NCBI GenBank assembly: GCA_018524725.1
Contig: JAEUWP010000207.1
Location: 434,001-498,000, forward strand
From: Podaxis mareebaensis
Taxonomy: Eukaryota > Basidiomycota > Agaricomycetes > Agaricales > Agaricaceae
DNA: 64,000 bases
Direction of reading: 5' to 3'
Under the pieces are notes generated by a model that saw nothing but the letters and a program-made list of their open reading frames with translations, was not told where the DNA came from and made no database searches. The first letter of the stretch is position 1, and each line of letters starts with the position of its first letter. Positions 1 through 64,000 of the stretch are shown one piece after another. The translations under genes and the position numbers were made by a program.

Positions 1-984
1 ATCTGTAGCTCCTTCCGCTACTAAGTTCCGCACTTTCATGGTGTACTCTAGGCCTAATCTACATATCCGCCACTTTACGTGTTCAGACGCCCAAAAAAAA
101 GCCAGAACCTCCACATGCATCCAATAGAAACACCCCGACCCAAGTGCGATATTTCCAAACGTCATCAGCTACCAACGACAATCATCATGGCGTCATACTT
201 GGCCTACGCGAGCTTTCAAGAACGTTTGTTTATCTGTTGATCCTGTCTGTTTCCCCAACCCGAACCGAATAACTCGCTTGTGGGCCGTGAGCTAAGCTAG
301 GCTAAGCTGCAGATATATCAAAACGTTCAAGTTCCGAACTCACAAGTGACGGTTCCTCCGTTCTCCGGCAGGGTTTTTCTCATCTTCGTCATGTCAACAA
401 TGGGGCGTCAATACATTATACATATCACAAGGACAACAACCCATATGTCCTCTCTGATCGGTTTGTCCGAACAATAAACCGACGCCAAAGGTCCAATCCA
501 ATGATGCAATGGGCGACGTATTGACGATTAGACTTCAGGCTCTGATGTTCCCGCCCGTGCTAGTGAAGCTGAGATAGTTTGTGCCAGTTTACCTGGGCGT
601 CTAACTAGTCGACAAGAACCTCCAGCGGTAAACATACGCCCACGCTCAGTGCACTAGCAAATCCAAACAACCCTGACAAACGTCAACCAACTCCCCATCG
701 CAACCCTCCACTCCCGCATGGAATGGTAATCGTCGCAGAATTTGAAGCCTATGCTTCCGTTTCCTTGTGCTCCGAATGACGGGAGGATGATACCAGCATA
801 AATCCAATACCACATATTTGCCCACCAAGGGGCAAAAAAAGTAGCAGACCATGCGGGCAAGCGGGGTATAAAATAAAAAAGCCTAGTCTACAGGTGGGTA
901 TCCATCCATCCAATTCCCATGAATTTTCAAGCGAGGAGTGACGGGATAGTGAACACACGGGAAAAGTTTCCCGAGCAGGAGACG
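1..984. other. Left-edge region, no supported gene
   Basis: No family motif was recognised on either strand. Overlapping short minus-strand frames between 646 and 988 include a Trp-rich one (654-860), but none carries a recognisable domain, and they lie just downstream of the t-SNARE stop. The stretch is probably 3' flank of that gene plus intergenic DNA. A small local duplication of AGCTAAGCT occurs near 290-312. Confidence 0.4.
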
Positions 985-2885
985 TCACCGGATCAACAAT
1001 CTTCCTCCTCCTACTCCTCCAATACCCACCTCGCCAATTCCCGAGATATCCGACGCAGAAGCAGGAGTCGAAAGAAGCGAAGGTGAAGGAGGGGGCGGTG
1101 GAATACTACTGTGCCTCCGTGGCTTGAATATCAGCACCACAATCAGTCCAAAGATAATCAAGAGCAGCAAAAATATGCATTTTCTTCTTCCCGTGTTTCT
1201 TTGATACCTGATAAAGATTCCGAAAGAAGTTAATGACATGCACTAGAACCCGCAGACAAAGATATCACAAGGAAATGACATACGTTTGTGCAATATCCAA
1301 TTCTTTCACGGCCTCCTCCATCCGAACTGCCGTTTGTTCGATATTGTATTCCACGCTATCCAGCAATGTTCCCTGATCGATGACCAACACCGATAGATCC
1401 TTGAATAGCTCCGCCAGTTGCGCTATTGATTTTGCAATCTCCGACAATTCTCTATCACGCGCTTGTAGGTTTGCAGTTTCGGGGTCATGTTGCACCAGGG
1501 AAAGCGACTGGTTCTGCGTGTGTGACTGGTGTCCCAGTTGGCAATGAGGATTGGGAAGGGGGAAGATCGATTATAGTGGAGTGCCAAGAAAGTCAAAGAT
1601 GACGATGTAAAGAAGCAAATATCCCCGCATGCGGGGTACGCAAGATAATCAAGGTTACATCCCGAAATCGCGGGGAAGGTAGCGAAAATCGAAACGGGAT
1701 ACCGGAAAAAGGAAGGCATGCGTTGGTTTACATGTCGGTCCAGGAACGAGAGGAGGTCACGAATCGGACGAAATGGCAGGCAAATCAAATGGAAGAATGA
1801 CGATAGGTGGGTTGTGCAATTAAGTCGGGTAAATATGAAGTTGCAAGGCCGGAGAAGAATAACCGTGGGCCGAACGATTGATTAGAGCGAAACGAGGCGG
1901 GTCATGAGATGGGTTGTTGCGTAGTGGGGCCGGAGATTGGAGAGAAGAGGTAGAACGAGGTGAGGGAGAGCCAGCAGAAGGAGCGGAAAAGACGCACAGC
2001 AGCGGCAACGTCATCATCAACAGCAGACATCCCATCCGAGCCTTTGAGAGATATCGTTCCTGAAGCGATCAGGAGGTCTTGGTTCTTGATCGCATGACCT
2101 TGAAGTTCTGACGAGCGGAGGTGAGCAAAAAGCGGGGGATGATGATAGTCAAAGTCTGCAAGACATACTCTCCATATAGACTCGCTGCTTCTTGCGAAAC
2201 GTGGCGCTAAGGTCCTGCACTTTTGCAGCGAGGCCACGCTGGACATTTTTTGCAGTGAGTGCTTGGTTGCGTAATTTCTGGGAATCAGGAGGGAAGGTGT
2301 GGGACTGAGGGTGCGATCCGATTTTCTGGATGAGAGCCTGGCAACGACGGAAATCCTGCAAGAATGAGATGAATGAGGGGAAAAGGAGGAAAGAAAAAGT
2401 GATTACTCTTGTGATGTCGGTTGTTAGAGCCTCGATATCGCGTTCTTCTTGTGTTCGGTCCGAGAATCCGGGAAGTACATGTTTAGCATGTAATTTATCA
2501 AGTGTAGCGACTGGGCAGAGGGCAACAACACATCAGCTGGTGGTACAGGCAGTTCGGGTTTCTCAAGCGCACTCTTTGTCTGCGTCTCCGCTAGAATGTC
2601 CTGCACCTGTTCCGAGTAGTCGACCCTGTATGAACGCGTGTGAGCAACATGTGTCCATAGGAGAACACAAACTATCACCGTGCACCATTTCGGAGGGAGG
2701 TCTACGTCAAGGGCAACGTGGCTGGATGAAGCGATGAGGCGGTCTTGTTCATCGTCATTGGTGTCGGCGTCGGCATAACGAGAGAGCTTTTGGCGGGAGA
2801 AGCGTGTGGAGGTTGTTCGAGAGTCGCGGTAGGAGAGGAAGAGGCCAGTGCGAGAGCGGGTGGTGGGTTGGGACTGCGAAGCCAT
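985..2885 (-). CDS. TLG2: t-SNARE of the TLG2 / syntaxin-16 family
   Basis: Late-Golgi/endosomal Qa-SNARE for membrane fusion. Start MASQSQPTTR at 2885; the next exons carry the TLG2-type N-terminus (TGLFLSYRDS, then HVALDVDLPPKW), a regulatory helical region (DFRRCQALIQKI, LTAKNVQRGLA) and SGTISLKGSDG. The SNARE helix is at about 1270-1495 and contains VIDQGTLLDSVEYNIEQ, which matches the syntaxin-16 core with its central Gln layer. A single hydrophobic anchor (CIFLLLLIIFGLIVVLIF) follows at about 1090-1190. A Pro/Gly/Ser-rich tail of about 35 residues after the anchor would lie in the lumen; yeast Tlg2 also has a C-terminal extension. At least five introns split the gene. It is divergent from the small Cys-rich gene at 3050. 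The family assignment is firm; inner exon borders are approximate. Confidence 0.88.
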
Positions 2886-3049
2886 GGCCACGAGAGACGG
2901 CGTCAACGGACTCCGGAGCCAGGCACGGCTTGTCCGGAACGTGTTCTGTTTGGCGCTGCTTGTTCTATGACGAACAGATCTGAGATAATGCCAGTATCAT
3001 ATAAGTACTCTACATCCATTCCTACAACAGCATAACATTTTCCCCCATC

Positions 3050-3470
3050 ATGTGTACTCTCAAAACGTTCGTCGCTTCCTTCCATACTTCTTACTCTCGT
3101 GCTCACCGTTTCTTACAGCGAAGGCATCCAATACGGCTGTGGCCACTACGTCTCCGTAAGTCCCCTTTCACCTCATATCGCGTGACCGAGATGTCCCCCT
3201 TATACCCGTCTACAGCAACGTTCCACCCACAAAGACGACTGTGGAAGCAAGTATTGCATATGGTCTAACAGACATGCACGAGACTGCCCACATTGCCCAC
3301 AGTGCTCTCGCGTGCGTCAGCCCCGTCATCGCATTCACGTTTTATACTCACTCCCGCCTCCAAAGTTCTTGGGTCCTGATTCCGATGAGACCATTCTTGC
3401 CAGAGTACCAGAATACTGCGAAACATGCGACTATTGGTGGAAGAAGAACAACACCTACCGCCGGCAGTAA
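3050..3470 (+). CDS. Small Cys-rich protein, possible zinc-binding, start unresolved
   Basis: Three coding segments join well: one ending at 3155 (YGCGHYVS, donor GTAAGT), one from 3216 after CTACAG (CGSKYC, then CPHCPQC), and one ending at the TAA at 3468-3470 (PEYCETCDYWWKKN). The repeated CxxC-like pairs suggest a small zinc-binding or disulphide-rich fold; similar short Cys-rich hypothetical proteins are common in Agaricomycetes. The first segment reads back in frame through a hydrophobic stretch (SILLTLVLTVSYS) that could be a signal peptide, but I found no in-frame ATG after the upstream TAA at 3033. The ATG at 3050 is in another frame, and a TTACAG acceptor at 3114-3119 suggests a missed 5' exon. 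Function unknown. Confidence 0.5.
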
Positions 3471-3920
3471 CCACCACCACTCCGCCACGACTCAACCCCA
3501 TTTCTGCAAGCCTGTGCATCAAACACCACATCGCTTCTCGCGACACGCCGAACTCATACACCAAAGTCAACAGCAATACACTAGAACCCACTATTCGACC
3601 AGTCATTTCTTTCCACATCACCTGCGCATTGTAACAACATCATCATCGCCTTATTATACTGATGCCATTGTTCCGAGCTGCCGTCAGCTCTTGCTCCGAT
3701 CCGGCGGGGCCGGGTTCATTTTGCTCTTCACGCCCACTGGCATTTCTTATGTATTCAGTTACCCATCCCATCTATACATATGTAGATAACACCTGCGTAT
3801 AATTCTATAATCTTAATCAACGCGTTCACCCTCCACGTCATATATCCATTCCCCCAATAAAAGAATCCGGAAAATCCTCGACGATCATGCACATGACACT
3901 CGAAAAAGCACACCGGACCA

Positions 3921-6069
3921 CTACCATTTGACCGCCAGTCCAATAACGTCACTCTCCACCGCACGATACTCGGTCCTGAACAACCTTATTCTCTCAGCGT
4001 CATCATCCGCGCCTAGTTCTTCCATGATCCCATCGACCAGCTGATCTGCGACGAAGTTCTTGTAATCATTACCAACACGTCCCGTGTCTCGCCAGTACGC
4101 CTCCTCGACCTTTTTCGTCCACTCTCTATCGCCCCATTTGGCGCTCACGCCCTGCGCAACACCTTCCCCATCCCAATCCCTCTTGTACCCTTCTGCATCC
4201 ACGTCCCCCGATGTTGTCGGTGCCAGAGCAGGGACAGCAGGAGGTCTCAACTGACCACCACCGTTAACGCATCCACCAGGACAAGCCATCACCTCGACAT
4301 AATCAAACTTTCTCTCCTCATCCTCTGCAACACCTGAAGCGCCATCCTCCGCAGTCTGACCCTTCCTCGCAGCACGTAACCTCCGCACGCCCCTTCCTGC
4401 ACCCGCCCCGCCACTGGAACCCAGTCGCCCAGCTGCACCTGAACCAACCCTCACTCCCCTCTCTCTACCTACTTTCCTCACTACATTTTGAAGATTCCGA
4501 AACCCGTAGCACTTGACGCCTTTAAACACCACTCTGCCTGTTGTTGTTGTCCGTAGCGCATCTCCATTTTCTGTCGGATCGGGCGCGGGTGGGGTTTCAC
4601 GGAGCACGTATTCCTCGTAGTCTGCGGCGTTACGGACGGCTTTTATGCTTAATGAGAGAGGCACTGGTGATATTGCGATCAGGTGATGGAGGATAGCATG
4701 GAGATATGAGCCGGAGGACGTTCCAGGGTGAATGAGAAGTTCCGGGATCCTGATTTCTGGCAGGTCCTTGGTTGGGAGGTTTTTCTTGACTGGTATCGAT
4801 ACTTTGGTCCCATCGACCGCTTGCGTTGGGGAAAGGGACCTTGTCTCGAGATCCCATCCAATCTCTTTCATCATCAACTCCAGTTCGCCCGTTGTCACTA
4901 CACAGTCGACGTCTCGGGTCTTGAACACATCGTCATAGAAATCTTGTCGTGAAGCTTCTAGCTTTTTGTCATAGCACGGCATAACTGAGACGTGATATAT
5001 CTCATCCGGTCTACGAGATACCTTGTCAACCACCCAATAGACCTTCTAGAAAGTAAAATACTCACCGCTTACCCAATTTCTTCCCGATCCACTTCTTCAC
5101 CAACGTACCCATAACTTGTTGCGGACTTTTCGTCCTCGCGATGAAAGGCAGCATTTCCGAATGCGCTTTCTCCGCGTAACAAATCCACCCTGGACAAGCG
5201 CTCGCGAGCATTGGCAGTGGGAGCACATCCGTCCGTGAACGAGGTGCAGAATCACCGTTCGGTGTAAGTTGTTGGGATTGATCCCGCCTCTCGAGAAATT
5301 CTTTAACGTGCTCCTTCAACGCCAGATGTCTAGCAAAGGTCGTATCAAAGACATATGCGAAGCCGAGAATGGATCTACAGAATTCTCGGATGCGGTCGAA
5401 AATTTCCCGAGGTGCCAATAGATCTTCCGGGATATGAGTTCCATTGACGACCGGTTGAGGGGATGAAGCGGGTTGGGGTTGGGGTTGGGAGGAGTACGCA
5501 GCAGCGAGAGAGGCGAGGGATTGGGGTGCGATTGAGATAATGGGTATCCGTTCATCAGCTTCGTTGGATAACACCGAAAGAACTTCGGTGTGCGATTGGA
5601 GTGTGATGAGTACCGATTCTGCAGAGGTGATACATCCACTTTGTTCAAAAGACCAAAATCAAGGTCAGTGGCGCGAGGGGACAGAGTTCAAGGAATACAG
5701 ACGCACCTGCACGCAAGGCAATCATTCAAGCTGATTTGCGCTTGTTCAAGTTTCCGGCCTTTATTGCTATCGTTTGTAGTGTCAGCTTGCGAGACTTCGT
5801 AGTAAGACCCGGTTTCATCTACGCGGATCTCTGTCTAGAGACTCATTCGTTCAGCCGCTGGTGGGGGTACGGGAGAGAAGAGCTCACAGCAGCAACACCG
5901 GCGTCTCTTTCCTTCTCTGTTGGTTTGTTCGCCTGCTCAACGGGCTTGATACATGCCTGTGAGGGAGTGATGAAATCGTTCAGGTCTGTCAAGGTCTGTA
6001 GCGCAATAAATAAGTTCAATGGTCGCTTTGCGTAAGAGATGAACGCACCAAGGCACCTGAGAACGCCAT
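3921..6069 (-). CDS. NAR1: Cytosolic Fe-S cluster assembly factor NAR1 (Fe-hydrogenase-like)
   Basis: Component of the cytosolic iron-sulphur assembly (CIA) machinery. Start MAFSGAL at 6069, followed by exons giving TDLNDFITPSQACIKPV and then LNDCLACSGCITSAESVL, the N-terminal cluster cysteines. The hydrogenase-like core follows: SACPGWICYAEKAH (about 5180), VMPCYDKKLEASR (about 4960) and MACPGGCVNGGGQ (about 4260), which are the remaining cluster ligands. The end of the protein at 3921 contains the expected small-subunit-like segment. A Gly/Arg/Ala-rich insertion (around 4320-4470) sits before the MACPGGCVNGG motif and looks like a low-complexity expansion. Four or five introns interrupt the gene. 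The gene is convergent with the Cys-rich gene at 3470. Confidence 0.95.
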
Positions 6070-6431
6070 ATCCAACACCTAGATACGAAACGGGGACAAA
6101 AGAGATGGGGACAAGGGTTAAGTGCTGTCGAGGTAGTGCAATGCATTAGTCAGTAGACATATTTTTCGGCCTCGGATCGGGAACGGATTTCGGTCTTGTG
6201 CTGATAAATAATACGTAATTTAAACCCAGAAATATCATAATCTAAAGTTGAAATTCAGAATTTAATGCATTCTCAGCTCAAGCACTCCTAAGAGGTGTAA
6301 TGGAAAAAGTTATCCTCATACCATCCCTCCAAAGGGAATATGCTAGAATACCAAGTCCAGCGCTAGGAATAAGGTTATCTACTGTCCATCTGGGTAATCA
6401 ATCGTAATAAATACTCCTAATCAAAAGTCTC
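6070..6431. other. Intergenic, NAR1 5' side to PL14 3' side
   Basis: AT-richer DNA between two minus-strand genes. It must hold the NAR1 promoter (near 6070-6200) and the 3' end of the PL14 gene. No conserved element or gene seen. Confidence 0.5.
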
Positions 6432-7764
6432 TCAGAGGAACGACAGCATCCACAAGCAGACTGTTGTAAGGATTGTCAAGGGTATCAGGTGGATAGGAGA
6501 GGTATTCGGGGCTGCATTCCTGACAGGCTCTCCAGTGAGGTTTGACATGGCCGAGCTGCCCCATAATCGGATATTGCGGAAGTAGGTGTGTTGTGTTGTT
6601 GGTGTTGCCCAGCTATCGTCGGAACCTAGGAAGCAATCAGAATCGCAGCAAACACATATAATGGATGAGACTAAGGGTTACCTCCAAAGAATGTACTAAG
6701 AGTATGGCAATTCAGTGAGGTTATAAATGCGGGGTGGCAAGGTAACTTACGAGAAGAAGAGGCCGTTGATAAAAAGAGAGTCAGTGGAACGAATTTGCAA
6801 GCCCGCCATGGAGACAGCGAGCCGATCGTTGTAACTAACAAGAGGAGGTTCGGAACTTGCTCGCCAAAGGGGTTGATGGAGACACGCACAAGAGCTGAAT
6901 CTGCCCATTGGCTACATTCGGCGGATTGTTCAGCTGTACAAGCATAGATAGACGAAGCCATCTGGCCGTTGCTCGTCAACGTAGCAACCGCAGGGGATTG
7001 AAATACTCACCGTCCAGACAAGAAACCAAACGATCCCCTCTGAAGACTGGTTCCAAAATCACTATTGCAAATGACATCCTTCTGATTACAGAGACCGTTG
7101 GGGGTAGGGATGTAAGCATAAACTATAGCACGAGTCAGCAACCAAGATTCTGGCGCAATGGCGACAAAGAACCGAGTTTACCTTCTCCTGCAGCGAATTT
7201 CCTCCACATCACCCGAGAGCTGAAGCAAGTCTTTCCGTCAGGGGAAGATTCGCCGCCACTGCAACCAGTGCTATCCAGACCTCCTCTCAACCCAGGCAGC
7301 TTCCCACCCTTGACCCAATCGAAGCCTGAGTCAAAGGCGACTTCGTACGAGAGCAGCATGGTTCCAAAGGACGATCCATCAGTGGTGTTCCAGAGATTGT
7401 AGAACTGGGTCCCGCCAGAGCTGTGGGAGAAAGACTTTTCCGGGTATGTGACCTGCAAGACGGAGAGGTTCCTGTCCGGAGTGGTGGTATCCCCTGGATC
7501 ACCGGTTGGGGGGCTGTCTGGGAAAGGGTCCAGGACGAAAGCGAGCTTGTCGGGGCCGTCTTGGACACGGCCTTTACCCAAAGACCATTGAGAGACGATA
7601 TAATTCACGGCATCTGTTGGAGCGAGTGTGGCGGAAGGGAATGGAAAGGCGGTCGATGTCGTGAGACCGTACTGAGCGGCCAAAGCGGCGACCATGGTTT
7701 GCTGCTGGGCTTGGACGAGAGTGGAGGAGAGGAGGGAAAAGAGGAGAGAAGAGAAGAGCTCCAT
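6432..7764 (-). CDS. Polysaccharide lyase family 14 protein, secreted, GPI-like tail
   Basis: Predicted extracellular lyase of uronic-acid polymers. The start at 7764 gives a signal peptide (MELFSSLLFSLLSSTLVQAQ). The lyase fold is marked by LSYEVAFDSGFDWVKGGKLP (about 7310-7370), CFSSRVMWR, VYAYIPTPNG, and GLFFSTFFGG near the end, as in fungal PL14 proteins. Downstream exons give FRNIRLWGSS. The protein ends with a Ser/Pro-containing spacer and a hydrophobic tail (LIPLTILTTVCLWMLSFL) with the stop at 6432, consistent with a GPI-attachment signal. Four or five introns. It is divergent from the amino-acid transporter at 8018, about 250 bases away. The substrate cannot be told from sequence. 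Confidence 0.85.
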
Positions 7765-8017
7765 ACCAGAAGGGGGTGGCAGACAGGGGGGATGTCGATG
7801 AGTAGTGGAGGGATGGGCCAGCCCGATCTTGAGTAGGGTAGGGAGAGGGGTATGCTGCGGAGGATGGGGTGAATTAGATTAATTCTGATAAGTCTTAGCT
7901 AACTGATAGTGGGCGCCGTCAACATTGAGTATCCTATTCTCAGCTCCCCGCAATTCACTCTCTTCACTCTCGCCGGCGCACCCTCACCCACACACACCAG
8001 CTCATGCCCCTCTCCTG

Positions 8018-10241
8018 ATGTTCCGTCCATCCTCCACACCAGGGCCTGGTGTTCCGCCCGATCACGAGTCCTCGCAGCCCCTTCTCCGTTCCCGCTCCCG
8101 CTCCCCCGAACCACACACCCTATTCGCAGTCGGTGATGACGACGGCGACTTTGAGCCAAATGGTGTCGTGAACAAAGACACAGATGACCGCCGAGGTCAA
8201 CACTCCGTCCGCTTCGAGGACACCGTCCAGGTCATTGCACCACCCCTCAGGTCCACGTATGCAAGTCGCGAAACAGGTATGTACGTGTTCCTGTATTTCT
8301 CGCGTCCCATGTATCCCCACTGTTCATTGACCCCGTCTTTTGTGCAGAGTACGACCTCGATTCAGACGACCTAGATGACGAAACTCTTCGACGACTGGAG
8401 ACCGCCTCGCCACGCACCAGACGAAATGGTGACCAATCCATGCCCCTTCTCGTGGGCCTCTTCGATTCTTCCGCTTCCCGTCGTAGTCTTGACTCCTCCA
8501 TTCCCCTCTCTGCGTCAAATGGGCGCGCGGTCATAGGCGAAGATGCCCTCGACTTGGATGAAATCGCAGCCAAGAGAACGGCAGGCGGGGGTATGTTGGA
8601 CTCTATAGCCAATATGGCCAATTCTATATTGGGTGCAGGTGTGTTCGGCGCATATTTTGGGATGAACGTACTTCTTTAACTGTTGTTTAGGCATCATTGG
8701 TGAGGCACATTCAAAGCAATCACGACTCCTATAAATCTTAATAACCCCGAATTATACTAGGACTTCCATATGCCGTCCGCCAGGCTGGTTTTTTCACAGG
8801 CATCCTCCTTCTAGTCATTCTTTGCGCCGTCACGGATTGGACCATTCGCCTTATTGTGATAAATGCAAAACTAAGTGGGGCCCATTCATATATCGAAATC
8901 ATGAACCATTGCTTTGGCCCAAGTGGTCGAGCAGCCGTTTCATTCTTCCAATTTGCATTCGCATTCGGAGGTTCGTATCGCCCCCTCCTCACCTCACACC
9001 AAACCAAGCCATTAACCTTCTCTCCTAATCAGGCATGTGTGCATTCGGCATCATTATTGGTGATACCCTACCCCAAGTCATGCGGTCCCTATTCCCCGGT
9101 CTTTCGTCTATACCCGTCCTCAGCCTCCTCACCAATCGTCAATTCGTCATTGGTCTCTGTACAATATGCATCTCATACCCCCTCTCCCTCTACCGCGACA
9201 TCCACAAACTTGCGCGCGCCTCTGGACTCGCCTTGATCGGAATGTTCATCATAGTTATCTCTGTACTCGTCGAGGGTCCTCACGTCCCCGCCGAACTCAA
9301 AGGTGATCCATCGCAGAAGTGGAGCGTCGTGGGTCCCGGTATCTTTCAAGCCATCGGTGTTATAAGCTTCGCTTTTGGTGAGTAAGAGCTTAAACTCTGC
9401 CTCTAGCAACTATTAACCATCCTGTGGTTGTGGTCACCAAAGTTTGTCACCATAATTCATTATTGATCTATGGAAGTCTACGAACGCCAACTCTGGATCG
9501 GTTCGCTAAAGTAACCCACGTCTCAACGTTTATATCGTTGATTTCTTGCATGACGCTTGCTATCTCTGCCTACGTTGTCTTCACAGACAAAACCCAAGGA
9601 AATATCTTGAATAATTTCCCCAAGGTTCGTCACTCTTCCTCGTTAATTGACCCGGTCCGAAGGTCCTGACCTTGAGTTCTGATAGGAAGACACATTGATT
9701 AATATTGCCCGATTCGCGTTTGGTATGAACATGTTCACCACACTACCGCTGGAGCTCTTCGTCTGCAGAGAGGTAAACAAACCGGATCTTGCGATATCAT
9801 TGTACAAGCTGTTCTGACAGCCGCACCATGTTCAAGGTCGTCGAGCAATTCTTCTTCTCACATGAGACATTCAACCTCCAACGACATATCTTCTTCACTT
9901 CTGTAATCCTCTTCTCTTCCATGTTCGGTACGCCACCCTCCATCATTCACTCAGTTCCCGAGAAAAACAGCCTGATTTTACCCGTTCCAGTCTCCCTTGT
10001 AACTTGCGACCTGGGCGTAATGCTCGAAATAACTGGTGGTGTCTCCGCCACGACGCTCGCATACATCTTCCCCGCCGCATGTTACTTCAAACTCACAGAC
10101 AAAAACCTCCCCTGGCACCACCGCACAAAGTTGCCTGCAGTGGCATGTACAGTGTTTGGCGTTATAGTCATGCTTATTTCACTGTATCTTGCCCTTGGGA
10201 AGTCGTGGACGTCAGAGGGGACAGCCAAAATTTGCATGTAG
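8018..10241 (+). CDS. Vacuolar amino-acid transporter (AVT / SLC38-like, AAAP family)
   Basis: Multi-pass amino-acid/auxin permease family transporter. The N-terminal 170 or so residues are cytosolic, rich in Ser/Arg/Asp, and start at 8018 (MFRPSSTPG). The transporter domain opens with SIANMANSILGAGIIGLPYA across two introns near 8640-8765. Helices follow, with GIIIGDTLPQ (9050), FVIGLCTICI, MFIIVISVLVEGP (9245), YVVFTDKTQGNILNNFP (9570), ARFAFGMNMFTTLPLELFVCRE (9710), GGVSATTLAYIFPAACYFK (10035) and a last helix before the stop at 10241. The long hydrophilic N-terminus and the ILGAGIIG motif resemble yeast Avt proteins that export amino acids from the vacuole. About eight introns. The substrate is inferred only at family level. 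Confidence 0.88.
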
Positions 10242-10475
10242 TCTACAGATATCTGGATATCTAGCTATGCGGTTAGTGGGAGGATATGATACCATCGCAC
10301 CAGACGAGGACGATATTATTTCTGCGTAGGTTGGAGGGACGGTGGGTGGTATATATACATACATTACGACACTACATATATCTAGTTACACTCCAATCTA
10401 AATTGTGCAACAGAAAGGGGAGAGAAGTCCGAGAGCAAGAGTCGGGATAGTAAATGGAAGGAAAGAAAAGCTTCT

Positions 10476-12445
10476 TTACTCAGTCGAAATGGCATCTTTA
10501 AGTCCTGGTATATCCTCGAGTTTCTCTAACCGGCTGCCCCTCGCCGCACTCTCCGAGGCGGAGAGAGGGGACACATCCAAGTCTTTGTAGTTCCTCCATA
10601 CGCGTTCAATCCGTTCTGTTGGCCGTTGATCCGGAGAACAGTCGACTGGGTCGCAGACAAGTAACCAAATGGCGTCATAGCCTCCAGCTATTCATAAATC
10701 AATCAGAAGCGTGTTTAGGGGAACAAAAGGAGGGATACGTACCTCCCGGGACACCACCTCCTATGATGCCGGCTTGGGACACACACGCATCAAGTAGCTT
10801 GGTCTGTTCGGGTGGTTCGATTGGTACGCCTGCGAGCGTGCCCATTTGACGCATTTTAGCGCGGACAGCCTGAAGAGCAAAAGTTTAGGCATCTTAGAAG
10901 AGAAACGGGAGAAGAGAGCAAGGGTTGCAGTACACACCTGTGAAATACGATGAGCTTCATAGAAAGCTTCAACGATAGGTATTTCCGACTCCGGTTGCCA
11001 GGGGTTTGCTGCCCACTAAAAAAAGAGAGGCATCGGATTAGGATCGTGTACGAGGAATATTTAGCACTTATGTACCTGGATAGGTTGGAGCGAAGAAATG
11101 TACTTGACGGCTGCGCCGTAGTTGACGGAATCCTGATCATGGAGTTTCGTGATATGAAGCAATGTTTGTGCAAGGGACTGGTTCAGTTGGTCAATTTCCC
11201 GCCACAACGTATCGGCTAGGAACAGAATTAACGGAAGGTCGTGGGTACCGGCCGGGAGAACAAACCTTCTGCGCTATTCTCTTTCCTCCATTTGAGAACC
11301 TTTCCTACTAACGAAGGGGTATCACTTCCAGCGTCCACATCAGCCAACATAATCCGAGTCAGCGGCGGCAGTCGGAACGGTCCAACGTGGTGGTTCCATG
11401 ACGGGTTGGACGGAGAAAGAACAGGTAAGAGCGCCTGGAACTTTGACTATAAAAGAATTATTTCATGAGAAATTTGCTCCTCCGGTGTGTATTTTGATAA
11501 CGCGGGCCGCGCATATACGTACATTCGAATCATCCATAAGAGGCTGGAGAACCGCTGGATCGAACCTCGTGTACAGATGGCTTCCAAAGACAGCGGCGGA
11601 GACGTCGAATCCACTTCCGACTTTCCCTTGTGCCAGACAATGAACGTACTGTGCAAGGTTATGCGCGAGGGTTCTTCCCTCTACAGCTGTCTGCCCATAG
11701 ACGCCATTTTCCACGCCTTCTGAAAACACCGATATCGGGAGCACCTCGAGATGAACAAGGAGTGCGGAGACAAGGGAAGTGATAAGAGCTGCGGAGGATC
11801 CTAATCCTGTCTTGTGCACATCTAACAAACTGACGCCTGCATTTACGAAGGGTTTGATCTTCTTTAGAGAATCCAATGACCTTGGGAGATTTAGTGATGC
11901 AAGCTATAAAGTTCTCCCCGATCAGAGCGATGATAGCTCGAGAAACGAAGTGGGATGGAGCCGGGGCGCCTCTTACTTACCGTAGTGCGTTGGGAGTAGA
12001 AGTCGTTGTCTCCAACGATGGCGATATCAATTCCGCACGAGACGGATTCCTGAATTTTGTTTGCTCCATTTAGTTCGAAACCTAGCTTGATGGTCTTTTC
12101 AACGGCGAGTTGAACGAATTTGTTTTGGGTGAGGCTGGAGAAGACGTTTTGCCCCTAATTGGTCTCCGAGCGCACATTAAATCATCATAACGTCACTCAC
12201 TTCTCAGGACTGGGTTCAACGATACCCTCAGAACTGGTCCTCACGGTATATTTCCACGCAGCATCTTTGAATTGGGGCGATCGAATTCGCAGGGTATTGG
12301 GACCAACACTGGGATCATTTTGTACGACAGTGTAAAAGCGCGACGACGTGGATACAACGGTGCCAGAATAGGCTGGATCGAGGACAAGATACCCTCCAGC
12401 GATGAGGACTTTGCCCGGGGAGGAGACGACGGTGGAAGAAGCCAT
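10476..12445 (-). CDS. ERG8: Phosphomevalonate kinase
   Basis: Mevalonate-pathway GHMP kinase converting phosphomevalonate to diphosphomevalonate for sterol and isoprenoid synthesis. Start at 12445 (MASSTVVSSPGKVLIAGGYL); the N-terminal SPGKVLIAGGYLVLDP is diagnostic. The ATP-binding GHMP motif DVHKTGLGSSAALITSLV is at about 11770-11830, followed by GKVGSGFDVSAAVFGSHLY (about 11590). The C-terminal exons give AGIIGGGVPGGYDAIWLLV around 10680-10790, the usual ERG8 ending, with the stop at 10476. About eight introns. It lies in the same direction as, and just downstream of, ferrochelatase, and is convergent with the transporter at 10241. Confidence 0.95.
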
Positions 12446-12626
12446 GGGAGGGTATGAGCTGAGATAGTCCTGGCGGACAGTAGTATATAAAGTTGGGAGC
12501 CTGCCAAATCGGGTAGTGGCAGCAACATGACTTGGACGGCTAACTAGTCTGTCCCTGTCCCACAATGTCCACCAAGATTATACTTTTAAGTATATACCAA
12601 ACCACCTCATCTACACGGAAACAAGG

Positions 12627-14081
12627 CTACTGCCCACCCCGCGCGAACCAGCTCTTTTGATGCCCACATGTCGCATTTTTACACCCGGGACATCGGAGCA
12701 GCATTTGGGCGCTCACTGGTCCTTGTCCGGCCCTACATTCTCGCAAGTGTTGCGCCGTGATGTCCGCAAGGGCACGGATAAAAACAGGCGAGCCGTTGAG
12801 CGATTCTGCCCTGTGAACTTCCATTCCAAGCTGAGGGTTTAGATCGAGAAGTATAAGTTCAAGAGCTAGCTAATCAAGAAGAGAGTTACAGACCTCCCTG
12901 GCCTCTTTCATATACTCCAGGTCCAATTCGTAGAGTGTCTCTATATGGTCGCTCGTGAATGCTATTGGTATTAGCACAACCTGCTTCTTGCCCAGTCGGG
13001 CTAGCCCTTTAATGGCTTCACCAGTCTGCATCCCCATCCATGCAGAGGGGCCAACTTGTGACTGCCACACTAAACGGTATGGGTTCGAGTGTCTCAGGCG
13101 TTCCATGACGGCAGCAACCGATGCAGAAACTTCCAGCACATACGGATCTCCTCGGTTTACCACCGACATGGGTAGGGAATGTGCCGAAAACAATAATACG
13201 GTTTCGGACCGTGTCGCTTCGGGAAACTTTGCGAGTGCGGCTTCAACATTTTGCGCTACAGCCTGGAAGGAATCATTCATTAGTTAATTATTCGCAGGCT
13301 AGAGCTGATGACAGAGTCGACACATGACATACCTCAATAAACCCCGGATGAGTCCCCCAACGGTCAATAACACTCCACTCTATATCACCCATTTCACCAG
13401 CCTTTCCTCTTCTGAACAACTCGTTTAGGCTACTTCCCGTCGTGCTGCAACTATATTGAGGGTATTGCGTGAATGCAACCGCACGTTTGACGCCGTCAGC
13501 CTTGAGCTCACGGGCAGTTTGTTCTGTGAGCGGCCGAGCATATCGGAACGCAACATAGGCTTTGTGGGGTGCAGTCTCGGGATGTAGCTCGTCCAGAAGT
13601 TGGGCCATTGCATCACCCTGAAGTCGAGTGTAATGTAATATGGGGGAACCTCCACCAATGTCCTCGTACTGTTTCTCTATCTGGGGTGTTCTTCGGCGGG
13701 CAATGATTGGCGCAAGAACACGTTGGAAAGGTAACGGGATGAGGTCACCATCCGAGAAGAGGTTTGTGAGAAAGTCCTTGGTTTCCGCGACCTGTGGTGA
13801 GGCACTGTCAGCTACACGTAGCAGAAGATGTGGACCGGTGCTGACAGTTGCTGGCCCGCCCATGTTCAACATGACGATGGCTGTCGAGGAACATTTATAT
13901 TACGATACCTTCCAAGGATAGCGAGTGCAACACACCTGTTGGACTAACACTATGTGAGCAATGCGAAACACCTCGAGGGAGAGAATTTAACAGACCTCTT
14001 TCCCGAAGCTACAGGGGGATGAAGCGATGCCATAGACCTTGCTAAAGGGCGGGCAATATGAGACAATTTTGAAAACGTCAT
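12627..14081 (-). CDS. HEM15: Ferrochelatase, mitochondrial, with [2Fe-2S] cysteine ligands
   Basis: Terminal haem enzyme inserting iron into protoporphyrin IX at the inner mitochondrial membrane. Start at 14081 ([17 protein letters not shown]), a basic, Ser-rich presequence. The core begins [10 protein letters not shown] after a 14-base exon. [19 protein letters not shown] is at about 13410-13470; FSAHSLP (catalytic His) and [12 protein letters not shown] (catalytic Glu) are at about 12920-13180. The last exon ends with CPGCKNATC followed by KSWF and a stop at 12627. This matches the CxxCxxxxC cluster ligands of animal ferrochelatase, and the fourth Cys is present in QYSCSTTG. About five introns. 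The gene is divergent from the F-box-like gene. Confidence 0.95.
13936..13949 (-). other. HEM15: 14-base microexon of ferrochelatase
   Basis: Reads TGTTAGTCCAACAG on the minus strand between an AG acceptor and GTGTGT donor. It supplies VSPT in frame, joining the presequence exon to [10 protein letters not shown]. Without it the frame into the core is lost. Confidence 0.75.
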
Positions 14082-14493
14082 TTGAGTTATTATCTTAGTT
14101 GGGAGAAAGTACAACAAAGAAGAAGGAAAGGAAAGGGAGAGGAAGAGTTAAATAGGTCGGGAAGCGACGTCAACCTTTTGAGTTGAGGAATCCCTCGGAC
14201 TGGCCACTTCGGAAGAGTTATGCCTCGCTCTCCGATTGTCATTTCTTTCCCACAGTCGGTTCCTTGCTGTCACAAATGAGTCCAATATATACGCGTTTTT
14301 CTTTTCACATTGGATATCCATGGCCGACAAATTGACGTACAGCTGTCTCGGAGGTGGCGACACGATATGGTCACTGGGTTCTTTTAGTAACAAAAGGCGA
14401 GGAAGAGTCACACCCTGTGTCACCCAGCTGCACCCACATACTTCCACATAACCCTCAACTGTTACTGCTCAATATCGCCGTCGATCCTTAGTC
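14082..14493. promoter_or_regulatory. Divergent intergenic region HEM15 / F-box-like gene
   Basis: About 410 bases between two opposite starts; both promoters must lie here. No individual element could be identified. Confidence 0.4.
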
Positions 14494-16178
14494 ATGATGT
14501 TTGGATTGGGAACCCCCCTGAACCCCTTTTTTGCTCGCATGCGTCAGGACGGGCCCCATCCTGGGGTACCACCATCGACCCCGTCAATTCCACCCGAAAT
14601 ATGGCTGCACATCCTATCCTTCCTTCCTGATTTTGACCTCAATTTCTGGGAGGCAACCAAGATCTATTGTCTTAACAGTACTTTCCTCGACTACTACATA
14701 CGCAACAAATATCACTCCGTGGTTCTGGATAACCCTCTGCGCGACTTGGTCCCGTACTCTAGTGTGTCGGAGCGTTCCTCGACTCAACAATATCTTTCTG
14801 CTCTGAGGTAAGATCTTGGAATTGAAGCCTTGAAATCAGATAATGATCTTCTGCAGTATAAATGCAACCGCGAAGGCCGTCTCATCCCTTCATATTCGCC
14901 TTCGAGTTCACAATGACAACCAAACGGCGCCCGCACCCGGGTTGATACATGGCCTTTCGCCCAGCCAATTGACGGACATCATGGCACGGATGGAAAACCT
15001 CACAGATCTCAAGATCGAGGTATTCTGTCATTCCAAATTCTGGAGTAGCCGCACTGGTGTTGTTGAGACTCGTGATATCGACATCACAAGGCATATAGTC
15101 CCTCAACTCAGACTTGAACATCTTTTTCTTCCGAGCCTTCAAAGTTTTTCTTTGGATTCCCAGGAAGACAATGACCTTGAACCCAGTCATCCCCAGCAAC
15201 TTATCGAGTCCGCTCGTGTGTCCCTCATACCTTTCCTGAAACTGCATCAATATACCCTCACTACCTTGTCCTTGTTGATATACAGACAGTCGTCTCATTA
15301 TGGAGATGCATTCATGCTAGAAATGCCCCATTTCCCTTTACTGCGAGACCTCACCATTCACATCGCTTCAGATTGTTCCCTCGCTGATAGGCCTGGGGCT
15401 ACACAGCTTCTGCGCAATCACGCTAATCAGCTCCAGCGACTAAAGCTGTGCCTAATGGCCGGGCTGTCAGACAGCCGCGAGGACCACTTCACCGTCATGG
15501 AGCGGTGGAAATCTTTATCCTTCTGGTCGGTCTCTCTTCCCACGCTGGAGGTCCTCGAGATAGACTTTAGGCCTTGGGACGAAAGCGGTCTGCTCCTGAG
15601 ATGGTATCTTTCTCAGTCGAACGTCCAGGTATATCATTCCAATTCTAATTACTGGTCACGAGTTGACTCGTTTGCGCGTCGTCTGCTCCGCTGCGTAGCC
15701 CAAGACCTTGATCGTCCGACACTTAATTGCAAACCCCAACTTAGGTGGCCTAATTCAACACATCGAGCTTGTTAGCAGCGGACGTCTCGAAGCCTTCCAC
15801 ATCACTCTTTATTTCTTGCATTCCTCCGAATTGGGGATGTTGGCCCGGAGATTGTCACGTCTGCGCCATCTAGAAATTCGATCAGCCTTTTACAGCCGTG
15901 ATAGAGATGTCCGCTCTCAACCGATTTGGAGGTTGCTTATGGTGCGTAATACTCTTGACATTTAGCCTTGGTGAATCTGAACACCTTAGATCGAGGAAAC
16001 CCACTTGGATCATACGGCATGTCGTGACTGGGCCCTTCAGAGCCTTGAGATCGTCGAAGCTGGAGACGAAGTTTTGAATGACACAAATTACAGGAACTCC
16101 ATCGCAACTGCTCTCCCAAACGTTCAGTGCTTCAATGGGAAAACAAGGGAGGAGTGGACGCGAGACTGGACTCAATAA
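14494..16178 (+). CDS. F-box-like protein with leucine-rich C-terminal region
   Basis: Putative substrate adaptor typical of the large Agaricomycete F-box families. Start at 14494. IPPEIWLHILSFLPDFDLN (14590-14645) resembles the first helix of an F-box, here followed by WEATKIYCLNSTFLDYYI. The rest contains loosely repeated Leu-rich segments (PQLRLEHLFLPSLQSFSL, LEVLEIDF, LSRLRHLEI) typical of these proteins. Exons run from 14494 to about 14808, then about 14857 to 15627, about 15700 to 15946, and about 15991 to 16178 (stop TAA). Function and partner unknown; the F-box assignment is plausible but weak without a profile search. Confidence 0.65.
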
Positions 16179-16513
16179 GTCTCTTTCTGCATATGCAAAC
16201 TTGATGTTGGCCTGATCAGGAACATCTCGCGTTCCATACTTGGTTGTGCAATATCCTTGATCAATGATGTCCATTGTTAGTTATCAATACACCGAAGCGA
16301 GGCAATGCCACAGGTCCCTAGTCAATGAAATGAAAGTGTAACGTTACGAGCGACAACGAAATCTCATATACAAGAGGTGGAAAGGAATGAGAGTAGATAA
16401 GTTGTGAATGTAATGTAACTATTTATACAGTTAAGCCGAAATTTTGTTGTGCGATAGATTTTCTTGCCCCCTAGGTAGATGCTGTCAAAATGGACTGTGA
16501 TAACAAAGAAATG
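16179..16513. other. Convergent 3' intergenic region
   Basis: Lies between the stops of the F-box-like gene and the RING gene. AT-rich; no gene or conserved element seen. Confidence 0.5.
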
Positions 16514-18479
16514 CTATGACCCAGTATTCTGAGGTCTATCTCGTGTTTTCTTCGCTTTTTGCCCCGGGATTTCGACCGGCCGTTGACACACAGGACACCG
16601 GCCTGAGACGTCAGTCAACCAAGGATCCAGGCATGTTTTCTACAGGGGATGACGGTGAGTGCCAAAAAAGATAAAAGATAGAGCACGCACGTGGAATACA
16701 TGTCCACAGGTTAATAATCTCAACGGCTGTGCTTCTTCCCCCGCGTCCTCGAGTCGGAGTTGGCTCGACTCTCTCCTGACTTCCAAGGTAATACCAGAGT
16801 CTGGACCTTGATTGGGTTCTGCTTCCTTTGACCTCGCCTCCAACGCCACCGCCTCCTCTTTCTTCCCATCCTTATCCATTGTTTCGACAACTGTCTCATC
16901 TCCAATTTCTTTGTTCTTCACCGTTGTTAAGGTATGCTCCAATCCGGGCTTCTTCTTCGGCTCCTCAAAGTCCATCAAGCAGATTGCACAAGCAGCCCTA
17001 TTTCCTTCAAGCACCACAAACGGATATTCGCTTTCCTCCCAGTAATCGCTCCACGTCAGCGGCGCCCCACTCCCTGGGTTCTTCTCTACGTCGAGGGGCA
17101 TGGTGGACCCATCTGCATTAGTTACCTTCCTTGATGGGTTAGCCTTGAGAAACTTGAACCGCGGTTTGGATTTGCTAGCTGGCTTCGCGGCTGTTTTAGG
17201 AGGGTATGTGTGAGGATGAGTGATTATGTTGGGTGATGTAGGTTTGAGGTCCGATCCTTCTGGTGGCGGTGGGATATACATTACGAGAGGGATTTTTTCA
17301 ACAAGCGTTTTTGGCATTTTGTCAACATCCGGTTTAATGATGTGTGGGTTTTGGATTGGGTGGCGGCCGAGGCAGATAAGGAGGATGTTCCAGAAGACCT
17401 GAAACAAAGCGTTGGGACAGAAAGACAGATAGGGTTCAGGATCACGTACGAAGACGATTGGTGTGATAACCAAAACAATGAAGCCTATAACGACAACTTC
17501 GAAGACCATCAGGTACATGATGCAGAGAATGCCAAATACCAGCCACCAGAGGTGGGGTGAGGTATGGCGGCAACTGTTCACCGAGGTGTACTCCAGGATG
17601 TGCGCGGTCAGGAACCAGCTCAATGTTAGTAGCGAGCATAGGACAGAAAGGCTGAGCGGGAACTCAGCAATGAGGCCCGAGTATAAGGGCATTTCTGTAG
17701 CACGTACCGTGTATACATTGCATTTGGTTGGGGCACGATGATACCTTGCTGCCGGATCGGTTGAAGTTGTCTATGATCAGCACGAGGGATAGTGTTCGTT
17801 CTGTTTCCTCTTCTGATTATCGTTGGAGCCCCCAGAATGAAGTTATCAATCCTTGTAGTCATAACTGTGAGCGATGGGCTGGGATATACAACAGCAGTGA
17901 AGGAGACATACGCAACGAGCTCCCTCAAGTACTCCCAATATGATAGTGAGGTCGATAATATTACCCTGACAATCCACAGACAGGCCCATATCCCTAAAGG
18001 CCTATCACACGCCGACCATTCACTGATTTCTTCGCGTAGCGGGCTCTTGAAAGCGGTCCCCGAAAGCACAACCATCGTTACTATCACGATGATCTGCATC
18101 GTGTAAAGTAAGTAATCCTCATTCCACCCGTGCACGCTACACACACCTGTATTAGCGACCATGCAATACTCCACAGCAGCACGACCAATGCTTTCCTCCT
18201 CTGAATCGCATTTTTCCCCAGTCCCAGGACTGCTAAAACGGAGTCTACTCGATCCTCATCCTGATTCAGTGTCTCCGGGTGCTGAGCCTGAGTATTATTT
18301 ACAGCAGCAGCGACAGTAGTAGCGGAGGGCGGTTGTCCACTGCCAGTTGGGAAAGGGTCTCCTTCAGATACTCGTCGAACGTGGTGGACAGATGGGCTCG
18401 GTTGCTGTGGCATATCGCCCATCGACCTCACTCGCCGGATATTCCCATCATCAAGAGCATTAGAGGAATTTGTAGACAT
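16514..18479 (-). CDS. Multi-pass membrane RING-H2 E3 ubiquitin ligase
   Basis: Predicted membrane-embedded ubiquitin ligase. Start at 18479 (MSTNSSNALDD). The N-terminal 100 residues are Ser/Pro/Gln-rich, followed by several hydrophobic segments (VVLLWSIAWSLIQ, IIVIVTMVVLSG, LCSLLTLSWFLTAHIL, LVFGILCIMYLMVFEVVVIG). A cytosolic Pro/Lys-rich part leads to the RING: CAICLMDF (about 16990), CGHVFH (about 16705), KTCLDPWL and CPVC in the last exon, stop at 16514. The RING ligand pattern is C3H2C3. About 90 charged residues separate the second and third zinc ligands, far longer than a normal loop. Five or six introns. Substrate unknown. Confidence 0.85.
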
Positions 18480-19089
18480 CGAGGGTGGGGAAAGTCAAGA
18501 CAATTGCAAATTGGCCCACTCGTGCTTGTATCGTCTGAGGGGGTGGGTAGCTGGGCGTCTTTCGGAGTTGATGGTGCGCACAGCCGGGAAACGACCCGAA
18601 ACAGCGAGGCTTTTTCCTGTATTCAAGGGCACAGGAATAGGGAAACGGACGGAAACAGTCGCCGAAAACCACGCAACAAGCAAAGAAGAATGAAAGGAGG
18701 ATTGGCGCCTTGAGCTGTTTGTTCAGCCAGCTCCCATCGCCACCCCAGGCCTAATACTTATATGACCTCTTCCCACGCAGGTGGTTGACGTATTGACTGG
18801 TATTGATCACCAACGAATCCACTCAGATCAAAGCGCCCTTGCGCATAGCTAAATTACTGCTACCTACGTATTGTACAGAACATATCCACCATGCATGTTT
18901 GGTTGTATTCCACTCATGGCCGAACCTGGCTTTACCTAGTTCCATCAGGGGTACAAACCGTCCAAACAAGTCACTTTACCCATGTAGCGCCATGATCCCC
19001 TTCGGGAGACCCACACGTTTCGCCATTTGCTCCGAGGATGATCAGTAAGATTGAAATAGACCACGAATTTCGCTGCGCATCGGACAACT
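18480..19089. other. Intergenic region
   Basis: Between the RING gene start and the stop of the next minus-strand gene. Short open frames at 18460-18715 are not family-recognisable. The promoter of the RING gene should lie near 18480-18750. Confidence 0.45.
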
Positions 19090-21229
19090 TCAGCGGCCAG
19101 TGAGACTCCGCCAAAGGGGTGTAAGGGCTTGAGCCACTGTATTTGCCGCTGTCACAAACGGCGGCTGTTGGTTTTAACATGAGAAGTCGACATCAGAACA
19201 CTCACCGACTTCCATGCATCCCCTCATGGCTTCATCCTCTACTGTCTTCAGTAGGCCTCTACTTCTCCAGCGGTCTGGATGGAATCGACGATGGCTCTTT
19301 TCCACCAGTGTCTTGTAGTCCTGAAGTCTCAGGTGGGGTCGAATAGCCTCAAAAAAGCGCTCGACCGAGTCCCAGTTTACATCTTCAATTGAAAAACCTT
19401 TCGGCGATTGAAGCGTAGGCCAGGGAACGTCTTCGAAGCTGAGAGGAAGCTCGGATGTAAACTTAGTGTTGTCGAAGGCTTCTGAAAGAACCCGATAACG
19501 CTCGAGAGCCCGTTGGGTCGTCCAGGGACCAAAGGACCAACGTTGCTGCCTTTGCCTCCTTTCTTGTTCGCGGAGTTCTCTTTCCCGCTTCAGGCTCTTC
19601 TCTTGTTCTCGTTTCTTCGTTTCTTCTTGTTCGCGTTTCCTTCGCTCCTGGGCTTCAGCTTCGGCTTTCTTCCTGGATTCTTCGCGCAGGCGCTCCTCCG
19701 CTTTTGCTCTGAGGGCACGTTGTTCTGCTTCTTCACGAAGCTGTCGTTGTCTTGCCTGTTCTTCCCATAGAGGTCGATCGCGTTCAAGCTCAGCGAGCTT
19801 TCTGCGTGATTCCTCGATGGCTGCGCGGTGGGCAGCTTCTTCGTCTAGTAATTCTTCGTCCTTTCCTTCTTGGGTTTGAGTTTGTTGGGAGAACGGGTTG
19901 TCTGGGGTTGTTGGCTTGTCTGCGCTCGGAGGAACATCATGAGCACCATGTCTTCAGTTGGAGCTGAGAAGTTGTCGAACTGAACCTACCATTGGGTGAA
20001 AAGTCTCTAAGAGGAACATCTTCCATGATCTCGTCCAACAGTCGTCTTTCTCTTTCAAGTCTTCGCGCCTCCACTTCTGCTGTCCTTCGCTCCCATAAGC
20101 CTCGGACTCGCTCCATTCTTTTCTGCCAAAGCTCTCGTTTGGCTCTTGTGGGTGAAACGCTGGTCCGTGTTCTCTTCACATTTACCGTGGCCGCATAAGT
20201 TGCGCCATTTCGTATTCGCAATTCTTCCAGTTCTCTTGCATCCGGGGACCATGACGTATCTAGAACACTAGTGGCTAATTGATTTATTAGTGGGGCCAAA
20301 ATGGTACATAAGGGTCTTCCTCACCTTTACGTTTTGAGGGCTCAGGAGTGGTACTACACCGTTCAGGGGTTCTAGCACGATCAAATACCCCACCGTTAGG
20401 ATAGACATTATGATACAATTCATCGGTTTGGGAGAAGATTTCCATTTTCCGCTGGAGCTTTTCGCGTCTTTCTTGCCTTTCTTTCTTGAACCGCTCTCGA
20501 AGTTCCCTCCCAGCGGACCTGTGGCGCGAGCGGGGTTGTTGGTCGTGGATAATCATGGATTCCACTTCGTCTTCATCGTCGCTCTCACTCTCGCTTTCGA
20601 CAAAGGCGTTCCTGCCATTTGCAGTACGCGGTGGAGGCATTAGCCTGCTGGGTGAGGGGGAGCGAGATGGCAATTGGCGTTTTCCGACGACTTTGGGGGA
20701 TGGTGGACGGGGTTGTGAAACATTTCGGATTGTGGTCACTTGTGGAAGTTCTCGAACCAGGCATTCGTAAAGCGGATCGAGTTTATAGATGTCCCATTGG
20801 TCTTGTGTCATCTCCACGAATTCTCTGCAAGTGATAATCCGGGTTACTCCTTGGAAGGCACACAAGGTACATTGGCACTAACCCGCAAAGATCAACGACT
20901 CGCGGCCACGTTCCTTCATCTGCAACTCCTTCCTCCCGCTTCGCGCTTGGAACGAAACGCCATGTAGACTCTCCAGAGGGTGCTGTTTCAATGACGACGC
21001 GCTTTGGACGGTACAGTTCCGTGTTTAAGTTGAGCTTGGTTATGTCCGGAGATTCTTGGGCATAGGCTGTAAGTGGATCAAAAGCCGCAAAGCTCAGCTT
21101 CGCGCCGTGAAGTCGGAGCAGACGCGACGGTTGCCTTGGATCAAGCACACCCGGTTGAGTTCCGCTGACCTTGGGTATGTTTGAAGGACCTGGCGTAGGA
21201 TGTGCGTGTTCTGGGATGACTCTGGCCAT
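19090..21229 (-). CDS. Coiled-coil protein with C-terminal J-like HPD segment
   Basis: Unrecognised function. Start MARVIPEHAHP at 21229. The first region has a short conserved block (FVEMTQDQWDIYKLDPLYEC, about 20770-20830). The middle is a long, highly charged Arg/Glu/Lys helix (ERFKKERQERREKLQRKME; LERERRLLDEIMEDVPLRDF; then about 120 residues of REEAEQRAL-type repeats, 19560-19850). The C-terminus reads SVERFFEAIRPHLR, then HRRFHPDRW, and ends ALTPLWRSLTGR at 19090. FHPDRW after a helical stretch resembles the J-like end of NFKBIL1-type proteins, with the HPD tripeptide intact. Four or five introns. It is divergent from the GTPase gene at 21732. Whether it binds Hsp70 is not shown by sequence. 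Confidence 0.7.
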
Positions 21230-21731
21230 GGTAACGAGTCGATTGACGATTCTTGCGCAGTGGACGTTTATGTGCGTATCATTACAATTCTAATTGTCCG
21301 AACTTGAACACAAATGCTAAAAAGTAAACAGAAATAAATGGACTCCACGTGATCTTCATGCGATATTATTAGCAGTCCTGACGGAAGCGCTTTTGTCTTT
21401 GCGAGAGCCTTGACGATCACTATTATCACAGTTCATGTGCCATGGCGACGGAGATACAGTAAGCCTCTGTGGCGTAAGATGGGAAAGAATATTCAACACA
21501 CTTGATCTCAGTATTGACCCACTGGCTAATTTCAGATGGTCTTATTTGTCTCCATGATGGATGCCAAACAGCGCTCTGATAATGACAATGAATGACAACA
21601 TTGCTTGTCTGAATCGACGTGAAGCACTGACTCATTGGCCGCTCTCAAGATTACCACTGAGTCATCCCACCTGAGCCCCTTTGCTTTAAATTCAACAGCC
21701 ATCTAATTACATCTAGCCCACAGAACCTCCC
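21230..21731. promoter_or_regulatory. Divergent intergenic region
   Basis: About 500 bases between opposite starts at 21229 and 21732; it should carry both promoters. No element singled out. Confidence 0.35.
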
Positions 21732-24474
21732 ATGACCACCCTAAGGACGTTTCAGAACGAGATAGACGAGATACATAACCGGGAAGTGGCCAGGCAAAGA
21801 GCAAAGGTCATTGCGTCAGGCTCGGAGAATCAGAAGGAGCCCAAGGACCAGAAACCCAACCCCATCGTGCCCGCTTCGAAAGGCAAAGCCAAGGACGACG
21901 GTTCGAATACCGCACCTACCAAACCAGCTGATAGCGCCGCTGTCATTCGGGCATCATTACTAGAACTGGAGGATCGTATTCTGGTATGAGAGATCATTTA
22001 GGGATCGTGACGCATACTTCGGGAATAACTTATTTTTGACCCGGTGCGGATCGTCTTCTAGAACCATATTTTGTCGAAGAATCCAGCAGAACACGCAACG
22101 GCGAGGGACCTGATTGCCGAGTTACTCACTCAACATCATGGCGAATATGTTTTCCGGATAGGAGCGCAACCACCTCACGCAGAGTTGTTTTCCGGAGAGG
22201 TGACGGACGCGACCCAGGGCTGGATGGGGACTGAGAGAACGCTAGAGCAGATAGACGAGATTCGAGGGGCATTTGAGAAGCTTGTAGATGAAGTGGGCGG
22301 CAAGGTGGGTTCCCGGCAGGTTGCGTGTGTATAATTCCATGAACCCTGGAACAGGTGTCAATTCTGTTCGAATCGAGGAACGGCGCACATCCTCGGACTA
22401 CCCTGCTACTGCGACTACCTCCGCCTAATGTGTCGTTAACACCAGAAGTTCGATGTGCAGTTGTTGGCAATGTGGACAGTGGCAAATCAACGACCCTGGG
22501 AGTACTGACGCGAGGTAGGGCGCCTCCCACTGACGTTTTGCATTTGCTAAGGAGATCTACAGGATCTCTCGACGATGGCAGGGGAAAGGCTCGCGTCGCG
22601 TTATTCAGGCATAAACACGAAATAGAGACGGGAAGAACTTCCAGTGTTGGGATGGAGGTATGACACCATGTTAGTATTCAACTTATCTCCCAATGAACCT
22701 CTAGATTCTCGGCTTCGGACCGTCTGGGGCACCAATTCTACCTCAAATCATCGGCAGCGACGAAAACGCAGCGAGGCATGAGAAATTGGGCTGGGAAGAG
22801 ATCTCGCTACAGGCAGCCAAGATCGTGTCGTTCATCGGTATGTCTAACCGCAAACGCCACGTACGAGCACCTCACACCTGTTAGATTTGGCCGGACATGA
22901 GCGGTATCTCAAGACAACTCTCTACGGCCTTACCTCAGGCGCTCCGTCCTGTGTCATCCTAATAGTGGGTGCAAATGCAGGGCTAATTGGAATGTCCAAG
23001 GAACATTTGGCGATAGCGCTGGCTCTTGGCGTTCCCGTTGTCGTTTGCGTGACAAAGGTGAGTCCTTTTGGTGGCATTACTTCTTATTGAGGAGTTGACA
23101 ATTTTTTGAAGATCGACATGACTCCAGCGCCAAAGTTGGCCGAAACGATCAAGCAGGTTACCAAGATATTGCAAAGCCCTGGCTGTCGGTCGGTGTTTGA
23201 GCTTGGGCGCCCTATCAACGTGAACATCTGACCACCTCGTTTGTATAGCAAGACCCCCGTTTTCGTGAAAAACACGGAGACTTCGATTGAATTGGCAACA
23301 TCATTTGGGTCCGAAAGGTGAGTTATAATCAACACAGCATGCCTTCATCCGACCTGAATTCTTCCTCAGAATATGCCCCATATTCCAGATATCGAATGTG
23401 ACCGGAGAGGGTCTTGATCATGTAATGAGTTCCTGTTGAACGGTTATTCCCGTGCTCATCATGCTTCAACTTGGCAGTTACGGACCTTCCTAAATCTATT
23501 ACCATCCAGTGAGCACGATGCCACGAAATTTGCCGTTGATCAACCCCTAGAAGTGAGTCTGCAGTCCTATAGAGAACTTGAATTTCTGAAAGTTTTCCCA
23601 GATTTCCATTATCGAGACATGGTCTGTTCCCTACGTAGGGACCGTGGTTAATGGTATTATAAACTCAGGTGTGGTCAAGGCCGGAGACACTGTCCTCCTC
23701 GGACCAGACGCAAATGGCAACTATCGCGTCACTGCAGTTAAGAGCATGCATCGGAAACGGTGAGATGTCTCCAACACATCCTCAATAACATTGTCTGATC
23801 TAGCTATATCAGTGCAACTGTGAATACAGCGGAGGCAGGACAATGTGTTTCTCTTGCACTGAAACGTGTGAAACGAGCAGAAGTACGGAAAGGAATGGTT
23901 CTAGTTCCCAAGACAGATACGCCACCTCGAGGTAGTAGTTCACTTCGACATGAATTCCAGGCACTCATTCGGTCATTACCTCAGCTACTTCGCGGTTCGA
24001 AGGTCAAGTCCTTATTCTATAGTACGCCAAGCTTTCGAGGTACTGCAGTTGGGTCCTGACTTAACTCCACAGTCACAACACGACGCTGCAACGCAACTAC
24101 CAGGTACGTTCCACCTTGTCGCCCGAAACTATGTGACTGAGAAATGAATTGTAGGCCATGTTGCACTGCGGAGTAAGTCCATTTCTTGGGCTAAGGTGGA
24201 AAATATGCTCAAACGGGGACCAAGGCGGTACGGCAGACCGTTCGGATAATCGGGATGGACCATCCGCAGGGGATCCTGCGCACAGGGGATCGGGCGAAGG
24301 TGCAGTTCGAGTTCATATCACACCCGGAGTTCGTCAAAGAGGGTATGAAGCTCCTCTTCCGCGAGGGAAAGACAAAGGTCTGTCGTTGCTAGCGCGCTTA
24401 TCTCGTGATGTTTCGTAAAGTCTAATATGAAATTTTTACGACAGGGCCTCGGTGTCATCACGAAACTACTCTGA
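21732..24474 (+). CDS. GTPBP1/GTPBP2-type translational GTPase
   Basis: Member of the GTPBP1/2 branch of EF-1A-like GTPases, linked in animals to mRNA surveillance and ribosome rescue. Start at 21732. GTPase motifs are in order: G1 GNVDSGKST (about 22470), G3 DLAGHERY (about 22890), G4 VTKID across an intron (about 23050-23115), and NVTGEGL (about 23400). Domain II includes [21 protein letters not shown] (about 23620-23690). The last exons give [53 protein letters not shown] and GLGVITKLL, stop at 24474. Several 3' exons are short (31 and 18 bases). About thirteen introns. The call rests on intact nucleotide-binding motifs and the family-specific C-terminus. Confidence 0.9.
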
Positions 24475-25033
24475 GCGCACGTGCTAAAGCTAAGACGAAG
24501 ACGAAGACCATTAAGAAGGGGTCGCCGGTCTTGTATTCTCCGCGATTTCACACGTGTGACGACAGCGTTGTTTATCATTCGATAAGCCTGTGAGTTATAG
24601 CGTCAATTTATATAGCACTAGAAGATCGCTGTTTTAGGTCACCTGCAGAGTCGAAAGTGGCCAAGAGGGAGTTAATGCAGAGCAGTAATTTAAAAAAAGT
24701 TGGCTTCAACGGCGAGATGATAGCAATCCAACGAATAGGCAATTAAAGTTCGGCATAACCGGGGCCAAGTCGGAAATTGGAAAGTGCGCAGCACGCCAAG
24801 GTTAAGATGTCTATTTTTGTCATTGCTAAATTGTAGGTGGCGATCGTGGAGCACAGGAATATTCCAAAATTAACGCCGAAGCGGCTGTCTGACTGTTCGT
24901 CATTTCCCCCTAACAAGCAACTAGCACACGTACACCAGCCGGTCTCCATCATTACAACCTCTTTCTGCTCCTCATCTCCACCACTTCTCCTTTTTCTTCT
25001 CTTATTCCCTCATTCCTCTCTCACCCCCGGTCA
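24475..25033 (+). promoter_or_regulatory. Intergenic region with CT-rich tract before KRE6-like gene
   Basis: No gene seen. A pyrimidine-rich stretch (about 24955-25030, mostly CTC/TTC) immediately precedes the ATG at 25034, like the CT-rich core promoters of many filamentous fungal genes. Confidence 0.5.
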
Positions 25034-27796
25034 TGCCAGCCACTATTTCTTCGGGGACGTTAGTTTCGTCTAGGCCGGTTTCAACAAGAAAGGATGGGTG
25101 GATTAACCTGGTGTGTATTTGTTTCATCCGAATGCATGGTGGTATGCCTGTGCGCGGGACCCCATGCCGTCTAGCGGTCTGCTGACGTTGAAACTTAAAG
25201 CCGAGCTCGGACTCGTCTATATATCCTATCGGTGCCCGCTCGAGTTTTGCCAATATATCCGATCGAGTACGTCAGAACGGATTCCTACTCAGTTGGCGCG
25301 TCGTTCAAAGACAATGGTTTTACGCTTTTCAAACAGTATTCATTCTCACATAACCCCCTGGATTGGGGATTGGACTTGTCACCAAATAACGTTGAAGACG
25401 ACGATGTGCTGCACATGCCAACGAAAAGACAAAAGACAGCCGGGTTCTCGAAGCGGGGTGTTAGGAACTGCGGCTGTTTGTTCGTCGTTATTTTGGGGAT
25501 ACTCGCATTATTGTGAGCCTTGACAAGCTGTCGCCCTTAAGCCCGACCCTCATGCCCATCTTTGACAGTGTTGGCTGGCCTGTCATTACAGCAGTGACAA
25601 AACGGCCCTTCAGCAAGAACGGCGCATACAACATCGGCGGTATCAACTCTACAGGACAGGTGCGACGTTCTGACTGTGTGGTGCGCATGGGATGGCTGAC
25701 CTGAAGCGAAGATACCTGTCATGCCAGGCAACTGGGGATTAATCGATCTCGATACACCGCAGGAGGTGTATACGGTACCTTCATGGAACGATCCGTCGAA
25801 AAAGATGCAGCTTGTATTCTCCGACGAGTTCAACGTGGATGGACGGACGTTTTATCCTGGAGATGACCCCTATTGGGAGGCGGTTGACTTACACTATTGG
25901 GTTAGAGCTGTTGCTTGGAGCACTGGTTACTGCCATGCTGATGGCCTTGCGACAGGCAACGAACAATATGGAGTGGTATGATCCCGAGGCCATCACGACG
26001 GAAAATGGTTCCCTTGTCATTACCCTCTCGCAGAAGGAGACCCACGACATGCATTACCAGGGCGGTAAGTCCTAACCACTCACCCTCATTTTGCTCGAAC
26101 TTTCTGGAACAAGTGGAACTCACGACTTCGCGAAAATTGATTCAGGGCTTATGTCGACATGGTGCGCCTTCCTTTTCGTCATGATGTGACCATTGATGCT
26201 CACTTCCATGTGTTCTATTAATGGATCCATTTTCCAGGAATAAATTTTGTTTTACTGGTGGATATATCGAGGCGAGCGTACAGCTTCCAGGGTATAACAA
26301 TGTTCTTGGTTTCTGGCCTGCGATATGGACGATGGGAAATCTCGGGCGAGCAGGGTACGGTGCTTCGCTGGAGGGAACAGTACGTCCCTAGTTCATTCTA
26401 TTTTCGTCCCCCAATCTCCGCCCTTTTTCTTCTTTTGTCCCTTTTCATATTCTGGCCGCCTTTGTCCGCCTCCGCAGCACCGATCATGACCTAACGACCA
26501 CCCCATTTTCTTGTCCGTTTCAGTGGCCTTACACTTATGATAGCTGCGACGTTGGCACTGTTGCAAATCAGACAGTGAACGGGCTTCCAGTAGCAGCGAC
26601 CGTTGATGGGGATCACAAACGCGGTGGTGTGTTGTCCTACCTCCCGGGACAGAAGTTGTCGCGGTGTACGTGTGATGGAGAGTCTCATCCTGGACCGAAA
26701 CATCCTGATGGGACGTTTGTTGGACGATCGGCCCCAGAGATCGACGTGTTTGAGGCTCAGGTGAGTTGCGACAAGCTGCATGTCATGGTATTTAGTCGGC
26801 TGAGTGACTGGTGGTATCTGTCATTTTCGGTTTTCGGGATATAGATCGATCGGAATACGCTCATCGGCGATGTTTCTCAATCTGCACAATGGGCGGTACG
26901 CGCGACGTTCATCTGTGTTCCTTGGCTGTGTTGCCAAGCTCTGGGCTGGAATGCTGATGAGATGATATCGGTCATTACAGCCTTTCAACCGTGCATACGC
27001 TTGGGATAACTCGTCTGCCAACATGATCATTGCGGACCCGACTATCAGCAAACAAAACACGTTCGTTGGCAGCGCCACGCAACAAGCTACATCGGTCACG
27101 ACCAATACCGATCCGAGCGCTTACGAATTGAATGGAGGGGGTTACTCTATCTATGGATTCGAAGTGAGGTGTTACTCCCACTGTTCTAAATTGCGGGAAT
27201 GTTGATTGTGCATGGCTGATCAGTACAAACCTGGTTTTGACGATGGCGTAAGTATCGTTCTGGTGGTTTGTAGCCACGAGAGATTGACCCTCCGATCGTA
27301 GTACATCACTTGGATATCCAGCGGCAAGGTATCGTGGACGCTCAGGGCAGCTGGAATGGGACCAGATCCTCTCGTTGAGATTGGGGCGCGGCCTGTCCCT
27401 CAGGAACCCATGGTATGTCTCTCTTTATTAATCTTCAGTGACTCTGTATTCCTCTAACCCTCTTGATCATCAGTATCTCATAATGAACTTGGGGATGTCA
27501 ACCAACTTTGGTCCGGTCGATCTGGTCAACCTGCCGTTCCCTGCACGCATGCGCGTGGATTATATACGGGTATACCAACCCGAGGATGCGATTAACATTG
27601 GTTGTAATCCGAAGGATTTTCCAACGGAGGATTATATCAATCAGTGAGTGTTATCACTACTTATCTCCCAGAGGCATTGTAATTGCTGACCACCGCTTGT
27701 AGGTACATAGAAGCCTATACGAACCCGAACTTAACGACCTGGGTGGATGACTACAAACAACCCTGGCCGAGGAACTCGTTCCTAGGTCAATGTTGA
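25034..27796 (+). CDS. Beta-glucan synthesis-associated protein, KRE6/SKN1 family (GH16)
   Basis: Type II membrane protein of beta-1,6-glucan assembly in the secretory pathway. The probable start at 25034 ([15 protein letters not shown]) is uncertain because the 5' exon joins are unclear between 25110 and 25300. The TM anchor is [13 protein letters not shown] running into VGWPVITAV across an intron at about 25515-25567. The GH16-like domain follows: [20 protein letters not shown] (25812), [20 protein letters not shown] (26265-26325) and the catalytic EIDVFEAQ (about 26738-26762), with acids in the ExDxxE spacing. The end has [23 protein letters not shown] and [14 protein letters not shown], stop at 27796. 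About ten introns. It opens a small group of wall-related genes. Confidence 0.92.
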
Positions 27797-28096
27797 GCAT
27801 TGACCGAACAGCAGTTTCTTGCATTTGTATCTGTTATTGTTATCTCTGTGTCATGTATCCTTATTCACGCCTACCATCCGTTTGCGTTCTCTCATCCCAC
27901 TCATTCGTGTCACATTCATTCATAGATTTTAAGACAACTTAGACTGTTACTATATGTGGCGTTTAGCCCTTTTATACGTAGATATTCTCTTCCGTTTTCT
28001 GTTCTTTCATTTCATGGACCATGACATAAGTTTGGACAAATTTCTATATACACCCCTATCCTGCTTATACACTATCACCGGACGCCGCAACTTTTA

Positions 28097-28928
28097 TCAG
28101 CATAGGCAAGGCAAGTGCATTGTGACGAGTGTGCACTGAGCACCAGAGGGAGTATCGTTACCAGTCTGAAGATAGACATCGTAGAAGGATGGGTTGCTCG
28201 TAGCGCAAGCGATGAAATTGAGCTGGCGAGGCGAGGTCGTGATGATGGTATCGCCCTCCAAACCCCAGTTGGTAGTAGTGGCCGTAGTGTCCAGAGTGAG
28301 GGGCTTGTAAGACGTTGAGACACCGTTATTGACGTTGAGGTAGAGCTTGCTGCCGTTAGACTGGTTTAGTGAGATTGTTCCGGAGATTGTGAAACGGCCT
28401 GAGGAGGCTTCGGGACCGAGCTGAGGTTTACCGCCTTGTGATTCGAGTTAGGGAGTTCGGTGCATCAGGAGAGGATGTGGTGGGTGTTGCTTACCGTTGT
28501 TCTGGAGGTAGAAGTGATAGACCGGGTCCTGAACAGTACGGATTTGAGAGCCGGTAGGTGCGGGACCGGAGGAAGTCGTGGAAGGAGGGAGGGTCGAGCC
28601 TGGGTTAGTGGGAGTGGGAGCACTAGTGCTTGTACCAGGGGTTCCAGGGAGACACTGAGAGTAGTCTGCGTCAAAGCCTATGTTTGAGAAACCAGCTCGG
28701 AATGGGATGGATTTATGACTCACAAGGGCTACTGTATGTGCAGACATAGCCAGCTACGCAAGTGGTGGCGCCAGACCTTTCAAGGGTATTAGCACTTTGA
28801 CCGTGGCATGGACAATCAAACCTTACCATCCCTGACCGCCACATTGTCCCCAAGCAGGAGCCTGAGCGTTGACACCTGCAAGAACGAAAGAGAGAAAGGT
28901 CGCGGTTGCAAGAGCCAGGAAATGCATT
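28097..28928 (-). CDS. Secreted protein with N-terminal CBM1 cellulose-binding module
   Basis: Start at 28928 gives a signal peptide (MHFLALATATFLSFVLAG). A CBM1 follows directly: WGQCGGQGWSGATTC, then CVAGYVCTYSSPYYSQC, with the conserved Cys and aromatic residues. A Thr/Ser/Pro-rich linker (about 28560-28640) leads to a C-terminal domain starting TVQDPVYHFYLQNN and GRFTISGTISLNQSNGSKLY, which I cannot place in a catalytic family. It ends in LPCLC at 28097. Four introns. The C-terminal domain may be non-catalytic or an undescribed module. The gene is divergent from the chitinase at 29492. Confidence 0.85.
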
Positions 28929-29491
28929 TCGATTTAGGCGAAAAGCTTGAACCAGAACCGACAGAGGGGTCTTTTATACCGGGGCGTCGGGTATCGGGAT
29001 AAAACTGGGATGTCCTCGCATGTTGGGATTGATTTTTGACACGATCATTGAAAAGAGGGATTATCATCGGAAGTGGGACAAACTTCGGACACGGGATTTC
29101 GAGTTTTTGGGAGAGAAGAAGCGGGGTTGAGTCTGGGGAAGTGATGTAAGGGGATCATTTGACCAGTTGGAGGGGCAATTTGCAGCCATAGTTTTCCCTC
29201 TTGGAACGACTAGACGAGAATCCCGGAGTCCTAGAGGCAAAGCGCTGGTTCAGGTTGGAAATATCACAAAGTGACGTCAGAGGCTCGGCAACCCTCGTCC
29301 TGAGCTTGTCTCGCATTTTGGATCTGCACAGGAGTCGCGAGAAGCGTCCGCAGAGTGACAAAGACAGTGAAGGGGGAGCGGCGCAAAAACACAGCAAGAA
29401 ATATGTAGTCATGTGCCGCCTTAGTCTGGAGAGGAGTTGTGATGGTGGCTGTCCACTCAACTCCATGTTATAAGCAACCACTGCCAGTGTC
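28929..29491. promoter_or_regulatory. Divergent intergenic region CBM1 gene / chitinase
   Basis: About 560 bases between opposite starts of two secreted or membrane carbohydrate-active proteins. The shared region could co-regulate them, but no element was identified. Confidence 0.35.
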
Positions 29492-31212
<1,721 letters not shown>

Positions 31213-31419
31213 ATTGCCTCGTCTCCTCTTTTGCATGGACAATATTTACCACTAGCCACATCTTAGTATCCTCGATCTTAGTGTTTTGGAGTTGCTAATA
31301 AAATCGCCTCACATTGCAGTGGGTTTCATAAAGCACCAATCTTTTGTTCAGTGTCCAGTATTCCAAACACGTTTAACACGAGGCAGTCCAAGAAAGTTTT
31401 AAGATACACCCAAACGAAG

Positions 31420-34400
31420 CTAATTAACCACTTGGGATTTGAGCGCTCCAGAGAGGACATTTCCTCCTGCGACAGGTCGTGCGAGATGGTTCTCCCCCGC
31501 GTTAACGAGGAAGTTGGCCATTGCAAACCCATCCAAATTGCGGAAAGCTGCACAGACGTATGAGCAAACGGATAGAATCGAAAATCATAGCCACCTAAAG
31601 ACACTCACTGACGTTCCTCATGGCGTAAAAAGTTGCATTGAGAGTCTTGGGTGAAAGGGCAAGCGTGAAGAAGCCCTTGAAGAAGCCCTCACTCCACTGC
31701 AAGTCAATGTTATCCCTAACATATATCGAGGAGAAATTGACAGCCTGGCCGAAGTCTCCTGGGTGTCCTCCTGGGGAGGTCACCGACGTCCCAGCGAACT
31801 CAACGCCAATGGCGCCACGCCCAGAAACAGGATCATATCTGTAAGGTATGTAACTCAGCGATTCGTGAACATTGTTGTTAAGCAGAATGCTGACGTCATT
31901 GTGTCATTTGCGTCTGTAGATGGGTCATGTGAACATTGCCTCTCTAGACTCAAATGCTGTACTTACGCGCAAGGTCAGAGACCCAGTTGGCATGACTGTC
32001 CCCAGCCAAGATGACCGTGTTGCTGATGTCGTTGTTGTATAGGTGATCGAGGATGCGGTTTCTGTTCGCGCGGTAGCCATCCCAGGCGTCCTAGGGGTTA
32101 ACAAATTTCTCAGTTGGTACCTCGCCTGATTGGGCAGACGCATGAGCCTTACGACGTTGATTGCTTTGGAGGTATGGAACTGTCACAATAATGGAAATTA
32201 GCGAACCAAGTCAAAACTCACAGCCTTGTAGATTGAGTTGAGTGAACACGATTTGTTGACTGCGTTCTCAGCGTTGAGACATCGGTTGACCCGAGATACA
32301 GACGAATCACATACCCAACGATACGCCAAACTGCCCCGCGAGATTTTGATTCAGAAAGCGTGTCCATAAGCCCTGCATTGTCCGAACTTTTGGTAGATGT
32401 TCAAAGGAGAAATGGTCAGATTTACGAACATTTCTCTTGATTGGGACCCATTAAGGATCGGCGTGGTTCATCGGCGAGTGAAGCGACAACTATGAAGACG
32501 GTGAGGCTTGGTTAAACACATCGAGTATCGGTATATCAGAGTGGATCAGGAGCCTCACATGCTAAAGACACAAGTTACTGAAAGATCCATGAAAGAGAAT
32601 GCAAAAGCTTACCTCTATTGTACCCAAGCTGTACGTGAAACAAGGCTTTGGTCAGTCGAGATATCCACAACGACGCAAGAAAGAATCTACATCAGTAATA
32701 TCACGGTCATACTGACCTGTAAATGTTCAACTCGAAGTTGTTCTTTCTGGTGGACTGTATGAACCACTCACGAGTGTCGAGCATTGACAGGTCAAGTAAT
32801 TTTCCGATTTGGAAGTTCCTCCAGATGCGGAGTTGGTCTTTGGCATCCACTTGGCGGATGGGCATCCATTCGTGGTAGGCACGGACGCCAGCAAGTTTCC
32901 TGTCGGTGAAGCATGCACCGGAAGGTGAGAATGTACATCCTGCAGCTGTGTCGTTGGAATCTGATGTGCCTGCTTTCCACGCATTGTTTGCAATCTGAAG
33001 TCGGCGGTATCAGACGAGAAGATGAATGGAAATGCCCCGATGCTTGCCTCGTGGTCATCCTAGTAACACGGGGATGATGAGCTGAGAGCGCATAATTGGT
33101 GTGATCAATCATTTGTGGCGTACCCTGGAGGAGTCGGTGAGTGTTTTTCTGTAGCCATAGGGATATAGCGATAACTCACCAAACAGTGATCCAGGGAGCA
33201 GACTCGTGAGCGAATTGCAAATCAGGATCGGTCCTATATTGTCCCAAGCGCTGCCGATAGTCATGGATGGTAGCCAACTCCCGACCGAGGACAGCGCGAC
33301 CAATACGTGCCCTTTGGAGTTGATCAGCACAAGCACATCTTGGGATAAAATAGGCCACATACCCATTACCGGGGGATTCATATATCTAGCTCAAGCTTAA
33401 GTCTTGGACTACAAATAGTATGGAGATTATGACACTCACGTAATCGCCCAGATGGACGAAGAGGTCAGCAGTGGTATTGCGTGTAGCAAACCCGTAAGCA
33501 TTAAACCATCCTGTCTTATCCGTCAGATGGTTGCGATAACATTAATACGAAAACTGCACTTACCAGCTTGGAACTGAGAACAGGAGAAAACAGCGAGTGT
33601 CAGCGGTTTGCCACCGTTCACCTCTTCGGCAGGTGCTAACGGAAGCAGGAATCAGGCTATTAGCTGTCATCTCACAGCCAATTACAAGGTAAAAGACTCA
33701 CTGTCGGCGCCGGCGAGTGTCCTTGTTTTTCCAACGGGGCTAACTATCCCTGGGTTGGTACAGTCCGCAAATTGGAAGAAATATTTCGTGTCGGGTTTCA
33801 GTTTGGTTGCCTCAACCTTAACTGTAAAATCGATATCGTAGGTGGTGAATGCTTCTCCCGAATCCACAGGATGTTCGAGATCCTGCGTCGTCCCTATTTT
33901 GAAGGAAACGCACACAGGCACGCTTTGATCTGGCAATTGGCCAGAACTGGTTGGAAGCGGTTCGGCACGCGTCCAAAGAATAATGGACGTATCAAATGGG
34001 TCGCCCTGGAACCAGCAAATGTCATCGAGTCAGCCCGATTCGGGCTGGCAACAAACATCCAAACATACGCTTGCAACTAAACATGGGTGGGCTTAGCCAC
34101 ATGGCTAGATATTGCGTACGAGGGCTTACCGGAGTGCGTAAAGTTCACACCCGAGCTCCAAATGGAAGGGGCCTTGGAGTATCTCAGAGATAGCCACAGT
34201 GAGTCTGTGATGAGAGTCCCGTACATTACTGAAATCAGAACCGAAAAAGCCTGGGTAAAGCTCATCCTTGAATCGTGCGGCGTCGACCGTGTCCCTCCTC
34301 GCAGGATGTATGTTCCTCCGACTTAGCGCGACCGTGTCATGGGCGAACTTGTCTTGGAATTTAATAACCACGCCACGCTTGAGAAATACAGGACTCACCT

Positions 34401-34506
34401 GAGGTTCATCAAGGAACGGCGAACGAAAAACCAAGTTTTTGTCAAACTTAACGACGTTGGCCGATATTGCGGTAACAGAAAGCAGAAGCGCGAATGAGTG
34501 GTGCAT
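31420..34506 (-). CDS. PhoD-type alkaline phosphatase, paralog 1 (22 coding exons)
   Basis: Secreted metal-dependent phosphatase or phosphodiesterase, predicted by family. Start at 34506 (MHHSFALLLSVTAISANVV, a signal peptide). In order: WSSGVNFTHSVASGDPFDTS, ILWTRA, a PhoD_N Ig-like domain (about 33700-33960), LAVFSCSQFQAGWFNAYGF, LFVHLGDYIYE, LATIHDYRQRLGQYR, ITVWDDHEIANNAWKAG (metal-site region), LDLSMLDTRQYDRDITD, RRSLMGPNQEKW, DAWDGYRANRNRILDHLY, VILAGDSHANWVSDLA, and a C-terminal domain ending LKSQVVN at 31420. About 21 introns cut it, leaving exons of 8, 23, 1, 12, 26, 16, 11 and 19 bases. It is the tandem copy of the gene at 35198-38243. No frame break was found once the microexons are used. 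Confidence 0.9.
31895..31913 (-). other. 19-base microexon, PhoD paralog 1 (HANDTMT)
   Basis: ACGCAAATGACACAATGAC between CTACAG and GTCAGC. Joins SDLA to YDPVSGRGAIGVEF. Confidence 0.75.
32153..32163 (-). other. 11-base microexon, PhoD paralog 1
   Basis: CAATCAACGTC between CCAAAG and GTAAGG. Gives QGSINVDAWDGYR; only an 11-base (3n+2) exon keeps DAWDGYR in frame. Confidence 0.65.
32613..32628 (-). other. 16-base microexon, PhoD paralog 1 (LGYNR)
   Basis: CTTGGGTACAATAGAG between GTACAG and GTAAGC; continues into VVASLADEPRRS. Confidence 0.8.
32691..32716 (-). other. 26-base microexon, PhoD paralog 1 (QYDRDITD)
   Basis: Between TTTACAG and GTAGAT. Joins LDT-R to give LDTRQYDRDITD. Confidence 0.8.
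33048..33059 (-). other. 12-base microexon, PhoD paralog 1 (DDHE)
   Basis: GATGACCACGAG between TTACTAG and a GC donor (GCAAGC). Encodes exactly the Asp-Asp-His-Glu motif; the next exon starts IANNAWKAG. Confidence 0.85.
33124..33124 (-). other. Single-nucleotide exon, PhoD paralog 1
   Basis: The exon ending ITVW minus one base stops at ...TTTG, then GTGAGT starts a 55-base intron ending CTCCAG. One G follows, then GTACGC starts a 64-base intron ending TTACTAG before GATGACCACGAG. The lone G completes TGG (Trp) and restores the DDHE frame. Confidence 0.75.
33363..33385 (-). other. 23-base exon of PhoD paralog 1 (IYESPGNG)
   Basis: Bounded by GAGCTAG and GTATGT. The following intron (33312-33362, 51 bases) is absent from the paralog, where the same coding stretch is continuous. 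Confidence 0.7.
34069..34076 (-). other. 8-base microexon, PhoD paralog 1 (VAS)
   Basis: TTGCAAGC between GTTTAG and GTATGT. Completes HS-VAS-GDPFDT, the conserved entry to the PhoD core. Joining the flanking exons directly puts GDPFDT out of frame. Confidence 0.85.
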
Positions 34507-35197
34507 CTTCAGCTTCAACGGCTGCCCTGGTCAATGTGTTGCGTGAGTGGCTCTCGACTTGTATTTATGGTAAAATTGCTTATTATTCCGGAATCCATCC
34601 ATCCTCCCGTTCTCTAGCCACTGCTTGGAGGTATGTGACCCACGTTCGTCGGTATCGCCACCGCGACTTGTGGGTAAGTGGCAGGAGACGCCTGCAGAAG
34701 TTCAACGCTGGGAAAAGAAATGTCAATTTTTCCGGAAGGAACGAATTCGCCATAAGTCACCAGACATGTGTACCACCCGCCTCGCGCTGAAACGTGTCTA
34801 ATCTGGCACAATTCATTGTACCTTTCTTCTTTCGAAGCCGTTTGTGGGATCCACCCCTCGTGAGTGACTTCTCGCAATTTGGCGGGCGGCAAGCCATTCC
34901 AGGCTTTGCAAGAGAAGCTATACACTCTGTTGGCAGTCCCCATTGCAAAAAAAGCGCAAAAGAAGACCTTCAGCCTGCGGCATATTGCAGGAAGTTAATT
35001 GAAGTTGCCGCAATGGAGCTACCCTTAAAGGTATCAATAATGACATCATCATGTGAAGCTTCTCAAGGCACGCTCGCCAATTTCAGTTGGGAACAATTTA
35101 CTGTTTCGTACACTAACTTCCATCATCCGGTTAAGCACAAATTCGTCACATTTACACACGAAAGAGCCTATGTGGCGTTCCAAGACGCCTGAGGTTC
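34507..35197. other. Intergenic spacer of the PhoD tandem pair
   Basis: Contains the promoter of paralog 1 and the 3' flank of paralog 2. Open frames of 132 codons (plus, 34794-35192) and 109 codons (minus, 34614-34943) overlap each other and show no recognisable domain, so I do not call them. Confidence 0.45.
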
Positions 35198-38100
35198 CTA
35201 ATTCACCACCTGAGATTTTAACGCTCCAGACAAGACCTTTCCACCTGCAACAGGACGAGCGAGGTGATTCTCTCCAGCATTGACCAGGAAAGTAGCAATA
35301 GGGAAACCGTCTAGGTTCCGGAAAGCTGGAAACGGACACGAATGAAAGAGGGTTGTGAAATGTCAGCAAAGTACACTTACTGACGTTCCTCATGGAGTAA
35401 TAAGTTGCGTTGAGGACCTTCGGTGAAATCGCCAGTGTAAAGAAACCCCTGAAGAAACCTTCACTCCATTGCAGATCGATATTGTCTCTGACATAGATGG
35501 AAGACACATTAACGGCGGCATTAAAGTCGCCTCTGTCGAATGGTCCTGTCGTAGAAGTCACCCCAGTACCAGCGAACTCGACACCAATCGCGCCACGTCC
35601 AGTGGTAGGATCATATCTACTCATCCAGTTATTGGGTTTCACTCGGTGCAACATTTAAACTCACGTCATTGTATCATTTGCATCTACCGAGTGAGTGCAT
35701 TAGTATCACTCGCAAATGTGAAAAGAGCAGCTCACTCACGGGCGAGATCGGACGCCCAATTTGCATGACTATCTCCTGCCAAAATGGCAGTGTTGCCAAT
35801 GTTGTTATGATACAGATGATCAAGGATGCGATTTCTATTGGCGCGATAACCATCCCATGCATCCTAATTTATGAACGGCTGTCAATATGTCGCATCGAGG
35901 AACAAGACATTGAGAACTTGCGAAGTCGATATCTGCATGGTGAAGGTTACTCGAAAGGCCAGTAAGTTGACGCATGGGCTTCACACGTACCTCCTTGACG
36001 GACGAGTTGAGAAAAGACGATTTGTTGGCTGTGATCTCAGTGAGGTATGGGAAAGGTTATGGCGAGAAGAAATCCACTTACCCAACCACGCGCCAAATGG
36101 CTCCGCGAGACTTGGACTCTGAGAGGGTATCCATAAGCCCTGTTAGCTGGAACTTTCAATACAATGTTCAAACGCTCGATCTTCGTAAAATGAACGAACA
36201 CTTTTCTTGATTAGCTCCCATCAAGGACCTCCTGGGCTCATCAGCAAGTGATGACACCACTGCAAGTAGTCATTGATTTCGCTGAATGGATGAACAGACG
36301 ACAATAAAATGGATTTACATTCTGCAGTGGCACACAGAGAAGTTTCAGGTTGTTAGAAAAGTGAAAGCAGTATAAGACTCACGGTGATTGTATCCAACCT
36401 ACGCAAAGAGGTGCGATGATTAGCCATGCCATCCAAGGAGGATTATGGGTGTTACGCACATCAGTCACGTCGCGATTGTATTGGCCTTAAAGCTTCCTGG
36501 TTAGTACTTGCCGTCTTGTGGGCCTAATAGTCACTTACGAGTGTCCAACATCGATAAATCAAGTAATTTTCCAATTTGGAAGTTTCTCCAGATGCGGAGT
36601 TGGTCTTTGGCATCAACCTGTCGAATAGGCATCCATTCATGATAGGCACGGACACCAGCGAATTTCCTGTCCGTAAAGCATGCACCGGAGGGGGAGAACG
36701 TGCATCCTGCAGCTGTGTCGTTGGAATCCGTCGTGCCCGCTTTCCAGGCGTTATCCGCAATCTGTAATGAGGCGCGGTAGGCACACGATCAGGAGTTGGG
36801 TAAATTTGTGCCAACCTCATGGTCATCCTGAGAGGATAATGCGAGCAGTTTGTTTGATATTTTTGAATGTGGTACCAGTGGCTTGACTTACCCTAGTAGT
36901 AGTAAAAGACGAGGTAGTGATCAGAGAAATTCTATGCAGGAAGATGAAAGCGTACCTACCAGACTGTGATCCAGGGAGCAGACTGATGGGCAAACTGCAA
37001 GTCAGGATCTGATCTGTATTGTCCTAAACGTTGTCGGTAATCGTGAATAGTCGCCAATTCGCGACCAAGGACGGCGCGGCCGATTCTTGCACCATTGCCA
37101 ATCGATTCATATATCTATATCAAGTTCAATTCGAAGGCTATCGGCACAAAAGATCGAGGTAATGGCTTACATAGTCACCAAGATGAACGAAGACGTCTGC
37201 AGAAACATTGTGTGCTGCAAACCCATAAGCATTGAACCATCCTTTTCCATAGTTTCAGTGCTTTGACCTCACAATGTCACCGAACGATGATGCTCACCAG
37301 CTTGGAATTGAGAGCAGGAGAAGACAGCAAGGGTCAAAGGTTTTCCTCCGTTCACCTTTTCTGCCGGTGCTACAGTCGACGGAGTCAAGGAAATGCGGCT
37401 GTTGTATTCCAGTACGGCTCACTGTTCCTACTCGCCAAAGTTCTGGTCGTCCCAACAGGACTGACTGTTGTTGGATTGGTGCAGTCGGCAAACTGGTAGA
37501 AGTACTTTGTGTCGGGTTTTAGCCCAGTAGCCTCGACCTTGACGGTGAAGTCTACATCATAGCTAGTAAATGCCTCGCCTGAATCGACTGGCCGACTGGC
37601 CGACAGATCGCTTGTAGTTCCGATCTTGAAAGAGACGCATACTGGTACACTTTGATCTGGCAATTGACCGGAGCTAGATGGCAGCGGTACAGCGCGAGTC
37701 CAGAGAATGATTGAAGTGTCCAAGGGGTCGCCCTAATCACCGAATATCTCAGGCTGACGTCAGGTTAGATACAGGTCAAACTCACACTTGCAACTAAACA
37801 CCTGCTCAGCCACGGCTAGCGAGGCTCTACATCTCCCACTTCGAGGACTCACCTGAATGGGTAAAATTGACTCCAGAGCTCCACACGGATAATGCCTACA
37901 TTTTTGGGTATTAGACCCCATCGGAAGATGATTTAAACATCAATTGAGGTCCTTACATTGCTGAAATCGGAACCGAAAAAGCTAGGGTAAACTTCGTCTT
38001 TGAATTGAGCGGCATCGACAACGTCCCTTCGTGCAGGCTGAATGTTTCTGCGGCTTAACGCGACTATGTCGTGAGCGAACTGTTTACCTGACTTCAGTGG

Positions 38101-38243
38101 TGCTATACACTTTTAGCGACCCCGAAACGTCCCACCTGAGGTTCATCGAAAAACGGTGAACGGAAGGCCAAGTTTTTATCAAACTTAGCCACATTGCCAA
38201 GTACACCTGCAGTAAGGAGCAAGGAAATAGCCAGGAAGCGCAT
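35198..38243 (-). CDS. PhoD-type alkaline phosphatase, paralog 2
   Basis: Tandem copy of the preceding gene, same strand. Start at 38243 (MRFLAISLLLTAGVLGNV, a signal peptide), then AKFDKNLAFRSPFFDEP, SGVNFTHSVASGDPLDTS, ILWTRA, the PhoD_N domain (about 37400-37720), SCSQFQAGWFNAYGF, IYESIGNGARIGRAVLG, ITVWDDHEIADNAWKAG, LDTRQYNRDVTD, ADEPRRSLMG, QQIVFSQLVRQG, DAWDGYRANRNRILDHLY, YDPTTGRGAIGVEFAG and a C-terminus ending LKSQVVN at 35198. The last 41 residues differ from paralog 1 at four positions. Intron positions match paralog 1 except that the intron at 33312-33362 is missing here. Same family role; the two copies may differ in regulation. Confidence 0.9.
35665..35683 (-). other. 19-base microexon, PhoD paralog 2 (HANDTMT)
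   Basis: ATGCAAATGATACAATGAC between CGGTAG and GTGAGT; joins to YDPTTGRGAIG. Confidence 0.8.
35922..35932 (-). other. 11-base microexon, PhoD paralog 2
   Basis: ATATCGACTTC between CATGCAG and a GC donor (GCAAGT). Gives QGDIDFDAWDG in frame. Confidence 0.75.
36383..36398 (-). other. 16-base microexon, PhoD paralog 2 (VGYNH)
   Basis: GTTGGATACAATCACC between TGCGTAG and GTGAGT; continues into LVSSLADEPRRS. Confidence 0.78.
36460..36485 (-). other. 26-base microexon, PhoD paralog 2 (QYNRDVTD)
   Basis: Between CTTTAAG and GTGCGT; same size and phase as in paralog 1. Confidence 0.78.
36816..36827 (-). other. 12-base microexon, PhoD paralog 2 (DDHE)
   Basis: GATGACCATGAG between CTCTCAG and GTTGGC. 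Here the donor is GT, unlike the GC donor in paralog 1. Confidence 0.85.
36892..36892 (-). other. Single-nucleotide exon, PhoD paralog 2
   Basis: ITV-TG, donor GTAGGT, acceptor CTACTAG, one G, donor GTAAGT, acceptor CTCTCAG, then GATGACCATGAG. The G completes Trp. Flanking splice signals are good and the arrangement is the same as in paralog 1. Confidence 0.78.
37796..37803 (-). other. 8-base microexon, PhoD paralog 2 (VAS)
   Basis: TTGCAAGT between GTTTAG and GTGAGT; same size, phase and product as in paralog 1. Confidence 0.85.
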
Positions 38244-38554
38244 TTTGAGACCTCCCGTCGCTGGTGTCTGGCGACACCCAGTTGTCAGTACTTATGGCAA
38301 AATACCCACCACCTCCAAGCTTCCTGAAGCTTCAAGCATAGTTCAAGGTACCAAAAACCTGAGTGCACGTTCGTCAGAGCCGATGACTACCTCGCGAAAG
38401 GAGATATTGGGCACACGTGGATATTCAGGACTGTGAGAAGAGAAGCATAACTGTTAGCAAGAAAAGATAAAAGAGAAGTCACGAGGCTCATATATCACCT
38501 TTCTTTGTTGTCGGCCCTGCCTAATCTAGCCCAGATTCACGCAAGGAGCCACCC
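38244..38554. other. Intergenic, with a possible stray exon
   Basis: Minus-strand 38352-38430 can be read after TCTCACAG as PEYPRVPNISFREVVIGSD... to a stop. It looks protein-like and might be a last exon of the small gene at 38555, but the join is unclear. Confidence 0.3.
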
Positions 38555-38924
38555 TTAGAAGCTGGCTGTGGGATTGAATCCTTCAACCCCCATAATCTCG
38601 TTCCAGGGGGCATGTGAATAGGCGTCTCTTATTCTGGCATTCCGGGTTCGAAGTTGAAGGAAATAAACTTGAGATGGTTTCGATACAGGAACCGAAAGTG
38701 TGCATGAGAGAGTGGTGTAATTTTGAACAAGGCCCTACAATCCAATTTCAATGTTGATAGGATTAAACCAAAAAGAGGCTGTCGCATGGGGCTTGACTAA
38801 CGCCAGACTGAGCTCGAAATGAATAACCAGCAACTTGCCAGTAACCAGACAGTGATCCAAAGGACAGGCCAACGAGCAACGCCACCAGACCTGTTTTACC
38901 CTGGACTACAAGGATAATGTCCAT
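38555..38924 (-). CDS. Unrecognised 100-residue protein with hydrophobic N-terminus
   Basis: Two exons. Exon 1 starts ATG at 38924 (MDIILVVQGKTGLVALLVGL) and ends at a GTTAGT donor. After an intron of about 67 bases ending TTGTAG, exon 2 reads GLVQNYTTLSC in the same phase and ends FNPTASF at the TAA 38555-38557. The N-terminal 30 residues form one membrane helix or an uncleaved signal; the rest is a small soluble part with one Cys. No family recognised. An alternative 3' structure may use the donor GTTGAA near 38600 and the downstream exon at about 38352-38430. The join is my inference. Confidence 0.42.
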
Positions 38925-39716
38925 AGTGTGACAGTATTGTGCCGGTCACGTCAACCGTTATCGGTTGTCGCAACTATTACAAAAGTATTAACCGTTGGTT
39001 TTTGATAGCAATTGGCCAATAACTGGCGCTCCGCAGGATATTATTCGAATTTTCTTCATACAAAGGCTTGGATAGTCATTGCGTTGGTGCAGCCCAAGTG
39101 TCAAAAAGAGACATTAACTATACTCCTTTGAGGAATCAGGTATCCTTCTGATAGGCGCGCTGAGGGAGATGGTTTTTCATAGTGGTACAATCCAAGATGA
39201 TATAGCCTGGAGGCGACACGGTCAACCACACTGCAGTTTCAGGAAACAAGCATAACACCTGTGGTGTCATCAATTAATTCAGAATACACCGAATACAATG
39301 TACGGCAAATTTTCATGTTTGCGGCCATGGAAAGCCTCCTTGAGAGGCTGGACGAGATCCTCACGCATAGCCAAATCAACCCTGGTCAATCCCCGGTCAT
39401 CCTGGTCATCACCGATCACTCGCAGCAGCAGAAATAGGGGCGTGTGAAAGTTGTCGCAGCGGCTGCTGACGCTTGTGATAACCAATGAACTTAAACGACT
39501 GTCGCGGTTGTCTGACGGCACATTTAAATTGTTGTGTCATTAATTCATTCGCGTTTTGGGCCAGTACTCCTTACAAGACAAAAAATGGACATTCCACAGC
39601 GAGTGATCTATATAGCATACACAAGACGAAAGAAAAGATACTGTCCTTCTACTACCATAGCCTCAGATGTCGCAAGGACATAACTGTATTATGAGAACTT
39701 CGTGATGGCGCTGCCT
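38925..39716. other. Intergenic region
   Basis: No supported gene. An 80-codon minus frame at 39279-39521 lacks any recognisable motif. The ACCGTT / AACGGT half-sites near 38957-39000 are short inverted repeats of unclear meaning. Confidence 0.4.
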
Positions 39717-40599
39717 TCATTGGCCATCTGGAATGGGACGATATGCTCTGTTGCCTGCAGCCCACTTATGCCCACTCTCAGCGGAAATACCAGTGGCGAT
39801 GACACCAAGGGTGATGAAGAGGCCGAATATCCAGGAGAGGATGTTGAGCACATATGCGGCACCTGCCAAGCAAAATCCATGGGTCAGAGCAACATCATAT
39901 ATAATGGATGGCACGCAACGCACTTGGACGAGCTTGTTCAAAGAGGGGAGCAGTGTCATAGTTATGGGTGATAATTGCGAACGCCGTGAGCTGGCATAGA
40001 GCTATAGCATAGGAACTAAGTTCAATTCCCATCTTTCAAAGGAAACGAGAAGCAACACACCTTGGAAAAATACCAACCAAGCTACAGCTCTCCAAATCCT
40101 CCGCCTCCTCGAGTGCGTACTAACGCCAAATAAGATTGTCACAAGCGATACGGCACCAAATCCAATTGCAACTTGATCAATGTATCCCGCACTTGTCCAC
40201 TCGGCACAGAATGCCCGGTTCTCCTTGTCGCATCGGTCCGTCACACTCATAGGGAAATTGCGGCAATTGTATGAGCGATAGGTGATTTCGTCGTGATCGC
40301 CTGGGCCAGGCAGGCGCGTGACTTGAAGCTCGCATTGGCGGGTGAGACCGTATTCGATAGTGACTTTTGTGCGAAGGGTTTCTGGATATTTGATCACGAG
40401 CCTTTGGGGGCTGGTTTGGATGGAGTACAATGGGAAGAGAAGTGAAATATATACCAGTCTACTCTTTTTGAGGAGATGACATTCTGTGTGGGTCATTGGA
40501 AGGTTGGACGTGAGTTCTTGGGCGAGCTTAGAGGGCGCTCACAAGTGCAATGATAGCAGCCACGAGAATGAAAGTAACGGCGTATGAAGTCTTGCGCAT
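39717..40599 (-). CDS. Four-TM claudin/SUR7-like membrane protein
   Basis: Start at 40599 (MRKTSYAVTFILVAAIIAL, the first TM). An extracellular loop contains VTIEYGLTRQCELQV, RSYNCRNFP, DRCDKENRAFCAEW (paired Cys residues as in the claudin-like loop). TM2 follows (VAIGFGAVSLVTILFG), then TM3 (AVAWLVFFQGVLLLVSF) and TM4 (YVLNILSWIFGLFITLGVIATG), stop at 39717. Three or four introns. Fungal proteins of this shape belong to the Sur7/PalI group found in the plasma membrane, but the exact subgroup and role cannot be decided here. Confidence 0.72.
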
Positions 40600-40770
40600 T
40601 TCCCACTTCTATCAAGTGCGCCAGAACTACCACAAGTGATGGAGGTAGCAACGAAGTGCTCAAGGCAAAAGACGCTCATTGGTGGAGACTGGTCACCTGC
40701 CAGCATCGAACGTGCGGGGCATCATGATTGTATTACTTAAATTAGCATTAAAAAAGAACACAAAAAGACA

Positions 40771-40852
40771 TGTCCCAGGGAGGATTCGAACTTCCGGCTT
40801 CTCGGAGCAGTAGAACCACAACGAGATGATTTAACCACTAATCGACAAGGAC
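40771..40852 (-). tRNA. tRNA-His (anticodon GTG) with short intron, possibly degenerate
   Basis: Minus-strand cloverleaf: D stem GATT/AATC, anticodon stem TCTCG/CGAGA with loop TTGTGG, then about 10 intron bases (TTCTACTGCT) after position 37, and a T loop TTCGAAT. The acceptor stem GTCCTTG/CTGGGAC has one GU pair and one T-T mismatch, and the T stem has one A-C mismatch. It may be a tolerated variant or a pseudogene. Confidence 0.7.
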
Positions 40853-41044
40853 AACTATCAGGTTGGCTCCTCGTGACTTGTTAATTGGTTGAAGGGTGGA
40901 GATTATTTGGTGGACACTTGCGTAGACACATCAAAGCTGCGATAATCTCAAGATAAGTGAAATAGGTGAACCGATACTATCGTAAACTAGTCGTGATTCG
41001 ATATTCCTCGTTTTGTTAAAGCCGGCATAGTTCGTGGTAGTTCA

Positions 41045-43541
41045 TCAGGTTCTCGACACACCTCTCACAACTTCGGGATAGTGGTTAGCAATCAGCTGTT
41101 AGGAGGGAAATTTAATAAAGTAATTTAAGGAATCGACGTGGTCACGGTACATACCCCAAATAGCTCAGGTGCTCTGTACTGCAGCACCTGCGGGTCTTCA
41201 CCCAATCCAACGAAACTACGCGAGTGACCAGGAGGATCAGTGATAGAATTTCATATACAGTGATAATCAACGTACATAGTTGATACGCCAGCTTCGATTG
41301 CAGACGACATTGTCAGCGCTGTGGAGAGAAGTACGGAATGAGCTTCGAAATGAAAGCTACCGAGTAGACGAGCGTACAGCACTGAACTCCGATCAGGAAG
41401 GCGAAGAGAAGGAGTGGAGCTGTATACTGCCCATCCGCGTTATAGGATGGCGCCGTGACTAAAAAGAAGGGATTAATATGGGCATTTGAGCGGGCAGAAG
41501 CACGTTGCTACCTCGTATATAGATGTATGCAAACAAGGATGAGAGTAGCCCGATGGCATAGGCTCCCCAGACCAGCGCTGGAAAGAGCATTACTAATAGT
41601 CAACAAACTATTGGAATATCGGAGACTTACTCATGCCGACCAGCGAGTCGTTGACAAGAGCATCGATACCTGATGGATCTATTTAACACGAAAAGTTCTC
41701 CCGGAAGGCATGTGCATACCGCGGTCTTTGAATAACCTCCATGTATCCTTAGCAGCTGGGATATAGGATTTGCCATACAGAGCTAGCAAAAAGCGTTTGT
41801 CAGATTTGATTTTCAGAGAAAGCGGCTGAGCTCCACCTATCTCAATGTAGGCATATCTACAAAAAGATGGCTAGTTAGTCGACGATGCAGCAGTGTGATA
41901 TATGTTTATATTACTTGTTGAAGTACTCTACCAAGCTTTGGATGCAGCCGATGCAGCAAGCGGCACAACAAGCAAGGCAGGCCTCGACGGCTAGGTGTGT
42001 CTCAGTCACACGTCGATAAGAAACAGATAGGCTTACGGCTTCCTTCCTGGGTGGCAATATTCCGGATAGCTTCAAAAATAAGCCGCAACAAGTCAAGAAT
42101 CGTCACAATAAGTGATCCAAACGCGATGGAGCCCAACGAGAGTGTCGATGCACGACCAAATGCAGAGATAGTTGGATTATTTGGCTATTTTCCATCCCAT
42201 GAGCCTGAAAAGGATTGATGAGAGAATGAAGATGTAATACCATCTCGCCTCCGTAGGAGACCTTTGGACCAAAATAGTACCAGCATCCATATGGACCTCC
42301 GGCAAGAGTAGCTAGCGCAACATTCCCAGTGACTTGAGATGTCCAGAAGAACGCGAACGTCTCAAAAAAGATTAGGCCTGCAACTTTGCCAGACGAGCAG
42401 CTGGTCCCAGTATTACAAGCTGTTCGGGCACAAGATCAGGATTTATCAACGCCTTCCTGAGCTGGGACGTACTCGGGCTTCCCGGAGTCCACTTAGCATA
42501 TCTAATAAATAGTTATCAGTTGCAAAGTAGATGTTAATGTGCTAGACAACGACAGACGTTGCAATGACAGTAAATGTGTACCATCTGGGGGAAAGCAATC
42601 ACGTTAGTCCATTTGATGGGAACACCGCGAAGAGCGGATCACTCACACGGCAAGGGCGGCTTGAACAAGCAGCGCAGTGAACGCAACAGCATAAACGCTC
42701 ATGTGGTGCTTTGAGACATCCATGACGACCTGCAAGAGTAGTGCCGCCAGAGGGATACGCGACCTGAAGCCCCAGTATGCCAAAATTGAGAGGACGGCAA
42801 TGACAGTGAAAATGATGGCACCCGCTATCATTGGAACCACGTTAGAGGGTGAACCGCACAAGAGGTTCGCGACCAAAAATAACCCACAATAGTAACGCGT
42901 TATCCAGTAGTATATGCAAATCCCACTAATGGAATAGTCTAGTTAGTGGAGAACCAAGGAAGTCGTTCGGGGGCGCACATATTGAGTAAGATGGATAGCA
43001 CAAGTGTGACGTGCATGAGGATTTTTGTAAACGCGCGAGTCAACATGAGGTATATGGCTGAGAGCAAGACTGCAGCTGCAGTAATCAACAGAAGCAGATA
43101 AACGGCACTCCTGCAGCGGCAAACCTTCAAACTTCATATCCCGCTTAATCAGAAATAAATGGCGCACACCTGTTCAATGTGACACTTGTACCGGTCTGAG
43201 CTCCTGGCTTGCCCAATCCCCCTCCAAGGCCTCCTTGCGAAATCCAGCTATTCAAGGCGATGCCAGAGAGAGCGGCGAAACCGAGAACCTAGGGTGCAAT
43301 TTGAAACTCAAAAAGATACCTTTTAAGAATAACTACGTACCGTAGCCACAAAAAGGATGAGAAAAATTGGGTCGTTGATTGTCTTCTTTGGTTTGAACCG
43401 ACCATCGTCATAAGGGTTCTTGACATCACTGTCGTAAGGTTGGACAGGTGCGCTTGGGTATTGGGTGTGGGTCTTTGACGGAGGGTGTGGCTGGGAATAA
43501 TTTGGCGTTGGCCCGGGAAATGGGGGGGCCTGATGGGACAT
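41045..43541 (-). CDS. PNS1: Choline-transporter-like protein PNS1 (CTL family)
   Basis: Multi-pass plasma-membrane protein of the CTL/SLC44 family. Start at 43541; the first 60 residues are Pro/Gln/Tyr-rich (FPGPTPNYSQPHPPSKT). They are followed by INDPIFLILFVAT, LGFAALSGIALNSW, many helices (LLLLITAAAVLLSAIYLML; VPMIAGAIIFTVIAVLSILA; VYAVAFTALLVQAALAV), SGKVAGLIFFETFAFFWTSQV, NVALATLAGGPYGCWYYFG, FGSLIVTILDLLRLIFEAIR, CLACCAACCIGCIQSLVEYFN and KYAYIEIALYGKSYIPAAKD, as in CTL proteins. The C-terminus ends GEDPQVLQYRAPELFG then LIANHYPEVVRG, stop at 41045. About 14 introns. Transport substrate in fungi is not settled. Confidence 0.9.
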
Positions 43542-43866
43542 GGGGAATTGGGGCAGTGGTGGGGGGAGGATGGGACAGTGTGTCTGGAATGGTGCACTTA
43601 GGAGACCTTGCTTGTTAAAGTATAGCCGCTGATCGACTCCTGATTTGGCTTAAGGCTAAGAATAGACGGAATGGAACTTGTATACCGTTTTGAGCATTTT
43701 GAACGTACGTCAGACTACATACGAACCAGCACGAGGAGCAAGAAGAGAAGGTTATTAAAAGGCACGTAAAACCCAACCAAAAATCAGCAGAATTATACAG
43801 GGAAATTTGGGTGTTAGTTGTATCAAGTACTATAGGTCACCGTAGTGTCCGCGATCATAAGCTCCG
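43542..43866. other. Intergenic region
   Basis: Between the PNS1 start and the PP2C stop. A Gly/pyrimidine-rich stretch overlaps the PNS1 5' side. No gene seen. Confidence 0.45.
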
Positions 43867-45212
43867 TCATGGTTGTTTGAAGCGTATGACAATGACGGTA
43901 ACATTGTCAGTGGTGTGATGAGAGAGCGCATGTTTGAGGAGCTTGGCACTAGCTTCCTGAGCATCTTGAACATCACGGACAAGTTCAACGGAATGCTGGT
44001 CGTTGATGACATCCCAGAGCTAGTAAATATGGCAAAATCAGCTTTCGGTCGGCGTCGGCAAGAGGGAGTAAGATATACCCCATCGCAAGCCAAAATCAGG
44101 AACTCGTCCTCGTTGCATAGTTCGGTTTCTGTGGTATATGGTGCGCCAACAACGAACTCCTTCATCGACGAGTCACCTAAACTCCTCGTCACAGCTAATA
44201 CACCATTCACCCTTCCGCTCAGGACAAAACCGCCAGCATCAGTAATCCGTTTAGCTTCCTGCCGATCGGATCCCTTGTGGTCATATGTTAGCCGCACAGC
44301 CTTTCCATTGCGGCAGAGCACACCGCGCGCGTCGCCGGCATTGGCGCAGTACAAAACGCGCCTGGCGTTGGAAGGGGGTATTGTGATTGTGATACCCTCT
44401 GCAGATACTTTACGTGCAGTGGTAGGCGAAGATGACCGAGGAGTTGTGGGAGAGGGGATTTTGCTGGAAGAGGAGCCGCCACCGAGGCTTCTGAGAGCAT
44501 TTCGAATTCTGCTGCCACTAGATTTGGACTTGGAATCCTTGTCATCTTTTACATCGCCATTGATTGGGAGGCTGTCGCCGCTGCCACTCCCGCTGCTAGC
44601 GACTTCGTTGATTTCAGAGCTAGGTGAATTGGCGACGGGGGAAACTTGGGCCTCGTTAATGAAAGACTGTTGTCCGTCGTCGTCCTCGATACGGAGGAAT
44701 GCAGTCACAGCGGTACATCCTGAATGTATCTTTCCATCGGACTCCTCACACATACGCGATAAGCTGGCGTCGACATTATGAAAGGTGCGGTTGAGAATGT
44801 CGGGTATTGGAACGCCTGGTGCACTGTGTAGGGCATCCAAGAGATACTGGGGAAGCTCTTGAGTATTTGTTAGACAGATACCACAACCTTCTACACACCT
44901 CATGAAAGTGTTGCCCGCACCATTCGGCGGCGTGTTTACCAGCATGACCATCGAACACGGCGAAGAAACCTTGGCCTCGGATGGAATCAAAATCAACAAC
45001 AAAGGAATGGGCATCTTCCATAGTACGCCTACTTCCTTTATCCTCAGATACACCTAAGGAAAAGGTAGGATGGTTCGTTGATACGCGATTGAGGATCTAG
45101 ATATGGGGTCAATAGCAATTGTGGGGGAGGAGAAATAGCGTACACCATATGTCTCAAGGTCTGCAGCGGTAATGGACTTTGAGCGAGCATTTGGAGAGTC
45201 AGAGAAGGACAT
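43867..45212 (-). CDS. PP2C-type protein Ser/Thr phosphatase with long Ser-rich insert
   Basis: Metal-dependent protein phosphatase. Start at 45212 (MSFSDSPNARSKS). Motifs in order: RRTMEDAHSFVVDF and GFFAVFDGHAGKHAAEW (metal ligands, about 44930-45020), SGCTAVTAFLR (about 44690), YCANAGDARGVL (about 44335), GVLAVTRSLGDSSMKEFV (about 44150), DEFLILACDGV (about 44090), then in the last exon ASAKLLKHALS and DNVTVIVIRF, stop at 43867. About 110 residues rich in Ser/Asp/Lys (44365-44690) are inserted between SGCTAVTAFLR and the ANAGDAR strand, a place usually spanned by a short turn. Four introns. It shares a 173-base divergent spacer with 5MP. Confidence 0.92.
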
Positions 45213-45385
45213 AGTAGTAGGTAAAGGGCTGTGAGGGGGAGGGGGTATTTGGGGATTTTATTAGTGACGCAGCTCGCTTGGAGTTGGATTGACGTTGGGT
45301 GGGCAAGGAGCGATTAGATAATGTGCTTATATAAGCAAAGCAATAAAAGCTTGGACGATTGATGCATGTGCTCGATAACCTGTGG
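45213..45385. promoter_or_regulatory. Short bidirectional promoter region PP2C / 5MP
   Basis: Only 173 bases separate the two opposite starts, so the genes must share promoter DNA. No element is assigned. Confidence 0.55.
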
Positions 45386-46997
45386 ATGTCTCAGCAAGCA
45401 GCAGCTGCAAAGCCTTCGCTCCAGGGGGTAAGAATAAAAGCACGAAAGGGCGCAGTAAAGGCCCAGGCTAAGCACGAACCATCCAGTATGTCTTCATTTC
45501 TCTCCTAACGTCACCGCTCACACCCCACAGTCTTCAGAGACCAGCTCTATAAACACCTCGAAACAGTCCAGGAAGGCGACTTCGAATCCTACGCAACAAA
45601 GCTCGTACAGGCAGGCTCCACCCTTGAATTCCTCAAATATGCAGATGCCCTCTTCGAAATCATCCTCGTCGGTGGCCTCCTCCAACCAGGAGGTAGTTAC
45701 GTCGATGACGGTGCTCCCGTATCCCCCTTCACCATCTTCAACGCCAAGGAGCCGGCACAGGTCGATGAGATAAAGAAGTACATTGATGTCCTCAATAAAC
45801 TCATTCGCAGGTACGCAATCCTCCTCATCCACCTCTCGTACCCCCCCTCAGCTCGTGGTCCCCCGCCAGATACAAATATCTTCAGAAACCACTTGAAGAG
45901 TCATCTCTACCCACCCTTCTACAATACATCCATCGCTGGACACCAGCACAGACAGAAAAGCTCGCCATCGCCGTGGGTCTTCTTATCTCCCAAGGTCTCG
46001 CCAGTGCCAGCTGCCTCCTCAGTCTGACAAAGGACCATCTCGTTAAGAATGGCACGCAAAATTTTCTGCATATGCCGGCATTTGACTCATGGTACCTCGC
46101 ATGTAGATGTATCTGCCAACGTTGTCAGCCTGGTCTTCCGTGCATACCTGACGGACCAGTCCATGGATCATCTCTCTGCCACACTTAAGCGCGGGGGTAT
46201 CAAGGACCTCCTCGCTTTCTTCCCACCAAACAAGCGCGATACCAAGAACCTCGAAGAACATTTCAAGAAGGCTGGTCTTCCGCAAGTCGCCGAGTGGTGG
46301 TCAAAGAAGCAATACGCTGTCCTCAAAGAAGATCTGATCAAGGAATTGATTGATCTTGTGGAACGACAGGAACCTGCAGATGTCATTGTCGCTGCTGTCA
46401 GATCTCGACAGGACGAGAATCCCATACCCGAGGCAGAACTCATCCAGTGCATCTGGCAAGGCTGCATGTCGAACGTTGACTGGGGTGCACGCCCGGATCA
46501 AATTGAGGGCCTCGCCTTGCGGGAAGTTGGGGTATGTTGACATGTTGGCACTTGTGGGATGAATCGTATGCTGATGATAACTGACGTCATATTCAGAAAT
46601 ACGCCCCTATCCTGGAACCTTTCTGCGGGGGTGCCAAAACACAAGTTACCTTAATCAATACTGTCCAAGTTTATTGCTATGAGGATACTCGGATCATCAA
46701 GGCTTTCCCACAGATTCTCAAGGTGCGCGATCTTTCATCAAGCCTCTCATCACGGGCACTGACTTCGTTCTGGTTAGGTTTTGTACAACAAAGATTGTAT
46801 CTCTGATCAAGCAATCATTTATTGGCACCAGAAAGGTTCCAAGCCGCAAGGCCGGCAACATTTCCTCAAAAGCACCGAGGCATTGGTCAAGGTACGGTCG
46901 ATTCAGGCGAAAAATAAATAGCATACAAGACACCGAACTAACCCAATAATAGTTTCTGCAAGACCAAGACGATAGCGAGGAAGAAGGCGAAGAGTAG
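45386..46997 (+). CDS. eIF5-mimic protein (5MP / BZW), W2 domain translation regulator
   Basis: Homolog of animal BZW1/BZW2, which compete with eIF5 for eIF2 and affect start-codon choice. Start at 45386 (MSQQAAAAKPSLQGVRIKAR); an intron follows HEPS, then FRDQLYKHLETVQEGDFESY, YADALFEIILVGGLLQPGGS, YLQKPLEESSLPTLLQYIHR, KRGGIKDLLAFFPPNKR and HFKKAGLPQVAEWWSKKQ. The C-terminal W2 domain has IIKAFPQILKVLYNKDCIS, QAIIYWHQKGSKPQGRQHFL and an acidic/aromatic end, DDSEEEGEE, at 46997. About five introns. The full length and acidic W2 tail match the family well. Confidence 0.92.
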
Positions 46998-47131
46998 ATA
47001 GAATATGCGACCCGTCTTGCAGCTACCGTCCGTTTTTGGTTGTGGCTCCTCTTGTCCACGACACTAGCATACCCACCCTTCGTGATATGTGATTTCCGAT
47101 CGTATGGCTGGAATTTTACTTTCCGAAACGA

Positions 47132-50100
47132 TCACCACGCCTCAGGCATGGACGGGAAATCACCCGTCCACCCGTTCGTTCCTCCCATTTGCAAAAAGAT
47201 ACCGTCAGACCCGTTAACTGGTAGACCAAGATCGGTTAAACTCTGAAAGAATAGATTAGTCTCTGATCAACAGTGACCCGTCGTGTCATGTACGTACCTG
47301 CTCCTGCAACCAAACAGGAATAGCCGCTGGGCTGACAACCCCACGATCACTAGGCCACACAAAACCAAGCTCTTCCATAGTGAAAGGCGGTGGCATCGCT
47401 GGGTCTGCGAAAGTTGGCGACACTATCATGTTCTCAGCGAATGCTGGAGGTGGCATAGTAGGAACCGGGGTGTTGATACTACTGCCCATGCCGACTTTGC
47501 GACGCAAGTTGGCCAGCATTATGCGAAGAGTTAGCGCATACCGCTCAGCGGCTACGTCGGACAACAGTTGGGCGAGCTGCTCAACTTGGGCCGTGATCGC
47601 ACCAAGGTCGAGTTCAGTTGGGAATAAGTTGGCCATTTTGAGCAAGAAGAGACCGGAGAAGGCAGCTGTGACGAGGCTGTCATGGACTGCGTAACGTAGT
47701 GCGGCCCTATGATACAAGTGTAATGTAACAAAGACAATCAGCTGGAACGTACTTTCATCTCGCAACTGCAGTTGTGCTTACCGGTATTCCGATGAGTTGA
47801 GGAAGATGGCAAGACAGTTTGACGCAGCGTCTTTAGCTTGGAAGGCTAGCTCGCGTTGCTCGAAGGGCATCTTATCCCATGCGACTCCACGGAGGGCGAC
47901 ACACACCACCCAGAGCTTCGCGTAATGGAGTTCGCCTGCCAAGACTTTGCGAAGCAACGAGTCTTGGTCCATTGTACGGCCTCGGGATTAATTAGACTTA
48001 ATTTGGCATGAGACGAGAAAGTTGATTGTGGAGACTCACGATGAAGTTCGTCATGTTCAGACCACCAGTTGTCCAGAGCAACAAATGCTCGTCGAATGAA
48101 TGAGAGCGTGTTATGGTTGACCTGTCCATTCAGAGGTACAAGGGTCTCATAAATTTGGGCTGTATACAGGATCAAGTTGGGTGATTTAAGGCGTTTGGAC
48201 GGCACCTACTCTTTTGGGCGATCAGATCAACCAGAGCGATCAACCTCACATCTGTGGGCGAGGCCATAGGATGATTTAACAAAATACGCGAATGCCGGAT
48301 AGAATTTTCGTCTCGCAAAACAATAGGTCGCCCCGTCCCGAGACTCATCCTAAAAATATCATGATCAATCTATCGTGAAGGTATTGATGGATTTTCTTGA
48401 GGCTCACTGATGGTCAAACCAATAAAGGCAGCACCAGATACGGGCCGAGACGACTGCCCTGCATCAGCATCCATTTTCCTCGGATGTCGGGATAAAGAAA
48501 ACTGACCTAGGTTCCTTTCCTCTTCCTCGGCGCGCTTCTTCCCGTTATCCTCTGCCAACTTCTCCAAAGCTCGATGGAGACCGAGATCAAGGGCCATTCT
48601 CATAGCATGCCCACTGGGTAGCCAGCCGTTGGTACTCCACGCGGCCAGTAATAGCATTCCTGTTGTGGTAAAACGTCGTCATCGATAATACAAACCAGGA
48701 TAGTATGAACAGGGATAAACGGGATAACAACATACCTTGGACCGCTTCCTTCCTGACCACCGGGCCGAACAAGGACGAACGGGCGATACCCTGGGCTTCC
48801 TCAAGGCACTTGTAAAACGTCGGACTCAGAGGCCCGTTCCCGCTCCGGATCTTACCTGCTACGGCAAGGATGGCGTCGAATGTCCATGGACTTCGCTCCA
48901 TGAGACTTTCATAAGTATCATAGACCGGATCAAACAACGGGATGAAAAGATGGCATCCGGCAAAAAAGCTATTGAAGGCGACTAATAAGTCTCTATCTTG
49001 TGCACCATGCGCAAAGCCATTTACATATTGAAGAGTTCGCGTGCTTCGGAATCCGTGACAAGGCCCTGACATTTCCTTAGTTTTGTGCGGTAACAACTTA
49101 TAAGCGTGGCCGCGTGCTTGCCTTTTCTACAACGTGTGGGAAGGCATTTCTTGGTATGGGTTCAGCCCTCTTGCGCTTCTTGACTCTTGGAATAATCGTC
49201 AACTACGTATTAAAAACAGTGTAAACGAAAACATGCCTTGAGGCATCGGCGGAAGGAGCTGCGGCCGCTTCTGCCGCAGCGTTGGCAAGACCTTGCAATG
49301 CTTCAATGGGAGCATTCAAACTCGAACGAGGTAGGGTGTCCTCTGATTCATCATCGGTTGATGGTGCAGTACTCGGCACGATGCCATACGAAGCATACTT
49401 ATGCGGCTGATTGGCCATCAGGACGGAACATGTCAGCAACGTGTACTAAATGCAAGGGATGCCATCGAACCGGAGGAGCAAATCCTGGCAAAGGCGGGAA
49501 AGATTTCGCTCTATCACTTGGACCTGGTCCGAAATCGAATCCGTTATTCCGAGGTGGCATACCGGGACCGTCACAACTGGGATCACCTGGTACGGCTGGT
49601 GGATACATCGGTGCAGCAGCATGCTGGGGCACCGGCAGACCTCCATTTGCCTGTTGTGTTTGGATTGCTGACAGTATGCGGTCCAGGGAGGACTGCATTC
49701 CAATCATTTGGCTTTGCATGACCTATGACAGATTACTCTAGTGTCCCCCGCGTATTTGACCTTGGAAAACACACACCAAATACTGGCCCTCGAGCCGCGA
49801 GAGACGCCTGGACGGTTTGGATGAGGGCATGAGAAGAGGAACATGTTAAAGAAGGAGAAGCTGATGCTCACTCAACACTTGCGTTGGATAACGCTTGAAC
49901 GTTTTTCTTTTCGGGTTTTTCGAATATACATGGGGTACCGCTGGCCTGGCATCGTCGGCAAGGCGCCTGGAGGACACAAAGCGCCGGGCCGGGGCGGGGA
50001 TGCGGGCCACAGTGAGTAAAGGGCGGAACGGTTGAGCTACAATCTCGGATACTTCACCTCTCCTTCGCATCGGTTTTTGCCTCTCCTGCAATTGGTACAG

Positions 50101-50255
50101 GCCCGCGCTCCCCTCTTCGGAATATGAGCTGGCGGTTGTGATTGCTGTTGTCCTGGTGTTTCTGTGTTCATGCCGGTATCCGATCCCCCTGTACGCCTTC
50201 TTTTCGCTGCTGATTCTGATCCGTTTGAGACAGACGCTGTTGGGCTCAGTGACAT
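47132..50255 (-). CDS. Zn2Cys6 fungal transcription factor
   Basis: Start at 50255 (MSLSPTASVSNGSES). The binuclear zinc cluster is split by an intron: ARACTNCRRGKNRCEGE, then APCRRCQASGTPCIFEKPEK, giving six Cys with usual spacing. A coiled-coil-like linker (LSNASVERL...; MQSQMIGMQSSLDRILSAI) and a Pro/Gln-rich part follow (49440-49720). The fungal-specific regulatory domain covers about 47900-49070 (FFAGCHLFIPLFDPVYDTY, FDAILAVAGKIRSG, HAMRMALDLGLHRALEKL). The C-terminus ends with a Pro/Gly-rich region and FPSMPEAW at 47132. About ten introns. No target pathway can be inferred from the neighbours. Confidence 0.9.
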
Positions 50256-50758
50256 GAAGATGTGGGTTAGGAGTGCTCAGAATACAGCTAGGGGCAATAA
50301 TTCTGGGACGTCCTGGGCAACCAAGGCGCGGTAAAAGGTCCGAGAGGGCCCGGATTTCTCACCACCCTGCACGTGGCCTCATCTGTCACTTGATCAGAGC
50401 TGAAAAGCCACACCATGCTCTCCTCGCCCAATTCTGCTTCTCGTTTCTCAGACCTCCACCTAGCTTTTTCCCCTTGCTATTGTCCCACCTTGTCCTTTAG
50501 GGATCGCACACAGAGCTATCTTCATCTTTTTAACCCTTCACCATCCTCTGCTGCGCCTGACTCTCGATTTACAAGACTCAAGTGACCTCCAATCACACTC
50601 CGTGTCGCTGGCACACATCCCTTGGTAGCCTTGACCTTCACACGTGTTGACAGGCAGTGTGTGCTTCGAAAAAATGCGGCAGAGATGCAATGGCAACCTG
50701 TGCATTCATTTCCCTCTTTCGTCTGGAGTATCATCGGGGCATGATCGGCGTCTAGCAG
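50256..50758. other. Intergenic region
   Basis: Between the Zn2Cys6 start and the MND1 stop. It holds the factor's promoter (50256-50500, GC-rich, with CACGTG-like GCACGTGG near 50370). No gene found. Confidence 0.45.
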
Positions 50759-51804
50759 CTAATAAATATCCTCGTAGTCCTCTGGAATTCCAAAGTGCCG
50801 ACGAATGTCCTGAGAATCGACGCTCCGCTCGCGACAGAAATGAGCCAATAGGATACTGTAATTATCTGAACGACGGCGATCAGTGTACTGTCGTACGAGT
50901 GGTGTCTACATTACCGGTCCATCTTAGAGCTGCTTCTTTGGCTAGAACAACAGCGCGTTTGTTTTCTCCATACTTCGCTGGATCAGCATTACCATATCTT
51001 CCGAGCTCTTTCTCGAGTCCAGCCAATTCCTCGCGCAACTTGGCGTATGTCTGAAGGGCTTGCAAACGTTCAACCTGTTGGAATACTTTCAGGAGTCCAC
51101 CTCCAACAATGGGTGGCACACCCATACCGATTCCTTTCTAAGGGCTTGTTCCGATGTAATGCTCGCCTTCATATCTTCAAGTTGATTTTTGATGCTGGTT
51201 GTTGCGCCCTTGGCCTTGCTGAGGCGTGCTCGGACCTGGAGGTTGTCTGAGATGCATGAACGGCTGACTTCCCGAATGGACACACGTTTTCTCCTTTCTG
51301 CGATGGGAAGCTCCAGAAGACTACGGGGAAAGGTTATCCCTTCTTGTATGTCTGCACCAGTTCGCGATCCACGTACAGTTTGAGGAACCGATCTTGTCGC
51401 CTTGGACGAGCCCGTCATCCACCAACGATTGTAGGACATCCTTTACGGATTGTGATACTGCAAAGCTCCTACAGAAATTCACGGGTTTCCGTGGCAATTC
51501 TGACTCACCTATGCCTTTCAATTTTGGCGCGAGCTTTTCCAATTCCTTCAACTGATCATGCTGCTTTACGGGCGACATTGTGTAATGTGTGTGTTAAACT
51601 TGCCTGATAGAAATCCCTCTTAAGTGACATTGGAGCCTGGGGTCAATGTCTATCGAGAAGAATGGGAGCTGAAAGCGCCTACTGATTCATGGAAAATCTC
51701 GAGAAGTTTTACTCGCTTTTCTTCCGCAGAAAGTCCTCTTGGTGCCTGCAATTTTAAGAATCAGCTTGGCTGTATTCAGTGTCAGTGTCAACCGAGGCTA
51801 CCAT
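50759..51804 (-). CDS. MND1: Meiotic recombination factor MND1
   Basis: Hop2-Mnd1 partner promoting strand exchange in meiosis. The protein starts at 51804 with ATG alone, then after a 56-base intron reads APRGLSAEEKRVKLLEIFHE. A 15-base exon gives RDFYQ, and the next LKELEKLAPKLKGI, SQSVKDVLQSLVDDGLVQGD and FFWSFPS, the winged-helix part. A coiled coil follows (NLQVRARLSKAKG, LQALQTYAKLREELAGLEKE). The end reads LAHFCRERSVDSQDIRRHFG then IPEDYEDIY, stop at 50759, a typical MND1 C-terminus. About eight introns, one with a GC donor. Expression is expected in basidia and meiosis, by family knowledge only. Confidence 0.9.
51604..51618 (-). other. MND1: 15-base microexon of MND1 (RDFYQ) with GC-AG intron after it
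   Basis: AGGGATTTCTATCAG sits between TTAAG and GCAAGT. It bridges FHES and LKELEKL, as expected for the family. Confidence 0.75.
51802..51804 (-). other. MND1: First coding exon of MND1 = ATG only
   Basis: CCCAAATG is followed at once by GTAGCC; the 56-base intron ends TTGCAG before GCACCAAGAGG. The result is M-APRGLSAEE. Confidence 0.7.
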
Positions 51805-52211
51805 TTGGGAACGACAAAAGAGGGATATCGGGTGGTTTGAAAGGCCGTAGGCTGTTAGGAGACGACAAAAAGGAAATTTGGCGCAGTGTGTCCATTTATA
51901 TTCTCAGGGCTGATCCCGCTGCCATTGGCTATATCCACTCAACTATTCCGATTGCTTTCCTCTCAGTGCGCCACTAGTCAGTTCTCCATTCACCTGGCAA
52001 AGTATGGGCGTCTGCTCCCAGGAATGGAGCGACAAAAAGAGGACTGGGAATGAGCTCCGCGTTATCCGACTATAGTCAAGCGCCCTTACGGTTGTTGAAT
52101 GGAGATGTCCTGTCCCTCCTTGGACTAATTTATACACCTCACCACAAGTGCTACTCTCCACTCATATAATGAAACACTTGGTATATTGTGCCATCACTGG
52201 GGCCTTCTGAC
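51805..52211. promoter_or_regulatory. Divergent intergenic region MND1 / P450
   Basis: About 400 bases between opposite starts; presumed to hold both promoters. No element identified. Confidence 0.35.
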
Positions 52212-54314
52212 ATGGCAACACTGGCTGTCCAGATACTCGCTGCCGCTCTACTGTTCATAGGCTTCACCTATGTGCGAATCTACAGATATGTCAACTATCC
52301 AGGTTCTATCCCGCGTGTCGGAAAACCTGGAGTCCTCGGTTTTATTCTTACAGCTGTGCGGTACACTGTCGACGCGGAATCGGTCATAGTGGAGGGGAGA
52401 GCAAAGTACGGTGATAAACCATTCACTGTTCCTACGCTGGTAACAACACCCAGTCTCAATGTCCTCTTCGCTGCTCATGGTGGGCTTCTACAGATTGGTC
52501 CCGTTTTCCTCTTGCACCCTGCATTCCTGGACAAAGTACGTTCAAGTACCGATGAAGTGGTAAGATCCTCAAGCACTATTTCTTCCTTACCTTTCGAAGC
52601 GATAATGCCCGTCTTACAGCTGAACGAACCAATGACAGTTGACGATGACCTTCAACTCCCGTACACCATGGATAAGCACCAACTCGAAAACCCATATCAA
52701 GCATCTGTCCTGCGGACCGATGTCAACAGAGCGTTGCCCAGCTACATTCCCGAGATGCTGGAAGAGTCGATCCTGGCGATGGAGGACGCCTTCCGCCCTC
52801 TTGAAAAGACCGGTGCGTTGCTTCAGCCACGATCTGTTCGCGAGTAACCTTGCCTACAGATGGCGAATACGAGGTCCCGGTTTTTGACACCATGACACAT
52901 CTTATAGCAAGGATCAGCAACAGAGTGGTTTTTGGCTTGGGTTTGTGTCGCAATGAGGATTTTCTTCACGCCATAGTACGATTTTCCGAGACGGTACCAA
53001 TGATGGCTCCATTTATCAAGTGGACCCCAACACCTTTGCGTCCGTGCGTATATGCGTTGTGCTACGGGCTTCTTGGGCTTACCAACATTGCAGTATCACC
53101 TACTTCGTGCTCTCCAACATTCTCGGAGGGAAAAGGGAGGCACTGCGATACACGCTACCGTATTTGCAGGATCATCTCAATAACCGGCGGCCTCTAAGCG
53201 AAATGACCGTGAGCTCATGTTGTTACCGGGATGGTTCACCTTATGAATCATGCCATGTGCCGCCAGACTCTGGTGGCGGAACACTTAATCAGGAACGCAC
53301 CACCTCAGGAGACCTTATTAGGTCTAGCAACGCGGCTCCTCAACATAAACTTTGGCAGCATCCATACCTCGTGAGTTTCCTCCATTTCGTCTCCAGGGGA
53401 CTGATAGCTGACCCAGAATCCGGGTTACAAGTTCTATTTTCATCACACAAACCCTGTTCGAAATTGCGCTTCTTGGCCCCGAAGCTGTCGATAGCATGAG
53501 ACAAGAAGTGGAAGAAGCCTTGACATCCGAAGGAGGGTGGACAAAGGGCGCATTACTTAAGTTCAGGAAAATTGACAGCGCTTTGAGAGAAGTTGGACGG
53601 GTTTATGGTCTCATGTTCTGTGAGTACCAGTCTCCATTTCATTGATCGGGCTGGTGTTCTGAAAGGGTTTGGAATCTAGTCGCACTGTCCCGCTACACCA
53701 TGGTCGATTTTGATCTCGGAAACGGACAAGTAGTCCCTCCAGGGTACAAAGTGGCTATTGACATGCAGGCCGTACACTTCAACCCGGATGTATACCCTGA
53801 TCCGGAACGTTGCGATTTATTTCGATTCAGTAAGATGCGAGAAGCTGGAGGGACGGAATCAAAATACGGATTTGCCACCGTAGATAGTCACGTAAGCATT
53901 CATCATATGCGGCGCGCAAAGAACTGGCCTAATATCCTTTGCAGTATCTTCCCTTCGGAGCCGGTGGGGAACTCACGGTTATATATTGAGGTCGATTTGA
54001 AATCTAACGCTGCAATTATAGGAAGACATGCATGTGCGGGCCGCTTCTTTGCTGCGGTAATCCTCGACCAGCTCTCTCACGTGTAGTATTCTAACACTCA
54101 GCCTCAGATGGAACTCAAAATGATGCTCGCTCATATCCTCCTCAACTTTGATATCTCGTATCCAGAAGGAATCCGCACTCGCCCCAAGAACACTTGTTTC
54201 GACGGCGCTATCATTCCTGATCCTAAAGCGAAACTCATATTCAAAGCAAGGGGCCATCTCTCCTCAAGTGCACGCATTAAGACACTCTACGGGATGGAGA
54301 CGAGAGCAATTTAG
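52212..54314 (+). CDS. Cytochrome P450 monooxygenase
   Basis: Membrane-anchored haem monooxygenase. Start at 52212 (MATLAVQILAAALLFIGF, N-terminal anchor). Landmarks: NYPGSIPRVGKPG (Pro-rich hinge), VRSSTDEV, MTHLIARISNRVVFGLGLCR (about 52890-52950), NINFGSIHTSS then FITQTLFEIALLGPEAV (I-helix region, about 53340-53500), SALREVGRVYGLM (ExxR, about 53580-53620), VPPGYKVAIDMQAVHFNPDV (about 53735), and across an intron QYLPFGAGRHACAGRFFAA (haem Cys, about 53943-54055). Stop at 54314. About eight introns. Similar to basidiomycete P450s that resemble CYP512/CYP5150, but the clan needs a search. All key residues are present, so it is likely functional. Confidence 0.85.
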
Positions 54315-54847
54315 CTCCTCAGGTTGATTTCTCTGGGAAACGGCGAATGACCTCTCAATTAGGCAAATATTTCAGTTTGTGAATGCAGATTTATTCAGAA
54401 AGCAATAAACCAGGATTCCTTGATGCTACATGGAAAAGGGTCACCAAATATTGACCAACGACAGGAGTGAACCACAGATGAGACAAACTAGGGAGTGTAT
54501 ATGAGATGAAGGGGGTGACAGTGCGACAACAAAGATCTTGATCTTTATATTGTCACGTATGATACTGGAAAAGACTGGAACTAGACTATGGCATGTCCAG
54601 AAACGCGGAAAGGTATACTCTTGGTCTTGAAAGGGAAAGATATGGATAGGAGAGTGATATAATCAAGTAATGAAGGCCATAGAAAAGAATGAACCACAAT
54701 GAGGCAGGACGACGTCAAAAAAGTTGTAAATAAAACCAGTCCAATTCAGGAAGGACGAAAAAAAAGGAAAGTAGTAACCAACAGCGAAGTTGGTTGTGTA
54801 TAGAAAAGACAAAAAGAACATCAAACATATAAATGAAAATAATCAAA
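54315..54847. other. Convergent intergenic region
   Basis: AT- and A-rich 3' flanks of the P450 gene and the next minus-strand gene. No gene seen. Confidence 0.5.
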
Positions 54848-57800
54848 CTACCGGAAAAGATCCAAACGTTGGTCATTTGAAGGATACCGATATGCAACAA
54901 ACTCCGAATCCTGCGATACGAGTTCCTCAAGGGCTTTTCTCGAGGTGACAGACACCCGTGGATTAAATTGTCCTGGTGACCCCATGCTAAACCCACTATT
55001 CCGGGGATTTGTTGCAGCATAGTTACCGGACCATTCGTCTTGTCCATCTGCAGTTGTAGGGAACAAGAAAGCAGATTTTTCATGGGAGAGGTCTTGGGAT
55101 TTGTGATTCTTCTTGCCTAGGAGTGAGCTCAAACCAAACTTGCTCTTCCGTTTGCTGTCTTTCAGCAAAGGAACCGGGGAACGAGGCGGAGGCGGGAGAG
55201 GTTCCTGGATGTTATCCACACGACCAAGGGACCGTCTCGAGGACCCGAATTCATCATACCCAGGACTGAATGATCTACGAGGATCATATGTTGCCGATTT
55301 GCCATTGACGGATAATAGTTGGGAAGATGAATTTGGCATCGACGATAGACCACTGAAAGATTGACGCCGTATGTCACCAGAGCGGAAAGGAGCGTTAGGG
55401 GGTAGGAAGTCGTATGCAGGGCTAGTACCAGGAGGAAGAGGACGTGGGTCATATGTATACACAGTTCTGGGTCGATCTCCTGCTCGCGAGGAAGGAGCTG
55501 GTTCTTCGCCAGGAGGGATTGGTGGAAGGGATTTCTCTCGCGAGGCCAAACTGATGGCTTGTATTTGGTGAAGACCGGGAGAAGGAAGGGGGGGAGCAGG
55601 AGATGAGGGTCGAATACCATTTCGCTGTCGCATATCGGGCACGGACATAACAGGGTGAAGGATTTTTGTGGACTCGGGATTCTTTGAAAGGTCATTATCC
55701 TGAGGTTCCTCCCCATCATCGAACCTGCCACCAGGAGCGTTTCTGATTTCAACAACGTCTAGGCCAGGACCGGGAGGACGCGACGATACTGGAGAGGGAA
55801 GGGCACTAGATGGGGCTGTTGGCGGTGACATACCAGGCGAACTGAACCCGAACTTAGGTGGTGTAGAAGTGATTGAAGGTGGGGGGTTTTGTCGACTACC
55901 TGTCATGGTCATTTCTGGAGACCCTCGGCCAACTAGATAGGAAAGCGGCGGCGGCGGAGCTAGAGGAAGATCATCGTCCATCCTTTCTGGTTCGCGCGGC
56001 TCGTCCAAGTTTACAGGGCTGTCGTTTTTGTGCCCGGTCACTTTCCTCCAAAACTTGGTAAAGGCCGTCGTCTTCTTAGTGTTGTCAGTCTTGGCCTTAG
56101 CTGTCGTTGGCGTCGACGCATCAAGGAGTTCATGCTCTGGGGGCCATATTTGACTCCGACGTGGCGAGTTCAGGTCTATAGGCGTGCCGGAGAAATAGCG
56201 CGTTGACCTGCTCGACTCACGTTGAAGTGCGACGCTATTAGATGTAAGTGATGCCGTTCAGATCCAGGATCAATGGTTCAACTTACTGCATGTCAACCAT
56301 GCTTCCACCAGTCATTGCAGAAGCGGCAAGACTATCTTGGCTTCTCCATCCAGCGCTTAGATTACGGAAGCCGAAGAATCGTCGTTTGGGAGAACCCGAA
56401 CCAAGACTGTGCACGTCAGAGAACGATGCTTGCGAGTAAGCTCGAGGAAGATCTGGACGTTCGTGGGGTGCGGTGAGGATACTAATGGGCCGAGCAGAAC
56501 TTGATTGCGAATAGCGAGAATAGGGCTTCAAGCTGGCGCCATTGTCTGTGTGCCGACCATTGCTGTTCGCAGATATGATAGAAGTAACTTCTACAGCGGA
56601 ACTTCTGGAGGATTTCCTTGCCCGCTTTTCCTCCTTGCGCCTTCGTTCTCTCGCCTCTCGCTCTTCTTTGCGGACGTCCACATGTTCCACGATCATCCCA
56701 TTCTCGAGTAGTGTAATCTCCCTCGACTGAGAGCGGTGATGAGCATGACCGGCAGGCGAGGGCGATTTCGGTGGTTTTATGCGGACGCCACCCGTATCGT
56801 CGGCAATGGCAGCATGATTACCCAAGTCGTATGCTGAGCTTCGCAGTTGAGTGTACGCATCGCGTACTTTACTATCCAGCTGTTTGGCCTCCTGCATAGC
56901 TTGAGCGCGGGCGAGGGCCTCTTCCTTGAGAAGAGCTCTTTGAGCTTTGACATACTTGGAGACGGTTTGCTGGCGAGCAGCCGGTTCCTTCGGATTCTGC
57001 GAGAACGGTGAAAAATGTGTCTTAGGGAGACCCAGAATGATTGTTACGTACAATGCTCAGCCATAGCCTGAGATTTTGTTCTGTGAGGCGACCTCCCCGA
57101 ATGCGCGGTCGACTGGGATCGTTGTTAACAATGCCGTTAGCTTCATCCTCCAGCTCCCTCCGTTTCAGCTCTTCAAACGCAGCGTCACTGGCTCGTTCCC
57201 ATACACCGGGAGATGTGACATCAACATCCGCCATTTCTTGGTCACGCATGGCACATTCTACACAAACCTCCTGGAGTGGCTGAGGAGGAGGTTGTGGAGA
57301 ATACACTGGATTCACAGGATTCATCGTGTTGGTTGGGTTGATGTAGGTCGGCTGCTGAGGATATGTACGATTTCGAGGGGCGACAGGCGGGGTATAGTTT
57401 GGCGACGCAGCAAGTGGCATGATTTGTGGGAACTGCCCGTTATTAGTTCCGGAAGGCGAGCTTGAGCCAATACCAGCTGCTGGTAGCGAGGGGTGACGAG
57501 GGGCGGAAGGAAGTAATGATTGAGGGCGATCTTGGGAAGTGCTGGAAGGGCGAGCGGGCTGAGGAGTGCCCGAGCGGCTGCGAGGCGTCTGGTTGTTAGA
57601 ATCAACACCAGTTTGTCGCGTTTCCGCAGACCCTGCGGGTGGCCGGTGTTCACCAGGATCATCAAGGCTGTATCTTTCCACCACACGACGAGTAGTGCCA
57701 GGAGGCAAAGCATAAGATAAGCTGCCTCGAGACGGTTCAGGAGAATGGGATGGACCAGGGAGCATACCCTGCGAAGCCCAGCCCTGTGGTTGAATTTGGG

Positions 57801-58080
57801 AGGACGACGACGGTTGCTGTTCTGACGCTGATCTTCCAGAAGGCCCGTTTGTCGTATCTGAGCTTCGTCTGTACAGCGTACCCGAACCATCAATAAAGGC
57901 GTCTCGCCTGGGTTGAGATGATTGTTCCTGGAGCAGCGTGCTGCGTTGCGACTGGGAAGAAGATATGGTTGGATATCGATTGTCTCTGAGGTCTAAATCG
58001 GTTATCATTGGCTGAGGGTATAGGCTAGTATGAATATTAGGTGCGGGGTCATTTCTTGGAGCGTGAAGGGCGGCCGCCAT
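54848..58080 (-). CDS. Large low-complexity protein with a small conserved Cys/Trp segment
   Basis: No known domain recognised. Start at 58080 (MAAALHAPRNDPAPNI). More than 900 residues, mostly Ser/Pro/Gln/Arg-rich and probably disordered. An ordered-looking block lies around 57050-57260: EVCVECAMRDQEMADVDVTS, PGVWERASDAAFEELKRREL, then GGRLTEQNLRLWLSIVRN and across an intron NPKEPAARQQTVSKYVKAQR, followed by a charged helix (KEEREARERRRKEEKRARKS). The C-terminal third has Pro-rich tracts such as LPLAPPPPLSYL and PLPPPPRSPVPLL, possible SH3 or WW ligands. It ends VSQDSEFVAYRYPSNDQRL, stop at 54848. Two or three introns. Basidiomycetes carry proteins of this type, of unknown function; a signalling or polarity scaffold is only a guess. 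Confidence 0.8.
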
Positions 58081-58480
58081 TGTAGGGTGTCGGTATCTTA
58101 GTGGCCAAGACTGCGGGGAACGACCAAAGCGAAGGAGAGTGCAGAGAGGAACTCGCAAGTGGGCGGCCCTGACGTACGTGGCAAGGGAAGGGGCAGAGAG
58201 CAACCGCTGAGAAGGGCTCAGTTGCAGACGACGTCGAGGACGTTGTTGACGTCTGTAGTGGAGGCTGACAAGGTAGAAAATGAAATTGAGGGGGAGGGGC
58301 TAGTGCTATTGAACGTTATTGAACAGTTGTTACAAGTCTTGTAACGCTTCTCATCACGGGGCTTCCCCGGCTCTCGGCCGCTTAATCGGACCCTGGCCGC
58401 CATTCTATAAAAATCTCAGCAACAATCTCAGTTCCGGAACTCTAAGAACATTTCTATACTAGATACGTTCTGTGCTACCC
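58081..58480. other. Intergenic region
   Basis: Between the start of the disordered-protein gene and the end of NDUFS7. No gene seen. Confidence 0.5.
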
Positions 58481-58493
58481 CTACTTGCGATAC
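58481..58493 (-). other. 13-base terminal coding exon of NDUFS7
   Basis: GTATCGCAAGTAG after ATGTGCAG. Joined to ...ATCTG it gives I-W-Y-R-K-stop, the family's C-terminus. Reading through the donor would instead end at Trp (TGA at 58545). Confidence 0.75.
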
Positions 58494-59583
58494 CTGCACA
58501 TTCCCGTCACGTCAGCATCGACCACAGAAATAAACACGACACACTCACCAGATAACTCCCTTACGATTCCTCCGCATCTTTCGCTGAAGCTGGAGCATGC
58601 CATATAAGAGCGCTTCCGCCGTGGGAGGGCAGCCGGGCACATAGATGTCAACGGGAACGATTCCTGGACAACGTATCAAACGATCAACATTCAGCACGTT
58701 CGGGAGACAGAACACATAAAATTGAGATACTCACGGTCACATCCACGCACAACAGAATAAGAATAATGATAGTAACCACCACCGTTCGCACATGAGCCCA
58801 TAGAAATGACCCATCCTATCACCGCAGTTAGACAAGGTACACAAACTCCAAAGAAAGACATACGGGGCTCAGGCATCTGATCGTACACCTTCCTCAAAGC
58901 GGGTGCCATCTTGTTGGTCAAGGTACCAGCCACAATCATAATGTCACTTTGACGCGGACTGGCACGGAAAACAACGCCAAGCCTATCTTGGTCGTAGCGG
59001 GCAGCGGCCATATGCATCATCTCTACTGCACAACAAGCAAGACCTAAAACGACACGAATCACGTTAGAATCACCGAGGAAAAAGTCGAATAATGCTGCGT
59101 ACCGAATGTCATTGGCCACATTGAACCCTGTCTTGCCCAGTTGGTAACTTTATCGAGCGTCGATAGGACATACTCTACAGAAAAGAAAGGGGTTCAAAAA
59201 CTTCAGCACTTCAAATTCGCCATTCAAAAGACTGAATAATCACCTGCGCGGTTTTGCGGGTGCTCAAGGCTCCATTGGTTCGACCCTCGTTTCGCAATTT
59301 CAGTGATGGGTGTTTCTGTCGAACCGGGAGGAGGAATGGATTGCTCGGCTTGTTGGGCGGGAAGGGAGGAAGTAAAGGAGCGGTATGCTAGAAATAAACG
59401 CAAGACATCTCAGATGCGCTGTTTCTGAGTTATGCCAGCAGGTATTTCCCGTACCTTGCAGACCTACTTGCGGTCTCACAGAGGATCCTCTGGTTGCGCT
59501 GCGAACTACACAATGACTAAGTGCGTATTCTTTTAGACGCGTAACGGTTTGACATTACCTGCAGATTTCAAAGCGAGGGACAT
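58481..59583 (-). CDS. NADH:ubiquinone oxidoreductase PSST subunit (NDUFS7), mitochondrial
   Basis: Complex I subunit carrying cluster N2, at the ubiquinone site. Start at 59583 (MSLALKSA), a presequence with [15 protein letters not shown] and [16 protein letters not shown], then [26 protein letters not shown]. It has the tandem Cys pair of N2, [40 protein letters not shown] (third Cys) and [18 protein letters not shown] (fourth Cys). The last full exon ends [10 protein letters not shown]; a GTGAGT intron then leads to a 13-base exon giving W-YRK and a stop, as in other NDUFS7 proteins. Six introns or so. Encoded in the nucleus. Confidence 0.94.
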
Positions 59584-59937
59584 GGTGTGTGTGTGGAGAG
59601 TCCGCTGTCTCAAGTAACGCAGGTGAGGTGCTCTGGTCAGAATCGGGTGGGTCACGTGATTGAGACCAGTCAGGGTTGGAGCATTTTACAAAACCAATGA
59701 GTATCATTTGATTATGACTCCTCAACGTATACCTAAATCTGAAAATGCTATATATTATTGTACAGAACCTATGATGTGCGTGCATAAGCTACAAATCCAC
59801 AGTTGTAATGAATCATCAACAAATCAAGTCGCGGCGAATGCAAATAATCCAAGCTAGCTCTAATGCAAGTAGGTAACACGTGTCCAAAGGCAAGGCTTAC
59901 CCCCTAAAAAAACAAGCTCTAAGCAGGAAAGAAAAGG
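59584..59937. other. Intergenic region
   Basis: NDUFS7 promoter side and the 3' flank of the kinase gene. AT-rich around 59700-59780. No gene seen. Confidence 0.45.
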
Positions 59938-61682
59938 CTACAGCTGCGAAGGGTTCTGTGATGTTAGCCAGGGATGTATCTTAACCTGCTGTATCGTTAA
60001 TCGGGTTTCCGGATTCGGGTCCAAACACCGACGCATGAGATCAACAGCCTCCTCGGACAATTTGGCATCGGGTGGGTCTGAAATCGTAACCCTCCCGTAC
60101 ACTGCATCCCTTGGGGACGGAAACGGTGATGTCCCCGTTAACAAGTAGGAAAGAAGGACTCCCAGCGTCCAGATTTCGGCCGGCGCTGCCTGGTACTTCT
60201 TCTTCAACAATATCTCTGATGAAGCGTACGCGGCCGTCCCAAAGAACTGAGTGTAGTATGGCCGGGGTTTTGTCGGGTCGACAGCACAGGCGCTGCCAAA
60301 GTCAATCAGCTTTACCTGGCAAGAAGGATGAGTGATCAGCCGAATTGGTGGGAATTTACTTGTTACCTTCATGTTCTGGTCTATGACTAGGTTCTCATCC
60401 TTGATATCACGATGGGCAATACCGAGACTGTCCAAGTAGTGCACAACATCCACCACTTGCGCGAAAACATAGCGAGATTGTGACTCGGATAGCCGCTTGT
60501 CTTCGGACTGTTCAATGCACTCGAACAAGTCATAGGAAGCCCTTCGGGAAATCTCCGGTTTGTCGAAATTGAATAGGGTCGAGGCAGCTTTCACATATGG
60601 TGGCTGGGAGTTTCCGGCATTACTGGACGTCGGGATGTCGGGGTTAATGAGATGAGACGATATTGCAAGCGGTGGTGTTGCGGGCTCAGAGGAATCAAGC
60701 GACCTCTCGGATGCTGACGGTGACAAGGATGGAGTTGAGATCAGACTGTCAATTTGCCGGACATTCTCCTCGCAACTTTGCCATGGGGTACCGTGTAGTT
60801 CTTGCACCTGATTTCCATGCACTTCAGGCAAAGTTGAATTGAACAAGAGAAGAAACATACCAAGTAAAAGTAGAGGTTATCTTCAAAGAGGTCCAGGAAC
60901 TTGATGATATTTTCATGGTTGAGCGAGTTTAATAGGACAATCTCTGTTGGCAACCGTCCAAGGAGCTCATCCTCCATCCACGCATGTTCTGGGACCCTCT
61001 CCTTGACGATAAACTTGACGGCAACTTCCTGCCTTGAAAGTCGATGTCGAGCGGTCATCACGAATCCATATCCTCCTGATCCGAGCTCATCCTCCAGCTG
61101 ATACAGCTCAACAAAGCGCGGGTTAAGATTATGTCCGTGGGGAAATCTTGGACAGTGAAGGTGTGCTTTTGTATTATATGAATGGCCGGAAGGTGGTGGT
61201 GGGATTAGAGAGAAGAAAGGAACAATCTCGCAAGAAGATAGACGTCTCTCAGAGAGATGGTGAAGATGGATCGGACGGAAAATGGTGGAGAAGAAACCCA
61301 ACGGCGAATCCTGACCACATAAGGGCCCCAATTCTGGCGAAGATGCCGTAGGTGAGACGCGCGCAGACCTGTCGTCCTTGAGCTCCTGTCCGATGGATGT
61401 AACTTTAAACAGCTCGGACACTTCCGATATACCTCCAGATGGGTAGCGAAAATCGGGTAGGGGTTTCAACTTCGGTAAGGGAGACATCCTGTGGAGGGGT
61501 AGATCATCACTGGCGTTGTGAACAGCTTTATGAGGATTGGGCGGGTAGTCCATTAAGGATATTTGCGGGGTGTCGGCGTCTATTGAGGTGCAACGAGAGG
61601 AAAAGAAGAATCCCGACGAGTGAGACTCCTGCGGGCGGGAAGATTGTTGTAGAACTGGATACTGGTGTGAGGTAATGATCAT
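59938..61682 (-). CDS. PAS-kinase-like Ser/Thr protein kinase
   Basis: The kinase domain resembles the PASK/PSK1 catalytic half. The probable ATG is at 61682 (MIITSHQYPVLQQSS); the longer frame opens upstream without an ATG. The N-terminal 180 residues are Ser/Pro-rich with no PAS domain seen. The kinase begins YQLEDELGSGGYGFVMTARH (Gly loop), VAVKFIVKERVPEHAWMEDE (catalytic Lys), LLNSLNHENIIKFLDLFED and YFYLVQELHGTPW. About 110 Ser-rich residues follow before FAQVVDVVHYLDSLGIAHRD, then IKDENLV, KLIDFGSACAVD (DFG), FFGTAAYASSEIL, EIWTLGVLLSYLLTGTSPF and RRCLDPNPETRLTIQQV, stop at 59938. Three introns. Catalytic residues are intact. Confidence 0.85.
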
Positions 61683-62251
61683 AGGGGTGGAGAGAGAAGG
61701 AAGACCGAAGTCCCAGGTGTGTTGATGCCCACAGGGAATGCGTTGGTAGGACACGACACGGCTGTGCAGGCAGAGTCAAGCGATGAGAATGCTGTGGGGT
61801 GTCGTAGAAAGCTGCCTATATGGGAATGAATCCCGTGCGATGAAGCGGCGGACCGTGACAAGGCCGTGTCGGATAGGGCAATGGCGAAAGGGATGGGGGA
61901 TAGAATGGCAAGGTGGATAGAAGGGGTGTTACGCTCGAACAAAGGAGAACGGCGACAGAGTGAAGCACCACAACGTGCCGGGTGCTGGGTAGCGATCGAT
62001 GTTTGGAATAATATATACGATGAAACCATCCTGTCCCCGATGAGATCATCCTCAGAAAACGCCGGCTGTCTCCTCTAAACAGACTTGTTGCCTAATCCGG
62101 CAGCTGATCGCGTCGTCTTTTCCGATCACGTCCCGATCACTCACCTTTTCTGCCATGGAGCCCCGTTCCGCTATCCATACCTCACACAATCACACGGCAC
62201 GCATCCAAAGAATTTCATTCATCAACATTCGAGCAGTGTTACATCCATCTC
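61683..62251. other. Intergenic region
   Basis: Kinase promoter and 5' leader side (61683-62000), then the 3' flank of the glycosylase gene. Short frames here carry no motif. Confidence 0.45.
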
Positions 62252-64000
62252 CTACTCTCCACTTGCGAGCGACCACATGTAATAGACACCTGTTCTCCGA
62301 TTCAGCGTCAGTACTATGTATCATTGCCACCTGACACCCACCAATACTCCTATACGGTTTCCAGTTCTCGGTCAAGATTTCCATCTCCTGTGGGGTCAAC
62401 AGTGCGCCTCTATTATTAGTTGGGCGACGTAAGCATCAAAACGGGGACATTTCTCTCGAGCAGGCTCACTTGATTTTCTTCTTCCCTGAGATCCGGCTCC
62501 TTAACTCGGAAACACTAAGCGTCTTCGGGAGGGGTAGGATCTCTGTACCCTTAGAGTTTCTCAAGGTTTTTGAGATTGATGGAGTAAAAACTGGTGGGAA
62601 CCCATTCAGGCCATCCACCTTTTGGTCCTCGACATAATGACTTGGACCGGAGTTATCATGGCCGCTTGTTTCGCCTATAACCGGTAGATAGCCTTCATCA
62701 GTGTCATCGTCACTATCGTCATTATCGATCCGCTTTGAATTTGCTTCGGCCTTTTTGGTCGAGGATTGACTGATCTTCTCTGGTGAAATGCTGAAAGGAT
62801 CAGAAGGTGAGTGCAATGCCAGAAACCACCGAGCGAGCCCACGCTGCACGCCTAGGTCTCCTATTACAGCATAATAAATTTGTTCGTGACGCAGCTGGAT
62901 GTGGAAACTCACCCACTGGCAAGATATCCGGGCGCCTCAAGGAAAAAATGGCAAACATATCAACTGCGGCGTTCAACACCACCGTCAACGATTTCTCCCT
63001 GGAGATGAAAATCAGGACCTACCCGTCCACTAAAGTGTGACATCACATCAACTACAGTCATGGAGTATGAGTGGGATCTTGACTTACGCGCCCTATTCCT
63101 CTGACCTCGATAAGCATCTTGGCCAATTCCTCGTCGGTTGCGGACAGGATCCTTCGTGTGGATAGCCGTCCATCCGTAAATCGTTTGGCCAAATCTTGAA
63201 CTACAAGAATTTTGGGTAACGTTGGTGAGATTCCACTGCTAGCTCTTGCTATTCTGACGCACTATATTCCGCCTTCCGCGCACTTAAGCCAGCCGATCTT
63301 AGAGTTGACAAATCCGTGGCTGCTACCTGAGCAGGGGTTGGAAAGGAGTTGGATCTTCCCGACAGTCTTAGTCTCGAAATGACCATCAAATCTTACTGTC
63401 TGGCTTACTGCATCTCTCCTGGTTTCTCGGGTAGAGTTGGGTCATACAACCGTTTGAACTTGTGAATTATAGATCTGGCAGCGAGCCACGAGATTTGTTG
63501 TCCCCTGGGATCATCCACTCTGAGTCAAATTGTTTATGCAAATTCCGCACAGCGGACAGGGAGGGACACATACAGTATTGAGGTGGAAAGAGCACTGTAC
63601 ACGGAATGAGCTGTCACAAAGAACTAAATATAGACAAAAACACACTGGAACGGGTGAAAACGTTCGAGGTTTTCATAAGGTTTGCACGCTAGCTTATTGA
63701 AAAGATCCTCGAAACGGTGGTCGACGCTAATAAGATGCTGCTTTGCTTCGTCCAAGGAAAATGTCAGCACGGCAGGGACAACCGCATCTGTATCTTCCTC
63801 GCCGGGGGATCCAAGAGGTTCATCGACTTTCATAGAAATCGCTACCTCAACAGCTGCTTTGCGGGATTTTTTCTGGTTTCTAGGCGTGTCAGACGCATCT
63901 TCGGCGATTCTTTTCTTCGTGGTTGCCCTTGAGGTGGATTTTGGCGCATCTCCTTTCGCGTCACTACTTTCCGTGGTTACATTGACACGTTGAATGGAGT
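62252..64000 (-). CDS. DNA-3-methyladenine glycosylase (AlkA/MAG, HhH-GPD), 5' end outside window
   Basis: Base-excision repair glycosylase. The frame is open to the window edge, with a basic, Ser-rich N-terminus (RATTKKRIAEDASDTPRNQK), so the start lies beyond 64000. LTFSLDEAKQHLISVDHRFE, LACKPYENLERFHPF are at about 63640-63770. Later exons give FTDGRLSTRRILSATDEELA, LIEVRGIG, DMFAIFSLRRPDILPVGDLG (catalytic Asp, split by an intron at about 62870-62925) and VQRGLARWFLALHSP. About 110 residues with an acidic run (NDDSDDDTDEG) are inserted before ISGKKKIKGALLTPQEME, ENWKPYRSIG and VYYMWSLA, the typical C-terminus, stop at 62252. The insertion is likely flexible. Confidence 0.85.

Follow-up and report, generated by a model that had tools for sequence, protein, structure and literature searches.

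The guanine at position 33124 on the minus strand is, with high confidence, predicted to be a true and constitutive one-nucleotide exon of a fungal gene for a PhoD-type alkaline phosphatase (paralog 1, P1), and it would lie between two unremarkable short spliceosomal introns (55 and 64 nt). An AG acceptor and a GT donor separated by exactly one base are also found at the matching codon of a second gene (paralog 2, P2; G36892), the tandem neighbour of P1 at a distance of 3.8 kb. The finding in mushroom PhoD thus appears broader than first noted, since it involves two genes and is probably a clade-wide feature. The window, i.e. the whole stretch of 64,000 nt that was analysed, comprises positions 434001-498000 of contig C168 in a genome of 36.95 Mb and 429 contigs; the actual splicing, its order and efficiency, and the age of the exon are what we infer from sequence.

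Two PhoD genes with a predicted single-base exon

The models of both genes were assembled by joining exons by hand from the window sequence into complete open frames (Table 1). Their products are predicted to be PhoD-type alkaline phosphatases, with Pfam scores above the cut-offs for PhoD (PF09423; 347.4 bits in P1 and 337.2 bits in P2) and PhoD_N (PF16655; 82.9 and 83.9 bits, respectively). The layout described there for the focal interval (an exon ending in ..ITV-TG, a 55-nt intron, G33124, a 64-nt intron and the DDHE exon) was found correct to the base on re-reading, and its frame argument stands as well: excision of all 120 nt yields TGG ATG ACC, and a single 120-nt intron was rejected for this frameshift. 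DDHE is itself encoded in P1 by a separate 12-nt exon followed by a GC-AG intron. Introns of this type account for 2 of the 43 introns of both genes (33047-32995 in P1 and 35921-35864 in P2, both on the minus strand); they occupy different positions, each directly 3' of a very small exon (12 nt in P1, 11 nt in P2). For the exon preceding DAWDGY an 8-nt version was rejected in favour of 11 nt in both genes, because it leaves the protein one residue short with respect to the transcript-like homologs described below.

Table 1. Coordinates in the window of the modelled PhoD genes and of their focal and very small exons and introns
Feature	Position	Strand	Description
PhoD paralog 1 (P1)	31420..34506	(-)	23 exons, CDS 1833 nt, 610 aa, ATG to TAG, without internal stop
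P1 exon 9	33180..33311	(-)	3' end ..ATCACTGTTTG, encodes ..ITV-TG, phase 2; from sequence reading and gene model
P1 intron 9	33125..33179	(-)	55 nt, GT-AG, GTGAGT..CTCCAG
P1 exon 10	33124..33124	(-)	single G, last base of the Trp codon; sole enumerated GT-AG isoform with WDDHE
P1 intron 10	33060..33123	(-)	64 nt, GT-AG, GTACGC..TTACTAG
P1 exon 11	33048..33059	(-)	12 nt, GATGACCACGAG, Asp-Asp-His-Glu
P1 intron 11	32995..33047	(-)	53 nt, GC-AG type, GAG/GCAAGC..TTCAG; the P2 donor here is GT
P1 8-nt exon	34069..34076	(-)	VAS of the VASGDP stretch; P2 counterpart 37786-37793
P1 3-nt exon	32559..32561	(-)	CAT; P2 counterpart AAT, 36319-36321; residues agree with transcript-like homologs
P1 11-nt exon	32153..32163	(-)	P2 counterpart 35922-35932, followed by a GC-AG intron in P2; from comparison with transcript-like homologs
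PhoD paralog 2 (P2)	35198..38243	(-)	22 exons, CDS 1845 nt, 614 aa; gene model
P2 intron 8	36893..36959	(-)	67 nt, GTAGGT..CTACTAG
P2 exon 9	36892..36892	(-)	single G finishing the equivalent Trp codon
P2 intron 9	36828..36891	(-)	64 nt, GTAAGT..CTCTCAG
P2 exon 10	36816..36827	(-)	12 nt, Asp-Asp-His-Glu

All 43 introns of P1 and P2, the four focal ones included, are 48-69 nt long, and a fused intron of 120 nt (P1) or 132 nt (P2) would therefore be an outlier, 14 and 17 sd away from the 39 other introns (mean 56.5 nt, sd 4.5). The four focal introns (55/64 and 67/64 nt) look normal for both genes, with site percentiles from 18 to 90: donor and acceptor rank at the 64th and 33rd percentiles of the 39 other introns for P1 intron 9 and at the 18th and 46th for P1 intron 10, and the splice sites of P2 intron 8 are at the 33rd and 23rd. 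A branch-like CTNAY motif, present in 25 of the 43 introns of both genes, is missing in P2 intron 9. We also enumerated the GT-AG isoforms of each interval, with no more than two introns per isoform, a minimum intron length of 40 nt and donors taken from the final 40 nt of the upstream exon onward. Of the 25 isoforms obtained for P1 and the 64 for P2, 4 and 9, respectively, have an open frame that finishes in DDHE, and only one per gene, the one-nucleotide exon model, ends in WDDHE, in agreement with the initial claim that nothing but the single G gives W-D-D-H-E. The mean site score of this model was 6.2 in P1 and 6.1 in P2 (4.6 and 5.3 for the runner-up); the enumeration, like the shuffles and the P1/P2 intron comparison reported below, relied on models with an 8-nt version of the exon at the I18/I19 junction, so that the values for this junction and the training sets are slightly off.

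Both the reading frame and the conserved protein sequence depend on the single G, as indicated by the WDDHE isoform, by the Trp of bacterial PhoD and by the Pfam score. The two PDB sequence matches, the bacterial PhoD chains 2yeq (TWDDHE) and 9uya (IWDDHE), align here to the P1 model without gaps, and deletion of Val-Trp lowers the PhoD score from 313.8 to 299.3 bits (-14.5). Downstream, DDHEIANN of P1 is aligned to DDHEVENN of 2yeq; the P2 motif reads DDHEIADN, with Asp where the first Asn stands. In the available part of a report on Bacillus subtilis PhoD (PMC4223295), variants of the metal ligands D265, N271 and N272 are inactive, whereas activity is strongly reduced in those of D266; judged by their spacing, these four residues would be those of the DDHE..NN motif. 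A distant PhoD gene on contig C87 (L005) has Tyr before DDHE and, as read, is without an intron between the two.

P1 and P2 share 85% protein identity, with a dN of 0.099 (NG86) and a dS beyond the reach of this method. Their intron bodies are no more similar than shuffles (mean 0.51 versus 0.49 over 21 intron pairs; 0.53/0.48 and 0.51/0.51 for the focal introns), thus the AG-G-GT layout has outlasted the turnover of the intron sequences. The presence of the one-nucleotide exon in both old tandem paralogs further argues that it is older than their duplication. P1 intron I8 (33362-33312, minus strand, 51 nt) is absent from P2 at the equivalent codon, a gain or a loss since the duplication. Around these genes, long open frames on the plus strand (29986-31212), which we take to resemble a chitinase-type glycoside hydrolase, head toward the 3' end of P1, and a tRNA detected with Rfam (45 bits; 40852-40771, minus strand), not reported by ARAGORN, may contain an intron.

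Annotated homologs and the age of the exon

The best 120 of the thousands of matches of each protein search were pooled into 144 distinct homologs, all of which were examined: 131 named proteins and 13 unnamed lgn/jgi entries. The latter are presumably transcript-like, the whole protein being uninterrupted in each, and 8 of the 13 can be so classified in a strict sense, as their longest contig (at most 2855 nt) is too short for the gene with introns. The closest named protein among the matches listed is that of Macrolepiota fuliginosa MF-IS2 (82% identity). Within the same set, W-DDHE occurs in 13 of the 13 transcript-like entries versus 44 of the 131 named proteins (Fisher p 2.3e-6) and in 8 of the 8 strict entries (p 2.7e-4), p values that are indicative only, the sequences being related. 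Of the 131 named homologs listed, 87 are not clean in the sequence before or at DDHE, and some of the 44 clean ones may lack the second intron. In an alignment of the listed matches, both junctions next to the Trp proved to be frequently disrupted, in 82 and 83, respectively, of the 131 named proteins and in none of the 13 transcript-like ones. Among the named proteins, the figures are 76 and 75 for the junctions of the 3-nt exon, 27-40 for the 8- and 11-nt exons and 3-23 for the remaining junctions. Since the 3-nt exon shows disrupted junctions at nearly the same frequency as the Trp, disruption marks very small exons and not specifically one nucleotide. The transcript-like proteins listed are also disrupted elsewhere (I1 in 4 of 13, I21 in 3 of 13), which argues for natural length variation at those junctions.

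Several annotated proteins carry footprints of the predicted introns, that is, translated intron sequence that we decoded via the genetic code from the protein sequence alone (slashes mark splice boundaries). The first, W with Y, C, W, L or F as the next residue, is expected when a TG/GT donor is overrun (TGG T..) and was found in 15 of the 131 named proteins among the matches listed; the second, W-V-[R/S/C/G], corresponds to an overrun G/GTNNG donor (TGG GTN NGN) and was found in 16. Several of the second-footprint proteins run on for the length of an intron and end in Gln (CAG) before DDHE. A plain TGG/GT intron would also leave the second footprint. One of the 131 listed proteins (P0129, Phellinidium) reads W-M-T-M-R, the frameshift expected at TG/GATGACNATGAG if the single G is omitted. 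Two Armillaria proteins with 93.9% identity carry the first and the second footprint, one each, at one and the same residue, a pair that fits TG/GT..AG/G/GT and does not fit one intron.

The first footprint or the frameshift appears in Agaricales (Armillaria), Russulales (Peniophora) and Hymenochaetales (Sanghuangporus and Phellinidium); Polyporales (Irpex) show weaker signs, namely Val-Trp deletions and the second footprint only. This distribution suggests that the structure is shared by several Agaricomycete orders and that the one-nucleotide exon was present early in Agaricomycetes. By contrast, all listed matches from Rhizoctonia/Ceratobasidium (11), Auricularia and Exidia (2) and Hysterangium/Ramaria/Sphaerobolus (3) are clean, the order of some of these genera being assumed by us and one genus per order looked up; a gain of the second intron after the clean lineages branched off would be the simplest reading. 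No intron-bearing PhoD relatives were found in a search of viral contigs. We consider it likely that the one-nucleotide exon is older than the divergence of Agaricales, Russulales and Hymenochaetales, and probably also that of Polyporales, and that PhoD genes have retained it since then within a string of very small exons (1, 12, 3, 11 and 8 nt).

Predicted splicing and alternative readings

In the splicing that we propose, each short intron would be recognised as a unit, across the intron, and introns 9 and 10 of P1 would leave one after another, because a single G is common to the first acceptor and the second donor, two sites that could hardly be bound together. Either order of removal would restore TTTG+G+GATGAC and with it Val-Trp-Asp-Asp-His-Glu. 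Prior removal of the first intron barely alters the donor score of the second (from 5.4 to 5.1 in P1 and from 9.4 to 9.1 in P2), thus neither order is favoured by that measure.

In other systems a very small exon may be skipped, and this general precedent is what speaks for mixed splicing, in which the exon would be skipped or the introns retained in some transcripts, regulating the amount of active enzyme. We regard this as unlikely, given that the other open isoforms of the enumeration lose or replace residues before DDHE and offer no sensible second protein.

A single long intron with an abnormal boundary, the G being contributed by the acceptor side (GT..TA in P1, GT..CA in P2) or by the donor side (TG..AG), would produce a mature mRNA identical to that of the one-nucleotide exon. 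Hence the proposal of the initial annotation that a different cDNA junction could refute its reading does not hold for these cases, since the mature cDNA GTTTGGGATGACC is the same with the one-nucleotide exon, with the TG..AG donor shift and with the GT..TA acceptor shift. Such an intron is nevertheless very improbable: a non-AG acceptor or a non-GT donor would be required in both genes, its length of 119-132 nt compares with a usual 48-69 nt, and the well-placed AG/G/GTRNG of both intervals would have to be coincidental. In dinucleotide shuffles, AGGGTRNG leaving both flanking introns with at least 45 nt arose in 0 of 5000 for the P1 interval and in 8 of 5000 for that of P2, the bare AGGGT being found in 33 and 86 of 5000, respectively. 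A third PhoD copy (L019; G000:C327:155500-159000), with in-frame stops in its aligned stretches and thus pseudogene-like in appearance, speaks in the same direction, as its outer splice sites are readable, 129 nt apart, yet no AG-N-GT lies between them. As a single decayed copy, L019 is weak evidence.

An intron of 125 nt in P1 (137 nt in P2) starting at ACT/GTTTGG (ACA/GTCTGG in P2) would remain in frame in both paralogs and yield ..PWIT-DDHE without Val-Trp, the form annotated in 22 of the 131 named homologs among the matches listed. This reading is scarcely credible, however: its donors score 1.3 and -1.2, below all 39 training donors (median 7.8), the intron has twice the normal length, and it would remove two residues ahead of the metal-ligand Asp that are kept in 13 of the 13 transcript-like proteins and in both bacterial chains, at the cost of the 14.5 Pfam bits mentioned above. 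Finally, single-base errors do occur in draft assemblies, but the chance that the assembly lacks one base of a normally framed gene with a single intron is practically negligible, as it would require the identical error at the identical codon of two paralogs, both with doubled intron length, and the annotations of many other genomes falter at the matching place. The one-nucleotide exon proposed in the initial annotation is, in turn, supported by intron length, splice-site scores, isoforms, the paralog, the bacterial Trp and the homologs.

Known one-nucleotide exons and implications for fungal PhoD

Exons of this size were initially described as very rare in any eukaryote, which is fair, with the reservation that one-nucleotide exons have already been published in plants and Fusarium; basidiomycete PhoD would be a further case. 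The nearest is that of the CYP621A P450 genes of Fusarium, whose junction is confirmed by SRA reads and which the accessible portion of the report (Nelson and Syed 2026, PMC12940212) calls the second example of a one-nucleotide exon and the first in a fungus; VPS55 is not mentioned in that portion. As in P1 and P2, a single G lies there between AG and GT (AGGGT) within a conserved motif, the total interval is about twice the usual intron and annotated models are usually wrong. CYP621A is, however, an ascomycete P450 in which the G occupies the middle position of a Gly codon, whereas P1 and P2 encode a basidiomycete metallophosphatase in which it ends the Trp codon ahead of the metal-binding DDHE; moreover, the next exon of P1 and P2 is only 12 nt long, and two paralogs of one genome keep the one-nucleotide exon, predicted in their case from DNA.

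In Arabidopsis APC11 a one-nucleotide exon is proven by base-swap minigenes, according to the part of the study available (Guo and Liu 2015, PMC4674806). It is constitutive, lies between two GT-AG introns and is needed for the frame, as predicted here for P1 and P2; unlike theirs, the APC11 base is an A, in a 422-nt stretch formerly annotated as one intron. The accessible text of a further report (PMC8831610) describes one-nucleotide microexons in APC11 and VPS55 of land plants, found with RNA-seq and RT-PCR, which resemble the PhoD exon in being long conserved and absent from reference annotations; they differ in being plant genes, and VPS55 has copies with and without the microexon. The PhoD interval also recalls fungal stwintrons, for which the available part of PMC12403724 describes two adjacent short introns and a required successive removal. 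In stwintrons the inner intron sits within one of the splice signals of the outer, whereas the P1 and P2 introns have complete signals with one exonic base between them; a stwintron is ruled out, given the uninterrupted donor and acceptor of both introns. One-base exons are also reported from mitochondria, e.g. in placozoan cox1. We found no one-nucleotide exon in a basidiomycete, or in PhoD, in the open-licence papers searched.

If spliced as predicted, the exon of P1 and P2 would be a further independent case of the smallest possible exon, seemingly deeply conserved, and the handling by the spliceosome of two splice sites with one common base would become testable across many natural variants. 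Gene finders that disallow exons below a few bases cannot model P1 and P2 correctly, and enzyme surveys and structure predictions based on models that are not clean (87 of the 131 named proteins among the matches listed) inherit a wrong active-site sequence. If its early origin holds true, this would be the oldest and most widespread one-nucleotide exon known in fungi, unrecognised in many sequenced mushroom genomes, whose annotated PhoD would be wrong at the active-site motif.
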